Of a stretch of 64,000 nt of DNA, positions 1 to 64,000 are shown piece after piece. The notes under the pieces were generated by a model. The model saw nothing but the letters and a program-made list of their open reading frames with translations. It had not been told where the DNA came from and ran no database searches. The position numbers were made by a program, and so were the translations under genes. The first letter of the stretch is position 1. Every line of letters starts with the position of its first letter. Source of the stretch: Balneolaceae bacterium (lineage in GTDB: Bacteria > Bacteroidota > Rhodothermia > Balneolales > Balneolaceae); the NCBI GenBank assembly GCA_034521495.1, contig JAXHMK010000016.1, positions 1-64,000 on the forward strand, read 5' to 3'.

Positions 1-249
1 CGGCCCGGAACCATTACTTTTTCACTTGGCTTTGGCCAGTGGGGAAATGGCGCCAGAGATACCGTAGTTGATGGCGATGTGATTAAAGGCGATGAACGCC
101 GGGGCCGTGGTATCCATGCCAATGCCGTGATGGCGGTAGACCCGCATCTTAAAAACACAGCCTTTAGTGATATTGCTGGCGGCAGCGCGGTATTTTACGA
201 TACATGGGTGAAACTGGAACGGTATGAAGGCAAACTGGATCTGGCATAA
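1..249 (+). CDS. Molybdopterin oxidoreductase catalytic subunit, C-terminal fragment
   Basis: An open frame enters from the left edge and gives 82 residues. They match the molybdopterin-dinucleotide-binding C-terminus of the DMSO-reductase superfamily: a GFGQWGNG stretch (usual form GxGHWAYG), then [16 protein letters not shown], then a terminal [15 protein letters not shown] block. Such subunits are normally exported, bind bis-MGD and an Fe-S cluster, and reduce or oxidise small oxyanions or sulfur compounds. The substrate cannot be told from this tail. With arsenic genes next to it, a respiratory arsenate reductase or arsenite oxidase is possible, as is a polysulfide or tetrathionate-type enzyme. 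moaA and a mogA/moaB remnant at 12.2-13.8 kb supply cofactor context. Confidence 0.8.
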
Positions 250-541
250 GTCATTCACCAGTTCTAAAATCAGTCGGTCAGGTATCTTTCCCTAACCGGC
301 TAACCATAAATATTAAATAAGTATTATTTAAATGTAGACGACATCCAACAAATGTATTGATTTTTAAAATTATGAGGTACTGCCATGTACACAATTCGAT
401 GTAAAGTAGAACTGGCTACGAAATCCATCAATAAATATTTCACTGAGAGGCGAACTGTACCAATCGAAAGAAACTGATATTTTGTTGTATTCTGAATATC
501 GGATACTGTCAGAAAAAGTTTTTCATCATCAATAAATAACT
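250..541 (+). promoter_or_regulatory. Leader region upstream of arsR
   Basis: This 292-base AT-rich stretch separates the oxidoreductase from arsR. An imperfect inverted repeat with arms GATATT (476-481) and AATATC (495-500) lies about 40 bases before the arsR start and could be an autoregulatory operator. A 30-codon open frame at 384-476 has no recognisable content and no clear ribosome site, so I do not call it. The TCGTAA..TTACGA motif found elsewhere in the island is absent here. Confidence 0.3.
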
Positions 542-868
542 ATGATACGAGCCAAAAAGATAAAATTGGACGATCTCAAAACTGAACGATCTGCGGCAAT
601 AGCCAAAGCCCTGGGCCACCCTGCAAGGATTGAGATCATAAAAATTTTGATGGAGCAAAATTCTTGTTTTTGTGGTGATTTAGCTGATGTACTTCCACTT
701 GCGCAATCTACTGTATCACAACACTTGAAAGCTCTGAAAGACGCCGGTTTAATTTCTGGGACTGTAGATGGTGTTCGCACCTGCTACTGCCTGAATCCGG
801 ATGGAGTCAGTGAACTCGATAACTTATTATCAGAACTATCTTCTAAACTTGTAAAAACCTGCTGCTGA
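542..868 (+). CDS. arsR: ArsR/SmtB-family arsenic-responsive repressor
   Basis: The 108-residue protein is a typical winged-helix ArsR repressor, expected to release DNA on binding As(III)/Sb(III). The sensor motif at the start of alpha-3 appears as SCFCGDL (ELCVCDL in the E. coli protein), giving a CxC pair around residues 41-43. The recognition helix follows as AQSTVSQHLKALKDAGL. The protein ends KTCC, so a second Cys pair sits at the C-terminus as in other ArsR subgroups. It is the first gene of a plus-strand run; the next gene starts 3 bases after its stop, so they are very likely co-transcribed. I am sure of the family; the inducer is inferred from motif and neighbours. Confidence 0.92.
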   Translation: MIRAKKIKLDDLKTERSAAIAKALGHPARIEIIKILMEQNSCFCGDLADVLPLAQSTVSQHLKALKDAGLISGTVDGVRTCYCLNPDGVSELDNLLSELSSKLVKTCC

Positions 869-871
869 CTT

Positions 872-1636
872 ATGAAAATCGCCCTTTTTAGTGATATACA
901 TGCAAATATTGATGCCCTTAAACCAGTACTTAATGATATCTATAACCGTAAACCTGATGCTGTGTATTGCCTTGGGGATCTTGTTGGATATGCGCCCTAT
1001 CCAAATGAAGTGATTGAAACGATCAGAGAAAAAGGAATTCCGGTCATTGCAGGAAATTATGACCAGGGTGTCGGATTGAAAAGTGATGACTGCGGCTGCG
1101 CTTACAAAAATGAAGAAGATGAAGCCAGGGGTGTTGAATCCATCACCTACACCAATAAGATTATCTCTGAAGAGAATCGAAAGTATTTACGGTCACTTCC
1201 CGCACATCTCAGAGTTGAGTTTGGGGTGAATACGGATCCCTGTCATCTGCTGCTTGTACATGGAAGCCCCAGAAAAATTAATGAATATCTTTTCGAAGAC
1301 CGACCCGATAAAAGCATGATCCGAATGATGGAGAAAGCAAACGCGCATATCATGGCGTTTGGCCACACCCACAAACCTTATTACAAAAGATTGGAAGACA
1401 GCGATGGGAACTTTCGCCATGCGATTAATATCGGATCCGTGGGAAAACCGAAGGATGGCGATCCGCGTGCCTGTTATGTGACGCTGGAGTGGGAAGATGA
1501 CCTGGATTTGTCCCGCTCCAATGGACTAAACGTTGAATTTATTCGTGTGGAATATGATGTTGAAAAAGCAGCAAAAGCAGTTGAAGAGAGTCCGCTCCCC
1601 AATCCGTTCGCTGACATGCTCCGTAATGGAGGTTGA
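872..1636 (+). CDS. Calcineurin-like metallophosphoesterase of the ars operon
   Basis: The 254-residue protein carries the binuclear-metal phosphoesterase motifs in order: FSDIHAN near the N-terminus, GDLVGYAP, GNYD (usual GNHD), a His in VHGSPR and GHTHKPYY. This matches the YfcE/diadenosine-tetraphosphatase-like branch (Metallophos_2), cytosolic and usually Mn-dependent. The gene starts 3 bases after arsR, so it probably belongs to the same transcript. Such phosphoesterases are often found in bacterial arsenic clusters, but their substrate there is not settled; phosphate or organophosphate handling under arsenate stress is an inference. A DDCGCAYKNEEDEA stretch (about residues 71-84) adds a CGC pair that could bind thiophilic metal. 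Confidence 0.85.
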   Translation: MKIALFSDIHANIDALKPVLNDIYNRKPDAVYCLGDLVGYAPYPNEVIETIREKGIPVIAGNYDQGVGLKSDDCGCAYKNEEDEARGVESITYTNKIISEENRKYLRSLPAHLRVEFGVNTDPCHLLLVHGSPRKINEYLFEDRPDKSMIRMMEKANAHIMAFGHTHKPYYKRLEDSDGNFRHAINIGSVGKPKDGDPRACYVTLEWEDDLDLSRSNGLNVEFIRVEYDVEKAAKAVEESPLPNPFADMLRNGG

Positions 1637-1795
1637 TTTTTATTGAAACATGCGGAAAAAGGTGCACTCGTTTTATCAAATAAATTTAAGAAGCTGAATT
1701 TGAAACCAAAGAACATACGGAATAAAACTACACTGATTACACACCAGGGCGTAATACCTTCATTAAAACTTTCAAAGATCAATAAAAACAGTCCT

Positions 1796-2176
1796 ATGAG
1801 TAATATCAAACCTTTTTCGACAAAAAACCTTAACGCTTACTCAGCGGTATTTATCTCGATGACCATCTTAAGTCTCCTGCTTTGGAGCCTCTATCTAGTG
1901 ATGAAGTACGGCGGATTTGAACTTCAATTCTTCTCCACATATAGCATGGAACTTGTCTTCAGCTTTATAATGGTGATGAGCGGAATGATGATCATGTTTG
2001 TTGCTTCTCTGTTGAATTTGAGAAAAATGAGATCGGGCTGGGAGAAAATGGCGAAAGGAGAACAGGATGTAGATATCCCGAATGTTTGGTGCCCGGTTTT
2101 GACAACCGCCAAGCAGGCTGCAGAAGAGTTCACAAAAAACAAGATAGACCCAACAAGAATAGAAACTAAAAATTAA
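1796..2176 (+). CDS. Small two-TM membrane protein of the ars operon
   Basis: I place the start at 1796 (MSNIKPFSTKN). The frame is open further upstream to 1643, but that part is Lys/Asn-rich and looks non-coding. The 126-residue product has two hydrophobic segments (about residues 18-40 and 52-74) and a hydrophilic tail ending KNKIDPTRIETKN. A single Cys follows IPNVW in the tail. No family is recognised. It sits 160 bases after the phosphoesterase and 6 bases before the DinB gene, so it is probably expressed with the arsenic genes. Confidence 0.6.
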   Translation: MSNIKPFSTKNLNAYSAVFISMTILSLLLWSLYLVMKYGGFELQFFSTYSMELVFSFIMVMSGMMIMFVASLLNLRKMRSGWEKMAKGEQDVDIPNVWCPVLTTAKQAAEEFTKNKIDPTRIETKN

Positions 2177-2182
2177 AAGATT

Positions 2183-2626
2183 ATGAACAATCAACTATTT
2201 TACGACATGTGGAAGATGGGACGAACCCGTTTAACCAATCAGCTGGAAAGCATGAAAAAAGAGGACTTACTGAAACGAGTTCACAGCGATAGCAACAGCG
2301 TGGGCTGGCTGATGCGCCACATCGCGGAAGTGGAATTGTTATTTGCCAAGAATGTCTTCGGACGAGAGCTGAAATTAAAAGCTCAAACCATCGGCTCCAT
2401 TGCCAAAGACCACGGACAGTTTGATGAGCTTGAACCTCTGCTGGAGCTCATAGAAAGAGCGGGAGATGAACTGGGAGCTGCTATTAAAGATATCGAGGAT
2501 TGGGATGGCGAGGTCACCACGGCCGAGTTTGGCACAGTTACCCGTGCGGAAGCTCTTGGCAGAATAACAACACATACCGCCTATCATGCGGGACAGGTTG
2601 CACTTGCAAAAAAGTATGGCGAATAA
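2183..2626 (+). CDS. DinB/YfiT-family protein
   Basis: The 147-residue protein has the four-helix-bundle DinB layout: MRHIAEVELLF near residues 44-54 and HTAYHAGQVALAKK at the C-terminus, which together provide the three His ligands for a divalent metal. DinB-like proteins include thiol-dependent S-transferases (bacillithiol, mycothiol) and many of unknown activity. It follows the membrane protein by 6 bases. A thiol-transfer role in metalloid detoxification would fit but is inference. Its stop is followed at once by a palindromic repeat (2630-2673) that probably ends or processes the transcript. Confidence 0.75.
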   Translation: MNNQLFYDMWKMGRTRLTNQLESMKKEDLLKRVHSDSNSVGWLMRHIAEVELLFAKNVFGRELKLKAQTIGSIAKDHGQFDELEPLLELIERAGDELGAAIKDIEDWDGEVTTAEFGTVTRAEALGRITTHTAYHAGQVALAKKYGE

Positions 2627-2629
2627 ACA

Positions 2630-2673
2630 GACCTGTCAGCGTCTGTAGCACAGCGAAAGTCCTGACAGCGTCG
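2630..2673 (+). repeat. REP-like palindrome R3, copy 1
   Basis: The element is built from CCTGTCAGCGTCTG and CCTGACAGCGTCG around a GCGAAAG core and starts 3 bases after the DinB stop. A second copy with the same arms lies at 3857-3932, also just downstream of a gene. Short, GC-richer than its surroundings and gene-terminal, it resembles REP elements. Confidence 0.75.
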
Positions 2674-2773
2674 AATTTGAGCTATGAAAAAATTCTTTCA
2701 GTCATATTTTGAAAAGGAGAACACACAAAATTATTGAGATACTCTTGTTTCAGGATCCGGTACCTTCAAATAT

Positions 2774-2967
2774 TCACATACCACCGGAACAGCAACCTCC
2801 CGTGGGCAGAGTTGATGATTTCCCTTTGAACCGGTTAGCGAATTCCGCTGAAAACCTGGGTGAACTCTTAGATCCGCAGTTTTCACATTAAGTGATGAAC
2901 CATCTCCTGCTTTTTTCAAAGAAGATCGAAACTCGATAATCTCATCACATTCTGTACACTGTATCAT
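2774..2967 (-). CDS. Small zinc-ribbon protein with Cys-Cys tail (frameshifted)
   Basis: On the minus strand the frame starts MIQCTECDEIIEF, with a CxxC pair. A one-base shift near 2880 continues as CENCGSKSSPRF, giving the second CxxC of a zinc ribbon. The protein then ends GGCCSGGM before a stop at 2774-2776. Read through, it is about 64 residues with two metal-knuckle pairs and a vicinal-Cys tail. I know no named family. The tail resembles those of other proteins in this island, and its place between DinB and arsD suggests an arsenic or metal role. The frameshift may be a sequencing error or real decay. Confidence 0.5.
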
Positions 2968-3144
2968 AAAAAGGCATAATGATCGTCTTTAATTATTAAA
3001 AGTACTGATCGAAATTATTAAAACGACTTCAATCAGCTTGATAATCAATATCATACATTAATATAAGGATTTTTTTCAACCTCGTCTTCATTTCATGAGA
3101 CTGCAAAACCAAAAAAAGAAATAAGGTTGGATGTCTAAATTATC

Positions 3145-3160
3145 ATCGTAATTTTACGAT
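3145..3160 (+). promoter_or_regulatory. Putative ArsR-type operator upstream of arsD
   Basis: ATCGTAATTTTACGAT is a 7+2+7 inverted repeat 40 bases before the arsD start. A close variant lies at 9970-9985 before the thioredoxin gene. Spacing and symmetry suit a dimeric winged-helix repressor, so ArsR is the natural candidate. Binding is inferred. Confidence 0.5.
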
Positions 3161-3199
3161 TGAATAAAACGACCCCTTAAATAATAAGACCAATTAAAA

Positions 3200-3538
3200 A
3201 TGAGTAATCAGACCGAGACCAAGACATTAATTGAAGTATACGATCCTGCCATGTGTTGCAGCACCGGAGTGTGCGGACCTGACGTGGACGATTCACTTGC
3301 AGATTTTGCAAATGATGTTAAATGGCTAAAATCAAAAGGCGTAGAAGTAAAACGCTATAATTTAGGGCAGGAGCCGGAAGCCTTTAAAGCCAATCCGCCG
3401 GTTTTAACAAGACTTCAGAAAGGTGGCACTGAAGTGCTTCCCAATTCATTTTAATGAACGGCGAGATGATGTCGGAAGGTGGGTATCCGGATCGAACTAC
3501 TCTACTTAAAATGGGCCGGACTTAGAAATGTTAAATGA
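3200..3538 (+). CDS. arsD: ArsD arsenic metallochaperone (two frameshifts)
   Basis: ArsD passes As(III) to the ArsA ATPase and weakly represses ars operons. The N-terminal part is intact and has VYDPAMCCSTGVCG, the Cys12-Cys13-Cys18 site that binds As(III). The first frame stops at 3454 after EVLPNSF. The expected continuation is present in another frame as MNGEMMSEGGYPDRTTLLK, and after an extra A in an AAAA run as WAGLRNVK, stop 3536-3538. The whole reading gives about 112 residues, normal for ArsD. Both breaks look like one-base indels, the second in a homopolymer. arsA follows after a broken AhpD-like gene and two repeats. Confidence 0.88.
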
Positions 3539-3546
3539 AGCTTCAA

Positions 3547-3848
3547 ATGAACAAAACGATGGAATCACATAAGTAAAGAGTTTGACTACAGTGAAAAGGT
3601 AGATATTCTTGTTGCGATTAGGTGCATCCGTTGCAGCCGGTTGTGAGACTTGTCTAAAATCTCACTTTTAAAGAGGTCAAAAGAAGCTGGGATTGACAAG
3701 AACAGATGGCTAAAGCATATGCAAACCGGATTAAAATGCACAACAGGTTCCTGTTTCAGCAACATTATTGAACTATGCAAACAAACTTGTTGGGAGTACC
3801 CACGCAGCTCCTGCTAATGGCTGTGCTCCTGGAAGCGGATGTTGTTAA
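3547..3848 (+). pseudogene. AhpD/carboxymuconolactone decarboxylase-like protein with Cys-rich tail, broken
   Basis: Three-frame reading shows pieces in order: KEFDYSEKVDILVAI, then GASVAAGCETCLKSHF with the CxxC of AhpD-like proteins, then KEAGIDK, AKAYAN, and finally VPVSATLLNYANKLVG with a tail ending APANGCAPGSGCC and a stop at 3846-3848. At least four frame changes are needed. The order of pieces matches the short AhpD-like proteins often placed in ars clusters. Either this is a true pseudogene or a run of base-calling errors. An intact member of the broader CMD family is present at 8431-8757. Confidence 0.65.
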
Positions 3849-3856
3849 TGAAATAA

Positions 3857-3932
3857 GACCTGTCAGCGTCTGGAGCGGAGCGAAAGTCCTGACAGCGTCG
3901 AGAGTTTTACAGATCTCAACGCTGTCAGGTCC
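3857..3932 (+). repeat. REP-like palindrome R3, copy 2
   Basis: It has the same arms as the 2630-2673 copy (CCTGTCAGCGTCTG, GCGAAAG, CCTGACAGCGTCG), followed by a third, inverted arm CTCAACGCTGTCAGG at 3915-3929. It therefore looks like a two-hairpin unit. It begins 8 bases after the stop of the broken AhpD-like gene. Confidence 0.75.
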
Positions 3933-3958
3933 CGTGGATGCTCAGGTTGATGGATCAT

Positions 3959-4130
3959 CCCTCTGAGGGCAGAATCAGAACGTGCGCAGCATCAGTTCTG
4001 TAATCAGGGTGTGTTCGCGGGATTGGAAGCTATGAATAAGCATTAGACTTTTATCAACGCTTTGAAACACACCCCTCGCTGACTGAATACGCTACGCGTT
4101 TTCATCAGCCTTTCCCTCTCAAGAGGGGAA
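3959..4130. repeat. Composite palindromic element, locus A
   Basis: This is a head-to-head pair of modules. The left module runs from CCCTCTGAGGGC through a hairpin to AGGGTGTGTT. The right module runs from AACACACCCCT through another hairpin to CCCTCTCAAGAGGGG, ending 41 bases before the arsA start. The hairpin sequences differ from those at the other loci while the flanks are conserved (see loci B-F). No coding potential is seen. Confidence 0.75.
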
Positions 4131-4171
4131 TTACTGCCGCAAAGAAATTTCAAAACTTTTACACCAATATC

Positions 4172-5961
4172 ATGAAGAACTTACCACAAATCACACCATA
4201 TATCTTTTTCACAGGTAAAGGAGGCGTTGGTAAAACTTCGCTTGCAAGTGCAACAGCAGTCAAACTGGCCGATGAAGGCAAAACGGTACTGCTGATCAGC
4301 ACAGATCCCGCCTCAAATTTAAAAGAAGTTCTCGAAACCAATGTGACCGAGAAAGGTCACGCCGATTAACGGAGTAGAAAATCTGCACGCGGTGAATATC
4401 GATCCTGAGATGTCGGCTGAGGAGTACCGAAACCGGGTTACATCCCCCATGGAGGGAATTCTTCCCGAAGAGGAAATCAACAAGATCAGAGAGGAGCTTT
4501 CCGGAGCATGCACAACGGAGATCGCGGCATTTGACGAATTTGCCCGATATGTTGCAGGAGATGGAGAGAATCAGCCCTATGATGTGATTATCTTTGATAC
4601 GGCTCCAACCGGACACACCTTGCGCCTGCTGGAACTGCCGGCTGCCTGGAGTGAATTTATTGAATCGAATCCTGATGGAGCATCGTGTATCGGCCCGTCA
4701 TCGGCGTTGAAAACCAGCCAGGAGCGCTATCAAAAAGTGGTGGACAGGCTTAAAGATAAGGATGCTACAACCATTTATCTGGTAACCCGACCCGACGCTT
4801 CAGCACTTCGTGAAGCGGATCGATCAGGACAAGAGCTGAAGGAGATGGGATTGGCGAGTCAGCTGCTTCTCATCAACGGCTATTTTGAACCGGTGGATGA
4901 ATCGGATCCGTTTGCCCAAAAAATGAAGGCGATGGCTGATGAGATACTGGAAAATATGCCGGAACGCCTCAAAGAGATGAAACAGATGGTATTTCCGCTT
5001 CGTCCTTACAACCTGCTTGGTATCGAGAAATTGAGAAAAGTGTTTGAACCGCTTGATAAAGAAGAGATTAAAAATAACAGCGGATCTATTTTGACAGAAG
5101 ATCACGAGAGTGATTTTCCCGGCCTTGAACAGATGGTGGAAGACATCATCGACGATAAAGATCACGGCCTGGTAATGACGATGGGGAAAGGTGGTGTCGG
5201 TAAAACGACAATTGCAGCAGCCATCGCGCTTCGGCTCGCTCAAAAAGGCTATCCGGTTCATCTCACTACAACCGATCCGGCTGCACACCTGATGGATCAC
5301 ATTGGTGATCTGAAGCTGCCTGAAAATCTGGAAGTCGACCGGATTGATCCGCACGCCGAAAAGCAGGCCTATATCGAAAAAGTGCTGAAGCAGAAAGGAA
5401 AAAACAAAACAGACGACGAGCTGAAGCTGCTTCGGGAAGATCTGGAGTCGCCATGTACGGAAGAAGTTGCAGTATTTCAGGCGTTTTCTAAAGCCATTCA
5501 TCAGGCGAAACGGAAGTTCGTGGTTGTAGATACAGCGCCCAACCGGACACACCCTGCTGCTGCTCGACACCACCGGAAGCTATCACAAAGAGGTGCTGCG
5601 AAATACCCATATGGATGCGGATAAACTGAAAACCCCGTACATGTATCTTCAGGATCCGGACTATGCGAAACTGATTATTGTATCATTGCCTGAGACGACA
5701 CCGATTACGGAAGCTGCAAAACTTCAGGATGATCTCAGAAGATCCGGCATTGAGCCTTACGCATGGGTGGCTAATCAAAGTATGTCGGCCACGGTTGTAA
5801 ATGACCCGCTCTTAAAGCAAAGAGCTGCGGCCGAAATTCCACTTTTGGAAAAAATGGATAAGGAGCACGCAGAACGTCTCTATGCGATTCCATGGATTCC
5901 GGAAGATCGTGTGCTGGAAAGAATGTTGAGCAATACCAATCAAAAAGAGAAAACGATATGA
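4172..5961 (+). CDS. arsA: ArsA arsenite-translocating ATPase (two frameshifts)
   Basis: ArsA is the cytosolic ATPase that energises ArsB. Two P-loops are present: FTGKGGVGKTSLAS near residue 12 and MGKGGVGKTTIAA in the second half. Both DTAP signature segments are visible (FDTAPTGHTLRLLELP and VVDTAPNRTH), and Cys residues for As(III) occur in GACTTE and SPCTEE. Frame breaks lie near 4355 and near 5540. After the second, the reading resumes as LLLLDTTGSYHKEVL and runs to 5961. Full length is about 595 residues, as expected for a two-domain ArsA. The stop overlaps the Usp start as ATGA, implying translational coupling. Confidence 0.92.
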
Positions 5962-6878
5962 GTTTGAATTTCGATCATGCACTTGTAGCACTCGACCAAT
6001 CTGAGGCCAGCGACATCATCACAGATTGCCTGGCTCATTTTAAAAAATACGGTACCCAAAAATTTACGCTCTATACATCTGTAAGCATTCCCTACCCGGG
6101 TGGAATAGGGTCAGCAGATGAAGAGTCCTACAAGAAAAAGCTGGAGAAATACAAAGAAAAGCTGGAACCTCACGATTTTGAGGTTGAAGCAAAAGTGGAT
6201 ATTGGCATCAATGCCTATTCACCCGTTCAAATAATGGAAGCGGCAAAAAAAGCAGGTGCCGATTACATCATCATCGGTAACAGGGGATATAATAAATTCA
6301 GAGAATTTCTGCTGGGCAGTACAGCCACCGAACTCTTACAGCGGTGTCCGCTGCCGGTGTACCTGATTAACCTCTCCGTGTCAGAAGAGTCGGCACTTGA
6401 AGAACGGAAACTATACTGCGTGAAATCATGCCGGGATTCTTTGCAACACATTCTGCTGCCCATTGACTTTTCGTCAACTTCGCTACGGGCGTTCGATGTG
6501 GTTAAATCATTTTCCCGGAAAGACACAAAACAGATCACTCTTTTACATGTACAAGCGAGCGGCAGGCCGGGGGTGGATGATCCTGACAGACTCCGGGAAT
6601 TTGATGAAGAAGATTCTGCTCATTTGGCGAAACTAAAAACCGATCTTGAGAGTGCTACGCAGACATCTGTTAATACGATTATAAAATATGGCTCACCGGT
6701 AAAACAGATCCTGGATATCGCTGATGAAATAGATGCAAACATGATTATTATGGGAAGTCAGGGACGCGGCTATGTGAGCGACTTGTTTCTCGGTGGAGTC
6801 AGCCTGCAGGTGATTCGAAAAACCAAAATCCCGGTTTTAACGGTTCCGGCCGACAGGACAAATGAAGATGGTTCATGA
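5958..6878 (+). CDS. Tandem universal stress protein coupled to arsA
   Basis: The start at 5958 (MSLNFDHALVALD) overlaps the arsA stop by four bases. An upstream extension to 5892 would only read arsA codons in another frame. The 306-residue protein has two UspA domains. Each ends in a nucleotide-binding signature: GNRGYNKFREFLLGSTA in the first half and GSQGRGYVSDLFLGGVS in the second, matching G-x2-G-x9-G-(S/T). ATP binding is therefore likely. Usp proteins are frequent stress partners; tight coupling to arsA suggests a role in arsenite export or survival under arsenic, an inference from position only. Confidence 0.88.
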   Translation: MSLNFDHALVALDQSEASDIITDCLAHFKKYGTQKFTLYTSVSIPYPGGIGSADEESYKKKLEKYKEKLEPHDFEVEAKVDIGINAYSPVQIMEAAKKAGADYIIIGNRGYNKFREFLLGSTATELLQRCPLPVYLINLSVSEESALEERKLYCVKSCRDSLQHILLPIDFSSTSLRAFDVVKSFSRKDTKQITLLHVQASGRPGVDDPDRLREFDEEDSAHLAKLKTDLESATQTSVNTIIKYGSPVKQILDIADEIDANMIIMGSQGRGYVSDLFLGGVSLQVIRKTKIPVLTVPADRTNEDGS

Positions 6879-6943
6879 AAGAATCACTCATTCTCAGTAT
6901 TTAAAACAAACTATCTCTAAAAAAAAGACGTACATACAAAATT

Positions 6944-8242
6944 ATGTCATTAGCGATTATTGCCTCACTTATTTTTCTCTTTACACTTGTTCTTGTTATT
7001 TGGCAGCCGAAAGGCTTAAACATTGGATGGTCGGCCACCATCGGAGCCGTACTTGCACTGATAGCCGGGGTTGTCAGTTTCCAGGATGTAATTACGGTAA
7101 CTGAAATTGTGTGGAATGCCACACTTACGTTCGTGGCCATTATCATCATCTCGCTTATACTGGATGAGATTGGGTTCTTCGAATGGTCGGCCCTGCATAT
7201 GGCGCGATTCGCCAACGGTAGCGGACTCAAGATGTTTATCTTCATAACGCTTCTCGGATCCATTGTGGCCGCGTTTTTTGCCAATGACGGTGCCGCCCTA
7301 ATCCTCACACCTATTGTACTGGCTATGGTGCGGGCGCTGAAATTTAAAGAGAGAATGATTCTGCCATTTATCATGGCCAGCGGTTTTATTGCGGATACAG
7401 CATCCAGCCCCCTGATTGTAAGTAACCTTGTAAATATCGTTTCGGCCGACTTCTTTGGGATCGGGTTCGTGGAATATGCCAGCCGGATGATTGTCCCGAA
7501 CTTCTTCGCGGTACTGGCCAGCTTGCTGGTTTTGTACCTGGTATATCGAAAAGATATCCCGAAAAGCTATTCTCTTGATGATGTGAAACCACCCGAATCA
7601 GCCATTCGTGATCACAAAATGTTTAAGATGTCGTGGGTGATCTTGAGCATTCTGCTGATCGGCTATTTTGCAGCCGAATTTGTGCATATTCCGGTTTCGT
7701 TTGTGGCGGGAACCATCGCCATTTTCTTCTCGCTGATGGGAATGAACAGCAAGGCGGTTGACACACGAAAAGTGTTGCGAAATGCGCCGTGGGCCATTGT
7801 CGTTTTTTCCATCGGGATGTACGTTGTAGTGTACGGATTGCAAAACGTGGGTCTGACCGACCTGCTCGCTGATGTGATTCAGTCAGGCGCCGACCAGGGA
7901 CTTTTTGCAGGCACGATGCTGATGGGCTTTTTGGCAGCAGTTCTCTCTTCTGTGATGAATAACATGCCTACGGTAATGATTGATGCGCTGGCTATCCAGG
8001 CCACATCAACGGAAGGATTGATGAGGGAAGCGCTGATCTATGCGAATGTGATCGGTTCTGACCTGGGGCCAAAAATCACCCCAATCGGTTCGCTGGCAAC
8101 CCTGCTGTGGCTGCACGTATTATCAACAAAAGGAGTGAAAATCACCTGGGGATATTACTTTAAAGTCGGAATCATACTCACCATTCCCACACTGTTTTTT
8201 ACATTGCTTGGGCTTTATCTTTGGTTGCTGTTGATTGGATAA
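6944..8242 (+). CDS. arsB: ArsB-type arsenite efflux permease
   Basis: The 432-residue protein is hydrophobic throughout, with about 11-12 membrane segments, as in the ArsB/ion-transporter superfamily. Supporting motifs are [15 protein letters not shown] in the first half, the repeat-related [10 protein letters not shown] in the second, and [21 protein letters not shown] near the end, all diagnostic of ArsB. It would export As(III)/Sb(III), alone or with ArsA. It starts 65 bases after the Usp stop, in the same direction, so arsD-arsA-usp-arsB reads as one functional unit. No frame break is seen. Confidence 0.92.
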
Positions 8243-8430
8243 ATTCAGGATAACAGCAAAAACAATCCGGTAGTAAGTTTGGAGCAGATACGAAATATAA
8301 TAATGAGAATGCCCTTCATGATGGCGGCAATAAAGTGGGTTATTGTATATCCATACGGTTAATTTTTAATTCCTTTTAGAAATATGTTAGATTAAAATAA
8401 ATCCCTTTATTCCATCAAATTCAAACAACT

Positions 8431-8757
8431 ATGTCAGATATCCCACAGCCCTTCATCGATTTTACAGTGGAATACCCCGAAGTAGGCCAGGCCTATGCCC
8501 AGTTGGGCCATGCCGTTCACAACGCCGGACCCATCGATCAGAAAACAAGAGAGCTTGTGAAACTGGCAATGTCTTGCGGAGCTCAAAAAGAGGGAGCTGT
8601 TCACTCTCATACGCGCAAGGCCCTGGATGCAGGCTGCACAAAAGAAGAGATTCACCAAGTGGTACTTTTGCTTCTTCCAACTCTTGGAATGCCCAGCATG
8701 ATGGCGGCCATGACCTGGGTGAATGATATAATTGAAGAGGAAACGGATACCGAATAG
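8431..8757 (+). CDS. Carboxymuconolactone decarboxylase/AhpD-family protein
   Basis: The intact 108-residue protein has the CMD fold signature: DQKTRELVKLAMSCGAQKEGAVHSHTRKALDAGCTKEEIHQVV. Here the AhpD CxxC is replaced by a single Cys before GAQKEGAVHSH, with the His retained, so a CMD-type or uncharacterised activity is likelier than a disulfide peroxidase partner. It lies 188 bases after arsB and 28 bases before the TauE-like gene. CMD proteins are common in ars gene clusters; the role is unknown. Confidence 0.82.
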   Translation: MSDIPQPFIDFTVEYPEVGQAYAQLGHAVHNAGPIDQKTRELVKLAMSCGAQKEGAVHSHTRKALDAGCTKEEIHQVVLLLLPTLGMPSMMAAMTWVNDIIEEETDTE

Positions 8758-8785
8758 TATACCAGCAGTCTGAATTCAGAATATA

Positions 8786-9532
8786 ATGGAGTTTCCACTT
8801 TACCTGCTACTGCTGTTTTTATTGATTGCCTTTATTTATGGATCTGTCGGCCATGGCGGCGCTTCGGGTTACATAGCTGTACTTACGCTCACCGGTTACT
8901 TTTCTCCGGAACTGGTTCCCGTGGTGTTGATCCTCAATATCCTGGTATCATCCATCGCGCTTTATAACTACGGCAGCCGCGGACATTTTGAGTGGTCCCT
9001 ATTTTGGCCGTTTGCAGTGACGTCAATCCCCGCTGCTTTTTTAGGCGGATATGTTACTGTAGGTGCCAATCTGTTTTTCACGATTGTCGGTATGGTTCTT
9101 TTATTAATGGCGGGAATCGTCTTCTTGAGAACCTTGAAAAAAGAAGAAATAGAGCAAAACAAACCGGTTTATATTCCTGTCGCGCTACTCTCAGGTTTGG
9201 TTATCGGATTTACTTCGGGACTGATTGGTGTGGGCGGCGGTATTTTTCTAACTCCGTTTATGCTCTTCCTTGGCTGGGGAAAATTGAAAAATATTGCGGC
9301 TGTAAGCGCACTTTTTATTCTTGTCAATTCAACCAGCGGAATCATTGGCCATGCGGTTTCAACACAGATACAGTGGCCTCTGGCTCTCTACTTCGTCATC
9401 CCTGTCGTGGTTGGCGGTTTTATCGGTTCCCGTTTTGGCGTAAAATCGGTGAAGGCGTATTACATCCAATATTTGCTCTCCATCGTCTTGCTGATCGCAG
9501 GCATTAAAATGCTTGCACAGTATGCGTTTTAA
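8786..9532 (+). CDS. TauE/SafE-family (TSUP) transporter
   Basis: The 248-residue protein has about eight hydrophobic segments and the duplicated glycine motif of the TSUP family: YGSVGHGGASGYIAVL near residues 18-33 and SGLIGVGGGIFLTPF near 146-160. Family members move sulfite, sulfoacetate or other sulfur-containing anions across the inner membrane. It is 28 bases after the CMD gene and upstream of the thioredoxin-rhodanese pair, so a sulfur or thiol link within the arsenic island is plausible. Substrate unknown. Confidence 0.85.
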   Translation: MEFPLYLLLLFLLIAFIYGSVGHGGASGYIAVLTLTGYFSPELVPVVLILNILVSSIALYNYGSRGHFEWSLFWPFAVTSIPAAFLGGYVTVGANLFFTIVGMVLLLMAGIVFLRTLKKEEIEQNKPVYIPVALLSGLVIGFTSGLIGVGGGIFLTPFMLFLGWGKLKNIAAVSALFILVNSTSGIIGHAVSTQIQWPLALYFVIPVVVGGFIGSRFGVKSVKAYYIQYLLSIVLLIAGIKMLAQYAF

Positions 9533-9680
9533 AGCGTGAGTTTGGTGGTCGTAACCAATCACGGATTTAAACAACTTTGAGGCTGCTTCCAAAAAGGAAC
9601 TAATATGTTTCACAGTCAAAGTAATGTTAAGCAGTTCTATAAACATTTGATAATTGAGCAGAGACAAGCAACAAGCAAAA

Positions 9681-9763
9681 AAGCCCTGAAAAGGGCTTAA
9701 GCATAACATCAGGCATCGCCCTATGGTCGAAGTTGGCAGGCATTCGCCGCCCATTCAGGGCTT
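9681..9763. repeat. Intergenic palindromic element with terminator-like hairpin
   Basis: AAGCCCTGAAAAGGGCTT (9681-9698) is a perfect hairpin with an A-run on its left, so on the minus strand it looks like a rho-independent terminator. It pairs at a distance with GCCCATTCAGGGCTT (9749-9763). GGGGCAGCAGCCCC follows at 9788-9801. Bacteroidota intergenic regions often carry GGGC-rich palindromes of this kind. The rest of the 9533-10047 gap holds only the operators listed next. Confidence 0.45.
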
Positions 9764-9969
9764 ATATCAGTCAAGCCGCTGGCTTCACAGGGGCAGCAGC
9801 CCCATATGCGCTAATTTATCAAAATGGAATAATGAAGCCTTGTCATTCGCAGCAGACCTTTCTCCATTTTGTGAAAGCTTGAGCTAATGTGGTTTCAGCT
9901 CAAATAAATATTTCTCAGCCCAAAACTTCCCTGATGATCGCTGAATAGATAAAAACAATCAAGCTATTA

Positions 9970-10013
9970 ATCGCAAAATTACGATAAATGGGTAATTGTT
10001 CGTATATTTACGA
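9970..10013 (+). promoter_or_regulatory. Two putative ArsR-type operators before the thioredoxin gene
   Basis: ATCGCAAAATTACGAT (9970-9985) differs by one arm base from the symmetric form of the 3145-3160 site. TCGTATATTTACGA (10000-10013) is a second, looser copy. They lie 35-78 bases before the start of the 10048 gene, a position that suits repression of the thioredoxin-rhodanese-arsP-MOSC run by ArsR. Inference from sequence only. Confidence 0.5.
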
Positions 10014-10047
10014 TGAAATTAAAAATCACAAACATAGTTAAACAGAC

Positions 10048-10284
10048 ATGAAAAAAATAAAAATTCTTGGCCCCGGTTGCCCGAAATGTAAAACCACCTA
10101 TCAAAATGTGTTGACAGCCTTAGAGAACACAGGTATTCAGGCGGATGTGGAGAAAGTAGAAGACATGGAAGAGATGTTAAAATACAACGTATTAACAACT
10201 CCTGTGCTGCTCATTGACGACACAATTCACATTAAGGGACGAGTGGCCCAGGTAAGTGAAATCAAAAAATTATTGGAACAGTAA
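10048..10284 (+). CDS. Small thioredoxin-like redox protein (CPKC)
   Basis: The 78-residue protein belongs to the redox-active disulfide protein 2/TM0996 family of minimal thioredoxins. It opens MKKIKILGPGCPKCKTTYQNV, with the CxxC at about residues 11-14, and the cis-proline loop is TTPVLLID. It is a cytosolic dithiol protein. Such proteins often sit beside ArsP-type permeases, where a reductant for a metalloid or for the permease cysteines would make sense. It starts the second arsenic transcript unit, after two putative ArsR sites. Confidence 0.85.
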   Translation: MKKIKILGPGCPKCKTTYQNVLTALENTGIQADVEKVEDMEEMLKYNVLTTPVLLIDDTIHIKGRVAQVSEIKKLLEQ

Positions 10285-10303
10285 ATAAATCAAGAGAAGC
10301 ACA

Positions 10304-10697
10304 ATGGACACAAGATCAAATAAAAGAAATATGTCCCGGAACGACTCAAACGTGGATTAAAGACGGCGCATTACTGGTTGATGTACGTGAACAGGATGAA
10401 GTTGAACAACTGGCGTTTGATGCGCCAAAAATCATGCACATTCCACTATCTGAGTTTGAAAATCGCTATAACGATATTCCAAAAAATGAGCAGGTAGTGG
10501 TTGTGTGTCGAATAGGAGAAAGAAGCCTGAGAGCTGTTAATTTTCTCATTCACAATGGGTTCGACAACAACCTCGTGGCAAACATGAAATTTGGTCTGGA
10601 TCGCTGGGTTTCAAAGGGTTTTCCAACTGTTGGCGATCCCAAGTTTATTCTTGATGGCAGCATGGGCAATTCTTGCTGCAGTACGTCATCAAATTAA
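10304..10697 (+). CDS. Rhodanese-like sulfurtransferase with Cys-Cys tail (start frameshifted)
   Basis: The frame is open well upstream of the first in-frame ATG (10434) and encodes a good rhodanese N-terminus: WTQDQIKEICPGTTQTW, then GALLVDVREQDEVEQL. The only nearby ATG, at 10304, is one frame off, so a base is probably missing just after it. The active-site loop VVCRIGERS supplies the catalytic Cys. The C-terminus ends GNSCCSTSSN, adding a vicinal Cys pair. About 130 residues in all. Single-domain rhodaneses carry persulfide sulfur; beside thioredoxin and arsP this suggests thiol chemistry on metalloids. Confidence 0.8.
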
Positions 10698-10720
10698 AAA
10701 ATTAGAAGCAGGTTCATACT

Positions 10721-11701
10721 ATGTTTGAATGGATTCAATCATTTGCAGACTGGCTCATCTTTTCCACGATACAATTAAGTCCGGATTCACAGCTTGGAAC
10801 AGCCCTGAACTTTTTTGTATACGATACCATAAAGATACTCATTCTGCTTTTTATCATCGTTTTCCTGATGGGAATCGTAAACGCCTATTTTCCGGTTGAA
10901 CGGCTTCGGTCGTTTCTGCACCGGAAAAAGCTATATGGTTTGGAGTACTTTATCTCAGCACTTTTTGGAGCGGTCACACCTTTTTGCTCCTGTTCGTCCG
11001 TACCTCTGTTTATCGGTTTTGTGCAGGGTGGGATACCGCTGGGCGTAACGTTCGCGTTTTTGATAACCTCACCGCTTGTAAATGAGATCGCAATTGCGAT
11101 GTTCATCGGCATGTTTGGCGTAAAAACCACACTGATATACGCGGGGTCGGGAATTTTGCTGGGTACGTTTGGCGGATGGTTTTTAGGAAAGTTCAATTTA
11201 GAACCCCTGCTTTCTGACTGGGCCAAAAAAATCATTGCGAACTCCAACCAGTCAAATACAGAATATCATGAGGCAGAGGATCCATCGTTTCGGGATCGTC
11301 TGCCCGGAATATCGCGAGAAGCGTGGGAAATTGTCAGCGGTGTTTTGGTTTACATCATAATTGGAATTGGTATTGGTGCTGCCATGCACGGATATGTTCC
11401 TGAAAACTTTTTTGCCACCTATTTGGGCAATGGCGGATGGTGGACTGTGCCGGCTGCGGTAATCCTCGCTGTTCCTATGTACGCTAACGCAGCAGCAATC
11501 GTACCGGTTATTGAAGTCTTCGTAACAAAAGGGATACCGCTCGGAACCGCCCTGGCGTTTATGATGGCAACAGTTGGCTTATCTCTGCCGGAAGGCACAC
11601 TATTGAAAAAAGTGATGACTTTTAAATTAATTGCCATCTTTTTCGGTACCGTTACTCTCTTTATTATTTTTTCCGGTTATGTGTTTAATATGGTATTATA
11701 A
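10721..11701 (+). CDS. arsP: ArsP-type permease (DUF318)
   Basis: The 326-residue membrane protein has about eight segments and the hallmark TPFCSCSSVPLF motif around residues 87-98, plus ITSPLVNEIAIAMF and VPMYANAAAIVPV in the second half. The Cys pair of the FCSC motif is the proposed binding site for trivalent organoarsenicals in characterised ArsP proteins, which export methylarsenite and aromatic arsenicals; other members of this permease family may move other substrates. It is 23 bases after the rhodanese and 3 bases before the MOSC gene. No arsM methyltransferase is visible in this window. Confidence 0.85.
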   Translation: MFEWIQSFADWLIFSTIQLSPDSQLGTALNFFVYDTIKILILLFIIVFLMGIVNAYFPVERLRSFLHRKKLYGLEYFISALFGAVTPFCSCSSVPLFIGFVQGGIPLGVTFAFLITSPLVNEIAIAMFIGMFGVKTTLIYAGSGILLGTFGGWFLGKFNLEPLLSDWAKKIIANSNQSNTEYHEAEDPSFRDRLPGISREAWEIVSGVLVYIIIGIGIGAAMHGYVPENFFATYLGNGGWWTVPAAVILAVPMYANAAAIVPVIEVFVTKGIPLGTALAFMMATVGLSLPEGTLLKKVMTFKLIAIFFGTVTLFIIFSGYVFNMVL

Positions 11702-11704
11702 TAC

Positions 11705-12182
11705 ATGAATTTAAATGGAACAGTTACAGGTATATATATTACACCTGAACCGGAGGGAGAAATTTCGGAGGTTGAGTCGATTGAAGCCGTTGCCGGTGTT
11801 GGCTTAAAAGGCGATCGAAATTATCACAAACAGATAAAACTGCCTGTTGAAGAACGTAAACCTGAGAATGAATGTACGCTGGTCGAAGGGGAATCGGTTG
11901 ATGAGCTTAATCAATCAGGGGAGTTTGGCATCATTCAACCGGGCGATCTCAGAAGAAATCTGGTGACTGAAAAATATCCGTTTAAATGATCTGGTGGGCA
12001 GGGTTTTTACGGTTGGAGAAGTTACTGCCAAAGGGATTGAATTGTGTGAACCCTGCCGCCACCTGGAAAAACTGACCGGGAAAAAGATCATGAAACCATT
12101 GGTTCACAAAGCCGGTTTACGTGCTCAAATTATTCAGGACGGGATGATTCATTCCGGAGATGAAATTAAAGTCAGCCAATAG
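11705..12182 (+). CDS. MOSC-domain protein (one frameshift)
   Basis: The first 94 codons give GVGLKGDRNYHK and ECTLVEGESVDELN and end at 11989. Removing one T from a TTT run near 11984 lets the reading continue as LNDLVGRVFTVGEV, then LCEPCRHLEKLTG and RAQIIQDGMIHSGDEIKV. The CEPC pair holds the conserved MOSC Cys. Full length is about 158 residues, usual for stand-alone MOSC proteins, which are sulfur-carrier domains tied to molybdenum cofactor enzymes. It follows arsP by 3 bases and stands next to moaA. Confidence 0.82.
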
Positions 12183-12189
12183 AGAGATG

Positions 12190-12555
12190 ATCATTTCAAC
12201 TATAAACCCGAGCCAAAGGCTTCCCGATGGGTCAAAATTTTATCTCAAAGTGGCTGTGGATTATACTGCATCGATATTTTCCGTGTCTGTTCACCAAACC
12301 CCGGCAGCTTCTTTTCGCACATTGCTTCGGTCTCTCTTGCTTTACAGATTACAGCACAACTATTCACATCACTTATTCTTTTCATTTCATCCACAAGTTT
12401 TTCATACTCGTCGGGGATTGCTTGGTAAATCCATTCGATTTCGTAGCTTAGTCAATTTGAAAATTATTTTTAGTGCCCGGTCCTGACTTGTCTTCATAGA
12501 TTCCCTTGCTGGCCCGGCCGGAAAAAGTAATGATCCCACTACTAATACGGTCCAT
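12190..12555 (-). pseudogene. MogA/MoaB molybdopterin adenylyltransferase remnant
   Basis: From 12555 leftwards the minus strand encodes MDRISSGIITFSGRASKGIYEDKSG, the start of MogA/MoaB proteins. After frame changes it continues as EIEWIYQAIPDEYEKLVDEM, and then CEKKLPGFGEQ. The glycine-rich TTGGTG segment that binds the pterin should lie between the last two pieces but is missing, so a stretch of roughly 15 codons is deleted. The C-terminus is worn as well. I read it as a true pseudogene, since deletions go beyond one-base errors. It lies opposite to moaA. Confidence 0.6.
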
Positions 12556-12813
12556 ATTTTTCTTATTATAATAATTAATTACCGACAAAAGGTGAGTATC
12601 TTAGAGCTAAAGTTCTCTTAAAACAATTACAGGCTAAACAAAAAAAAGGAAGTTTTTGCTCCAAAGGAATGCCTTCGGCACAAAACCAGTGACTTTGTCT
12701 TTGTTCAAGACCAGTACCCCGGCCAGTGGAGAAAAAATCATATTTACCATACGTGAGGACTTTAATTTCACGATATCGTAGAAATCTTTAAATTTTTGAA
12801 GTCCAATTAACAA

Positions 12814-13773
12814 ATGTTAAAAGACAAACACGGACGCGTTCACAACTATCTGAGAGCTTTCATTAACGGAAAGGTGTAATTTTCGCTGCACCTACTGCAT
12901 GCCGGAAGAGGGAATTGATCTGTCTCCAAAATCACATATCTGCAGCTACGAAGAGCTTCTGCAAATAATTGATACGTTTATTGAATTGGAGTCGATAGAA
13001 TACGCCTTACCGGCGGAGAGCCGCTTGTACGCAAGGATGCCGATCACATTCTTCACGAACTGGGCAAGCGGCCGGTTGAGCTTGCCATCACAACCAACGG
13101 TTTGATCGTGAACCGGTTTATTGATGTGTTTGAATCATGCGGCCTGAGAAATGTGAATGTCAGCCTGGACACGCTGGACGCCGATAAATTCAACCTGATC
13201 ACCCGGCGTTCGGGTTTCGAACATGTGCTTGAAAACATTTATACCCTTGTGGAGCGCGGATTCAATACCAAAATAAACATGGTAGTGATGCGCGGAATGA
13301 ATGAGGAAGAGATCGCGGATTTTGCGGTACTTGCAAAAGACCTTCCGATCATTATCCGCTACATCGAATTTATGCCGTTTGACGGCAACCGCTGGAACAA
13401 CGATAAGATGGTATCGGCAGATGAAATCAGGGATCGCCTTTCGGAGCGATACACTTTAATTCGTGATGAAGATGCTCCACATGACACCACAAAGCACTAC
13501 TCCATCGACGGATTCAAGGGGCAAATCGGGGTCATCAGCTCAATGAGTGAACAGTTTTGTGGAAGCTGCAATCGAATTCGGCTGCTTGCCAACGGCTCCA
13601 TCAAAAACTGCCTGTTTTCCCGTGACGAGACTAATCTTCTGCAACCCTTACGAGACGGCGAAGACCTGAAACCCATCATTAGGGAAGCCCTCTATCACAA
13701 AAAGGCCAAACACGCCGGAATGTTCAATCTGTCCAATCAGAAGAACCGGACGATGACTACAATTGGGGGCTGA
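12814..13773 (+). CDS. moaA: GTP 3',8-cyclase MoaA (frameshifted)
   Basis: MoaA is the radical-SAM enzyme that starts molybdenum cofactor synthesis. From the ATG at 12814 the reading is MLKDKHGRVHNYLR, then after a shift near 12870 TERCNFRCTYCMPEEG, which holds the CxxxCxxC cluster. A second shift near 13000 restores GVDRIRLTGGEPLVRKDADHI. From 13102 the frame is unbroken to the second cluster (CGSCNRIRLLANGS...C) and the family's C-terminal Gly-Gly. About 320 residues. It would supply cofactor for the oxidoreductase at the left edge. Confidence 0.9.
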
Positions 13774-13825
13774 ATTTAAGCGATTGAGGATTATATGCTC
13801 AATCGATTTCTAAATACAATTTTCA

Positions 13826-14476
13826 TTACAAATCATCCGCCCGCTCTCCGGTTGCATGATAGATGATTCGTTCGCAGATATTGGTTACCCGGTCTCCCAT
13901 TCTCTCAATATTATGGGCAACCCAAACAAGATATGTACACTGTGTGATGTTAGAGGGCTTTTCGATCATATACGAGATCAGCTCTCTGTAAACCTGCTGG
14001 TAAAGATCATCGATATCATCGTCCTGGCTGTGGATCATTCGTGCAGATTTGGCATCACGGTTGATATACGCTTTCATGGAGTTTTCAATCATATCCACAG
14101 CAATTTCCTTCATTCTCGGGATATCAATGAGCGATTTCACATGTTTCTCATCGCCAATTAGAATGGTAAGTTTTGAGATGCCCGCTGCATAATCCCCGAT
14201 ACGTTCAAGCTCAGTGATTATATTGAGCAGAGCAATCAGCTCACGTAAATCGGACGCAACAGGCTGCTGTGTGGCAATCAGATGTATGCAGTCTTCCTCG
14301 ATATCCCATCGAATGTTATTGATTTTTTTATCCTCTTTCTTGATCTGTTTAGCTCTCTCTACATCTTTTTCTACAAGAGATTCAATGGACCCATTGATGG
14401 AGTCAACCACCATTTCGGCCATTTCATTAAGTTTTCCCTGGAGATCTTTAAGGCTTTCCTGGATTAATGTCGTCAT
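13826..14476 (-). CDS. phoU: PhoU phosphate-signalling protein
   Basis: The 216-residue protein has the duplicated PhoU three-helix unit, with the metal-binding signatures NIITELERIGDYAAGI in the first repeat and WVAHNIERMGDRVTNICER in the second (consensus E/DxxxD). PhoU links PstSCAB transport to the phosphate histidine kinase and limits phosphate uptake. It is the last gene of the minus-strand pst operon, separated from pstB by a 280-base gap filled by a palindromic element. Confidence 0.93.
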   Translation of the reverse strand: MTTLIQESLKDLQGKLNEMAEMVVDSINGSIESLVEKDVERAKQIKKEDKKINNIRWDIEEDCIHLIATQQPVASDLRELIALLNIITELERIGDYAAGISKLTILIGDEKHVKSLIDIPRMKEIAVDMIENSMKAYINRDAKSARMIHSQDDDIDDLYQQVYRELISYMIEKPSNITQCTYLVWVAHNIERMGDRVTNICERIIYHATGERADDL

Positions 14477-14540
14477 TATTTTCTTATTTTAATTGATTAT
14501 TACTCTCTAAACGCTTTTACTGGTTGAGGTTGTTTTGAAG

Positions 14541-14704
14541 AGTGTCCCTCCGCCAGCCGGCGGAGGGCAATGGGGGATGATAAGTACTTGATTTAAGCCA
14601 TTTATTAAAAATTTGGATAAAATCAATACTCATCTGGTCATCCCCCTGCTCACTCCGTTCGCTTTCACCCTTCCCACAAAGTGATCCCTTTGGGAGAAGG
14701 GGGA
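14541..14704. repeat. Composite palindromic element, GGGGGATGA family, copy 1
   Basis: CCCTCCGCCAGCCGGCGGAGGG (two perfect 9-base arms, 14546-14567) is followed by TGGGGGATGA. The mirror TCATCCCCCTG appears about 70 bases on, and then a second hairpin (CCCTTCCCA..TGGGAGAAGGG). Related copies occur at 22640-22695 (half) and 37279-37372. It lies between pstB and phoU and could end or process the pst transcript. Confidence 0.65.
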
Positions 14705-14757
14705 CTGTTTTTCGAAATTTTAATCCAACTGGTAAACGCGTTCTCTAAAGATACAAA

Positions 14758-15514
14758 CTATCCAAACTTACCGGTAATATAATCTTCTGTCTGTTGCTTG
14801 TCAGGACTTGTAAATATTTTTTTTGTATCACCTACCTCAATCAGTTCTCCTTCATAGAAGAAAGCTGTTTTATCGGAAATCCGTGCAGCTTGCTGCATAT
14901 TATGAGTAATCACAATCATCGTTACTTCTTTCTTTAATGTCTGAATCAACTCTTCAATCTTCATTGTTGCCTGCGGATCCAGTGAGCTGGTCGGCTCATC
15001 CATCAGCAAAATCTCCGGTTCAACCGCAAGCGCCCGTGCAATAGACAGACGCTGCTGCTGGCCACCCGACAGGCTTACCGCTGCCGTATTCAGGCGGTCT
15101 TTTACCTCCTCAAAAAGAGCCGCCTGCCTCAGTGCTTTTTCACAAACCTCTTTGAGCAGCGATTTCTCTTTGATGCCCACAAGTTTCAGGCCTGCCACAA
15201 CATTATCATAGATCGACATCGTGGGAAACGGGGTAGGCTTTTGAAAAACCATTCCAATCTTACGCCTCACATTCACCGGGTTCACATCCTCATCGTAGAT
15301 ATTTTTTCCTTCAAACAATACCTTCCCCTCAACTTTCGCTTCGCGGGTAAGATCATGCATGCGATTAAGCGCCCTCAGATAGGTTGTTACCACACCCTGA
15401 AGGGCCAATCAGCGCCGTAACTGACCGGTGTGCCGCGGCAAGCGAAATATCCTTAACCCCGATAACATCGCCATATTTTACCGTTAAATCCTTTGTCTCT
15501 AATTTAAAACTCAT
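14758..15514 (-). CDS. pstB: PstB phosphate ABC transporter ATPase (frameshift in Walker A)
   Basis: The protein starts at 15514 with [16 protein letters not shown]. The Walker A codons read GPSGCG, then one A is missing from the lysine codon, after which the next frame gives [13 protein letters not shown]. The rest is intact: [16 protein letters not shown] signature, [12 protein letters not shown] Walker B and [12 protein letters not shown] with the switch His. Full length is about 252 residues, standard for PstB. A break exactly in the catalytic lysine of a gene otherwise in perfect order argues for a sequencing indel. It energises PstC-PstA. Confidence 0.92.
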
Positions 15515-15558
15515 AGTAAATTAGTAATTCCACTCTGTTAGTATTAAAGCTCCTAAAC

Positions 15559-15592
15559 ACCCGTCTGCACGCTGTTTTTGCGGGCTGACGGG
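15559..15592. repeat. REP-like hairpin R4, copy 1 (pstA-pstB gap)
   Basis: The outer arms CCCGTC and GACGGG and an inner CGC/GCG pair make one strong stem-loop. A near-identical copy lies at 21802-21834. It is in the 170-base gap between pstA and pstB, inside the operon, so it could tune mRNA processing. Confidence 0.7.
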
Positions 15593-15684
15593 TCCGTTGT
15601 ACGTTATCAGACACCAAATGCTCATGTCCAAACGAGCTGACAGGATTGAATAACGTCCACACCCACGAATCATCAAGGTTTAAA

Positions 15685-16560
15685 CTATGATAATTTAACT
15701 TTTCCGAATTTATCTTTTGCTAAAAACCGAGCTATAATAAATGTAATCATTACAATACCAAACAGCACAATTGCCGCCGCCCATCCCATACCATGCCACT
15801 GCTCGTACGGACTAATTGCCAGGCTGTAGAGACGCTGTGGGAGTGTATCCGTTGGACTGAATATAAAACCAAGCCAGCTGTTTGGAAGATAGTTATTGCC
15901 GAACGATGTAAATAAGAGAGGAGCAGCTTCACCGGCAGCGCGCGCAAATGCGAGCAAAACCCCGGTTATTAGTCCGGCTTTTGCCGCCGGCATTACGGTT
16001 GAAATCACCACTCTCCATCTTGGCAGACCCAGCGCAAGGCCTGCTTCCCGAATGGTCCACGGGATAGACTGCAGGGCGCTTTCTGTGGTTCGTGCAATAA
16101 TTGGGAGCATCACTACGGCAAGTGCTACACTTCCGGCTATACCTGAAAATGTGCCCATCGGTTTTACGATCAGTACAAATACAAACAGGCCCTTCAAAAT
16201 GGCGGGCATTCCGTTGAGGGTATCATTCATCAGACGAAGAGAAGGATTCAGCATGTGCTCGGGATATTCACTGAGCATCATACCCGCTCCAATACCTACA
16301 GGAACTGCGATTATTAACGCGAGAGTATCAACTACCACAGTACCGATAATGGTGTGGACTAAACCTGTGGGCGTGTTTTGAATTGCCCTGGCTGGGGATC
16401 CAAGCTCCTCTGTAAAAAACTCATAACTCAGTGCACTAAACCCTTCAATAAAAACGTGAAAAATAATGATGAGAAGCGGCAGCAGAACAATAATAGTTGT
16501 AAAGCTGAGTACTCCTATCATGAGTTTGTCGTGAATTTTCCTGCGTTTCAGGCTTTTCAT
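15685..16560 (-). CDS. pstA: PstA phosphate ABC transporter permease
   Basis: The intact 291-residue permease has six membrane segments and the BPD-transport EAA loop ESALQSIPWTIREAGLALGLPRWRVV. Its N-terminus is MKSLKRRKIHDKLM, and its start overlaps the pstC stop as ATGA. With PstC it forms the channel through which PstS-delivered phosphate enters. It ends with a hydrophobic segment and a short basic tail. Normal length for the family. Confidence 0.93.
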   Translation of the reverse strand: MKSLKRRKIHDKLMIGVLSFTTIIVLLPLLIIIFHVFIEGFSALSYEFFTEELGSPARAIQNTPTGLVHTIIGTVVVDTLALIIAVPVGIGAGMMLSEYPEHMLNPSLRLMNDTLNGMPAILKGLFVFVLIVKPMGTFSGIAGSVALAVVMLPIIARTTESALQSIPWTIREAGLALGLPRWRVVISTVMPAAKAGLITGVLLAFARAAGEAAPLLFTSFGNNYLPNSWLGFIFSPTDTLPQRLYSLAISPYEQWHGMGWAAAIVLFGIVMITFIIARFLAKDKFGKVKLS

Positions 16561-17558
16561 ACGACCTGCCCTCCTCCAATAGAAATTCTTCTTTGAATGT
16601 AGGCTGCCGTTAAATTCACGATCAGGGCAATCAGAAAGAGTACAAACCCGATTGCCATCAGGCTCGAAAGGTGAAGACTTTCTACTGCTTCACGAAATTC
16701 ATTTACGATCACAGAAGGCATTGTGGCACCTGCACCAAAGATAGAAAACGGCAGCGTGTTTTTATTTCCAATTAGCATCGCAACGGCCATGGTTTCACCA
16801 ATCGCCCGGCCAAGGGATAAAATAGCGCCGGCCATAATTCCCCCGCGGGCATAGGGTAGCACAGCCATTCGAATCACTTCCCATCGCGTAGACCCAAGCG
16901 CCCAGGATGCTTCCCGCTGATCTTTTGGAACCGCCTTGATGGCATCCTTTGCGAGAGCTGTGGTGTAGGGAAGTATCATCAGGGCCAAAACGATGGTGGC
17001 TGTTGCCATCCCGTACCCCATCGGATTACCAAGGATCGATACATAGTCGGGATAGTTTGTTTCCGTCCAAAAATAGATGGGTTCATAAATCGTATCACGC
17101 AGCCAGGGTGCAAGGATAAAAATTCCCCAGATTCCAATAACAACACTGGGTATAGCGGCAATTAACCGGACCAGATTGTCAATAATTTCTGACAGCCACC
17201 CGACGCATATTCCGCGGAAAAAATAGCAACCGCTACCGCCGGAAATATCGATATTGCCAGAGCAAGAACACTGGTAACAACAGTTCCCACTATGAAAGGC
17301 CATGCACCAAATACCAGCTGCACGGCAGGATCCCAGGTTGTTTCAGCTATAAATCCAAACAATCCGAATTCATTGAGTGCTAAACTCCCCTCCCAAAAGA
17401 GAACAAGCGCCATCCCGAGCGTTATGAGAATTATGGTAATGCCTAAACGCAACAACAATGGTGGTAAAAATTTTGTCGCCCAGCCAAAGATAGATCCGTT
17501 TTAGAGGCTGAACAGAAAAATCTGATTTTACGCCGTTTTCAGAATCTAATTTTTCCAT
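16557..17558 (-). CDS. pstC: PstC phosphate ABC transporter permease (two frameshifts)
   Basis: The start is at 17558 (MEKLDSENGVKSDF). One shift near 17460 leads into LLLRLGITIILITLGM; a second near 17200 leads into IIDNLVRLIAAIPSVVIGIWGIF. From there the frame runs unbroken through the permease EAA loop (DAIKAVPKDQREASWALGSTRWEVI) to RRISIGGGQVV. The assembled protein of about 333 residues has the long first periplasmic loop typical of PstC. Its stop overlaps the pstA start by four bases. Confidence 0.9.
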
Positions 17559-17643
17559 TGGCCATTTTTCTTTGCTTCAACAATTTGATGACTACCACGC
17601 AGATGTTTCATCCTTCTATTTCAAAATTTTTATGTTTACCAGA

Positions 17644-18765
17644 TCAGATCAGCCCTTCTTCCTGCAGAATCTCCTCTCCAATATTTTCTCCATCCCATTT
17701 TATTTGGCGGATCATCTGGATATTTTTCTCCAGCGCCGCATCCGGAATTCTTGCGAATCCAAGTGGCTCTGCCAGATCCTGGCCGTCCGTAATACTCCAA
17801 ACCAGAAATTTAACAAGCTCTTCAGCTTCTCTTCGGTTACTGATTGCATTGTTCTGCTCCAGATTTTCATAGATAAGCATCCAGGCAAATCCGGCTATAG
17901 GGTATCCATATTCAGCAGGTGTGTTGGTAAACAGGATTCGGGTATCATCCGGCAGTTCAATATCAGCTGCAGCAGTTGTTGCTTCATAGCTTGGTTCAAT
18001 AACATTGCCTGAACTGTTAATTACCGACGCGAACGACATATCGCTGAGAATCGCGTAGGTCAGGCTGTTATATCCCAGTGCACCCGGCGTATTTTGTACT
18101 GCACCTGCCACTCCTTCGTTCCCGTTTCCGCCAATACCTGTAGGCCAATTCACGCTTGTAGCAAAGCCCACCTCTTCTCTCCATTCGTCTGAAACACGCG
18201 TCAGATAACTGGTCCACACATTGGTCGTGCCCGATCCATCTGAACGGTGAACAACGGTAATATCCCTGTCCGGCAGATCTGCATCGGGATTCAGTTCAAC
18301 AATAGCGGGATCGTCCCATCTTTCAATATTTCCAAGATAGATATCTGCCAGCACCTGGCCGTTAAATATAAGTTTCTCCTCAACACTTGGAAGATTGTAT
18401 GTGGGCACAACATCGGCGAGAGTAATCGGAATGTTAAACGCACGGCCACCGGTACTGCTTTCAATATCAGAGATTACATCATCAGAAAGAAACGCCTCGC
18501 TCATGCCAAACATCACCGTTTGTTCCATAAACTGCCTGATTCCGCCGCCTGACCCGATCGACTGGTAATTAACAGTTATCCTCTGATCTGTAAGATTCCT
18601 ATACTCATCGGCCATTGCAGTAACAAGTGGCGCAGGAAATGTTGCCCCGGCCCCAAGAATATTTACTCTTTGTTGTGATGGATCCTGATCTCCATTTCCT
18701 CCGCATGAATAGAGAAAAAGGGAAACGAATGTAAGTACTAAGATGTGCTTTATTAATTTCATCAA
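17644..18765 (-). CDS. pstS: PstS phosphate-binding lipoprotein
   Basis: The 373-residue protein opens with a lipoprotein signal ending FLYSCGGN, so it is membrane-anchored in the periplasm. The phosphate site is shown by GAGATFPAPL near the mature N-terminus, YQSIGSGGGIRQF, and HRSDGSGTTNVWTSYL, which carry the Ser, Asp and Arg ligands. It is the first gene of the minus-strand pst operon. No convincing Pho box is visible in the AT-rich 275 bases upstream. Confidence 0.94.
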   Translation of the reverse strand: MMKLIKHILVLTFVSLFLYSCGGNGDQDPSQQRVNILGAGATFPAPLVTAMADEYRNLTDQRITVNYQSIGSGGGIRQFMEQTVMFGMSEAFLSDDVISDIESSTGGRAFNIPITLADVVPTYNLPSVEEKLIFNGQVLADIYLGNIERWDDPAIVELNPDADLPDRDITVVHRSDGSGTTNVWTSYLTRVSDEWREEVGFATSVNWPTGIGGNGNEGVAGAVQNTPGALGYNSLTYAILSDMSFASVINSSGNVIEPSYEATTAAADIELPDDTRILFTNTPAEYGYPIAGFAWMLIYENLEQNNAISNRREAEELVKFLVWSITDGQDLAEPLGFARIPDAALEKNIQMIRQIKWDGENIGEEILQEEGLI

Positions 18766-19040
18766 AATGAGATTTGAATAATTAGTTAGTGACGAATTGT
18801 TAACGCTTAAATAGTAAGATCAAGAAATAATAGAACATGGCACATAAGAGTGAAACAATCTGTTCTTCCACTATCATAGCACAATAAGTAGCTTGCATAT
18901 AATGTGAGCAGTGAACGGTTTACTTTAATCTTCTTGCTCATTAGTAAAATTCACCTTCTATTATAGTGAACTCAAATATATGGATCTTTAGAAAGAGTCT
19001 ATGTTATCTCAATATTAATTCTTCAGGTCAACTGTTGTAC

Positions 19041-19816
19041 TTAAAAATCCCACATTCTCCCCGGATCAAACCCAAAAAAGTCGGCCAGCTGCCTGTAGGC
19101 CGACCCATATGCGGTTTGAAGCTTTCGGGGAGATTCAATAAAAGCTTCCATCACTACTGCAAAGCATTCCGCCGGGTTCGTGGCACCGTACAGATCCAGC
19201 GGGTGATTGGTTCGCCCAAACCGCTCGGCATCCATCAGGTCGCGATAGATTTTGGCAAGGTCATGTGTCCATTCATCCGTTTGAAGCGGTTTGCCTTCAA
19301 ACGTAATTCCGCCCGATAGTCCGTATTGATCATCCAGCTGATGCGCAAATTCATGAATAATCAAATTGTGTGCGTTGTCTCTGTTCAGCGTAGAATCCTG
19401 AATGTCTTTCCAGGAAAGTACGATACTGCCCGAATCCCACGACTCGCCCTGCCGCCGTTCGGACCCTTTCCGAGATCACACCCCCATCATACATTTCATA
19501 CACGGGTGCTACGTAATCATCAGGATAAACAAGGATGGCGCGCAGATCACTGTAGTAGTCAGACGGTTTCTCCATGATAAGCAACCCCGCGTATGCCGTA
19601 ATAACCCCTTCATTTCATCGGTGACAGTCTAACCCGCCACACCCCTCAAAAATTTTCTCATCCTGGCAGCACGCTCATTCGCGTTTCAATCCTGCTTTTT
19701 TGTGATGTGCTCAGATACCTGTAAAAAGGAATAGACGTCTGCAGTTGATCTTTATAGTAATCCTGAAGCGGCCTCCTGGCTGAAAAGTAGCGCTTGATAG
19801 ATCTTATAAATGGCAT
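19041..19816 (-). CDS. M90 (MtfA-like) zinc peptidase (frameshifted)
   Basis: I start it at 19816 (MPFIRSIKRYFSARRPL). Three consecutive pieces in different frames follow one another: the N-terminal piece to about 19658, MEKPSDYYSDLRAILVYPDDYV to about 19450, then ESWDSGSIVLSWKDIQDS and IIHEFAHQLDDQYG. The HEFAH zinc motif and the distal AECFAVVMEAFIESP match M90/MtfA. In E. coli MtfA binds the repressor Mlc and is a Ni/Zn aminopeptidase. The assembled length, about 258 residues, is normal. No partner is evident nearby. Confidence 0.8.
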
Positions 19817-20274
19817 TGTTTGTCTCCGTTGAGCGTAAGTGACAATGGAATCAGGCCTGAAGAGCCTGCTCAGCTTTATTATCAAAGGTAAGTGTAAATG
19901 TCTGATCCCCTCATCATTTGAACTGAAATCCGGCAATTATCGGCACCCGATCGGATACGTAAAGAGGAGAATACGATCTATATCCAAACCGTGTGGCATG
20001 TCCGACAGGATCCGCATAAAATCAGTGCGTGAGGTTGCTTTGAACAGCAAATCAACCGAAACACCGCCTTGTTTTTTTAAAATTCTGTGGTAGTTTTAGG
20101 AAATTATCTTTTATCAACTCAATCAATTCTGGTGCCGGTTATTTGCGGAGCCGAGTTATACATCGAGGTGTTTAAAGCTATATTGATTCTACTAATCTTC
20201 TAAATAACAACAGTAGAAATAGAGAGGGACATTTTATAGCTTAATTTAAGTAAGCAAAATCAGTTGAAAAGGAT
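19817..20274 (+). other. Intergenic region with possible ParE/RelE-like remnant
   Basis: The 458 bases hold no complete gene. One plus-strand frame (about 19920-20032) reads RIRKEENTIYIQTVWHVRQD before a stop, which resembles the last two strands of RelE/ParE toxins (xxIYIxTVxHxRQxP). Nothing upstream extends it in frame and no antitoxin is beside it, so it is at best a fragment. The rest, before the hydrolase-LuxR gene, is AT-rich. Confidence 0.3.
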
Positions 20275-21354
20275 ATGAAACAAGCTATTCATTTCTGCAC
20301 GGCTCCTGACGGAATTAATTTAGCCTATGCAACCTCGGGAAACGGCCCTCCTTTGGTCCGGGTCGCTAACTGGCTGACCCATCTGGATCTCGATTGGAAA
20401 GGACCGATCTGGTCTCATTGGTTCGAGGAGTTTTCGAGAGATCACACTCTTATCCGCTTTGATCAGCGTGGTTCGGGCCTATCCGATCGTTCGGTTGAAG
20501 AGTTATCTATGAAAGCCTGGGTACAGGACCTGGAAGCGATCATAGATGATGCTGGCATTGATGAATTTCCGCTATTAGGTTTTTGCCAGGGAGGCTCCAT
20601 TGCACTTTCTTATGCGGTACGACACCCCGAACGGGTTAGTCACCTCATTCTTTTTGATAGTTATGGCCGGGGAAATCTCACAGAAAGAGCTTCTTTGCAG
20701 CAGAAAAAAGAAGCGAAAGCACTAACCGAAATGATAGAAGCGGGATGGGGACGAAAGGATACGGATGTGTTTCGAAGAGTTTTTGCTGATTTACTAATGC
20801 CGGAAGCCTCAGAAAAGGAACATAGATGGCTTGCTGAACTGCAACGCAAAACAGCCACACCCACCATGGCTGCTCAACTTTGGGAAGCCTATCACCATAT
20901 CGATATCGAAGATTCGGCAACACAGGTAGAAGTACCCACGCTTATTTTTCATGTAACCGGCGATAAAGTGGTGCCTTTTGAAGCAGGTCGGCAGTTGGCC
21001 TCTCTGATACCCGATGCCCGGTTTGTCCCGCTGGAGAGTGAAAATCATATCATGCAACCCGATGAGCCTGCTTGGGATCGTTTTCTGGCCGAAGTTCGAA
21101 GTTTTATCGATGCTTCTGATACCGAAAAAAAGGGCGATAATACACAGGAACTTTTCCCCGAACTTACTCCGCGAGAATGCGAAGTACTCAATCTAATAGC
21201 AAAAGGGTTGGGTAACGATGAAATTGCTGATAAGCTTTTTATCAGTCCCAAGACGGTGCGCAATCACAACACCCGTATCTTCAGCAAGCTGCAGGTTGAT
21301 TCACGCAGCCGGGCTATTGTGCTGGCCCGGGAAGCGGGTATGGGTAAAGAATAG
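20275..21354 (+). CDS. Alpha/beta hydrolase-LuxR fusion regulator with Cys nucleophile
   Basis: This 359-residue protein joins an alpha/beta hydrolase domain (residues about 1-280) to a LuxR/GerE helix-turn-helix (about 296-352: LTPRECEVLNLIAKGLGNDEIADK, then ISPKTVRNHNTRI). The nucleophile elbow reads LLGFCQGGS, so Cys104 replaces the usual Ser. The acid (HVTGDKVVPF) and His (ESENHIM) are kept. Related fusions likely sense or cleave a small ester-like ligand and then act on transcription. It stands alone with long flanks, so its targets are unknown. A Ser-to-Cys change needs one base; base error is possible, since TGC and AGC differ at one position. Confidence 0.85.
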   Translation: MKQAIHFCTAPDGINLAYATSGNGPPLVRVANWLTHLDLDWKGPIWSHWFEEFSRDHTLIRFDQRGSGLSDRSVEELSMKAWVQDLEAIIDDAGIDEFPLLGFCQGGSIALSYAVRHPERVSHLILFDSYGRGNLTERASLQQKKEAKALTEMIEAGWGRKDTDVFRRVFADLLMPEASEKEHRWLAELQRKTATPTMAAQLWEAYHHIDIEDSATQVEVPTLIFHVTGDKVVPFEAGRQLASLIPDARFVPLESENHIMQPDEPAWDRFLAEVRSFIDASDTEKKGDNTQELFPELTPRECEVLNLIAKGLGNDEIADKLFISPKTVRNHNTRIFSKLQVDSRSRAIVLAREAGMGKE

Positions 21355-21953
21355 TTACCTGACTCCTATTCATTTTTACCTATTCTTACTACTTATTGCC
21401 TTCTAAGGAATAATCAAAGATTTAGTGCCGAGATTGCCCTTCTCTAAGTTATACTAAATGGGTGCTGGCCCACAAATTGAACAATTCTTATATCATTCAA
21501 GTGGGACAAAAGTCCCAGAAAAAATACTTTCTGCATAAAAAGAAAATTAAATTTGAGACCTGCGTCTCATGACAAGCTCTCCTCTATTACCTATCCTTTA
21601 GGTGAACGGTAAAAGAAGCATTTCAACCGGTCAACAAAACAGCAGAGTGATTCGGTAAGTTACTTTGATTTGAGAGCGATTTTCTTCATGTCTTCCATAT
21701 GATTTATAAGAATGGCTTTGCAGAAACTTATGACCGAAGTGAGGATAACTTTAATCACATGGCTGTTATACCAATGTAGTACCAGTGGGAATTGCATTAC
21801 TACCCGTCTGCACGCTGTATGTGCGGGCTGACGGTTTAGGGACACCCATCAGCCGGTAAAAACAACCGACAGATGGGTATTCCAAAGCCTCCTACCAATT
21901 AAATAAATGTTCAGATATAGTTTATAATCATAATAAGTATCAAATTACATTTT
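21355..21953 (+). other. Non-coding gap between the LuxR fusion and OsmC
   Basis: No gene is supported in these 599 bases. Small hairpins are present: GGGACAAAAGTCCC (21502-21515), GAGACCTGCGTCTC (21555-21568) and the R4 repeat. The rest is AT-rich with no recognised motif. Confidence 0.5.
21802..21834. repeat. REP-like hairpin R4, copy 2
   Basis: It nearly matches the pstA-pstB copy at 15559-15592 (ACCCGTCTGCACGCTGT, then GCGGGCTGACGG). It lies 119 bases before the osmC-like gene. Arms CCGTC/GACGG form the stem. Confidence 0.7.
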
Positions 21954-22541
21954 ATGGAAAAAGATGACATTAAATTTACCGCTAAGCATTTAGCTAAAAA
22001 ACTTAAACTGCGAAATGTAACATCCGAAGTCGTAAAAAGGCATAATCAACTAAAGGAGATCTATGATAATGACCCACAAAAAGCATTGATTGTAGATTCA
22101 GCAGTCGTTGAAGGTGAAAACCTGGATGATCCATTTCATTCTAAAGTTCTAATGAATGATGAGCTAAAATTGCCACTCAAAACGGGACTCCATAGAGCTG
22201 TAGGCGGTGATCACGATTACTCAACACCCGGAGACATTTTATGTGCCGCATTGGCAGTTTGTCTGGAAAGTACCATGAGAATGATTGCAGATCGATTGGA
22301 AATCCAATTGGAGCACACAAAAGTGTCAGTTGAAGCCAATCTTGATGTTCGCGGAACATTAAAGTTTGATAACTCTGTTCCTGTAGGATTTCAAAAAATG
22401 AATATGGAGGTAGAATTAGGTTCAGACAATGCAGGAGAAAAGGTTTTAAAAACTTTATTTGGTGCTGCAGTAAAAAGTTGCGTGGTCTATCAAACCTTAA
22501 AACCTGGAATCCCAATAACAAAAACCTTGAAAATAGTGTGA
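21954..22541 (+). CDS. OsmC-family protein
   Basis: The 195-residue protein has the OsmC/Ohr fold in a long form. After a helical N-terminal region come STPGDILCAALAVCLESTMRMIADRL, which contains the conserved peroxidatic-type Cys in the central helix, and a C-terminal AAVKSCVVYQTLK with the second Cys. OsmC/Ohr proteins reduce organic hydroperoxides using lipoyl or thiol reductants; this long subgroup is less studied. It is a single-gene unit. Confidence 0.82.
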   Translation: MEKDDIKFTAKHLAKKLKLRNVTSEVVKRHNQLKEIYDNDPQKALIVDSAVVEGENLDDPFHSKVLMNDELKLPLKTGLHRAVGGDHDYSTPGDILCAALAVCLESTMRMIADRLEIQLEHTKVSVEANLDVRGTLKFDNSVPVGFQKMNMEVELGSDNAGEKVLKTLFGAAVKSCVVYQTLKPGIPITKTLKIV

Positions 22542-22639
22542 ACGAATCTTATACCGGTATAAACAGCGTCTATAGCAAATAATAGCCGTCATATAATCAA
22601 GCGCATTAACGCAGATTGGAATTGCCACAATCCAAAATT

Positions 22640-22697
22640 TAGAACATCATCCCCCTGTTCACTTCACTCGCCTTCCCCCTTCTAAGGGGAATTTTAT
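22640..22697. repeat. GGGGGATGA-family palindrome, half copy
   Basis: ATCATCCCCCTG, then CACTTCACTCGCC and CCCCCTTCTAAGGGGAATT, copy the right half of the element at 14541-14704. The left half is absent. It lies in the 208-base gap between osmC and the doc gene and could terminate both convergent transcripts. Confidence 0.5.
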
Positions 22698-22749
22698 TCT
22701 TTTCCAACCCAGAGGGCCCGGAAATTAAACGACTTAGGATTAAACGAAG

Positions 22750-23139
22750 CTATTTCCTCTCTTTGGAATTTTTTTTCAGAAAATCCGCTAACTCCTCTTT
22801 TTCAAGTTTGCCACTTGCTAAATCAATCATCACGGCATAGAGGCTTTTTTTGTCTGCCTGCAAACGATAGCCATTTACATAGAGAAAGGTATAGATAGCT
22901 ACCAAAGCTGTTCTCTTATTTCCGTCAAAAAATGGATGATTCTTACAAATATGGAACCCGTAGGCGGCAGCCATCTCAAAAATACTGCTATGAACATTTT
23001 CGCCACCAAAACTATCCTGTGGCTGAGCAAATGCTGATTCCAGTAATCCCTCATCCCGAACCCCATCTTTACCACCATAAATTTTTACCTGATCCTGATG
23101 AAAAGCCAGAATAATCTTTTTGTCTAAAAATTTTATCAT
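22750..23139 (-). CDS. doc: Doc-type Fic toxin
   Basis: I start it at 23139 (MIKFLDKKIIL), which overlaps the antitoxin stop as ATGA; the longer frame reads into the antitoxin gene. The 129-residue product has the Doc Fic motif HPFFDGNKRTAL, with catalytic His, phosphate-binding loop and the Doc-style Lys after Asn. Doc proteins phosphorylate EF-Tu and stop translation. Length is typical for Doc. It ends KKNSKERK. Confidence 0.88.
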   Translation of the reverse strand: MIKFLDKKIILAFHQDQVKIYGGKDGVRDEGLLESAFAQPQDSFGGENVHSSIFEMAAAYGFHICKNHPFFDGNKRTALVAIYTFLYVNGYRLQADKKSLYAVMIDLASGKLEKEELADFLKKNSKERK

Positions 23140-23357
23140 TTCGCCAGCTCTTTCAATACATCTTTGTAATCTGTATTGGCCTCGCGATACGCCTCTGCCC
23201 ACTCATTAAACTCCCGGTCCACCGGTATTAATTCTAAATTCGATCCCTTTTTCTTAATGGTTAATGTGTCACCATTTTTTAGATGAAGCTCATCAATCAA
23301 TTGTTTTGTAAGAGTAATTCCCAAACTATTTCCGATTTTTCTGATTTTTGTTTCCAT
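23136..23357 (-). CDS. AbrB/SpoVT-type antitoxin of the Doc pair
   Basis: The 73-residue protein begins with a swapped-hairpin AbrB domain (METKIRKIGNSLGITLTK, then DELHLKNGDTLTI) and ends with an acidic tail (EFNEWAEAYREANTDYKDV) that resembles the toxin-neutralising C-terminus of MazE/Phd-like antitoxins. It overlaps doc by four bases and lies upstream of it, the standard order. It should bind its own promoter and silence the module. Phd proper has a YefM fold, so this is an AbrB-Doc hybrid pair. Confidence 0.85.
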   Translation of the reverse strand: METKIRKIGNSLGITLTKQLIDELHLKNGDTLTIKKKGSNLELIPVDREFNEWAEAYREANTDYKDVLKELAK

Positions 23358-23446
23358 AATAGGTGTGGTTTCTTTTCTATAGTTGTTATAACAATATTAT
23401 AATTAAATCTGTAATTTCGCGACGCTGATATAGTGCTTTTATCTAA

Positions 23447-23577
23447 AGAAGGCTTTGCAAAATTTGACCGTCATCCTGAACTTGATTCAGGATCTCCAGA
23501 TACTGGCTATAAAGACGAATGGAGAATCTGAATCGAGTTCAGATTGACCAATAACCACGGTTTTGCAAAGCCCTCTT
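23447..23577. repeat. MITE-like repeat R1, copy 1
   Basis: It has inverted ends AGAAGGCTTTGCAAAA and TTTTGCAAAGCCCTCT, about 131 bases overall. Inside are CATCCTGAACTTGATTCAGG and GAATCTGAATCGAGTTCAGA, both palindromic. Copies at 25434-25565 and 37028-37182 share the same order. No coding sequence is present, so any mobility must come from an enzyme elsewhere. Confidence 0.85.
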
Positions 23578-23721
23578 AAAGAAAATGAATCAAATTAGCT
23601 TCTATCTTTCACTACTCTTGGTTTTCAAGTTCATCTTTCGTTAGTTGGAACATAACGGGTAATTGTTAACAACACTCACCCACAATCATGTGGTATAAAA
23701 ACATCAGAGCTCAAAATTTTC

Positions 23722-24204
23722 TTGATTCTTACTTTTTCATTAGTCGGAATTATAGGATCGGCCTATGTTTTTAATCTGAGATGGGAAATGAGCACTGAGG
23801 AGCGTCACCAAATAGAATCAGAGGTCTTTTCCAGTTTAGTCGATTATCTCACTTATCATCCAAAAGTTAATCCTGACTACCTGTTTATTGGTACGTTCGG
23901 TTCAGATCCCTCACCTGAAATTTTAAACGGCTTTAAAAACCATATTCCAACTGTAGAACCGATCTCCTCTTCAGAAGTTACGTATGGATTTTCCGCGCCT
24001 GTGGTTCATAAATCAGAATTACATAAACGGGGCATCAGTATCAACCTGGAAAGTATTGAGAGACAAGCGAATGGATATGTGAACGCCCTTATTTCTATTT
24101 ACCAGGACAGAGCTGCATCAGCAAAGTATCAGTATATTCTTGATAAGCGCAATGAAGCGTATCAGATTATCACCGTGAAACATCCTGATCACTCTATTTT
24201 TTAA
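23722..24204 (+). CDS. Membrane-anchored hypothetical protein
   Basis: The open frame gives an N-terminal hydrophobic segment (LILTFSLVGIIGSAYVF) followed by about 140 soluble residues. No family is recognised. The listed start is TTG; a better ATG at 23691 (MWYKNIRA) is one frame off, so a frameshift near 23715 may hide the true start. An acidic, aromatic-rich body and a C-terminal RNEAYQIITVKHPDHSIF suggest a folded domain. Its stop is followed closely by repeat R5. Confidence 0.5.
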   Translation: MILTFSLVGIIGSAYVFNLRWEMSTEERHQIESEVFSSLVDYLTYHPKVNPDYLFIGTFGSDPSPEILNGFKNHIPTVEPISSSEVTYGFSAPVVHKSELHKRGISINLESIERQANGYVNALISIYQDRAASAKYQYILDKRNEAYQIITVKHPDHSIF

Positions 24205-24253
24205 TAGTGCTCACCTCAAACGAAATGCTTTATAGTGTTTGTAAGAAAACTCA

Positions 24254-24377
24254 TAGTGTCCTAAGAAAACGTCAAGATCAAGGCGCGCGCAGTCCCAAAA
24301 AGCGCAGTGTACTACGTGTACATGAGCAGTTTTGGGGCAAGCGGAACGCAGAGATTGACATTTTCTTAGAGACACTA
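24254..24377. repeat. MITE-like repeat R5 with 16-17 base inverted ends
   Basis: The ends TAGTGTCCTAAGAAAA and TTTTCTTAGAGACACTA are inverted copies with one gap. The centre holds GTACTACGTGTAC, also palindromic, within a GC-rich block (AGGCGCGCGCAGTCCC). The whole 124-base unit can fold on itself. It is a single copy in this window. An apparent 71-codon frame across it has no protein features and is rejected. Confidence 0.6.
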
Positions 24378-24893
24378 TATAGAAAGTCAGTGCTGTCCAA
24401 ACCATTTAAAATAACTGGTTGATAATCGTCAAAACAATTGAAAACAAATTTGTGAACAATCCATTTCATAAATAATGAGATGCCACTTTATCATGCCCGG
24501 ATTTAAAGCAAACGCTTCACCTTCCTTTGGGAAGGTTTGGTGGGTATTATGTTGGATGGCCCCATTTTAGTGGCTGCGTTCCTTCGGAACGCATGGTGTG
24601 CACCTGTGAGTTTTTTCAATTTCATAAAGCATATTGAGTTTCTGCCAAGCGTACCCTACTGGACGCATTTTGCTTCGATCACTTGTTAGGGATACCAACC
24701 AGGTACTTCTAAAGGAGCATGGCAAACAGGAAGTTCTCAGAGAAGATTGGTTTTTTGAAATTCAAAAAATCTGTCTTTAGATGCATTCATATGATGTTAT
24801 GTGTACATCTTGAAACGTTTTGGACAGTACTGATAGAAAGTATATTCTATTGACAAGTGTGTTAAACGCTCAACTCAGTGATTCGAAATAAAT
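24378..24893 (+). other. Non-coding gap with repeat R2 and hairpin
   Basis: No gene is supported. TGCGTTCCTTCGGAACGCA (24577-24595) is a perfect hairpin with a 3-base loop. Repeat R2 occupies the right part (24694-24832). A degenerate sialidase gene begins at the right end. Confidence 0.5.
24694..24832 (+). repeat. Dispersed repeat R2, copy 1
   Basis: About 139 bases are closely similar to 42299-42440. Shared blocks include AAAGGAGCATGGCAAACA, AATCTGTCTTTAGATGCAT and ACATCTTGAAACGTTTTGGA. In both copies one plus-strand frame reads KEHGKQE..LREDWF..KICL and stops, so the repeat may carry the end of a lost gene, perhaps of a mobile element. I cannot name it. Confidence 0.7.
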
Positions 24894-25455
24894 ATGCCAT
24901 TCAGACATTTTATCTATCTAACAGTTTTTAAACTTCTGTTTTCAACCATTTTCTTTGGGAGTGTTACCGCACAAAATCAATCATCAGGGAAAAAACTTGA
25001 TTTCAAAAATCTTCTTAACAGTGGTGATTTAGAATCACGGCTGTTATCGTGATTCCCGCTCTCATCAGCCGCTGTAGCTGATATCGGCGACTGATATACG
25101 GCCCTTCATGACACGCGTAGAAGATCGCGGCAGATCTGCGAACAGTACACCAGGATATCAACATTGTGATTCGCAGAATGCACAGCACAATCGTTGTTCC
25201 AGAACATGATCGGATCGATACTACTGTTTTCAAATTCTAAACACCCTAAAGAGCGTAAAAAATATGACCATTCGGACCAGTTTCGATAGGGGTAAAACCT
25301 GGACAGATGGGTTAAGAATCTATCCCGGAAGTTCTGCTTACTCTTCAATGACGATTCTGGAAAACGATAACATAGGGCTCTTCTTTGAAAAAGATGAATA
25401 CTCTAAAAATGTATTTGTATCTATTCCATTACAAGAAGGCTTTGCAAAACTCTGA
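24894..25455 (+). pseudogene. Secreted sialidase (BNR-repeat) remnant
   Basis: The frame opens with a clean signal peptide ending VTAQNQSSGKK. Later pieces in shifted frames are IPALIS, ADLRTVHQDINIVIRR, and finally SFDRGKTWTDGLRIYPGSSAY with GLFFEKDEYSKNVFVSIPL. The last carries an Asp-box (SxDxGxTW) and the sialidase C-terminal block. Roughly two thirds of a normal 370-residue catalytic domain, including most Asp-boxes, is missing. The end of the gene is taken over by repeat R1, which supplies the final codons and stop. A genuine decayed gene, not just base errors. Confidence 0.7.
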
Positions 25456-25565
25456 CCGTCATCCTGAACTTGATTCAGGATCTCCTGATACTGGCTATAA
25501 AGGCGAATGGAGAATCTGAATCGAGTTCAGATTGACGCATACCCTCGGTTTTGCAAAGCCTTCTA
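25434..25565. repeat. MITE-like repeat R1, copy 2, in the sialidase remnant
   Basis: The ends are AGAAGGCTTTGCAAAA and TTTTGCAAAGCCTTCT. Internal palindromes match copy 1 apart from scattered base changes. The left end lies in the 3' coding end of the sialidase pseudogene and provides its last five codons and TGA. Confidence 0.85.
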
Positions 25566-25722
25566 CAATGGTTGATAACTGAAGTATCATCGTTTGATTG
25601 AATCAACGTTCAATTTATATATTCTTTTTTAGCGGTAAAAAATCTGCTAAAATAATTGAATCAAAAATCGTATGATTCTGCGATATCAAATCACATATTC
25701 AAACAATCATTCATAGCCTTCA

Positions 25723-26778
25723 ATGACAATCTTATTATTCATCCTGGGATTAGCTTTCCTCATTATCGGGGCCGAAATATTGGTTCGTGGTGCTTCAAAA
25801 ATTGCCTCGGGGCTTGGTATTTCGCCGCTTATTATTGGACTAACCGTTGTAGCATTTGGTACCAGTTCGCCGGAATTGGCTGTGAGCATCAAATCAACTA
25901 TCACTGGACAGGCAGACATTGCTCTCGGAAATGTTCTGGGAAGCAATATGTTCAACATACTTTTTATTCTCGGGCTTTCGTCCATCATCACGCCATTATT
26001 TGTTTCCAAACAGCTCATACGGTTTGATGTGCCCATCATGATCTTTCTATCTATAGGAGTGTTGTTGATATCGTTAGATCAATTAATTAGCGGCTTTGAT
26101 GGATGGATGCTCGTGATCGGACTTGTGGCTTACATCGGCATCCTGACATATTTTAGCCTCAGGGATAAAAGCCAAACTGAAAATAAACAATCAGAAACCA
26201 CGCCTGAGAAAGTAAAATGGGTTTTAAATAGTACCTACGTGGCTGTGGGGCTCATACTTTTGATTTTTGGTTCGCGGTGGCTTGTAAACAGTGCTGTTAC
26301 GTTTGCAGAGAATCTTGGGATTAGTGAACTCATCATTGGGCTAACGATCGTAGCTGCAGGTACATCCATGCCAGAGGTGGTAACATCCATTATTGCCGCT
26401 ATTCGGGGCGAGCGCGATATTGCAGTGGGAAATGTCGTGGGCAGCAACATCTTTAATATCCTGGGTGTGCTTGGAATTTCGAGTGTTTTGGCGCCGGCCG
26501 GAATTTTCGTATCTGAAGTGGCTATTGGTTTAGAAATTCCACTATTGATAGCTGTATCAGTGGCCTGTCTGCCCATCTTTTTCACCGGGGGAACTATAAA
26601 CCGGTGGGAAGGCGCTCTGTTTCTTGGATATTATATCGCCTACACAACATATTTGATTCTCAATGCAACTCAGCATGAACTCCTTTCAGCTTTTAGTACC
26701 ATTTTGTTCTACTTCGTTGTACCGATCACCATTATTACAATTGCAGTGATCTTCTTTCAAGAGTTCAAAAAGAAGTGA
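25723..26778 (+). CDS. CaCA-family Na+/Ca2+ exchanger (YrbG-like)
   Basis: The 351-residue protein has ten predicted membrane segments and the two inverted alpha-repeats of the family: VVAFGTSSPELAVSI in the first half and IVAAGTSMPEVVTSI in the second. Each is followed by an NVxGSNxFNI motif (ALGNVLGSNMFNI, AVGNVVGSNIFNI). These carry the Glu and Asn ligands for Ca2+/Na+. It would extrude Ca2+ or import Na+ across the inner membrane. Single-gene unit with an intact frame. Confidence 0.92.
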   Translation: MTILLFILGLAFLIIGAEILVRGASKIASGLGISPLIIGLTVVAFGTSSPELAVSIKSTITGQADIALGNVLGSNMFNILFILGLSSIITPLFVSKQLIRFDVPIMIFLSIGVLLISLDQLISGFDGWMLVIGLVAYIGILTYFSLRDKSQTENKQSETTPEKVKWVLNSTYVAVGLILLIFGSRWLVNSAVTFAENLGISELIIGLTIVAAGTSMPEVVTSIIAAIRGERDIAVGNVVGSNIFNILGVLGISSVLAPAGIFVSEVAIGLEIPLLIAVSVACLPIFFTGGTINRWEGALFLGYYIAYTTYLILNATQHELLSAFSTILFYFVVPITIITIAVIFFQEFKKK

Positions 26779-26847
26779 CAAATCCTTGAAAATGCTGATA
26801 AATTTTTTATACACTTTACAAAACATTTTAATCAAAAGATCGGATGC

Positions 26848-27234
26848 ATGAAGAATCTTAGCAAAATCGTATTGATTTCGAGTGCAATTATAAACGCAAT
26901 ACTTGGAATTGCCATCACATTTTTACCCCAGGAAACGGGTCAATTTATCGGCACTACGGAGATGAACACGGCAGACCTCGCGTTAATGCAGATTTTAGGT
27001 TCAGCCCTGATTGGAATTGCCATCATTAACTATATGAGCCGAGGGATAACAATTGGCGGTATCTATGGGAAACCTTTGCTCCTTGGAAATTTGGTTTTCC
27101 ATTTAGCCACCGGTTTGGGATTAATTAAATATGTTTTTAGTGCAGAATCATGGATTCTGTTTGGACTTCCGGCTCTGCTCTACCTGATTCTAACAGCAGG
27201 TTTTATCAAATTGAATTTTACTTCTCCCGTTTAA
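26848..27234 (+). CDS. Four-TM membrane protein of unknown function
   Basis: The 128-residue protein has four hydrophobic helices with short loops (about residues 5-24, 42-62, 72-90, 97-118). It has no charged pocket or known motif. The DoxX/DUF4345-like size class is similar, but I cannot assign a family. It lies 69 bases after the exchanger and 77 bases before the PhyH gene, same strand. Confidence 0.7.
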   Translation: MKNLSKIVLISSAIINAILGIAITFLPQETGQFIGTTEMNTADLALMQILGSALIGIAIINYMSRGITIGGIYGKPLLLGNLVFHLATGLGLIKYVFSAESWILFGLPALLYLILTAGFIKLNFTSPV

Positions 27235-27311
27235 ACCCGACAGATGAGCATCTTTGGAAGTTTGAATCTGTTTTTGCAGATTCTATTTCAATCCTAATAA
27301 TTACTTTGTCT

Positions 27312-28248
27312 ATGAAAAAATCAGAAAAACAACCCGGAAATGCAGGAGTCTCCTACGATCTGGAGCGTTCGTTTAATCAACGAGACAACAATGAATCTCT
27401 TCGGGTTCTCTCTGAAGATGACTGGACATTTTGGCAAGAGAATGGATATGTGATTATTTCTGATGCGGTACCCGAAGAAAATGTAGAAGCAACGAAAGAG
27501 CTGATCTGGACGTTTGAGGAAAAAGACCCCGACCATCCCGAAACCTGGTATCGTCCGCCTCGCCGTGAGATCGAAATGACAGAACTGGTAAACAGCGGCA
27601 TGGTGGAGGTTTATAATCACCAGGCACTTTGGAATAACCGACAGCATCCAAAAGTGTATAACGCATTTGTGGATATTTGGGGAACGGAGAATTTGTGGGT
27701 TTCTATCGATCGTGTGAACCTGAATTTTCCGGTCAGAGAGGGCTATGAATTTGAAGGATTTATACACTGGGATATTGATACATCCAAAGATCCACTGCCG
27801 GTAAATGTACAAGGTGTTCTTGCGCTTTCGGATACCGACGATAAAACGGGTGGATTCCAATGCGTGCCTGAGCTTTACCGTAATTTTGATGAATGGGTGA
27901 AAAATCAACCCGACGACCGCGATCCGTTTCAGCCCGACATCTCCGGGTTTGATATCAGGAAAGTAAATATGAAAGCGGGGGACTTGTTGATATTTAACAG
28001 TATGCTTCCGCACGGAATCCGGCCCAATCATTCAAACCGGCCACGAATCGCTCAATATCTGTCCATGACTCCCGCCGAAGAGGAAAATGAGGAGCTGACG
28101 GGAATGGCGCATCAAATCCTGGAGAGATCGAATTGCCCCACAAGGTTACGCTTTTCCCGGCGATCCCCGAAAGTGGGAACAGGAACATGCTGAAACAGCT
28201 GAATTAACTGCGCTTGGTAAGAAGTTACTGGGATTGGAGAAATGGTGA
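27312..28248 (+). CDS. Phytanoyl-CoA dioxygenase (PhyH)-family oxygenase (frameshift near end)
   Basis: The start is at 27312 (MKKSEKQPGNAG); the open frame upstream overlaps the previous gene. It is an Fe(II)/2-oxoglutarate oxygenase: the metal triad is HWD in GFIHWDIDTS and the distal His in LPHGIRPNHSNRPRIAQY, with Arg for 2-oxoglutarate. After LTGMAHQ a one-base shift restores RIKSWRDRIAPQGYAFPGDPR and a stop at 28246-28248, giving about 312 residues. The substrate is unknown; PhyH proteins hydroxylate many small molecules. Confidence 0.85.
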
Positions 28249-28257
28249 GAAAGAAGG

Positions 28258-28316
28258 TCTCCCTTTCAGGGGAGACAGAGTTTTTCAACTGTTCTTGAAA
28301 AACTCAGAGGGGTGTT
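28258..28316. repeat. Palindromic element, locus E (single module)
   Basis: TCTCCCTTTCAGGGGAGACA is followed by a hairpin with arms GAGTTTTTCAA (28278-28288) and TTGAAAAACTC (28294-28304), then AGAGGGGTGTT. The layout equals the right-hand module of locus D in reverse, but the hairpin arms differ. It begins 10 bases after the PhyH stop, between convergent genes, so it may also be a bidirectional terminator. Confidence 0.7.
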
Positions 28317-28360
28317 CTTATTGATGAGCTCAAATATCACTTCTTTCTAAGGTGGAGTTT

Positions 28361-28786
28361 CTACTCCTCCATCCTGCTCCACTCATCAATTTCTACATAG
28401 CCCATTTTACCATCCGCCAATGTAAAAACCAATCGATCGGACTGCTCAACCCTTCCGGATGTTTCACTCATCACGGCGGAGGTTCTGATGATCCGCGCTT
28501 GTACCGTCATGCCGGTTTCAGTACTGTCAACTATTTCAACCGGGAACGATCTCATTTTTCGATAAATAATGTGCCTCGGTTCCGCTCCCTCCGGCCAGTT
28601 TTCTACAATTAATTCAAGGTCGGTACCCCTTTCCCGAACATCTGATTGCACCGGCGGAGCTTCACTCCAATGTTTGTAAGAAGCTTGTATAATCTCAATA
28701 TCATAATCAGTCATGAGATTCTTCTCTGATGAACATCCAAACAGAAGTAAAAAAAATGATACAATCGTAATAAATGTTGATCTCAT
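28361..28786 (-). CDS. Small lipoprotein of unknown function
   Basis: I start at 28786 (MRSTFITIVSFFLLL); the signal ends LLFGCSSEKN, a clear lipobox. The 141-residue product has a charged soluble body with RIIRTSAVMSETSGRVEQ and ends with DGKMGYVEIDEWSRMEE. No family is recognised. It is convergent with the PhyH gene and divergent from the S41 protease. Confidence 0.65.
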   Translation of the reverse strand: MRSTFITIVSFFLLLFGCSSEKNLMTDYDIEIIQASYKHWSEAPPVQSDVRERGTDLELIVENWPEGAEPRHIIYRKMRSFPVEIVDSTETGMTVQARIIRTSAVMSETSGRVEQSDRLVFTLADGKMGYVEIDEWSRMEE

Positions 28787-28861
28787 AAGTTTTATTTTAT
28801 GTGTATACAATTTTTAGAATACAACGCCAGAATCATCAATAGATTTTAATAAATATTTCCT

Positions 28862-30336
28862 ATGAAAAAAGGTTTTTCTATTCTCCTTTATTTGAGTCTT
28901 ACACTTATCATTTTTTCAAGTTGCAAAGATAAAATCGATAAGGCTCCATCCCAGAAACAGTTTGTCTGGGAGGCATTGAATTATTGGTATTTTTGGCAAG
29001 CCGATGTTCCCAAATTAGTCGATAATAAAGCATTCTTTAAGAATGACCAAGCCTACCACGATTATTTGATCGGCTTTCAGGATGCCGAAGGTGTATTTGA
29101 GGATCTGTTATTTTACTCCGGAAAATTTTGGTGAAGGCATCGGAGAAGATGATTTCTCCTTTTTTATTGATGATTATGTAGAGTTTCGACAAAGCCGCCA
29201 GGGCATTTCTCAGGATTTTGGATTTGAGTATGGACTCGTTCAAACCAGCAGTCAAAGCAATAACATTTACGGTTATGTACAGTATGTTCTTGATGGCACA
29301 CCGGCTGATGATGCCGGCTTAACACGGGGAGATATTTTTACAGGTATTAACGGTACAGCTTTAACAGTTAATAATTTTCGTTCTCTTTTGGCCAACAGTA
29401 CGTATGAGCTGACAATGGCAGAGTCTATTGAGGGTACAATCTCAGAAACCGGTGAAACAGTATCTGTCAGTTCCACAGAAATAACCGAAAATCCAATCAA
29501 CATCTCCAAAGTGATCGATACGGGCAGCTCTAAAGTTGGATATCTGCTTTACAACTCCTTTCAAACAAATTCTCACGAAAATCTAAATAATGTTTTCGGA
29601 AATTTTATTTCTGAAGGTATTGATGAACTCGTGTTAGATCTCCGCTATAATGGCGGTGGGGCTGTAATTACAAGCGCCACACTTGCCAGCATGATATCGG
29701 GTTTGGGCGAAAACGAAGATTTTGCCGTATTTACCCATAATGCCAAGCGATCTGATGAGAATGATACAGTTCCATTTTTGGAGGAGGTACTCATTATTGA
29801 TGAAAATTTTAATATCGTAGATCGGATAGAAATGAATTCTCTCTCCATTGACAGGCTCTTTGTACTTACAGGTTTTGGAACGGCATCAGCCAGCGAAGCG
29901 GTCATCAATGGATTAAATCCTTTTATGGACGTAACATTAATTGGCCGACAAACGGTTGGAAAAGATGATGCTTCTCTAACACTTTATGATACACAAGATG
30001 GCGCACCTTATACTAATCGCGACAATGCAAATCCGGATCATAAAAATGCTATTCAACCAATTGTGCTGAAGATCAGAAACACCAATTGACGAATCAAACG
30101 GAGAAGGTTTTATTCCCATGGGTAACAACTTCATCCGCGAAATTGATTATCTGGACAACCTTCCTCCCCTCGGTGATGAACAAGATCCGCTTCTCGCAAG
30201 AGCTCTTGAACTGATTTCAGGCGAGCCCGTTGCTAAACAATTAGTTCAGCCGGTTCCCTTCAACGGAGAATTTTTTAAAGACAGCCGGGACCTGGAACAG
30301 TTTGGGAAGGATATGTATGTGCTTCCTCAAAGGTAG
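28862..30336 (+). CDS. Secreted S41 family peptidase lipoprotein (two frameshifts)
   Basis: The N-terminus is a lipoprotein signal (IIFSSCKDK). Frame breaks near 29100 and 30085 divide it, but the pieces run in order. A PDZ-like region (DGTPADDAGLTRGDIFTGI) precedes the S41 catalytic core: ELVLDLRYNGGG, LFVLTGFGTASASEAVINGL with the catalytic Ser, and IGRQTVGKDD with the Lys region. The C-terminal piece ends FGKDMYVLPQR. Total about 490 residues. It resembles Bacteroidota carboxy-terminal-protease-like outer-surface proteins. Confidence 0.85.
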
Positions 30337-30344
30337 AAATGATA

Positions 30345-30504
30345 AGTTTTTGAGTTGGTGAGTTAGTGAGTTCTGAAGTTTTATTATATTCTTAATCTTA
30401 GATGATGCAAACGTCTCGCTCAACGTATAAATACGCTATTGAGTCAGTCATTCATATTTATTAATTCTTCAACCCATAAACTCAGAACTCATCAACTCAA
30501 AAAC
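30345..30504. repeat. Long inverted repeat of GAGTT units
   Basis: The left arm AGTTTTTGAGTTGGTGAGTT (from 30345) and right arm ACTCATCAACTCAAAAA (to 30503) are inverted copies about 100 bases apart. Each holds repeated GAGTT/AACTC units. The left arm starts 8 bases after the protease stop and the right ends just before the esterase, so it could be a terminator or a mobile-element footprint. Confidence 0.55.
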
Positions 30505-30520
30505 GAATACCCCAAAAAAA

Positions 30521-31426
30521 TTATCTCTGCTGTTAGTTCTTATCTTTATTGTAAATGGCTTAAATGCTCAAGAAGTTATTCCTCTCTGGCCTGATGGCAT
30601 CCCGAATTCACAAGAAACAGAAACAACCGAAATCCATGAAACCGACAGAATCTTATGGATTGAACAGGTTCAGAACCCCAACTCTGGAGATCTATCTTCC
30701 GGCCAAGGATCAAGCTCAACAGGTCAGAGCTGTTGTCATTCTGCCCGGCGGTGGCTACCGGGGACTTGCCTACGACTGGGAAGGAACGGACTTTGCCAAA
30801 TGGTTTAACTCCAAAGGCATTGCCGCTTTTGTATTGAAATACCGGCTGCCGATTTCCGATTCTGTGGTTGAACCGAATGAAGCTCCTCTCCAGGATGCAA
30901 AACGAGCCTTGCGTACCGTTCGGGCGAATGCTGAAAAATGGAATTTGTCGAAAGATGAAATTGGTGTGATGGGCTTCTCAGCCGGCGGACACCTGGCCTC
31001 TACCCTGGGAACACATTACAATCATGAAGACAGTGTCGCATCTGATTCCATCAATACACTCAGTGCCCGCCCGGATTTTATGATTTTGATCTACCCGGTT
31101 ATCACTATGAAAGAACCGTACACCCACCACGGTTCACGAAATAATTTACTGGGTGAAAATCCCAGCGACGAGATGGTTGAATACTATTCGAATGAGGCGC
31201 AAGTCACCGAAGATACTCCCCCACATTTCTACTGCATGCAACGGATGATGATGCCGTTCCCGTAGAGAACAGCCTGATGTTTTATAAGGCACTTAAAGAA
31301 AAAGGACATCACCCGGAGATGCACATCTATCCCAAAGGCGGGCATGGATTTGCGTTGGCAATCGGACATGATCGTCTTGAAGGATGGACAGAGCGAGTCT
31401 ATGAATGGATGAAGACCCTTGATTGA
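30521..31426 (+). CDS. Secreted alpha/beta-hydrolase esterase (frameshifted, start unclear)
   Basis: The reading starts with a signal-like LSLLLVLIFIVNGLNAQEV and PLWPDGIPNSQE. After a shift near 30680 it continues PTLEIYLPAKD, then the HGGG-type oxyanion motif in LPGGGYRGLAYDWEG, the nucleophile GFSAGGHLASTLG, and ATDDDAVPVENSL and YPKGGHGFAL for the Asp and His after another shift near 31240. This is the BD-FAE/acetyl-xylan-esterase-like group with a PGGGYR loop. No in-frame ATG is visible; the coding start may overlap the inverted repeat. About 300 residues. Confidence 0.78.
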
Positions 31427-31508
31427 TTCGTTCTATACTGTACTGTATAGATATTCTACTTCTTCTTATGCCTATTAAAAACAGGATTGCATCACAAAAA
31501 ACATCTTT

Positions 31509-31908
31509 ATGAAATCAAAAAAACTTTTCCGATCCTGCAATCATTATATGTCTTTATTGTTAATGGCCTCTTTTACATTCTGCATGCTCCAGTACAAATG
31601 TAAACGCCGATAAGGATATTCAAATCGAAATCGGTTCGGAACTCTTGAATGGGGCGGCTCACCAGCGGTTGACGGTGTTGGTATGCTCTTAATTGTTGAC
31701 GATACAGAATACGGCGCTCCAGGAACGCCGGAGGATTATCCCAGAATTCTTTAAAGATGATATTTACAAAACAGACGTTCAGCGCTGATTTTAAATCTGA
31801 ACCGGTGAGGAAACCAGTATCGGGGCTGGGGAGCGTTACACTTTCCAGGCTCATATGAGTTTCTCAAAGATTGAGAATGATCTTAAAGATTTAAAAATAC
31901 TTCATGCT
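31509..31908 (+). pseudogene. Degenerate secreted-protein gene
   Basis: It opens MKSKKLFRSCNHYMSLLLM, a signal-like start with a Cys cluster following. Beyond a stop near 31614, pieces in changing frames read NADKDIQIEIGSELL, GVGMLLIVDDTEYGAPGTPED, and FKDDIYKTDVQR. Many stops separate them. I do not recognise the family. Probably a decayed secreted or lipoprotein gene. Confidence 0.35.
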
Positions 31909-32461
31909 TTACTCATCCATTCTCTCATAAAAAATCCGCCAGTTCAGCGCTCCATGTCTTCCCTCCATCGGTCGATGATTCCCAATCCCAGGTCATAGAA
32001 TGTTCTGTGATATCATAAAACACCATTCGCTGTGTAAATTTACTTCCATCTTCTCGTTCAAATATCTCTGTCTGAAAAATCCGTTTTTCTCCATCTATTT
32101 TGCCTGTGAAATCAAAATATCCCCCGTTATTATCTGCCCAAGCCTGTTTCCAGCGTTCAAATTTGGGTTGATAAACTGAGATGCTGGTCCCCTTAAAACC
32201 GGAATTTTGTCCTTCTAATATCCTGAAATTTTCCTGTATCACATTTCCGTCCAGGATTTTTTCAATGTGATTGGTTCCGCGCCCCATGCCATCTCCCTCC
32301 TCCCAGTGTACTTCCCATTTGCCAACCCAAAAGTCAAAATAGTTTTCGGGCTCAAGATTTTGGATGCTCTCCTGTGAAAAAACGCTCAGAGGAATTGCAA
32401 GTAGAATTGAAAGTGCAGTTAAAAGTATCATTCCTTTCCGCGGACGCTTTGCATTTGTCAT
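31909..32461 (-). CDS. Secreted DUF1579-like protein (frameshift near end)
   Basis: A signal peptide ends LSVFSQE. The body has FDFWVGKWEVHWEEGDGMG, an N-terminal strand pattern seen in DUF1579-like, lipocalin-related proteins, and ends at 31925 after WSAELADFL. A one-base shift near 31940 restores NWRIFYERMDE and a stop at 31909-31911, a better C-terminus. About 184 residues, exported. Function unknown; the beta-rich WVGxW family may bind small molecules. Confidence 0.65.
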
Positions 32462-32484
32462 ATTTTAGATTATTTGATTAAAAA

Positions 32485-32865
32485 CTATTCCCTGATATTC
32501 AAATTTATCACCATGTAATAGATATCGGTGTTTTTAGTTTCGCCATCTGATCCGCGCCGGACTTCCAGAACAATCGTATCCTTGCCGGAAAAACCTGTTT
32601 CTGGTCGGTAACGATATTTTACAACTGCGGTTCCGTCAAAATCATAAAAAAGCTCACTAACGGAAGCATTCGGTCTGTCTTCCTTGATGGACACCTGTTC
32701 TTCATCCCCCAAGGGACCAACATTATAGATATATTCTCCAGCAGATTCTATTTCAGCGTTTACTACATCAAAATCTCTGACGACGGACTCTGCAGAATCC
32801 GCTTCAAAAATATTGCAGCCGCTAAGCCAGATCATTAAAACCAATACTACATACAGATTTCTCAC
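32485..32865 (-). CDS. Small lipoprotein of unknown function
   Basis: The 126-residue product has a lipoprotein signal (LMIWLSGCNIFEAD). The mature part contains YRPETGFSGKDTIVLEVRR, a beta-sandwich repeat resembling Ig/cadherin-like extracellular modules. It is followed 23 bases later by the DUF1579-like gene on the same strand. No further assignment. Confidence 0.65.
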   Translation of the reverse strand: MRNLYVVLVLMIWLSGCNIFEADSAESVVRDFDVVNAEIESAGEYIYNVGPLGDEEQVSIKEDRPNASVSELFYDFDGTAVVKYRYRPETGFSGKDTIVLEVRRGSDGETKNTDIYYMVINLNIRE

Positions 32866-32948
32866 AACACTGATACGTTATTATTTTTAAGAAAAACTGA
32901 ATTGTAAAAAAGAAATATCGATCATTCTTTATCTTTTATACACCCTGG

Positions 32949-33614
32949 ATGGACAAATTACCTATGAAGCCACAAATTAAGATTTGCTGCATCTCTTCAA
33001 AAAAAGAAGCCAAAATGGCCCTCAATGTTGGAGCGTCTGCTATAGGATTGGTTGGAAAAATGCCCAGCGGGCCGGGCCCGATTGATGACAAACTCATAAA
33101 AGAAATTGCAAATACAGTTTCCACAACCATCGCAACATTTCTTTTAACAAGTGAGACATCCGGGAAAGCTATATATGAACATCATAAAAGAACACAAACA
33201 AATACCATTCAAGTTGTAGATCGGCCGGAAGATGGAACTCACGAGTATCTGGAAAAAGAGTTATCCAATATAAAACGCGTTCAGGTTATACATATAGCAA
33301 ATGAAGAATCAGTTGATGAAGCGTTATTCTACGCCGAAAAAGCGGACCTCCTTTTGCTTGATAGCGGGAATCCCAACCTGGAAGTGAAAGAGCTGGGCGG
33401 CACCGGCCGGACCCACAATTGGGAGATCAGCCGGAAAATTGTTGAGCAATCTCCTATTCCCATTTTCCTTGCCGGCGGTTTGAATGCAGAGAATGTAAAG
33501 CAAGCCCTCGATGCCGTTCAACCTTTTGGTGTGGACATTTGCAGCGGAGTTCGCACCAACGGTAAGTTAGACCCAAAAAAGCTGGAAAATTTTGTTGAGG
33601 CTGTACTTACTTAA
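32949..33614 (+). CDS. Phosphoribosylanthranilate isomerase-like protein
   Basis: The 221-residue TIM-barrel protein follows TrpF layout: QIKICCIS at the first strand (canonical KICGI, catalytic Cys kept), LLLDSGNPN with the catalytic Asp, GGTGRTHNW and FLAGGL for phosphate binding, and GVDICSGVR near the end. Unlike canonical TrpF, the KSPRYI loop is replaced by MPSGPGPI. No other trp gene is close, so this may be a paralogue with a changed substrate. Start 32949 or, equally likely, the ATG at 32964. Confidence 0.78.
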   Translation: MDKLPMKPQIKICCISSKKEAKMALNVGASAIGLVGKMPSGPGPIDDKLIKEIANTVSTTIATFLLTSETSGKAIYEHHKRTQTNTIQVVDRPEDGTHEYLEKELSNIKRVQVIHIANEESVDEALFYAEKADLLLLDSGNPNLEVKELGGTGRTHNWEISRKIVEQSPIPIFLAGGLNAENVKQALDAVQPFGVDICSGVRTNGKLDPKKLENFVEAVLT

Positions 33615-33667
33615 CCTCGCGTATAAAGCTCCAAAATTAAGTTACATTCGATAAGGTCTTTGAATAA

Positions 33668-34209
33668 TTAATGTTGGGGTGAGTTACCAACAACAAATTC
33701 CTCTGCTTCCATCAACATAAATATCATAATCAATCCTGGCTTCCTATGCATCCTCCTTAACCTTTAAAGTAAGCGAATCGCCAGCGGCTAAAGGTTGAAC
33801 TTTTCTTACATCTGAAGGCGTATTACTCTCAATTTCAGGCCATTTGGGAGATTCTTTTGTTTTCGTAAATTGCCCTCATTCAGTTCGAAGTAATCATTCA
33901 TATCTACAGGTAATCCAAATAACATATCCGATTTATCGGCATTCCAGGAAACTTCATCACCCGGTCTCAAAACCAGTGTACCAACAACTATCCTCCATTT
34001 GGTATCTCCACTTTCCATGACCGTTCCGCATATTTAGCCACTTTAGGTCTCATTCTATCTTCTCCATTTCCATCGTTCTTGCTTGTACCTTCTTCACCAA
34101 AGTTATCTTCTTATTCATACTTTAGTTGGATACAGGAAGTACATCAATTAATGTCACTACAAGACTGATTTTACTAATTGATTACGACATCTTTGTTTTT
34201 ATTACTCAT
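33668..34209 (-). pseudogene. Decayed paralogue of the small beta-sandwich protein at 37427-37873
   Basis: Read with several frame changes it gives a short N-terminal hydrophobic stretch, then MRPKVAKYAERSWKVEIPNGG, GTLVLRPGDEVSWNADKSD, FGLPVDMNDYFE, a SLTLKVKEDA piece and finally FVVGNSPQH. The order mirrors the 37427-37873 protein: VWRVRDLNGN, DRVQW, DIEDYFEF, LRVTIKEDAP, FVQGNSAPR. It lies just downstream of kinase 1, as its intact relative lies downstream of kinase 2, so the two-gene unit was duplicated. Confidence 0.6.
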
Positions 34210-34272
34210 AATATTAGTTTGATTTAGTGTTAGTACTCTCGTTTTAGGAAAGATTCTATCAGCATTCTTTCT

Positions 34273-36830
34273 TTAAAAGCTCTTTTTCAATTCTATATAT
34301 TCTGGATCTTTGTGTCATAGATCTGTAAATCCGGCAGCCATTCGATATGAGATATATGTTCAGCCCGAACCCATTTCAATGCTTCATCTGCGCATGCCCA
34401 AGTTTTCATATGTACTAATCGCATTTACAATTAACATTATAGATTTTCCTGATTTTGAGTCAAGTGCTCTGATCTATATATTCAAGTGCTTGTTTCTCTA
34501 TTATTCAAGTCAGAATGATATAAAGCGATGTTAGATGAAAGTAACAGCATCTTCAGCTGATTAACTTTAAGCTGTTCCTCTGCTTTATCAATAGCTGTTT
34601 GGTATAATTCTTCCTCCCCATCATGTTCTCTTCGCTCCACTCAACTGCATGCCGCATAATTTGCCCAAATCTCATATCGGTTTCTGAATGCCTCATTCTC
34701 AAGCACTAATTCGTACATATCGGCAGCTTCAGTATAGTTACCATTTCTGAAATAAATAAGTGCCAAGATTGCTAGCCGTAAGAGGATTTTCGTCAATCGC
34801 CATCGATCGTTCAAACATGATCCTGGCACTGTCTATCTCATTCTTTTGAAAATATGCTACTCCAAGATTCGAATAAGACTGAACTATTTTGAGAAGTTAA
34901 TTTCAATAGCTTTTTTAAAATTTTCAATCGCCTATCCCAATTTTGATTCTCATCAAATGATAAATTGCCAGATCGCATTGTAACCTATCCAATACTCAGG
35001 TTTTCGATTCAATAATCTCTTCATAAATTTCAATGCCTCTTTCGGATTCTCCCGATCAATGTTATAAGCATTGGCCATCAGACGACTGTATGCTTCCGTA
35101 TACTCCGGATCGAGTTTAAGTGCATTTTCAAAATACCTGATCGCAGCTTCATAATTACCTTGCCCATACTCAATAAGCCCCATCGTAAATTGTACAGCTG
35201 GTAAATTTTCATCGATAGACTGAGCTTTATTGAGTGCGGCCTTTGCTTGATCAACCAACTCAACATTTTGGTTGATCACGAATTTTCTCCAATATGCTTC
35301 GCCTAATCCAGCGTATGCCAGTGCAAATTCTGGATCTATGTCCAGAGCATTCTCAAAATGTTGAACGGCATCGTCAATCATCTCAAGATTTGCCGGTTCC
35401 TGGAGACTTGCTCTGCCTTTCAGGTAAAATTCGTATGCATCGGGATTATTGGGCTCTCCTCGACTGATTGTCTCAACCATCACCGGTTGTACTTCTATCT
35501 GTAGCATATTCAACATAGCCTGAACGCTTTCTTTCTCCAGTTGCGCCAGGTTTCGGGATGAAACTGTTACCTGTTCAGTTTCTATCCTTACAATATTATC
35601 GGCATCAATAAGTTCGAGTATAAGCCGCGTTGAGTCCTGAATGGTTTGAATAGTAGAGTGTATCGCCAGGTTTACTCCAAACATTTCATTAGCTTGGGAA
35701 GCACTTGCTACATTTGCACTTCTAATTTCGCTGGCCGGTGTAACCCAATACTCATTTTCATACTGTTCAAGATCTGATAACCTAAAGGAAAGTGTTTCGG
35801 TCAGCCCGGCGGAAATAGATTCCAGGTTCGGATCATCACTTATATTTTCAATGGGTAAAACAGCCAAATGTTTTTTCTGTGGAACATTCCCCAATAACTC
35901 AAACTCATTATTCCACCAAAAGATGAACAGGGTGAGCAGAACGGTAAACACCGCAGCACTGATTATTAAGTAAGTATTTCTTTTTAGTGAAATTGTCTCC
36001 TGCTCCTTCGTGGATTCACTTCCGGATTTTCGCCCCTCCTTTATGTCATCTAAAACGTCGGACATCTGCTGGTAACGATCCTCCGGATTTTTCTCCAGAC
36101 ACCGGTTTATGATCTGCCGTATAAACTCCGGAATGTCTGAATTATCGGAGTCGATAGATAACGGCTCCTCCTCTGTAATGGAGTACATAATGGCCGCTTC
36201 GTGCATCCCCTGGAAAGGCAGTGCACCGGTAAACAGTTCGTAGAGAACCACTCCGTATGACCATATATCTGAACGGTTGTCTGCTTCATTTCCGCGCAAT
36301 TGTTCCGGCGACATATACGCCGTAGTACCGGCCGTTGTATCACTGCTGGCGGGCTGATCACTCCCCTCCAATCGTGCCAGGCCAAAATCCATGATCTTTA
36401 CCTTGTTCGAGGAATTGACCATAATATTCCTGGATTTGATATCCCTGTGGACGATCCCTTTTTCATGAGCTGCCTTAATCCCTTCGGCAATATCAATGGC
36501 AATTTCAATCTTGTCTTCAGGCGTCAGTTTATTTTCATCAATTACATCCTTAAGCTCATCCCCCTTTACATATTCTAAAACGATACATAACTCTCCATTT
36601 GCCTCCTCAATGGCATATACCTGGGCTATGTTTCGGTGGTTTAAACCTGCCGCAGCCTGGGCTTCAACCCGAAAACGATCATGTTTGGATTGATCTTTTG
36701 ATATGTGTTTCGGCAGGAATTTGAGTGCTACTTTTCGATTCAGGCGTGTGTCTTGTGCCAAATACACAACACCCATCCCTCCTTCACCTATCTTTTTTGT
36801 AATATCGTAATGCAAAAAACTGGATGCCAT
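34273..36830 (-). CDS. Ser/Thr protein kinase 1 with TolB-like domain and TPRs (C-terminal part frameshifted)
   Basis: The open part to 34953 covers 625 residues: a Hanks kinase (GEGGMGVVYLAQD, VALKFLP with catalytic Lys, HRDIKSRN, DFGLARLEG), one membrane segment (about 287-306), a TolB-N/FlgO-like domain (LAVLPIENISDDPNLE) and TPRs (DPEFALAYAGLGEAYW). From 34953 to 34273 the TPRs continue (YSNLGVAYFQKNEIDSA, NYTEAADMYELVLE, YENLGM) but need at least five frame changes. It is paralogous along its whole length to kinase 2 at 37932-40476. The N-terminal kinase should still be made as a shorter protein. Confidence 0.85.
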
Positions 36831-37027
36831 TTTTTACACCAATCCGAAAGTTTAGATTTAAAATATATGTCTCTCTATACTTTAAATTCGACTATATGTT
36901 ACTGATTATTTTTTGGTTATTAAAAAAACTAACTACGATATAAAATATTTTAATATATATGGACAAATAAATCCCCCTTTCACTTTAAAATATATCATCA
37001 CTTTTCGGGTAGTCTTTAACAAAAAAG

Positions 37028-37182
37028 AAGAAGGCTTTGCAAAGCTCTGACCGTCATCCTGAACTTTCTCATCGGGATCCCTCCGGTGGATTCAGGATCT
37101 CCAGATACAGGCTATAAAGACGAATAGAGAATCTGAATCGAGTTCAGATTGACCAATAACCACGGTTTTGCAAAGCCCTCTG
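37028..37182. repeat. MITE-like repeat R1, copy 3 with internal insert
   Basis: It has the same terminal arms and internal palindromes as copies 1 and 2. A 23-base insert splits the central GAACTTGATTCAGG block and contains CGGGATCCCTCCGGTGG. It lies in the 596-base gap before kinase 1, which otherwise holds AT-rich sequence and the next repeat. Confidence 0.85.
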
Positions 37183-37278
37183 AAATATCACTTTTAAAGA
37201 TGTACTGCCTCGGGGCAGAACCCACGGGTTATCAATACATTCCAAAAATTTTGGGTTAACTTTACGTTTTTCTTGAAG

Positions 37279-37372
37279 TGTCCTCTTTTTCGAAAGGGAC
37301 ACTGGGGGATGATCCATAATGCTTCAGAAACAAGATGTAGTCAATTCAGAACTTAGAAAGTCATCCCCCCGG
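37279..37372. repeat. GGGGGATGA-family palindrome, copy 2
   Basis: GTGTCCTCTTTTTCGAAAGGGACAC gives a stem (37279-37303), followed by TGGGGGATGA and, about 60 bases on, TCATCCCCCC. The outer arrangement equals the element between pstB and phoU. It is non-coding. Confidence 0.6.
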
Positions 37373-37387
37373 CTCGCACTTTAGATT

Positions 37388-37417
37388 AAAAAACCTCGAA
37401 GTCTATCCGGGTTTTTT
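37388..37417 (-). terminator. Terminator-like hairpin after the 37427 gene
   Basis: AAAAAACC (37388-37395) and GGTTTTTT (37410-37417) form a stem 10 bases beyond the stop of the minus-strand gene, with an A/T-tract on both sides. It looks like a rho-independent terminator for the kinase 2-beta-sandwich transcript. Confidence 0.5.
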
Positions 37418-37426
37418 AGTTATTTT

Positions 37427-37873
37427 CTATTGAATGATCATCCTTGGGGCTGAATTTCCCTGGACAAACTTCCCTTCGCTTATTATAAACACCTCATAAA
37501 TTAACTCTCCCCTTGGTGCATCTTCTTTAATCGTTACACGAAGGTTCCCATTTCTCCCAACCACCTGAGATCGTCCATCTTCAAAAAGATTACCACTGAA
37601 TTCAAAGTAATCTTCAATATCCTCAGAAAAAGTAAATACTACCTCACCTTCACTCCGATTTTGCCATTGAACCCGGTCATTCGATGCAGCATTAAGCGTT
37701 CCTCTGCTGTTGCCATTGAGATCTCGAACTCTCCACACATCCTCGCTGTCTTTTTCAATCCTTACGTTCAATTGTGCATATCTATTTTCCAAGTCGATGC
37801 TTTTATAGATCATCCCCGAAGAAATAATAAAGAGCACTGCCATACATAGAATTAAATTTGTTTTGTTTATCAT
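37427..37873 (-). CDS. Small secreted beta-sandwich (cupredoxin-like) protein linked to kinase 2
   Basis: The 148-residue protein has an N-terminal signal/anchor (LILCMAVLFIISSGMIY). The body reads VWRVRDLNGNSRG, NDRVQWQNRSEG, EDIEDYFEFSGNLF, GNLRVTIKEDAPRG and FVQGNSAPRMII, a beta-strand pattern like the cupredoxin-like domains common in Bacteroidota/Rhodothermota. Copper ligands (His, Cys, Met) are not present, so it is not a blue-copper protein. It follows kinase 2 by 58 bases and has a decayed paralogue after kinase 1. Function unknown; an extracytoplasmic partner of the kinase is possible. Confidence 0.65.
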   Translation of the reverse strand: MINKTNLILCMAVLFIISSGMIYKSIDLENRYAQLNVRIEKDSEDVWRVRDLNGNSRGTLNAASNDRVQWQNRSEGEVVFTFSEDIEDYFEFSGNLFEDGRSQVVGRNGNLRVTIKEDAPRGELIYEVFIISEGKFVQGNSAPRMIIQ

Positions 37874-37931
37874 GTGTTCGTTGTTTTTTTTGTTTTAATT
37901 GATCCTCCTTTCAAAACCAACCAAGAAAGGA

Positions 37932-40476
37932 TTAGTTATTCGTTTGGTTCACAAGTTGATTTTTAAGTGCCTGAAAAGCAGGGTCGTTTGCTAAATCCTG
38001 TAATTCCGGCTGGCTTTCAATATCCTCAATCATCTCCGCAGAAATCCATTGAAAAGCCATCTGTCTCATCTCCAGCTTTTCGTAGATCGATACAGCACGT
38101 AATCTTATGAAAAGATTTTGATTGTTAATGTCCAGTGCTCGATTGATATAGTTCCTGGCTTCAATGGAGTTGTTTAAATCGGAGTAATATGCCCCAATAT
38201 CGGCCAAAATCAGCGGATCATTCGGATTCACTTCATGCTGTTGTTTTGCTATCTCTATGGCTGTTTTATAATGTTGGATCGCTTCAAGCGAATCCCCGCT
38301 GAATTCAACAGCTGCAGCGTAGTTCCCCCAAACATCGTATCGGTTGGGATACTCATCTAAAACAATCTTATACATATCGGCCGCTTCCGTGTACATCTTA
38401 TCTGAAAAATAGAGCCCGGCCAGGTTATTCGCGGTTAACGGATTTTGATTCAGTTCCTGCGATTTTTCAAACATCTCACGAGCTCTGCTATTATCTCCTT
38501 TATAGAAGTAAGCGATGCCCAAATTCGAAAATGCTTTACTATTGTTTGGTGTGATCTCAACAACCTCTTCCAAGTTCCGGATGGCACCATCAAAATTGCC
38601 ATTACTGAGATGATAAACGCCTAAATCTTTATATCCCTCCCAATAATCCGGTTTTAACTCAATGACTTTTTGATATGTATCTAAAGCTTTTCCCGTATCA
38701 CCAATTTCATTATATACATTTGCCATCTCGCGGTATGAAGCGGTGTACTTAGGATCTATATCCAAAGCTCGTTCAAAGTAGTTAATCGATTCCTCGTAAT
38801 TTCCTGTTCCACTTTTTACCAATCCAAAGAGATGCTGAACCGGTGCCAGTTGATCGTTGACGGAGTTGGCTCGATTCAGAGCTGTTTCAGCTAAACTTAC
38901 ATATTCTACATCGCCGGTTATTTCATATTGTCTCCAGTAGCCTTCACCCAATCCGGCATATCCAAGGGCAAACTGCGGAGTCCAAAATTACCGCTTGTTC
39001 GAAAAAGTCAATCGCTTCATTCAAATCATCTAAATTCATCTCTTTTTGGAGGCTCGCTCTGCCTTTCAGATAATATTCGTAAGCTTTTGGGTTTGAAGGT
39101 GCATCTTCCAGAATTGCAAGCTGCACCCTGGGCTGGATATCAATCTCAAGCATAGTCAGCAGCTCTTTGATGGCATTGAACTCCAATGCTGCCAGGTCAT
39201 CAGCATGTACGGTAATTTGTCGGGTACTCAATCGACGAATATTGTCGGCATCAACCAGTTCAAGAATCATTCTTGTTGAGTCCTGAACACTTTGGATACT
39301 GGCAGATATCGCCAAATTCACGCCAAATATGCGATTCGCCTGGGAAGCACTCAACACATTTTCCTTTCTGATTTCGCTTGCAGGAGTAACCCAATAGAAA
39401 TCCTCATACTGTTCCAGTTCAGACAATCGATATGAAAATGTCTCTGCCAATCCATCACAAATGGCCTGCATTTCCGGATTTCCACTAATGTTTTCAATAG
39501 GTAAAACAGCGAGGTATCGCTTGTCCGGTAAATTCTCTCCATACCCGCTGATCCCATCCCGGAAGAAGTAGAATGTAATAATGAACAAACTAACGACCAC
39601 AATGCCCGCGGCTAAATACTTAGTTCTCATTGGCGAGACTCGGGAAGGAGGCGAGCTATTCTCTGAAGAGTCCAAATTTTGTGACTTCAGATCGTCCAGA
39701 ATCTCCCCTACAGTTTGGTAGCGTTCTTCAGGATTCTTCTCCAGGCAACGGGCAATAATAGTCTTTATATACTCCGGAACTTCTGCATCTTTCTCGTCTA
39801 TCGGATGAGGAGGATCTTCTGTGATAGAGTACATAACGGCAGGTTCATGCAAGCCCCGAAATGGCAGTTCACCGGAAAACAGCTCATACAGCACAACTCC
39901 ATAGGACCATATATCAGATCGCATATCGGCTCCGCTTCCCCTTAGTTGTTCCGGCGACATATATGCCGTGGTTCCAATGGTCGTCCCTGTTTTTGTGATA
40001 GGGTCGGTTCCCACAAGCCGTGCCAAACCAAAATCCATAATTTTGACATTTCCCGAGATATCTATCATAATATTTCGGGTTTTAATATCCCTGTGGATTA
40101 CTCCCTTCTGATGTGCAGCGTGTATTCCTGAAGCTGTTTGTGAAGCAATCTCTAATTTATCATTGGTACTTAGTTCCCCCTCCTCAATCACATCTTTGAG
40201 CTCTTGTCCATCAACATACTCCAGCACAATAAACAACTCGTCATCAACTTCTTCGATGGCATATACTTGTGCAATATTGGTGTGACTTAAACCGGCAGCG
40301 GCCCGAGCTTCAATCTCAAACCGTTGACGTTCAATCTCATTTTTCGCGATATGTGCAGGTAAAAATTTGAGGGCAACATATCTGTGTAATCGCGTATCTT
40401 TTGCAAGATATACGATTCCCATACCGCCTTGTCCAAGCTTTCTCTGAATTTCGTAGTGTAAAAAGGATGAAGACAT
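37932..40476 (-). CDS. Ser/Thr protein kinase 2 with TolB-like domain and TPRs (one frameshift)
   Basis: Kinase motifs are GQGGMGIVYLAKD, VALKFLPAH, HRDIKTRN, DFGLARL and MSPEQLRG. A membrane segment (about 288-308, YLAAGIVVVSLFIITFYFF) leads to a TolB-N/FlgO-like domain (LAVLPIENISGNPEMQ, WVTPASEIRKEN) and at least six TPRs. A shift near 38985 breaks the frame within ILDSAFALGYAGLGEGYW. Total about 848 residues. The receptor-kinase layout suggests periplasmic or outer-facing TPRs. It is divergent from the SpoIIE phosphatase at 40684, a natural antagonist. Confidence 0.9.
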
Positions 40477-40683
40477 ACCAGATTTCTAATGTTTAAGTTA
40501 CTTCACCCTCTCTTTATGAATGGAATTCTTTTGAAAAAATATATAAGGATATTAAACATAATTAAGGTCTTAACACAAAATATTTATAGTATAATGTTGA
40601 TTATTTTATGTTATTTAGTCTTAATTACAGATTCATTGAGTTCTTTTGAATCATTTCTGTTAAACGAATAAGCTTCCAAACCA

Positions 40684-41964
40684 ATGTCAAACATCGAAAA
40701 ACTTCAAGCCGAAAACAGGCAGCTTCAGCTTGCAATCAATGAGTTGAAAATTCTTAATGATATTGCAACCACAATCTCTTCTGTTCAGTCAGTGGATGAA
40801 ATCATTAACCAAATTGTAATGAAATGCATCAAGCATATTGGTGTGGAAGAGGGTACGATAAACCTCCTGGAGATGAATACCGAAGGCGAAGATTTTCATA
40901 CCATGGTTCGGCACCGCGATACCTCGGGTGTAAAAGTACCTTTCAGAATGGATGCCGGCCTGAAAGGATGGATGCTTAAGAACCGGACCTCTTTTGTAAG
41001 TAATGATATACGCCATGATGATCGGTTTCAATTTCTCACGGATGATGAATACCCCTTCGATTCTATCCTCTGCGTACCGTTAATTGTTAAAGGCGAAATG
41101 ACCGGCTACCTGGCTGTATTTAATAAAAGAAAAGGGGATTTTACGGATGAAGATCGGCGGTTGCTCTCCATCATCGGTTCTCAGTCTGCACAAATCATTG
41201 AGAATGCTCGTTTGCTCGAAGAGGAAAAGAGATTGATTACGCTCCAGGAAGAACTCAGTATGGCAACGCAGATTCAGCGAAAGTTACTCCCCGATGCTAC
41301 TCCTGATATTTCGGGTTATCAACTGTTTGCTACAAATATTCCTGCAAAATCTGTGGGTGGTGATTATTACGATTTTGTACCACTCTCTGATGACCGGCTT
41401 GCTTTCTGTCTCGCGGATATCACCGGGAAAGGAATGCCTGCAGCAATGCTGATGGCAAATCTCCAGGCTACGTTCAGAAGTCAGGTTCTTGTAAATGATG
41501 ATTGTGCCATCTGCATAAAACGCACGAATACGCTGCTTTACAGAAGTACAGAATCAACAAAATTTGCTACAATGATTTACGGGGCATTAGATCCAAAATC
41601 CGGGCAGATTAAATACACGAATGGAGGCCATGATTGCCCGATACTTTTCAAGAAAAACCAAGCTCCACTGGAGCTTGAATCCACCGGTTTGTTACTCGGC
41701 ATTTTTGAAGAGTCAGATTATACGCAGGAATCGATACAACTTGAACCCGGCGATCTGCTGTTGATATTTAGTGATGGGATAACAGAAGCAATGAATTCGG
41801 ATTTGGAAATGTTTGGCACAAACCGCCTGGAAGAGTTGGTTCAAAAAAATGTCGATAAACCCGTTTCCGAAATTGGTTCTATCATTTTAGATGGTATTAA
41901 AGAACACGCCGGAGGTAATACACAAAGTGATGATATCACCCTGATGCTGATTAAAAGGGTTTAA
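40684..41964 (+). CDS. GAF-SpoIIE (RsbU-like) protein phosphatase
   Basis: The 426-residue protein has a short coiled coil (KLQAENRQLQLAINELKIL), a GAF domain (about 25-180) and a PP2C-like SpoIIE domain (about 195-426): ATQIQRKLLPDATP, SVGGDYYDFVPL with metal-binding Asp, CLADITGKGMPAAMLMA, TNGGHDCPILF and IFSDGITEAMN. These enzymes dephosphorylate anti-anti-sigma proteins or kinase substrates in response to GAF ligands. It is transcribed away from kinase 2 across a 207-base AT-rich promoter region. No anti-sigma gene is close. Confidence 0.92.
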   Translation: MSNIEKLQAENRQLQLAINELKILNDIATTISSVQSVDEIINQIVMKCIKHIGVEEGTINLLEMNTEGEDFHTMVRHRDTSGVKVPFRMDAGLKGWMLKNRTSFVSNDIRHDDRFQFLTDDEYPFDSILCVPLIVKGEMTGYLAVFNKRKGDFTDEDRRLLSIIGSQSAQIIENARLLEEEKRLITLQEELSMATQIQRKLLPDATPDISGYQLFATNIPAKSVGGDYYDFVPLSDDRLAFCLADITGKGMPAAMLMANLQATFRSQVLVNDDCAICIKRTNTLLYRSTESTKFATMIYGALDPKSGQIKYTNGGHDCPILFKKNQAPLELESTGLLLGIFEESDYTQESIQLEPGDLLLIFSDGITEAMNSDLEMFGTNRLEELVQKNVDKPVSEIGSIILDGIKEHAGGNTQSDDITLMLIKRV

Positions 41965-42298
41965 ATCTTTTAGAATCTGCTAAGTAGTAAATGCTTCAGT
42001 ACTTCTACTTTTAGTTTTCAAATAAATTGAAAATTTCTTTTCTAAAATCGGCATGATCACCGCAGTCATTTTGTCATGAACCTAATAATCAGAAATATTT
42101 TAATAACCATAATAATTTTATATAAATAGACTTATTTTACTTTGGCTCAATAGTTTATAGTACTTTATATAAAATTTTTTGATACCCTAAATTATTTAGG
42201 TCAGGTATCTATCTCTACATTTCCGGAGCTTTCTTTACGAAATTTTCACTACATATTTTCTCAGGTAATTAACGGACCATTCCAGATCTAAAAAGATT

Positions 42299-42440
42299 AC
42301 TAACCAGATGCTCCCAAAGGAGCATGGCAAACAAGAAAAATTTCTCAGAGAGGATTGGTTTTTGAGATGCAGAAAAATCTGTCTTTAGATGCATCCATGT
42401 GAAGTTATGTGTACATCTTGAAACGTTTTGGACAGTACTG
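42299..42440 (+). repeat. Dispersed repeat R2, copy 2
   Basis: It is closely similar to 24694-24832. Here an ATG is in frame with the shared peptide, reading MLPKEHGKQEKFLREDWFL and ending KICL with a stop. The right end is identical in both copies (CGTTTTGGACAGTACTG). Confidence 0.7.
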
Positions 42441-42622
42441 AAAAAGAATCACACTATGAGCCTCTAACAATGATAAATGTATGTATTCCTATAGAATAGA
42501 TAGACTGAGACTGTACAACAATATGCAGATCATTTTTTGTCTCGTAAGAGTTTTCTCAAACTATCTCTCTGAATCAACTCTTCCTCTATTTTCCAGAGTG
42601 CTTTGCAGAACCAAACATTTGT

Positions 42623-42698
42623 TTTCGACTTCATTCGTCGTACCTCCTCATTGCGCTCAAACTGACGTCTTATTGAGCGTAGCGGAGCGAAGTCGAAA
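42623..42698. repeat. REP-like hairpin with GAAGTCGAAA arms
   Basis: The outer arms TTTCGACTTC and GAAGTCGAAA are perfectly inverted, and the inner TTGCGCTCAA pairs imperfectly with TTGAGCGTAG. The unit is more GC-rich than the surrounding DNA. This type of element (ending in a GAAGTCGA arm) is widespread between genes in Bacteroidota and other phyla. Confidence 0.6.
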
Positions 42699-43128
42699 TA
42701 TATCCGGTATTTCAAAACCTTCTTCCATTATTCTTTATTTTGGTTGAAAACTTCTCATGCAAACAATCTTGTATAAAGCCCAGTATTTATATTTCAGTCC
42801 ACTGCTATCTTATTGTGAGATTAAAAAAAATCATATATTAAAAAGAGTAAGGTTCTGTTTTAATATTCTGTAAAAAATAGGTATGATATTATCGTATCGA
42901 GAGACAGTATTATCAACAGATTACTATCCTCCTTATACCTTGGGAGTTGTTATTCTAAAATAGAACAACAACAATTTTTAGATCCGGCATAAAAATTCGT
43001 TTTATAAGCATACTATTTTATTAAAAGAACGAGCAAAGTATTATCATTGGATACGTTGGATTAATAGAAATTAATATATTTAGCGAAAATACTACTGCCT
43101 GTAACTGAAGATTAAAGTCAGTATTTCC

Positions 43129-44076
43129 ATGGAGAAACAGACAATTTTGGTAATTGATGACGAGAAGTCTACTCACGTAATGCTCAAAGCAATGCTTGGG
43201 AAGGACTACAATCTAATGTTTGCCAATAGCGCACAAGAGGGAATTGATCTGGCAGCAGAAAACTCTATTAACCTTGTACTTCTCGATATCCAGATGCCCG
43301 AACTTTCCGGTATTGAACTTCTTGAATCTATCATGACAGACACCGTTATGAGAAGTATACCGGTAATTGTTATGACCGGAAAAGCAACTGAGGATATTGA
43401 AGAGGAGGCTCGTGATATTGGAGCGGCTGATTTTGTCTCAAAAGAGTTCCTGTTTTCAAACAAAGATGAGTTTAAAGAAAAACTGGACGAACACCTCCTT
43501 GACAAGGCAAAACAGTCTAAACATTCAGATCGATATAAACAGGATTTCCGCACCATCATCAAAAAAATACAGACCGAAGCGGTACACGGTGATTTCTTCT
43601 CTGCATGCAGAAAATTGGCCGTCGGATTGATGAATTCATTTGAGATCGATTACATCTCTTTCTGGAAAATCCAGCGATCGAAGCCGAGTTTAATTCTCTC
43701 AATCGGAGACCGTCAGCCTGAAAATTTCGGGCCAGACGAATTGATGTCCGAACGCGCCTTCAGAGAGTTGGCTCGCACCAAGCGTCCCTACATGACCAAT
43801 AATCCGCGATCTGAGAAAAAGGGAATATTTGCCGATACTTCAAAAGAACTTGGCCTGAGTTCTGAAGCCGGAATTCCACTTTTTAAAATCGACAAAGAGA
43901 CATTTACAAAAAACGGCATGGTCATTCCGGGAAGCACCCCCCTGTTTGGTTTTGTTATTTTAAAAAGGAACAGAGTCTTTACTACAAAAGAATATAAACT
44001 TCTCTCACGGTTCGTTATTCAATGCGGCACAATACTTTGGGGTTTGTACAGAAAACTGTATTCAGGCAATGCCTAA
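43129..44076 (+). CDS. Response regulator with C-terminal sensor-like domain
   Basis: Residues 1-125 form a receiver domain: LVIDDEKS acidic pair, LVLLDIQMPELSG with the phosphorylated Asp near residue 54, VIVMTGKATED with the switch Thr, and DFVSKEF with the conserved Lys. Residues 155-315 are a soluble GAF-like domain (SFEIDYISFWKIQ, SEAGIPLFKID) with no output motif such as HTH, GGDEF or PP2C. It may act by protein contacts, perhaps with the kinase/phosphatase block. No histidine kinase is adjacent. Confidence 0.88.
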   Translation: MEKQTILVIDDEKSTHVMLKAMLGKDYNLMFANSAQEGIDLAAENSINLVLLDIQMPELSGIELLESIMTDTVMRSIPVIVMTGKATEDIEEEARDIGAADFVSKEFLFSNKDEFKEKLDEHLLDKAKQSKHSDRYKQDFRTIIKKIQTEAVHGDFFSACRKLAVGLMNSFEIDYISFWKIQRSKPSLILSIGDRQPENFGPDELMSERAFRELARTKRPYMTNNPRSEKKGIFADTSKELGLSSEAGIPLFKIDKETFTKNGMVIPGSTPLFGFVILKRNRVFTTKEYKLLSRFVIQCGTILWGLYRKLYSGNA

Positions 44077-44168
44077 TTCAAACTTTCTCCATCCTCTTGG
44101 TTTTTCTGTTTTGCAATCTTCTGAAAGTTTATTCAAGCCCTTTATCATTCCTTAAAATCAATACAGCT

Positions 44169-45299
44169 ATGTTAAACTCATATATTTTAAACCCATTGTT
44201 TCTGATTTTAATTACCGGATTCACTCTTACTCAAAACACCCCTCAAAAAATATCTGAGAGCCAAACCACACCGGTAAAAATTGCAGTTGCAGGCTTAACA
44301 CATGACCATGTACACTGGCTATTCGGTCGTGATAACAGCAACAATGATATTGAAATTGTTGGTATTTACGAATCCAACCGGGACCTTTGGCAGCACTACA
44401 AGCAGATGTATGACCTGGACCAGGAATTGTATTATGAGGATATGGAGATGATGTTTAATAAGACTCAGCCTCAGGCGGTCACTGCTTTTGGTTCTACGTT
44501 TGAACACCTTGAGTTGGTGAAAACAGCCGCTCCGAAAGGTATTCATGTGATGGTAGAAAAACCTTTAGCTGTGAATCTCGATCATGCAATGCAGATGAAA
44601 AGAGTAGCCAATGAAAATAACATTCATTTAATTACCAACTACGAAACTACCTGGTACTCAAGTAATCATGAAGTAAAACGGTTATTTGAAGAGGAAGAAC
44701 AATTTGGTGAGATAAGAAAAGTGATTGTAAACGATGGACACCAGGGTCCGAAAGAGATTGGCGTGAGTGATGAATTTTTGGATTGGCTGACTGATCCTGT
44801 TTTGAATGGCGGTGGAGCCATTATGGATTTTGGATGTTACGGGGCCAATCTAACCACCTGGCTGATGGATGGAGAAGAACCTGAAACCGTTACTGCTATT
44901 ACTCAAACCCATAAACCTGACATCTACTCTGAAGTGGATGACGAAGCCACCATTATTCTCACCTATCCCGGCACACAGGCTATCATCCAGGCTTCCTGGA
45001 ACTGGCCGTACAATCGAAAAGATATGCAGGTTTATGGCGAAAGCGGATATGTGTTTGCTCATGATGATGTTAACATTGAAGTCCTTAGACAGAATGATTC
45101 ACCTGATTCACAATCATTACCTTCACGTAATTACCCCTATAACGATCCCTTTAGTTATTTTGCAGGTGTTGTGCGGGGAGACATTGTTGTAAAGGACACC
45201 GATCTCTCCTCCCTCTCAAATAACATTACAGTTATGAAAATTCTGGATGCCGCCCGAACATCTGCCGAGACAGGCGAAACAATCTACCTGAGTAACTAA
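44169..45299 (+). CDS. Secreted Gfo/Idh/MocA-family oxidoreductase
   Basis: I start at 44169 (MLNSYILNPLFLILITGFTL), which gives a signal peptide; the longer frame overlaps the response regulator. The body is a Rossmann dehydrogenase: VKIAVAGLTHDHVHW, VGIYESN, then VMVEKPLAVNLDHA with the family EKP catalytic Lys. The canonical GxGxxG is weakened to AGLTHD, so cofactor binding may differ. NGGGAIMDFGCYGANLT supplies the substrate His/Asp region of the C-terminal beta sheet domain. About 376 residues. Exported Gfo/Idh/MocA proteins are common in polysaccharide-degrading Bacteroidota. Confidence 0.85.
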   Translation: MLNSYILNPLFLILITGFTLTQNTPQKISESQTTPVKIAVAGLTHDHVHWLFGRDNSNNDIEIVGIYESNRDLWQHYKQMYDLDQELYYEDMEMMFNKTQPQAVTAFGSTFEHLELVKTAAPKGIHVMVEKPLAVNLDHAMQMKRVANENNIHLITNYETTWYSSNHEVKRLFEEEEQFGEIRKVIVNDGHQGPKEIGVSDEFLDWLTDPVLNGGGAIMDFGCYGANLTTWLMDGEEPETVTAITQTHKPDIYSEVDDEATIILTYPGTQAIIQASWNWPYNRKDMQVYGESGYVFAHDDVNIEVLRQNDSPDSQSLPSRNYPYNDPFSYFAGVVRGDIVVKDTDLSSLSNNITVMKILDAARTSAETGETIYLSN

Positions 45300-45325
45300 G
45301 TCTGGTTTGTAGTTTCTTACTATTT

Positions 45326-46015
45326 ATGAATGAATACAATACAGGAAAATCCCGCATAGATGGCCACAAGCTTTTACTTGTTTCCGTTCTTTCAGGGGTG
45401 ATATGGTTGTTACTCGCAAATTTGATCATCTATTATATCCAGGAAACGTCTCTTGCCGCACTCTTTTTTGAAGGATATCACTTCTTAATTCAAATCTCTT
45501 TGGGTATCACATCCGGAGCCGTATTTGGCATCGCGGGGTTGGGATTGATAAAAATTCCATCGTTTAAAAAGATCCTGGATGAATACGCCGTCATTCGGCA
45601 GATACAGGAGATGAATCTATCTCCAAATGAGATTGTCTATATCTCGCTTGTCGCGGGTATTTCTGAAGAGATTTTATTTCGCGGAGCCATTCAACCGGTC
45701 ATCGGCATCTGGTGGACCTCCCTCCTGTTTATCGGAATCCACGGCTATATTCGCTTGCAATCAACAACACATGTTTTATACTCGCTGTTTACCTTTGCAT
45801 TGAGCTGCATGCTGGGCGTGCTCTTTATTTACGTGGGATTAATTTCGGCAATGGCCGCCCATTTTATGTATGATGTGATTGTGCTGTATGGGATTAAACA
45901 AATATTGAGTAGTGATTCATTGAAAATCTTGAATCATACAATTGTTTTCAATTGGCAAATACACGACGTGGACTTTGCTAATGTGAGAGGTTCATTAGAT
46001 TCGCATGCCTCGTAA
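45326..46015 (+). CDS. CPBP-family intramembrane metalloprotease
   Basis: The 229-residue protein has about six membrane segments and the Abi/CPBP motifs: EEILFRGAIQP (motif 1, EExxxR), a central FIGIHGYI (motif 2) and AAHFMYDVIVL (motif 3, HxxxD). CPBP proteases process prenylated or membrane-bound substrates; bacterial members serve in bacteriocin self-immunity, among other roles. It is 26 bases after the oxidoreductase and likely co-transcribed. Substrate unknown. Confidence 0.88.
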   Translation: MNEYNTGKSRIDGHKLLLVSVLSGVIWLLLANLIIYYIQETSLAALFFEGYHFLIQISLGITSGAVFGIAGLGLIKIPSFKKILDEYAVIRQIQEMNLSPNEIVYISLVAGISEEILFRGAIQPVIGIWWTSLLFIGIHGYIRLQSTTHVLYSLFTFALSCMLGVLFIYVGLISAMAAHFMYDVIVLYGIKQILSSDSLKILNHTIVFNWQIHDVDFANVRGSLDSHAS

Positions 46016-46406
46016 AGCTGTTCAATGCTTTTCGATACTCCGATTCTGAACAGAATTATCTCATCTTCGACCTGAATAGTGATTTCCTAAATTCATTATA
46101 AGTGAAACTGCTTCAAGATGAACTCATAGATTCAACAGTTCGGGAATTCCGATTAGCCATAGATAAAGCTTATTACGATGATTGTAATGCCATGCATTTC
46201 AAAATGGGTTTCCGAGGCGTTCCTCGAATATCGACTGAGCATACTCAAATGTATGTTGTCTACCGCCAACATTTGCTACGTACCTGGGCCGTTCGGACAT
46301 GTCCATCTGGAAATTTTTTTTGAAAAAGGTTGATCGCTGCCACATTAGTCGCTGTTTCTGCGTGAATATAGCATGTACCTGCCCCATTCGTTTTGATAGA
46401 CAAACT
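46016..46406 (-). other. Degraded C-terminal tail of kinase 3
   Basis: The minus strand continues beyond the kinase 3 stop with fragments in several frames, such as EYAQSIFEERLGNPF. They have the length and position of a last TPR repeat, but no clear reading exists. The plus strand shows no gene. Confidence 0.35.
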
Positions 46407-48601
46407 TCAACTCCGATTAGCCTCTATGAATATCTCCAGACCAATAATGTGATTGTCTCTCCGCATATGAGTTTTTTTTCGCATCTCTAAGGCTTCCAAC
46501 AAAAGTTTTTCTGCTTCCTCATATTCCCCTTTGGCTCTGAGTAAATTCCCAAGATGTACCAGGCTGTATGCAACATCAGGATGTTCTTCGCCAACCAACT
46601 GAAGACGAATATCTAATGCTTCTCTGTAATATTTCTCAGCTTCATCATACATTTTTCTTCGCTTAACGTCAGTAATAGCGGCCAGTGTTTGTGTCATGGA
46701 CGAATGCTCGCAACCTGAAGATTTTCTTTGCCGTTATTTTCAACTAAAATATCCAGCGATTCTCTCATCATCTCAGCCGCTGCTGTCAAATCGTTCATCC
46801 TCCATTTTAATGCGGCATAATTACTTAAAGCCACTCCAACAGATTCATGACTCTCTCCGACAACAGATCTGCGAATCTCAAGTGCTTTACTCAACAGTGA
46901 ATCTGTCGCCTGAAAATCACTCATACTTTGTTTCAGGACGGCAAGATCGTTCAGAGTTCTTGCTACCTCCAGATTCTCATGATCAAAAAGTTGCTTACGC
47001 ATTGTTAAAGCAGCGTTCAGCAAAGAGTCAGCTCTATCATAATTTCCTATTTGATATTGCAGCCATCCCAGTGAGTTCAGGCTTCGGGCGATATCGGGGT
47101 GTATTTCTCCATAAAGTTTCCGTTGCAGTTGCAATGCTTTTTCCGCCATTTCAAAGCCTTGCCTGTAGAGTCCAAGACTTTCGTACACATCCGAAACCAC
47201 AAGATACAGTTCAGATTGCAGATCAGGCTGATCGTTTAACTCCGTTTCCACCCGGCCTGCCCCGCGATGAAGCAGCTCCACAGCAGAAAGAGATTGATCT
47301 TGTGCTTCAGACGGATCCACTGATTCAAAAAGATCAATCAAAAAACGACTGACCTCTTCCGCCCGATCCCGCTCATTTTCAGCTTCAATCGCCCGCTCTT
47401 CGATAGCCTTTGACTGAATATAGGTTACACTTGCAAAAGAGATCACCAACAGTGCAATCACGGCCGAAGCTGCTATCCCTATTGTATGCCGACGGATAAA
47501 TTTTCCTGATCGGTATGAGATGGAATCTTTTTTAGCGACTACCGGTAATGTTTTTTGATACCGCCGAACATCATCCGCGAACTGCTCCACCGAAGAATAT
47601 CTCTCAGTAGGATCCTTTTTTAAAGCCTTCAGGACGATGGCATCCAGATCATCACCCGAATGTATAGCACCTTTTATTTTTGATGGGATTTCCGGTATTT
47701 GATTGCAGATTGTTTTTTCAATATTCGCCGGTGTACGTTTCTCAAAATGATAGGGCAAATCACCTGCCAGCAATTCGTATAACAACACACCAAGTGAATA
47801 GAGATCGCTAACCGTTGAGATCGGCTCATTTCTTACTTGTTCGGGGGAGGCGTACTCCGGGGTCATCATCCGGTTTTGATACTGTGCTTTCCTCTGCTTC
47901 TGGTCCAGGTCCATCAGTTTTGCTATTCCAAAATCAAGCAACTTGGGGCGGCCCGCCTCTGTGATTAAAATATTTGCCGGTTTAAGATCCCTGTGTACAA
48001 TCAAATTTTGATGAGCATATTGAACCGCTGAGCAGATTTCAAGGAACAGGTCCAACCGTTCTTCCAGTGTGGATTGATGACGCTTGCAATAGTCCGTAAC
48101 CGGCGTGCCCTCCACAAATTCCATAGCAAACCAGGGGAGGTCATCTTCGGTAGTACCTCCGTCAAACAAACGTGCAATATTCGGGTGATTGAGTGATGCA
48201 AGAATCTGCCGCTCCTCATAAAACCTCGTCAGAACATCATCAGAAATCACCCCTTTCCTAATCACTTTTAAAGCCACGAACCGTTCAAACTGCTTATCAT
48301 TTCGAACGGCAAGGTACACATGCCCCATTCCGCCGGAACCAATTTTTCGAATCAGCCGGTATGGGCCGATAACCTGTTCGTTGGCTTTTTCCTCATCCGT
48401 GAACAATAGTGACGATTGCATATCAACCAATGGTTCTTCCATCCATCCGGATGTTTCCTGAGCCAGCAAACTATTCACTTCATCCAGTAGGTCCGGATCA
48501 CCAGCACAAGAATTCTCAATATAAGTGGTACGCTCCTCACCGCTGAGGGTCATTGCCTCCTGGCAAATCGTTTCGATCTTTTTCCAGCGTTCCGGTTTCA
48601 T
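46407..48601 (-). CDS. Ser/Thr protein kinase 3 with tetratricopeptide repeats (one frameshift)
   Basis: I start at 48601 (MKPERWKKIETICQEAM), as the frame upstream runs through a palindromic repeat. After a short helical N-terminus typical of ECF-linked kinases, the kinase domain shows GSGGMGHVYLAVR, VALKVIRK, HRDLKPAN, DFGIAKL and TPEYASPEQ. A membrane segment (about 390-410) precedes kinesin-light-chain-type TPRs (EIHPDIARSLNSLGWLQYQIGNY). A shift near 46700 leads into more TPRs ending at 46407. About 730 residues. The ECF sigma factor upstream should direct its expression. Confidence 0.88.
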
Positions 48602-48621
48602 TTGATATAAGTTTTGGAACT

Positions 48622-48798
48622 CCCCTCTTGAGAGGGGAAAAGTGAAGTCATGACAGCGTAAGCAGTCATGACAAGCAAGGGGTGTGTTCACGTAGACACG
48701 GCCTTCGAACTCCTGTCACGCAACGCAACCACACCCATTTAACACACCCCTGATCCATTCGCTAAACGCTTATGGATCTTGTCCCCTCTCAAGAGGGG
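48622..48798. repeat. Composite palindromic element, locus B
   Basis: It is a head-to-head pair: CCCCTCTTGAGAGGGG (48622-48637), a hairpin with arms GTCATGAC (48647-48654 and 48665-48672), AGGGGTGTGTT; then AACACACCCCT, a hairpin with arms GATCCAT/ATGGATC (48752-48758, 48772-48778), and CCCCTCTCAAGAGGGG (48783-48798). It fills the gap between the sigma-factor gene and kinase 3, so it would be transcribed in the message. Confidence 0.85.
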
Positions 48799-48805
48799 AG
48801 CTTTC

Positions 48806-49457
48806 TTACTTCTGACTTCTCACCCTCAAACCCGGCATCTCCATATCCTTCATCTCCCGCTTTAGCCAAAGTTTTGCCACATTCCAGGCACGGCGAACGG
48901 TAATGGGTGCAATTCCCATCACTTCCGAAATCTCTTTCCAGGTCAATCCCCCAAAAAAATGGTAGTCTACTACCTGGCTCCCCCGCTGGTTAAAATCTTC
49001 CATTTTTTTGATAGCTTTATTCAGCGCCAGGATCTCATCGGCCATCGACTCACTCATGTCATTCAGTATCCATCTCTCCTTCAACTTCTTCCAGCTCTAC
49101 CCGTGAAAACTCCCCTCCCCTCTTTATCGCTTTCTTCTTCTCCGCATAGTTGATGAGTATTCGTTTCATCGCTAATGCCGAGATAGCCAAAAAATGCGCC
49201 CGGCTCTGCCACTCCACTTCATCGTGATTTACAAGTTTAAAATAGGCTTCATGCACCAATGCAGTAGTATCCAAAGTATGGCCGCTGCGTTCAAATTTTA
49301 ATTTCTGATGAGCTATGGAACTCATCTCGTTGTACACCAGCGGCAACAGCTTATTCACCACCTCCTTATCGCCTGCCTTTGAGGATTGCAAAAGCTCTGT
49401 AATTCTATCTTTGGAATATTTTTCCGGTTCCTGAAGTCAGTCTTCGCTAAAAGGCAT
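48806..49457 (-). CDS. ECF-type sigma factor of the kinase-linked class (frameshift; in-frame TGA near start)
   Basis: The frames join as NKLLPLVYNEMSSIAHQKL, TTALVHEAYFKLVNH (sigma-2), then a shift near 49070 into LNKAIKKMEDFNQRGSQVVDYHFFGGLTWKEISEVMGI (sigma-4). This is the large ECF class (TIGR02999-like) that usually precedes Hanks kinases. The ATG at 49457 has a good AAGGAG site, but codon 7 is TGA (49437-49439), after which the same frame continues EPEKYSKDRITELLQ without a break. Either a base error or a true stop. About 216 residues. Confidence 0.82.
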
Positions 49458-49659
49458 GTCTTCTACTCCTTAACTCACCAATTACTTCTATCTTGTAAAC
49501 CCTATGATTTAAAATAAAAAGTAAAGGCAAAAAAGCCAGTCAAAACGACTTCAGTCCATAGTTAAAATGATCACTTCCAAATTTTTTCCTGCGTATTACT
49601 ATAAAGGTTCGTTTTAAATCTCAAATAATTGAATTTGAATCCACAGAACGAAATTTTCT

Positions 49660-51174
49660 ATGCGCATTAAATCAGCCAAACAAAGATTTACAGATAGATC
49701 ACCATGGAAATACCTCTTTATCTCCCTGTTGATAGTGGGACTGATAGCCGGTTGCGATCAAATCACCGGATCTGACGATAATTCAAATTCATCGGATGAT
49801 ACAGATTCAGATCCAAATTCAAACGCTGCCAACATTAGCAGTTTTTCCGCATCGGATGAAATTATCACCGAAGGCGAAACCGTAACACTCAGTTGGGAAG
49901 TGTCCGGTGACGACCCTATTACGTTAACTCTTGAACCGGGGAGTATGGACGTATCAGGTGAAACAAGTATCGAAGTATCTCCTGAGGAGGATACAACCTA
50001 TCAATTAAATGCCGAAAATGAAGCTGGAAGCGACCAATCAGAACTCTCCGTAAGCGTAATACCCGAGGGTGTGGTTGCCATTGAAGTAGAAGTCAACGGT
50101 TTGCCGGCCGGAATGGATGCGAATATAGCCGTAACTAACAACGATGATTACATGCAATGGGTCAGCAAAAATAGTGCCCTCACTGAACTTCCACCTGGTT
50201 CATACACCGTAGCAGCAGGCCCTGTAAATGAATCCGGCAATACATATATCCCAAATCAGGGAGTTCAGACTATTGATGTTGCTAAAGCATATAAAAACAA
50301 GACCTTTATTCAATTAAACTATTCTCTTTCAAATGAATCTTTATATGAGATAGAGCCTGACGTAGAAGCCTGCGAGGAGGGAGCCATTACTGAACTCACA
50401 AAAAAACGGGGACTCATGTATCTCAACTTTATCCGGTCGCTCCTCGGCGTACCACCTGTAGGTTACGATTTTGGCAGTGATGATATGGTCCAAAAAGCGT
50501 CCCTGATGATGGCAGCCAACAGTGATCTCTCCCATTCCCCGCCCGAAGACTGGCACTGCTATTCCGAATCCGGAGCGGACGGAGCCGAAACGAGCAATCT
50601 GGCCATCGACCTGAGAAATAACGAAATCAATGCCACACCCGAACAATTTATGATTCTCTGGGCGGATGACAACAGAGTGCCGAGCCTGGGTCACCGCCGC
50701 TGGCTGATCGATCCGTTTCTCAGCCAGGTTGCCGTCGGCCTTGTGGAGGGAACTCCCATCGAGGGTGAATTTTCAGATGCTGCGGGTTCTGCTGTTCGGG
50801 TGGTAGGCGGACCCGAAGCCAATATCAATAATCTGGAACTGCCATTTGTGGCCTATCCCCGTGGAGACTTCCCAAAAGAATTACTGACAAACAACTGGTT
50901 CCTCTCATTCTCTGTACTTGCCAATACCGGTTCCCGATTCGGTGCCAACGAGCAGGTAGATTACAGCAGCACGTCTATCACAGTACAAAATGAAAACGGC
51001 GACGAATTGTCTGTAACTGACGTATCAGTTGATCACACTGCCTTTGGCCTGCCCAACAGTTTACAATGGAAAGTACCCGATCTCCGGGATAACGAACGCT
51101 ATACGGTTACCATTTCAAACGTGATCGTAAATGGGGAAAGCCGGGATTTTAGTTATGAGGTGCAGTTGCAGTAA
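49660..51174 (+). CDS. CAP/SCP-domain lipoprotein with Ig-like N-terminal domain
   Basis: A signal with lipobox (LLIVGLIAGCDQ) is followed by a Ser/Asp-rich linker, an Ig-like domain (about 60-135, TEGETVTLSWEVSG) and a CAP domain in the second half: YLNFIRSLLG, MMAANSDLSHSPPEDWHC with the His of the CAP cavity, and LGHRRWLIDP with the second His. CAP (cysteine-rich secretory/PR-1) proteins in bacteria are surface proteins of varied function. 504 residues, intact. A palindromic element (locus C) follows. Confidence 0.85.
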   Translation: MRIKSAKQRFTDRSPWKYLFISLLIVGLIAGCDQITGSDDNSNSSDDTDSDPNSNAANISSFSASDEIITEGETVTLSWEVSGDDPITLTLEPGSMDVSGETSIEVSPEEDTTYQLNAENEAGSDQSELSVSVIPEGVVAIEVEVNGLPAGMDANIAVTNNDDYMQWVSKNSALTELPPGSYTVAAGPVNESGNTYIPNQGVQTIDVAKAYKNKTFIQLNYSLSNESLYEIEPDVEACEEGAITELTKKRGLMYLNFIRSLLGVPPVGYDFGSDDMVQKASLMMAANSDLSHSPPEDWHCYSESGADGAETSNLAIDLRNNEINATPEQFMILWADDNRVPSLGHRRWLIDPFLSQVAVGLVEGTPIEGEFSDAAGSAVRVVGGPEANINNLELPFVAYPRGDFPKELLTNNWFLSFSVLANTGSRFGANEQVDYSSTSITVQNENGDELSVTDVSVDHTAFGLPNSLQWKVPDLRDNERYTVTISNVIVNGESRDFSYEVQLQ

Positions 51175-51245
51175 GTGATGCTTGCCTTCATCAGACGTCT
51201 GCCTGTACGTGATTAGCACCTGTCGTCTCGGAGTTGGAAGAAAAT

Positions 51246-51421
51246 CCCCTCTTGAGAGGGGACGGTGAAGTCAAAAGTCCGCTGACGGACTGTTTGACGA
51301 AGCAGGGGTGTGTTCGCAGAGCTGTGGGTTTTAAACTCACTATGTAGTCCTATACATGCCTCTTTACACACCCCTGACCGAATCTCTGAACGCGATTCGG
51401 TCTGTCCCCTCTCAAGAGGGG
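51246..51421. repeat. Composite palindromic element, locus C
   Basis: CCCCTCTTGAGAGGGG (51246-51261), then a hairpin (AAGTC..GACG arms around CCGCTGACGG), AGGGGTGTGTT; then ACACACCCCT, a hairpin with arms GACCGAATC (51376-51384) and GATTCGGTC (51394-51402), and CCCCTCTCAAGAGGGG (51406-51421). It lies between the CAP lipoprotein and the outer-membrane protein. Confidence 0.85.
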
Positions 51422-51526
51422 ATTTTCATGCCTCTCAGAAAACAATAATGATCACTTACGATTTTTTTCCTGCGTAGTTCAATAGAGACAGTCAAATTAT
51501 TCACAACACTTTAAAAAATTACGTCC

Positions 51527-54513
51527 ATGGGTTTTAAAAATACCTTTCTGACATTTCTTCTGTTACTAATTTATTCAACGGCTTCCCTGGCCCAAAACGC
51601 TACAGATTATGATAAATTGATTGAAGGTTCAGCAGAATTTGGAAAATTAGCTGCAGATGTTTTCGAGGGTGTTGCTTTTGATCAACAGACAGTGGGAGAA
51701 TCAACAAAAGAAAAATTTAAAAGCTTTCTGAAGGATCAAGCTATCTCTAACCTCAGAGTAGAATTTTCGGATCTGAAATATCTCCTCAAATGGATGAAAT
51801 TATAAAAGAAATCTATGGTAACTATGCTTGTGAAGATAATTTGGATCGTAGAAAAAAAGATTTGTGCACACAGGCTGCTGAAGGTATGGCATGTAGAATT
51901 TTTGGTGATATAGATGATTTTTATGCGCTTAAAGGTATGGGCAGAATAGCCTTCGATTTAGTCACAAAAGAGATCCCCGGAGCCCCTGGTTTAGCTGCTA
52001 AACTCGTAGAAGCACCTACACGAGCAGCTTATGAAAAAATCAGAAAAGAGATGGAGGGAATTATTCAGAAGTGGTGGCAAAGTAAACCGCCAGTCGAGAA
52101 ATTTCATTATGATCGTAGTTTATTTGGTGATTTAGAGTGTTCAGCTTCAATAGATATTCTTTGGAACAAAAAAAATGGTAAATACCTGTACTATATTTCT
52201 GGTTCTTGTGGTTGTGAATTAGTTCCTGTACCCGGCAGAAATCGACCTGTAAAACTTAACTCTTTCCAGGTATTTGGAGGCGGCAGTGCAAAACCTGTAT
52301 TAGATATGGATGGCGATGGTACAGATAATCAAAATGAACCAAAGGTAAAGCTGAAAGTAACTCATGATCAAAAAAACATTTTACCTGACTGTTATTGTGA
52401 TGAAAATGACGACAACATCGATTCCGCTAAAGCCGAATTTAACCCGGAAGCCGGCGAACCTTCCGACGATGTTACTATTACCCTTACAGCCAAAGATGCT
52501 GCCGGCAGAGATATTGATATTCATGGAGTGGATATCGCCGGGTTGGATACCATTATGGAAGAGGGAGCCGATTATAATGTGATTACCGCACTGCCAGCCA
52601 AGAATGTTGAGGTGAAATTTACAATTGCCGAGCCCCGGAAGGACCAAACGTATGGATTGGATATTCAACTCACAGATTTTGAAGGAGTTACAACTACCAT
52701 CAATCCCGATTATGAGGTACTGAATGTAGAACCTGAAATTGTTCCTCCTGTTGTTAATAACTCAACCTCTGCAGATCCCGGCGAGACGATGGCACTCGAT
52801 GGCGTAGAAGTCACTGTTATCGATAGAAACGCAGACAAAAAAAATGAATCAGAGTTAACGATTAATAGAATCAAACTATCTGGGCAGCCGGAAGGGCTTC
52901 AAACCATACCCGAATTTTCGGAATTTGACATCACATGTAAATCGTTCGCCCCAGAAACAGGAACATATCTATTTGAATTAAGCAGGAGTGCACGAGTGAA
53001 TAATCCGCATGAACACGGTAGTTTTCAAAATGAATTTACAATTTGGGACGACCAAAATGAGGAAGTTAATGGTAATCTCTATTACGAAGTTAATAATGTA
53101 CCACCCGTTATTGAGAGAACATGGGTTGAACCGAGACGGTTTTTACATTCTGGTAAACCAATAGAAATTACCGTCCACGCTTTAGTTCGCGATGATAACA
53201 CCAACAATGACATTCATAAAATAACGATTGATGCAAGCAAAGCTGCCGCAGATAAAACTAAGATCTTTGAAAGGAATGATGGCCTTCAGGAAAAAGAGCA
53301 AGACGAATCGAGAATATTGTTTACTACTGAGGCCTTTAAACACACAAGAGAACCGGATAATCATCCAATTCCAATAACCGTCACGGATCATCCGGATCAA
53401 AAAGATAAATCCAATACCGTTGAAAGCAAAGATTTTATTCATGTAGGCAACGAAGAACCTGAAATTGGTGCAACCGGATATATCTGGGGAGGAAATGAAG
53501 AGCAAGAGTTGACTATTACCCAGGTAAACCGGAGAGTCTGTCCCGGCGAAGAAATTACGGTTGGTGTACGAGCGGCAGATCCGGAAGGAGATCCCCTCAA
53601 AGTCACAGCCACGTTAAACGGGAATGAAATTGAACTTGAAGTACAACCCGGCGGAACAAATACAGGAACATTTAAGGCTCCTGGTCCGGGTGAATATACG
53701 ATCCGATTTGATGCGCAAGAAAGAGTCTTTGATAAACAATTTGCTGAAGCCAGTTCTCTTCATTTGACGGTTGATCCCTGCGAAGAGGAGGATGAAGAAG
53801 AACAAACTGAAGATCAACAAGTGGCATCAGATGAGCCAGTCAAGGATCTTCCCGAAGAGCCGAATCCTCAACCAAACAGTAATACTGACTGGGATTTTAA
53901 TATTGAAACGTTTCGGGTAGGATTTTACCTGGGATATGAAACCCGGTACAACCTCAAAGATGAAGCCTGCAATCAGGAAGAATTGGACAGATGTGAGGCT
54001 GCAAATGGATCACCCTCATTCGGTCTTTTTGCAGAAATTGACGCAATTAATAACCTAAAACTCCCAGGAACGAATACAGATCTATCCATTGCTATGGGTT
54101 TCCGATCCAAAAGAAGTTCGACGGATTTCAGGCAGATGTACAATCAAGGGTCCGGTTATCCTTATATGGTTGATGGATCCTTAAACTTTACCTCGGCTGG
54201 TTTCTATTCGAGATTTTCAGCTCCCATCAAAGATGGATTTCCGATGGAAGACTCAGAGTTTGAAGCATCTTTTAATATTGGATTTAACTATACATGGAAC
54301 AAAGTGGAGTTTAAAAATCAGTCTTTCTCCTCCGGGGATGAAGTTGAAAGGGAGTCACGTTCTCATCAAAACCTGAATTTTACAACGGGTGCCGGAGTGA
54401 ATGTGAACTGGAACCAAAAAATCGGAACGGGTCTCGGAGTTTACTGGGGTACCGACGGCGGAGGCGCAGATGCATTGGGTGGAATAAGAGCGAGTATTAA
54501 CTACAATTTTTAA
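51527..54513 (+). CDS. Large outer-membrane protein with Ig-like repeats and C-terminal beta-barrel (frameshift)
   Basis: A signal peptide (LLLLIYSTASLAQN) belongs to a first frame ending at 51805; the second begins inside it (51790) and is open to 54513. A one-base shift is the simplest reading, because the C-terminal part needs an export signal: it ends in alternating strands and INYNF, a typical barrel terminus. The middle holds a DMDGDGTDNQNE calcium-type loop and several Ig/cadherin-like domains (DPGETMALDGVEVTV, GEEITVGVRAADPEGD). About 990 residues. Function unknown; adhesion or a translocation partner is possible. Confidence 0.72.
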
Positions 54514-54560
54514 AACCAGTTGATCTTGAAGAAAATCCAGAAATTTTAAACCAATTCGAC

Positions 54561-55076
54561 ATGGCTACAAAAAAAGTTTATCTCATATTTGTAAGCATAT
54601 TTTTGATCGTTCTGATGGCGGGATGTGATCTAAAAAAAGCACCATTTTTCGGGCCTGACTTTAGTAATGGGGATGAAGATGGGGACGATATGATTCCATC
54701 CACTGAAATGATTGTGGGTGATTGGGATTTCACATATAACAGACAGGCATATACCTGTTCGGGAACTCAGCCTGAGTTCACCGTTGGAGCTTCCATTATC
54801 TCATCAAGCCCTACCTCCTTTATCGTACAATTTCCGGATGCACCGGCGGGAATTGGTGGATCTTACGATATTGAAACAGGTGAATTCAACGGTACAACCG
54901 GGGAAGTAGAGCGCGGGGATGGAACAACCATCAGTGAATCATGGAGTGCTACACTCAACTATTCTGATGATCCATTTTCAGTTTCGCTGAGCGGTGAATC
55001 AGAAGTTTTGTTAAAAGACGAATCGGGGAGCACTCTCTGTTTTGTGGATTATAATATTGAGGGGATGAGATTATAA
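54561..55076 (+). CDS. Lipoprotein of unknown function
   Basis: The 171-residue product has a lipoprotein signal (LIVLMAGCDLKK) and an acidic linker (GDEDGDD). The mature part starts VGDWDFTYNRQAYTCSG and contains a later Cys (STLCFVD), which could form a disulfide. Predicted beta-rich. It follows the outer-membrane protein by 47 bases, probably in one operon. Confidence 0.7.
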   Translation: MATKKVYLIFVSIFLIVLMAGCDLKKAPFFGPDFSNGDEDGDDMIPSTEMIVGDWDFTYNRQAYTCSGTQPEFTVGASIISSSPTSFIVQFPDAPAGIGGSYDIETGEFNGTTGEVERGDGTTISESWSATLNYSDDPFSVSLSGESEVLLKDESGSTLCFVDYNIEGMRL

Positions 55077-55288
55077 TCAATATTTATTTGCTATATAAGT
55101 ACCTCTAATCGCCAATGAGCCTGATTCAAGCGTCCCGCTTGTGCTCGTTACTTTACTTCTTAGTTCCCATAAGGCACCACTACTTCCTTACCCTCCCATA
55201 GCAGTCACGACCACGGTAATCTGTTCACAGCTCAGGCGAGCCGTGTTATATAAATCAGATTCGCCGAGCCGATTAACTGGTCACTCAA

Positions 55289-55946
55289 TCAAAACCTGCC
55301 AGCCGATACTTCCGGCCCGAGGCCGTGAACGCCCTCCACCCGGCTCAGTTCAATATCTGATGTAGCCGATGGGCCTGAAATAAACGTGATAGGCCTCCCC
55401 TCTTTTTTCACAGTGGACTCAACAGCCGAAAATCCTTCCGGCACCAACTCCACAATCTGATCTTCCCGAACGATACAGAGATGATAATCCGGCACCAATG
55501 TCAATGCCCGTCTCCCCTGCCCTACTCCTGCATCCAAGATAATGGTTCCGGTCTGAGCCACGGCAAAAGCGCAGGTTGTAATGACCCCGTCCGATTCATC
55601 CAGTTCCCGGTGAGTAAGTTGGGTGTCAGAATCATCAAAAAGCAGTTCGATGTTTTCCGGCAGAATATTTTTTTTGAAAACCTTCAGGAATCACAAACTG
55701 TTCAACATTCTCTTTTTTGCAGCTCTCCGCAATCACTTTCTTTAAATCACTTTGATTGACTCTCTGAACCCTTGCCTTATACTCACCCACTCGTTCTGCA
55801 AAGAGAGCCACAATTTCGGCTTGAGATAACTTACCTTTTTGCCGATAGGTTCTCTTCAGTTCAACATCTTCCGGCTTTTCCGAATCCGGCACTTCAGCCA
55901 AAGCCTTTCGAATAGTCGCCAGCATTTCTGTTTTTGCATCACTCAT
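55289..55946 (-). CDS. lutC: LutC lactate-utilisation protein (frameshifted)
   Basis: The N-terminal frame ([16 protein letters not shown]) runs to FQKKYS at 55660. After a one-base loss in a poly-A/T run it resumes [34 protein letters not shown], then the LUD-domain [21 protein letters not shown]. The last residues are uncertain (possible further shift near 55310). It would form the LutABC complex that oxidises L-lactate to pyruvate. Its start overlaps lutB by 8 bases. About 220 residues. Confidence 0.88.
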
Positions 55947-57372
55947 CGCGATTCCTCCACCATTCTCTGAAGGTTTGATCGGGAATTGGTTTCAAATCCC
56001 TCATTGCCGTCCAACCGGAAAGCTGACCCGGTAGTTTTGAAATTGTGCCATCCTTTGTAAATAATTTTTGTCCTATCTTTGCCATCTTTTGTCCACGTTC
56101 ATATCGTGATCGACTCTGGAAAGCCCTGGCCATTATTTTCATCCCAATATGTTCCGGGTCTGCTTTTTGTTTTATAGTACCATTCCGTTTTTTCTCATCC
56201 ACAATTTTTCCGCGCAGATGAACCAACACTTCCGGAATATTTATTTTGACCGGACAAACCTCGTAACATGCTCCGCAAAGTGAGGATGCATACGGGAGTG
56301 AAGCGACTCCATCATCTTCAATCCCTTTTAGTTGAGGCGTCAAAATCGCCCCGATCGGCCCCGGATAGACGGAGTTGTAGGCATGGCCCCCGGTTCGTTC
56401 ATAAACGGGACACACATTCAAACACGCGCTACATCGAATACAATGAAGCGTCTGCCGACCCACTTCATCTTTCAAAACATTGGTCCGGCCATTATCCAGT
56501 AAGACCAGGTGAAATTCCTGAGGACCATCACCTTCGGTTACACCCGTCCAAAACGAATTGTAGGGATTCATCCGCTCCGCTGTGGAAGATCTCGGCAGTA
56601 ACTGCATAAATACTTCAAAATCCTGCCAGGTCGGGATGATTTTTTCGATGCCCATCAGCGTAATTAATGTATCGGGAAGCGTAGTGCACATCCGTCCATT
56701 CCCTTCCGATTCCACAACCGCAACCGTCCCTGTCTCAGCAACTCCAAAATTCGCTCCGCTGATGCCAACTTTTGCATTCAAAAACTTCTTTCGGAGGTAC
56801 AAACGAGCCGCTTCCGCCAAATCTTCCGGTCGGTCACTCAACTCTTTTTGATTCAGTTTTTCCCGGAACAGTTCCCGAATCTCAGCGCGGTTTTTATGAA
56901 TCGCCGGAACCAAAATATGAGACGGCTCATCCTCCGCTAATTGCACAATCAGCTCAGCCAGATCGGTCTCCAGCGCCTGGATTCCCTCCTTGGCTAATGC
57001 TTTATTCAGTTTGATTTCGTCCGTAGTTATCGATTTTACCTTAACAACATCTTCAACCTTTTTTTGTTTGACGAGATCAACAATAATTCGATTCGCTTCT
57101 TTCCCATCTCTGGCCCAGTGAACGTGTCCGCCGGCCTTCTGAACAGACTCCTCAAGCTGGAGAAGATACTTGTCGAGGTGCCGCATCACCCGCGTCTTGA
57201 TCTGACTTCCCGCCTCCCGAAGCTTCTCCCAATCCGGCATCTCATCCACGGCACCTTTTCGTTTCTCACGAATCGTATGCGTCGCGTGGCCAATATTCTT
57301 TCGAAGTTGCGTATTCGACAAATATGCTTTTGCCGAATCTTCAAATGTCGGTGTTTGTTCAGATTTTCTCAT
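55939..57372 (-). CDS. lutB: LutB iron-sulfur subunit of lactate oxidation
   Basis: The intact 477-residue protein has the LUD domain in the first part (GISGANFGVAETGTVAVVESEGNGR) and two [4Fe-4S] ferredoxin motifs in the second (CIRCSACLNVCPVYE and CGACYEVCPVKI). This is the LutB/LldF layout. It overlaps lutC and is separated from lutA by a palindromic element and no gene. With the rhamnose genes upstream it fits lactate made from rhamnose-derived lactaldehyde. Confidence 0.93.
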   Translation of the reverse strand: MRKSEQTPTFEDSAKAYLSNTQLRKNIGHATHTIREKRKGAVDEMPDWEKLREAGSQIKTRVMRHLDKYLLQLEESVQKAGGHVHWARDGKEANRIIVDLVKQKKVEDVVKVKSITTDEIKLNKALAKEGIQALETDLAELIVQLAEDEPSHILVPAIHKNRAEIRELFREKLNQKELSDRPEDLAEAARLYLRKKFLNAKVGISGANFGVAETGTVAVVESEGNGRMCTTLPDTLITLMGIEKIIPTWQDFEVFMQLLPRSSTAERMNPYNSFWTGVTEGDGPQEFHLVLLDNGRTNVLKDEVGRQTLHCIRCSACLNVCPVYERTGGHAYNSVYPGPIGAILTPQLKGIEDDGVASLPYASSLCGACYEVCPVKINIPEVLVHLRGKIVDEKKRNGTIKQKADPEHIGMKIMARAFQSRSRYERGQKMAKIGQKLFTKDGTISKLPGQLSGWTAMRDLKPIPDQTFREWWRNRDE

Positions 57373-57400
57373 AGGTAATAATCATTAAATCAAGAATCTT

Positions 57401-57662
57401 CCCCTCTTGGGAGGGGAAAGCGAAATCATGACAGCGTCAGGCCGTCATGATAAACTCGGGGTGGGTCCGTGTCGTGCCAAACACACCCCATAACTGGTGC
57501 AAGTTTGCAACTTGTACCATCCTTTCGCACATTTAAAAAACTTTGTTGAGTTCCGTAAAATCATGAAAGTGTAAGCAGAGGGATGGGTTTACGTCTCACG
57601 TGACACCCCTCTGTATTTCTCAAGAACTTTTGAGAAATACTGTCTCCCCTGAAAGGGAGATT
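57401..57662. repeat. Composite palindromic element, locus D
   Basis: The left module begins CCCCTCTTGGGAGGGG (57401-57416) and has hairpin arms ATCATGAC/GTCATGAT (57425-57432, 57444-57451), a compensated variant of locus B. A middle module follows ACACACCCCA with GGTGCAAGTT/AACTTGTACC. The right module has GACACCCCTCTG, arms GTATTTCTCAA/TTGAGAAATAC (57613-57623, 57630-57640) and TCTCCCCTGAAAGGGAGA. It spans the lutA-lutB gap and abuts the lutA stop. Confidence 0.8.
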
Positions 57663-58392
57663 ATTCCTCCGTTGAGGCCAAAATTTCTGCAATATGAACT
57701 GGCTTTACTCCACTTCTTTGCCGGCTTAACGCACCACCAATATGCATCAAACAGGAGTTATCCGCAGCGGAACAGACTTCGGCGCCGGTTCCTTTTATAT
57801 GGCGGATTTTATCTCCCAGCATAGCCATTGAGGTATCCGCATTTTTTATGGCGAATGTGCCTCCAAAACCACAGCACTCTTCAGCCATTGGCAGTTCTAC
57901 AAGATCTATTCCCTTTACATTTCTGAGGAGTTTCAGCGGGGCATCGCCCACTTTCAAAACTCGTAACGAGTGACACGTTGGATGATACGTAACCCGATGG
58001 GGATAGTACGCTCCAACATCTTCTAGACTTAATTCATCCACTAAAAATTGCGTTAGTTCAAACACTTTCGGAACAATCTTGTCAACCTGTTTTTTTAATT
58101 TATCATCCCCTGAACGCTTGGCTACTTTTCCGTAAAACTCATGAACCATTCCCACACAGGATGCCGACGGAGCCACAATCGCCTCCGCATCTTCAAAAAC
58201 ATTTATAAATTTCCGGACCAGCGGTATCGCTTCTTCCTGGTAACCGGTATTGTAGTGCATCTGCCCGCAGCAGGTTTGTTCGAGGGGAAAATCAACAGTG
58301 TGGCCGAGCCGTTCTAAAAGCTGTACCATCGCTTTTCCCGTTTCCGGGAAAAGGGTATCGTTAAAGCAGGTTATGAATAGAGAAATCTGAAT
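57661..58392 (-). CDS. lutA: LutA cysteine-rich subunit (ATT or mutated start)
   Basis: The protein has the duplicated CCG domain: QTCCGQMHYNTGY in the first half and EECCGFGGTFAIKN in the second, which bind a [4Fe-4S]-type cluster in LutA/GlpC/HdrB proteins. The first ATG (58329) would miss the conserved start QISLFITCFNDTLFPETGKA, which is in frame to 58392. An AAGGAG site lies about 7 bases before an ATT codon at 58392, so either ATT initiates or an ATG has lost a base. About 243 residues, standard length. Confidence 0.9.
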   Translation of the reverse strand: MQISLFITCFNDTLFPETGKAMVQLLERLGHTVDFPLEQTCCGQMHYNTGYQEEAIPLVRKFINVFEDAEAIVAPSASCVGMVHEFYGKVAKRSGDDKLKKQVDKIVPKVFELTQFLVDELSLEDVGAYYPHRVTYHPTCHSLRVLKVGDAPLKLLRNVKGIDLVELPMAEECCGFGGTFAIKNADTSMAMLGDKIRHIKGTGAEVCSAADNSCLMHIGGALSRQRSGVKPVHIAEILASTEE

Positions 58393-58448
58393 AATTACTC
58401 CTTAGCTATTTTTGATTTTTAGTAATCATATAATATAAGGTTATATAT

Positions 58449-61282
58449 TTACCTTATTAGTTTTACAGGACCAATAAGTCCCGTTTTATTTAGCTCTTGT
58501 CCCCCAGTCCACCTTTGTGCAACTTCATTATCTGTAAGTGATTTCACATAGTTACCTAATACCGTTGTAACTTTAATTGTGATCTCATTTTCACCGGGCT
58601 CAAGCGAATTTCCTGTTTCATAAAGATGTTGACCATACCAGTGAGAGCCTCGGGTATTTCCGTTTATCGATACTTCTGAAATTCCCTTAACTGTTCCCAG
58701 ATCCAAGAAAGTAAATTGTTCGGGATCATGAACTTCAAATTTCTTCTTATAGATTGCTGCACCTGCAAATGATTGTAGATCTGGATCCGTATCAAACCCT
58801 TTGAGCGACTCCATTTTTACCGACCTACTTGTACCATCCACATGATCTAAAGTAAGCTCCCACGGACCACTTAACAATTCTGTTTTCGATGGGTTGATTT
58901 CTGGAATGCTCCACTCCTCGGCCTCCGCTGGTTCGTCAAAAACAATAAGTTTAGTCTCGGCCGGTGCCAATCTTAATTGAAGTTCATTTGGCGAATTCTC
59001 TAAAGGGTAGCGATATCGATCACCCGTTTCCGGATCCCAAAGCCAGGGTACTCGGTTGTCGCTCCTCTTGAAAGTCACTTTTGAAGAATAAACAATATGA
59101 TTGCTGTAATTGGCAAAAAAGTAGATATCCTTCTCACCTGACCGGTAATGTAACTGGCTTACATATGCACTTGATTCATCAAACATAATATCTGGCGAAA
59201 GATCGTATCCAGACTGTATTCCCCTATACCAGTCGATAAGCTTTTCATTCCCGGGCGCAGGATAAATACCGGTACTCTCAGAGAACTGATTTAATAACCG
59301 CTGAACCGACTGATTCACTTGCCGATCATTTCGAGCTTTATTTTGCAGACCCGGTGCCTGGTGTGGCGCCCGGTCAATAAAAATAATCTTCCCACCTGAT
59401 TCCGCATACTTTGCTAATGCTCGTGCGGTATCCGGTTCTATGCTATCGACTTCCAGCAAAATAATTGCCTTATAGCTTCGGTCTCCAAAACGGAGCATTC
59501 CCTCATTAAACGAAGCCTCTTGTATAATCTTTTCACTCACATAATCGCACCCATTACCATTTTGGTGGATTGCTTCCCAAACATTATGCTGATAGTCTGG
59601 ATAGTTTAGTCGTGGGAATGGATCACGTTGCGGTCCATATTTGCGCCACATATCAGCCAGTGGATGCATGACGGCTATATCGGAAACAAGCTCGGCGTTC
59701 TGAAAAAGATATGATAACCGCGCTTTGTAGTCAGCCCATTTGTTAAAGTATGGCCACCATGTATTGCGTTCATTAAAGTATGTTCCATAGCGAATCCAGC
59801 CAGGAAATTCAGCTTCTTCGGGATTGTAATTAAAGCCATGTAATATAGAGTGCGTCACGCCGGACAAATTGCTTTGGTCACCGGCAATTTTTATATCCTC
59901 CAGCGATGCATTGAAAACGTAACCCGTGTTGGTGATCTCTTCACAGCTAATCAGTTTATTCCCAGCCAGTCTTGCACCTGAGGAAACAAATTTATTGACC
60001 ATAGTATAGGCTCTTCCCTGCAAACCAATTTCTTCGAAATGATCCCCCCTATTGTTGACCGCAGCCAGGTTTCACATTCCGGAATATCGATCTCCATCGA
60101 AGATTCAATCGGGTGAAAGCCCCTGCCATAAGCTTGCACTCTTGATTCCACATTGTGCTCGTGGCACCAATCATTAAAGGTTTGTATAAATCGTTCGTTA
60201 AACAGTTCCAGACGTGTTTTGTAAAAATCGTATCGAACACTGTCAATTGTTTCCTGCACTGTCTGGGTAAGTTCCGATCCACCGCTATCATCAACCGGGT
60301 TGCCCATATGGCCGGTTTTAAATAGCACAAAGGGCAGGTATGGATAGAGCGAATAGCCTCTTCTACGCTCAAATTCTTCGAGCATATCATCCGTCCAGTT
60401 GGCACCTTCCAATTCCAAACTGTCGCAGAACATAGCTCGGAATGATTCACCCAGTCCCTCCATCTGTGATTCCATATTATCCGACATCCGTCCTAAATAC
60501 TTTTCCACTGCATCTTTATTGTAGTGATTTAAGACAGGCCCATCAGCACCGGGAGCACCGTTAATCACCGCCTGGAATCCGGTAAATTTCACCATATAGT
60601 AAAGGACGTATTCTCCATTCGGTACTTCAATTGTGATATTATCACCATTAAGTTTCGCGGATAGATCTTCTCCCATGGTAAATTTCTCCATTCGGGCTGG
60701 AGCAAGCCGAAGGAATACCAGTTCTTTAATTAGGTCTTCATTCTTGGAATGCAATTCGAGTTCTATCGAATCAAGCAGGTCAGACCGGCTGAACTGTTTC
60801 GTTTGTGGCCCCTGAAGCTTTTTTGTGCCAAAAGTCATTAGCTGGGTTTGTTCATTCTTATCAAGGAACCTGCCTCCAAACGGCCATCCGGACCCTACGA
60901 TTATATCGCAGGTTATACCTCGTTTTTCAGCAGCACTTACCGTAGTTTCTACCATTTCAATCCACTCCGGACTTAGCCATTCGTGCGATGGTATGCCCAT
61001 AGCATCAGCATTACTCGGAAACTTAATGGAGTTAATTTCTACACCACCAATACCAGCTTCTTTCATCAGATCCAACTCGCGCACGATTTCATCTTTTGTG
61101 ACCTTATTCCCGTTCCACCACCAGCGAACAAACGGTTTTGCAGCATTGGGCGGTGATGTAAAACCTCCATAAAGAGATTCTATTTCATCTGCACTGGCGT
61201 TTAATCGTGAGAGTTTTATAAAGGGCAGACCGGCTGCTACCAAAGCGTTTAGTTTTATAAATTCTTTTCGTGAAATATCCAT
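58449..61282 (-). CDS. GH106-type alpha-L-rhamnosidase, secreted (frameshift)
   Basis: A twin-arginine-like or lipid-independent N-terminus (MDISRKEFIKLNALVAAGL) is followed by PFVRWWWNGNKVTKDEIVREL and MKEAGIGGVEI, hallmark of the Glyco_hydro_106-like rhamnosidases. Frame breaks near 60030 separate the N-terminal catalytic part from the C-terminal part, which carries MHPLADMWRKYGPQRD and a galactose-binding-like domain (FLDLGTVKGISEVSINGN). Total about 940 residues. It would release L-rhamnose from glycans, feeding the isomerase and kinase next to it. Confidence 0.8.
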
Positions 61283-61287
61283 AAATA

Positions 61288-62688
61288 TTATTTTTTAGTA
61301 AGCCTTTTAATTGGCCAGTGCCTTTTAAATCCCAATAATGTTTTTAGTTTTTCTTTTTGTTCAAGATGGACTGCCATATTATTGACTACCATTGCTGCAC
61401 CGAGAGCAGATGCATCCGAAAGCTTCGCTGTGTAAATATTTCTATCGGGAAAAAATGAAGCTAAAAGTGAGACAAACAGATCATTCTGGCTAAAGCCCCC
61501 GGTTACAATCAATTTGTCAATATTCTTTGATCCCTCCGCAAGCTTGATCGATTCCGCCTGAATTGACACTAAGTCTAACATTAACTGATGGTAGGCTTCC
61601 TTCGCAGACGAAAAATGATCCAACTGCCAATCTCCGGCTTTTTTTTGCGGAAACGGACCTGAATTGTATGCTTCTTCAAGTTCTAATCTTTTTTCATTCT
61701 TTTGAGTTTCAATCAATCTATTCAGCAGATCTACATCCGAATTCATCCAAGGCCCCTTATCATTAACTGAAAAATGCTGATAAATTTTTTTCTTCTGATG
61801 TGAATACTCAGCCCCCAAAAACAATCTCGAGGCTTTCACCTGGTTTCCAAAAATATCCAAATAACAGAGGCAATCTTTCTCCAGCTCTTTGAATGTCAGC
61901 GGTTCATCATTAAACGGGTTTAATGTGATACTCCATGTGCCGGTTGAAATCAGCATAAACAGATCGTTTAATCCAATGAGATATGGAGCCAGAGCTGCTG
62001 AACTATCGTGAATTCCCGGACCAATTTTGACACCATTTTTCTCAACAATTTCTGTGACAGGCTGAGGATTAGGAAGCAAAGATTGAACTTTTTCCTTTCT
62101 AACCCAGGAATGATAATCCATCTCATCAAAATTCCACAAGCCTGTATGGCACCCGATGCTGGTCAGTTCTGAAATACTTTTTCCTGTGAACAAGTAACTC
62201 AAATAGTTTGGCAGATGAAGAGAATTTTTGATTTTCTTGAAGATCTCCGGCTTCTGATATTTTAGCCAATAGAGTTGCAATCCGGAATTCAGCATTCCCA
62301 TCGGCGGCGATGCGGTTTCCAGTGCAAACTTCTCTCTTCCGCCCACGGATTTGTAAAACTGGTCTAAAAGTTCCTCCGGAAAGTTCTTTAGATAGTTATA
62401 AAGCGGAGTTACCGGCTGGCCGTTTTTGTCAATATGCACAAAACTGGCTCCATACGCTGAAAAGTTCAGAGCTTGAATTTCGTATTTCTTTTGAGCCTTC
62501 TGAAATTGAAATTTAATCCAGGTTTCCAGCCTTTCCAGATCTTCACATGGATCACCATCATCATCCACCGTCTGCTCCAATTTGGTTTGATGCTTTTCAA
62601 TAACAGCATAATCCTCATCAAACAGCAAGAACTTTTTATTGCTCTTACCGATGTCGAAAATTGCTGTTACGGGTTTGTGTGATGGCAT
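61288..62688 (-). CDS. FGGY-family sugar kinase, probable rhamnulokinase
   Basis: The 466-residue protein has the N-terminal phosphate loop AIFDIGKSNKKFLLFD, HDSSAALAPYLIG and ISTGTWSITLNP in the middle, and the FGGY ATP motif KLIVTGGFSQNDLFVSLLASFF near the end. Length and context match L-rhamnulose kinase, although sequence alone cannot separate it from fuculokinase-like members. It starts 5 bases... before the rhamnosidase gene in transcription order, so the two are co-transcribed. A 300-base gap with hairpins separates it from the isomerase. Confidence 0.82.
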   Translation of the reverse strand: MPSHKPVTAIFDIGKSNKKFLLFDEDYAVIEKHQTKLEQTVDDDGDPCEDLERLETWIKFQFQKAQKKYEIQALNFSAYGASFVHIDKNGQPVTPLYNYLKNFPEELLDQFYKSVGGREKFALETASPPMGMLNSGLQLYWLKYQKPEIFKKIKNSLHLPNYLSYLFTGKSISELTSIGCHTGLWNFDEMDYHSWVRKEKVQSLLPNPQPVTEIVEKNGVKIGPGIHDSSAALAPYLIGLNDLFMLISTGTWSITLNPFNDEPLTFKELEKDCLCYLDIFGNQVKASRLFLGAEYSHQKKKIYQHFSVNDKGPWMNSDVDLLNRLIETQKNEKRLELEEAYNSGPFPQKKAGDWQLDHFSSAKEAYHQLMLDLVSIQAESIKLAEGSKNIDKLIVTGGFSQNDLFVSLLASFFPDRNIYTAKLSDASALGAAMVVNNMAVHLEQKEKLKTLLGFKRHWPIKRLTKK

Positions 62689-62713
62689 GAATTGATTTTT
62701 ATGACTTATTACT

Positions 62714-62985
62714 CGTTACGAAGGTCCTCCTTCGTAACGCATATCAGGAAGCTCTTGCTTCCATTCTTTGAACTCCTTATGATTTCTGGCATCCATAAAT
62801 AAGTGGAAGCTGGAGCTTCTCACTGGCATTCCGAAGCCGGAGCTTCGGAACGAGTATAAATTCTCGGGGTGGGTTCTCATGATTTAAGTCTCAACCACGT
62901 GAACACACCTCTGACAGAATCACTGAACGTGATTCTGTCTGTCTCCTCTCCCCGATTAAAATCATCGGGACAGGCAAGAGGAGAG
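62714..62985. repeat. Hairpin cluster and composite palindromic element, locus F
   Basis: CGTTACGAAGG/CCTTCGTAACG (62714-62739) and TTCCGAAGC/GCTTCGGAA (62829-62850) are perfect stems. Then comes a composite unit (62863-62985): CGGGGTGGGTT; ACACACCTCT; a hairpin with 11-base arms GACAGAATCAC (62913-62923) and GTGATTCTGTC (62929-62939); and CTCCTCTC..GAGAGGAG-type arms split by CCCGATTAAAATCATCGGG. It lies between the isomerase and kinase genes. Confidence 0.75.
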
Positions 62986-62988
62986 TAA

Positions 62989-64000
62989 CTACAACCCAGT
63001 TGCAATTGTATCTGAACCCCGTTCATTAATTAACTCCCGGCGTACATTCAATTCCCTGAATAACCCAATCGGATTCGCTGCAGCACCGGAACGAATTCTC
63101 GATTCCCGAAGCAGCGGACGAACATCTGTTTGATACGCATCTTGCAAACATTCCTGTGCGGCTACGGGATCATTGTCCTGCCTCGCTTCAGAAAGTTTCT
63201 TCCTGTCAATCAACAACGCCTGCGCATACGATTTTTTAATCGCCCCCACGGATTGAAGCAGATCTTCAAGCGGATCTTTCACATTGTGACTCGCATCGAT
63301 CATCCAGGAAATATTTTGCTCCAGATCATTCTTCCCGGTTGTTCCTTCAACCAGTTCGTTGAAAATTAAAAACAGTTGATACGGTTTGATGGAGCCGGTT
63401 GTCAAATCATCATCGCCGTACTTTGAATCATTAAAATGGAAGCCGCCTAACTTTCCTTCCATCAATAAAATGGATACGATTTGTTCAATGTTGGTATTAG
63501 GCAGATGGTGACCTAAATCAACTAATGTTTTAGCTTTTTCGCCCAAGCTTGTTAGCCAGTAAAAACGAGGTCCCCCAATCCGGAATGACCATGGAATAGA
63601 AATTGGGCTCGTAGGGTTTGTACTCGATTAACACTTTCCAATCATCAGGCAGATTCATTGTAAATCTCTTCGAGCGACTGATGAGTTCGTTCCAGAGCTT
63701 TGCTAAAATTCTGCTGTCCCGGAAACACAGATCCATCCGCCAGCCAAACCGTCAGCGCTTTTGAGCCAAGCGCTTCACCATATTTGATCACTTCAATGTT
63801 ATGATCAATCGCCTGCTTTCGGACTTTTGGATCCGTATGAGAAAGAGAACCAAACTTATACGAATATTCCTGGTCTTTCTGATCCTGGAACGTATTGGAG
63901 TTGACCGCATCGAACGTAATATCCAGATCATCGGCTAACTCTTTAATTGCAGCCGAATCATTCGGAATATCCCAGGGAATGTGAAGGGAAATTGCTCCGC
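62989..64000 (-). CDS. rhaI: L-rhamnose isomerase (RhaI-type), partial, frameshifted
   Basis: The gene enters from the right edge. The reading GAISLHIPWDIP, FDAVNSNTFQDQ, YKFGSLSHTDPKVRKQAIDH and GSKALTVWLADGSVFPGQQN matches the TIM-barrel isomerase of the Pseudomonas stutzeri RhaI type. After shifts near 63660 and 63550 it continues WKVLIEYKPYEPNFYS, LVDLGHHLPNTNIEQIV and GGFHFNDSKYGDDDL, which carry the metal-binding Glu, His and Asp residues. It converts L-rhamnose to L-rhamnulose. The N-terminus is outside the window; at least 337 residues are present. Confidence 0.85.

Follow-up and report, generated by a model that had tools for sequence, protein, structure and literature searches.

How can a short repeated element change the sequence of its hairpin from copy to copy and still keep the hairpin, and which enzyme, if any, goes with it? 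The question is raised by six loci, A to F, in the 64,000-nucleotide stretch of Balneolaceae DNA analysed here (the window).

The repeat unit and its copies in the window

The unit consists of a T, a near-palindrome P (CCCCTCTTGAGAGGGG), a slot H holding either a variable hairpin or a 4-nt linker, and a tail t (AGGGGTGTGTT). It is found genome-wide, often as inverted pairs, with the orientation of the units alternately inverted. In the window, P was matched 12 times, counted strand-wise, against 0.27 expected (up to three mismatches), and the tail eight times against 0.84 expected (one mismatch). In the whole genome, P with up to two mismatches gave 47 forward and 49 reverse matches, many sites being counted on both strands because P is nearly palindromic, while the reversed control gave none. 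A total of 63 units was parsed among the loci examined, the loci of this genome included 21 inverted pairs, and pairs and arrays of units also lie beside genes. The copies in the window are the following.

3959-4128: element A, an inverted pair whose left P (CCCTCTGAGGG) is degenerate; tails at 4006-4015 and, inward, at 4066-4076, then the right hairpin (4077-4112) and the right P (4113-4128)
28259-28316, + strand: element E, a single unit whose P, a variant (CTCCCTTTCAGGGGAG), occupies 28259-28274; hairpin 28278-28305, tail (AGAGGGGTGTT) 28306-28316
48622-48637, + strand: element B, left palindrome P
48638-48677, + strand: element B, left hairpin H, 40-nt class
48678-48688, + strand: element B, left tail (AGGGGTGTGTT)
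48741-48751, - strand: element B, right tail, inverted
48752-48782, - strand: element B, right hairpin H', 31 nt long with a GTTTA loop
48783-48798, - strand: element B, right palindrome P'
51246-51261, + strand: element C, left palindrome P
51262-51303, + strand: element C, left hairpin H, 42 nt
51304-51314, + strand: element C, left tail
51365-51375, - strand: element C, right tail, inverted
51376-51405, - strand: element C, right hairpin H', 30-nt class, GACCGAATC...GATTCGGTC
51406-51421, - strand: element C, right palindrome P'
57401-57490: element D1, whose left unit has its P at 57401-57416, the hairpin TCATGACAGCG/CCGTCATGA and the tail CGGGGTGGGTC; a right tail, facing inward, is at 57480-57490
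57602-57659, - strand: element D2, an E-type unit; hairpin 57613-57640, P (CTCCCCTGAAAGGGAG, read on the + strand) 57644-57659
about 62863-62985: element F, a degenerate pair; tails at 62865-62875 (left) and 62902-62912 (right), the right hairpin at 62913-62939

An earlier note on this DNA had described composite elements with fixed ends and variable hairpins, usually set head to head. Both features are real: P and t occur far above expectation in the window, and loci A, B and C are inverted pairs, like the 21 among the loci of this genome that were examined. The hairpin GTATTTCTCAA/TTGAGAAATAC, which the same note had assigned to the unit at 57401, was misplaced by about 200 bp; it lies at 57613-57640 and belongs to the separate unit D2. 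In element F, the right P is broken by another hairpin, and a hairpin of the RAYT type occupies the place expected for the left P and H. The repeat family is widespread and apparently undescribed so far.

P and t change together. The tail carries A in 17 of the 18 units whose P has T..A at position 2, against 4 of the 192 whose P has C..G. This coordinated change could come from the common descent of one subfamily. Base pairing of the tail with the 5' arm of P was dropped as an explanation, the changed positions not facing each other in a simple register.

Hairpin pairing and the exchange of interiors

Among 32 units from this genome, pairing was seen in 81.6% of the cells, compared with 70.6 +/- 1.0 after shuffling, and covariation, judged from ungapped pair counts, was 0.287 against 0.119 +/- 0.012, a value reached by none of 500 shuffles; the best slid register gave only 0.109. 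Not all arm positions are paired: at three middle positions pairing is lost in 17, 18 and 24 of the 32 units. H has a conserved internal mismatch and a conserved loop. Maintenance of the hairpin structure while the arm sequence varies is thus supported, and the claim that the arms differ between copies but are complementary within each passes a statistical test. That every copy has a different hairpin is slightly too strong, since some copies have hairpins in common (GATTGAATCGCGTTYAGCGATTGAATC is found at L008, L054 and L062). In one metagenome-assembled genome, many copies have hairpins in common.

The hairpins fall into left-end and right-end classes, and units of different class are paired in 14 of 17 pairs here, which is significant; in relatives the figure is 19 of 30, which is not, 21 of their 51 pairs having been dropped as hairpin-less or unclassified. 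A strict alternation of two hairpin classes was set aside on the result in relatives. Mantel tests on the similarity of hairpins and of spacers in the 21 pairs gave weak correlations, from 0.07 to 0.28.

Comparison of orthologous sites revealed a second source of variation. In all ten site pairs compared, the flanking DNA is colinear, while the P-to-P segment between the flanks is kept in four, inverted in two, within the shuffle range in three (L072/L103, L083/L112, L116/L138) and borderline in one, so that an interior may be kept, inverted or unrecognisable between colinear flanks. The inversions concern two site pairs, one of them modest: the L050/L080 interior scored 0.79 inverted and 0.62 in the same orientation (shuffle maximum 0.62), between flanks matching at 86 and 91%, whereas L138/L139 scored 0.64 against 0.50 (shuffle maximum 0.53). 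These data support an exchange of hairpins as P-bounded units, besides drift under the pairing constraint.

Whole elements are also polymorphic in presence. Element B is entirely missing from the orthologous intergenic site of a related genome, G066, where the interval holding D1 and D2 measures 12 bp instead of 310 bp. At one site compared in eight congeners, a cassette with a DUF559 gene is present in four and absent in four. Element-free sites were diverged at the junction, and a target-site duplication could not be resolved.

DUF559 genes and the units

The earlier note had found no RAYT transposase in the window, and indeed no Y1 gene was matched in this stretch of the contig, nor any DUF559 gene. 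Elsewhere, it is DUF559 genes, and not Y1 genes, that go with the units. Of 93 DUF559 genes, 80 have a unit no more than 330 bp away, compared with 8.9% of 1000 control positions, a rate that is if anything too high because the controls came partly from loci fetched for having a unit; no unit was detected at the other 13 loci. The same P head stands on both sides of 19 of the 93 genes and of none of the 1000 controls. An inverted-repeat score of at least 14 was reached at 17 of 35 DUF559 loci (seven loci of irregular length, none scoring 14, were kept in the test) and at 0.5% of 2000 controls. The same detector found units at 14 of 23 loci of a phylum sample. A literature search, whose coverage excluded most subscription papers, returned no paper joining DUF559 with 'inverted repeats'.

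The type of P follows the nuclease clade. Mapped on the DUF559 tree (53 labelled rows), the P label changes 11 times, compared with 24-33 times in 300 shuffles. Units are present in 16 of 19 genomes with the matching nuclease clade and in 15 of 70 without it (p 9e-7); within the genus, the figures are 9 of 10 and 5 of 15 (p 0.007). In the hairpin-bearing DUF559 subclade, to which L203 belongs, hairpin-bearing units stand beside all six genes. This genome has six DUF559 genes, none of them in that subclade; the one gene that falls in the matching clade, CCCCTC, lies at C10:796644-797054 and belongs to the hairpin-less type. Because of this, and because 15 of the 70 genomes lacking the clade carry units, many copies may be relics or may have moved in another way.

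The DUF559 protein matches PF04480 and is predicted to have a Vsr/EDxHD nuclease fold. The nearest solved folds to the structural model (pLDDT 91) are 3hrl (E 5e-7) and the homing endonuclease I-Bth0305I (3r3p, E 2e-4), both also recovered by phmmer; Vsr itself (1vsr) is matched weakly, at rank 9 (E 0.07). In the model protein, D65 and E76 are invariant and are candidate catalytic residues. The enzyme that goes with the units is a DUF559 nuclease of Vsr/EDxHD type; a RAYT in this place is not supported. Its genes are either free-standing between units or in-frame fusions. Elsewhere in the phylum, DUF559 lies in frame within LeuRS, MetH, HsdR and HsdM; the arrangement was confirmed in all nine fused proteins scanned, in which no intein family was matched at E 1e-8. 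At these nine in-frame loci, the detector sees a unit in four, and the flanks of others look unit-like by eye.

Candidate mechanism, alternatives and related systems

We consider it probable that the repeats are REP/BIME-like composites of a DUF559-linked family, whose nuclease would cut at P and whose interiors would be swapped during repair. The window copies, which have P and t in common with the DUF559-bearing elements, would be short, gene-less relatives of these. The nuclease would recognise and cut P, possibly together with t; repair of the breaks would proceed by annealing of P copies with each other or by gene conversion between them, and would re-insert, flip or swap the P-to-P interior. 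H would be retained as only paired hairpins, single-stranded or as cruciforms, would be proficient, the sequence of the arms being largely free.

A more far-reaching reading is offered tentatively, and we hold it to be somewhat doubtful: the elements may form a categorically new class of bacterial mobile element, a system of palindrome-bounded cassettes, in which a DUF559/EDxHD nuclease cuts the P specific for its own clade, and interiors are inverted, exchanged or carried to other P's and inserted there, with hairpins selected for foldability and not for sequence. The interior so defined could consist of hairpins or spacers, of cargo, or of the gene for the nuclease itself, and in-frame insertion in essential genes would be included.

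It appears unlikely that the units are instead passive palindromes, moved by older and more general processes such as replication slippage and inverted-repeat recombination, on which selfish DUF559 genes happen to land. Such an origin is compatible with part of the data: units do occur in genomes without the nuclease clade, and recombination between two 16-bp P's could invert an interior without a dedicated enzyme. It would, however, leave unexplained both why the type of P tracks the nuclease clade and how distant genera come to have exactly the same unit.

The absence of a RAYT from the window had been noted in the earlier reading as if that enzyme were the missing partner. If the units were ordinary REP/BIME repeats that one of the genome's own RAYT (Y1/HUH) transposases mobilises, the DUF559 link being incidental, this would fit the inverted dimers, the internal mismatch and loop of H, the RAYT-type hairpins adjoining D and F, the many Y1/RAYT genes of the genome, and one Y1 gene, L037, with units about 420 bp away. 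The Y1 loci themselves argue otherwise. The 19 of this genome were scanned for P (up to four mismatches) or t (one mismatch), and the flanks of eight were read; L037 was the only one with units nearby, none of them closer to its reading frame than those 420 bp, and the hairpins beside the Y1 genes whose flanks were read are of other kinds. Over the 43 own and relatives' Y1 loci counted (omitting three relatives' loci of irregular length and L034 and L049 of this genome), P was found within 330 bp of none, any unit at five and units on both sides at one. The GT[AG]G foot is absent from all 241 units, and, as seen above, P types follow DUF559 clades. RAYT was therefore rejected as the partner enzyme, and we regard this explanation as quite improbable.

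That the units are selected regulatory RNAs or transcription terminators is very improbable: the stems covary, all 12 pairs checked (of the 21) are outside open frames of at least 120 aa, and 10 of the 20 terminator-like sites between 48000 and 63500 fall in B, C or D, but there is no Rfam match in the window, the 20 sites barely exceed chance (14.5 +/- 4.1), the element is missing at the orthologous site in G066, and the units accompany one nuclease family. A T-rich stretch follows t in 7 of 241 units, and PADLOC gave weak matches only. The earlier note had suggested either selection on RNA or cruciform structure or replacement of hairpins as a unit; structure is kept and units are exchanged, but RNA structure is not needed to account for the data, and termination may be a side effect.

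A DUF559-linked repeat family would have parallels in several known systems. TIRYT elements combine, in the passages of PMC6006769 that describe them, Y1 proteins of subclass 2.1 with GGGG-rich terminal inverted repeats; here too a small nuclease gene lies between GGGG-containing inverted repeats, but the enzyme is DUF559 instead of Y1/HUH, and Y1 loci are without P. Rickettsia palindromic elements (RPE), about 150 bp long in the part of PMC10969869 that deals with them, are palindromic and can enter protein genes in frame; by this description the present elements may resemble them, but differ in being accompanied by a DUF559 gene. Like MITEs, the window copies are gene-less and short and have inverted ends in common with a gene-carrying element; unlike them, they form an alternating mosaic instead of a single terminal-inverted-repeat element, with no known transposase and no target-site duplication resolved. 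With EDxHD homing endonucleases such as I-Bth0305I and with free-standing homing genes, DUF559 shares a close fold of its model and an in-frame position in conserved LeuRS and MetH, but it was seen without an intron or intein, with palindromic units beside the gene and with many gene-less copies at unrelated sites. REPtrons (REP/BIME with RAYT, TnpA-REP) are likewise built of short palindromic units that form inverted dimers and mosaics, and likewise have a gene beside its cognate repeats, matching of repeat and enzyme, and a conserved hairpin mismatch and loop; the present units differ in being three-part (P, H, t) and without the GT[AG]G foot, in their widely varying arms and swapped interiors, and in going with a DUF559 nuclease instead of a Y1/HUH transposase.

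Bacterial genomes are rich in REP-like repeats, for which a Y1/HUH transposase is usually held responsible. The units described here form a comparable repeat system with a different class of nuclease, present across one family and in part of the phylum sample. They also provide a natural data set in which the fold of a hairpin is constrained and the sequence of its arms is free, so that the function of the hairpin becomes testable. If the nuclease does act on P, a widespread Pfam domain of unknown function would gain a role, and a partner would be named for orphan palindromic repeats, with P-bounded sites of inversion and exchange.

Covariation within the repeat unit

The repeat unit is made up of a palindrome P (CCCCTCTTGAGAGGGG), a variable hairpin H and a tail t (AGGGGTGTGTT). 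P is directly preceded by a T in 232 of 241 units, and in 29 of the 241 no hairpin is present and P and t are separated by at most 5 nt (ATTT and similar). The window (C16:1-64000) contains 12 strand-wise matches to P (0.27 expected) and 8 to t (0.84 expected), while the whole 4.57 Mb genome (G000) contains 47 + 49 strand-wise matches to P with up to two mismatches, against none for the reversed control. Parsing of the own-genome loci yielded 21 inverted pairs with tails inward, 20-55 bp apart, in agreement with the head-to-head pairing described in the earlier note. For element D, the unit at 57401 proved real, but the hairpin quoted for it belongs to a separate E-type unit (57602-57659). The named matches of a pattern scan were mostly Balneolaceae MAGs or Rhodohalobacter sulfatireducens, and units of G056 and G068, which belong to the genus of G000, are letter-identical to units in such records; on these grounds the family of G000 is probably Balneolaceae.

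The hairpin arms covary: as the earlier note had claimed, they are complementary within a copy and vary between copies. Among 63 distinct 30-nt hairpins (32 from G000), pairing in the outer arm columns is much more frequent than in shuffles (e.g. columns 7/27 pair in 51 of 63, where 17 are expected, and all four Watson-Crick combinations occur), and overall pairing is 0.69 in register vs. 0.16-0.27 in shifted registers. For the 32 own units, pair-counting gave 81.6% paired vs. 70.6 +/- 1.0 after shuffling, and covariation was 0.287 vs. 0.119 +/- 0.012, a value reached by 0 of 500 shuffles, although these counts are not probabilities because the copies are related; slid registers, which unlike shuffles retain this relatedness, gave 0.109 at best. 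The recurrent arm mismatches (G/A at columns 10/24 in 30 of 63, A/G at columns 12/22 in 48 of 63) and the loop, which is mostly GTTYA, mean that the hairpin has fixed features beside its free arms.

RAYT-type REP hairpins, of the kinds that flank the RAYT genes at L041/L042 and L043/L046, lie at 57495-57519 and ~62829-62852 of the window, in the places where elements D and F should have their hairpin and P. An extra hairpin splits the loop of P at ~62943-62981 (element F: CCCGATTAAAATCATCGGG) and at loci L221 and L216. Hairpin-less P units form tandem arrays in a Nitrospirae record (L090) and a Zixibacteria record (L140; P-ACTAAAATAAATT-P...), both from outside Bacteroidota and possibly contaminant contigs.

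Association of the units with DUF559 genes

A RAYT had been hinted at as the absent enzyme. There are 19 Y1_Tnp matches in G000, and the flanks of the eight loci inspected bear hairpins of other kinds. When the unit detector was applied to 43 Y1 loci (17 own, 26 from relatives, after removal of three irregular-length loci and two own matches), P of the window type was found at none, any unit at five and the same head on both sides at one, so that the hint was not borne out. By contrast, the gene between two inverted units at L013, L134 and L090 encodes a DUF559 protein (PF04480, E about 1e-30). G000 has six DUF559 genes, none of them in the window.

DUF559 genes are associated with the units. 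From a sample of 95 family loci (part of all matches), 93 with frames of up to 260 aa were scored. At least one unit lies within 330 bp of the gene in 80 of the 93, vs. 8.9% of 1000 control positions, a background inflated because some controls came from loci that had been chosen for their unit. The same P head flanks both sides in 19 of 93 loci and in none of the 1000 controls. By an inverted-repeat score, used as an independent measure, 17 of 35 DUF559 loci were at 14 or above vs. 0.5% of 2000 controls; the 35 include seven irregular-length loci with misplaced flanks (0/7 reached 14). Among 23 loci, two from the family and the others sampled from the phylum, the permissive detector found a unit in 14 and one on each side in eight.

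In the hairpin-less type, the gene stands between two inverted P-t units whose tails point towards it; this arrangement is complete in four of five, with the right P interrupted in L221. In the hairpin type, the gene adjoins complete P-H-t pairs on at least one side in 6/6, and on both sides in two (L253, L216) within fetched flanks of about 500 bp. A DUF559 gene beside unit pairs recalls RAYT genes with their flanking REPs. The pairs in the window are the gene-less form of these DUF559-bearing elements.

P type matches nuclease clade. On a tree of 93 DUF559 proteins (142 alignment columns, with many of its forks open), labelled by nearest P (five classes, 53 rows; 27 rows of rarer classes and 13 unlabelled left out), the label changes 11 times, vs. 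24-33 in 300 label shuffles. In a clade of 11 (support 87), P is of CCCCTC or CTCCTC type wherever recognised; units with a hairpin occur in the subclade L257, L228, L253, L203, L208 and L216 (support 95), whereas those of the remaining members (L146, L221, L241, L251, L254) are hairpin-less. Across 89 genomes, the exact unit occurs in 16 of 19 family genomes with a close relative of the matching nuclease and in 15 of 70 without (Fisher p 9e-7), where close means at least 132 bits, a cut chosen after the list was seen, and two of the 19 (G039, G091) are absent from the tree. With this cut the figures within the genus of G000 are 9/10 vs. 5/15 (p 0.007); a stricter cut of 59% identity gave 11/12 vs. 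20/77 genomes of the family (p 2e-5).

G000 contains 27 copies of a motif of fixed spacing, TGTAAGG-N16-TTCATAC (control 0; e.g. L301 at C10:796633-796662, L297, L298, L308). Several RAYT/Y1 and DUF559 genes have it directly upstream, and it looks like a promoter common to these mobile nuclease genes.

Polymorphism and turnover at fixed sites

The elements are polymorphic. In the relative G066, compared for B, D and F (the region around C does not align), element B is absent from the orthologous intergenic site, the 310-bp interval of D is 12 bp, and that of F is about 94 bp instead of 301 bp; no exact unit was found in the G066 genome. At one site in eight congeners, a DUF559 cassette is present in G001, G004, G005 and G008 and absent from G002, G003, G006 and G007. 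At an orthologous site (L318 in G008, L317 in G005), the DNA between the cassette and a further unit is cargo-like, being present, absent or different depending on the congener.

In other members of the phylum, DUF559 is embedded in frame in LeuRS (one site shared by L336, L338 and L353, a different one in L350), MetH (L345, L349, same linker), HsdR (L339, L354) and HsdM (L342), as confirmed by Pfam for 9/9 proteins scanned. The detector, which seeks inward units, found one in 4/9; read by eye, L345, L349 and L339 have units with tails outward, and the other in-frame loci degenerate or unclear flanks. Extra unit-like peptides were seen by eye near KMSKS in the LeuRS of L336 and L350.

At fixed sites, some interiors are inverted or replaced. 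Comparison of 74 two-P elements gave 10 distinct site pairs with matching flanks, those with flanks at least 99.5% alike having been dropped; long colinear alignments back orthology for most. The interior keeps its orientation in L023/L089 (0.75), L071/L123 (0.96), L082/L083 (0.67) and L103/L112 (0.72); for L071/L123 only short pieces align, and the two share a MAG title and may be copies in one genome. The interior is flipped in L050/L080 (0.79 inverted vs. 0.62 in the same orientation, with a shuffle maximum of 0.62; flanks 86 and 91%) and L138/L139 (0.64, 0.50 and 0.53, respectively). Similarity falls in the shuffle range for L072/L103, L083/L112 and L116/L138, and is borderline for L053/L283 (0.60 and 0.59; shuffle maximum 0.57). 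In L116/L138 (flanks 82 and 84%), one genome has a 41-nt hairpin where the other has ATTT, and their partner hairpins are also different. Slow drift is seen in some orthologous hairpins, with two changes in L007/L129.

Known systems and a possible mechanism

REP elements and TnpA-REP classes are treated in parts of PMC6006769, PMC3733652 and PMC8266576, RPE in part of PMC10969869 and EDxHD in part of PMC3943268. Bacteroidetes subclass 2.6 RAYTs are noted for 'atypical secondary structures' in a passage of PMC6006769; the 2.6-like genes here, so labelled by motif reading, are flanked by hairpins other than the units. A literature search found no paper describing DUF559-linked palindromic repeats.

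Passages of PMC12907096 and PMC9403480 present DUF559 as Vsr-like and as a member of the EDxHD homing-endonuclease family, respectively. The AlphaFold2 model (pLDDT 91) has 3hrl (E 5e-7) and I-Bth0305I (E 2e-4) as top structural matches, with Vsr at rank 9 (E 0.07), and phmmer returned 3hrl (E 9e-16) and 3r3p (E 0.009), which supports a predicted nuclease. We infer that this protein cuts P. Such a cut, if P copies then annealed with each other, would account both for the flips and swaps of the interior and for a fixed P and t beside a changing interior.
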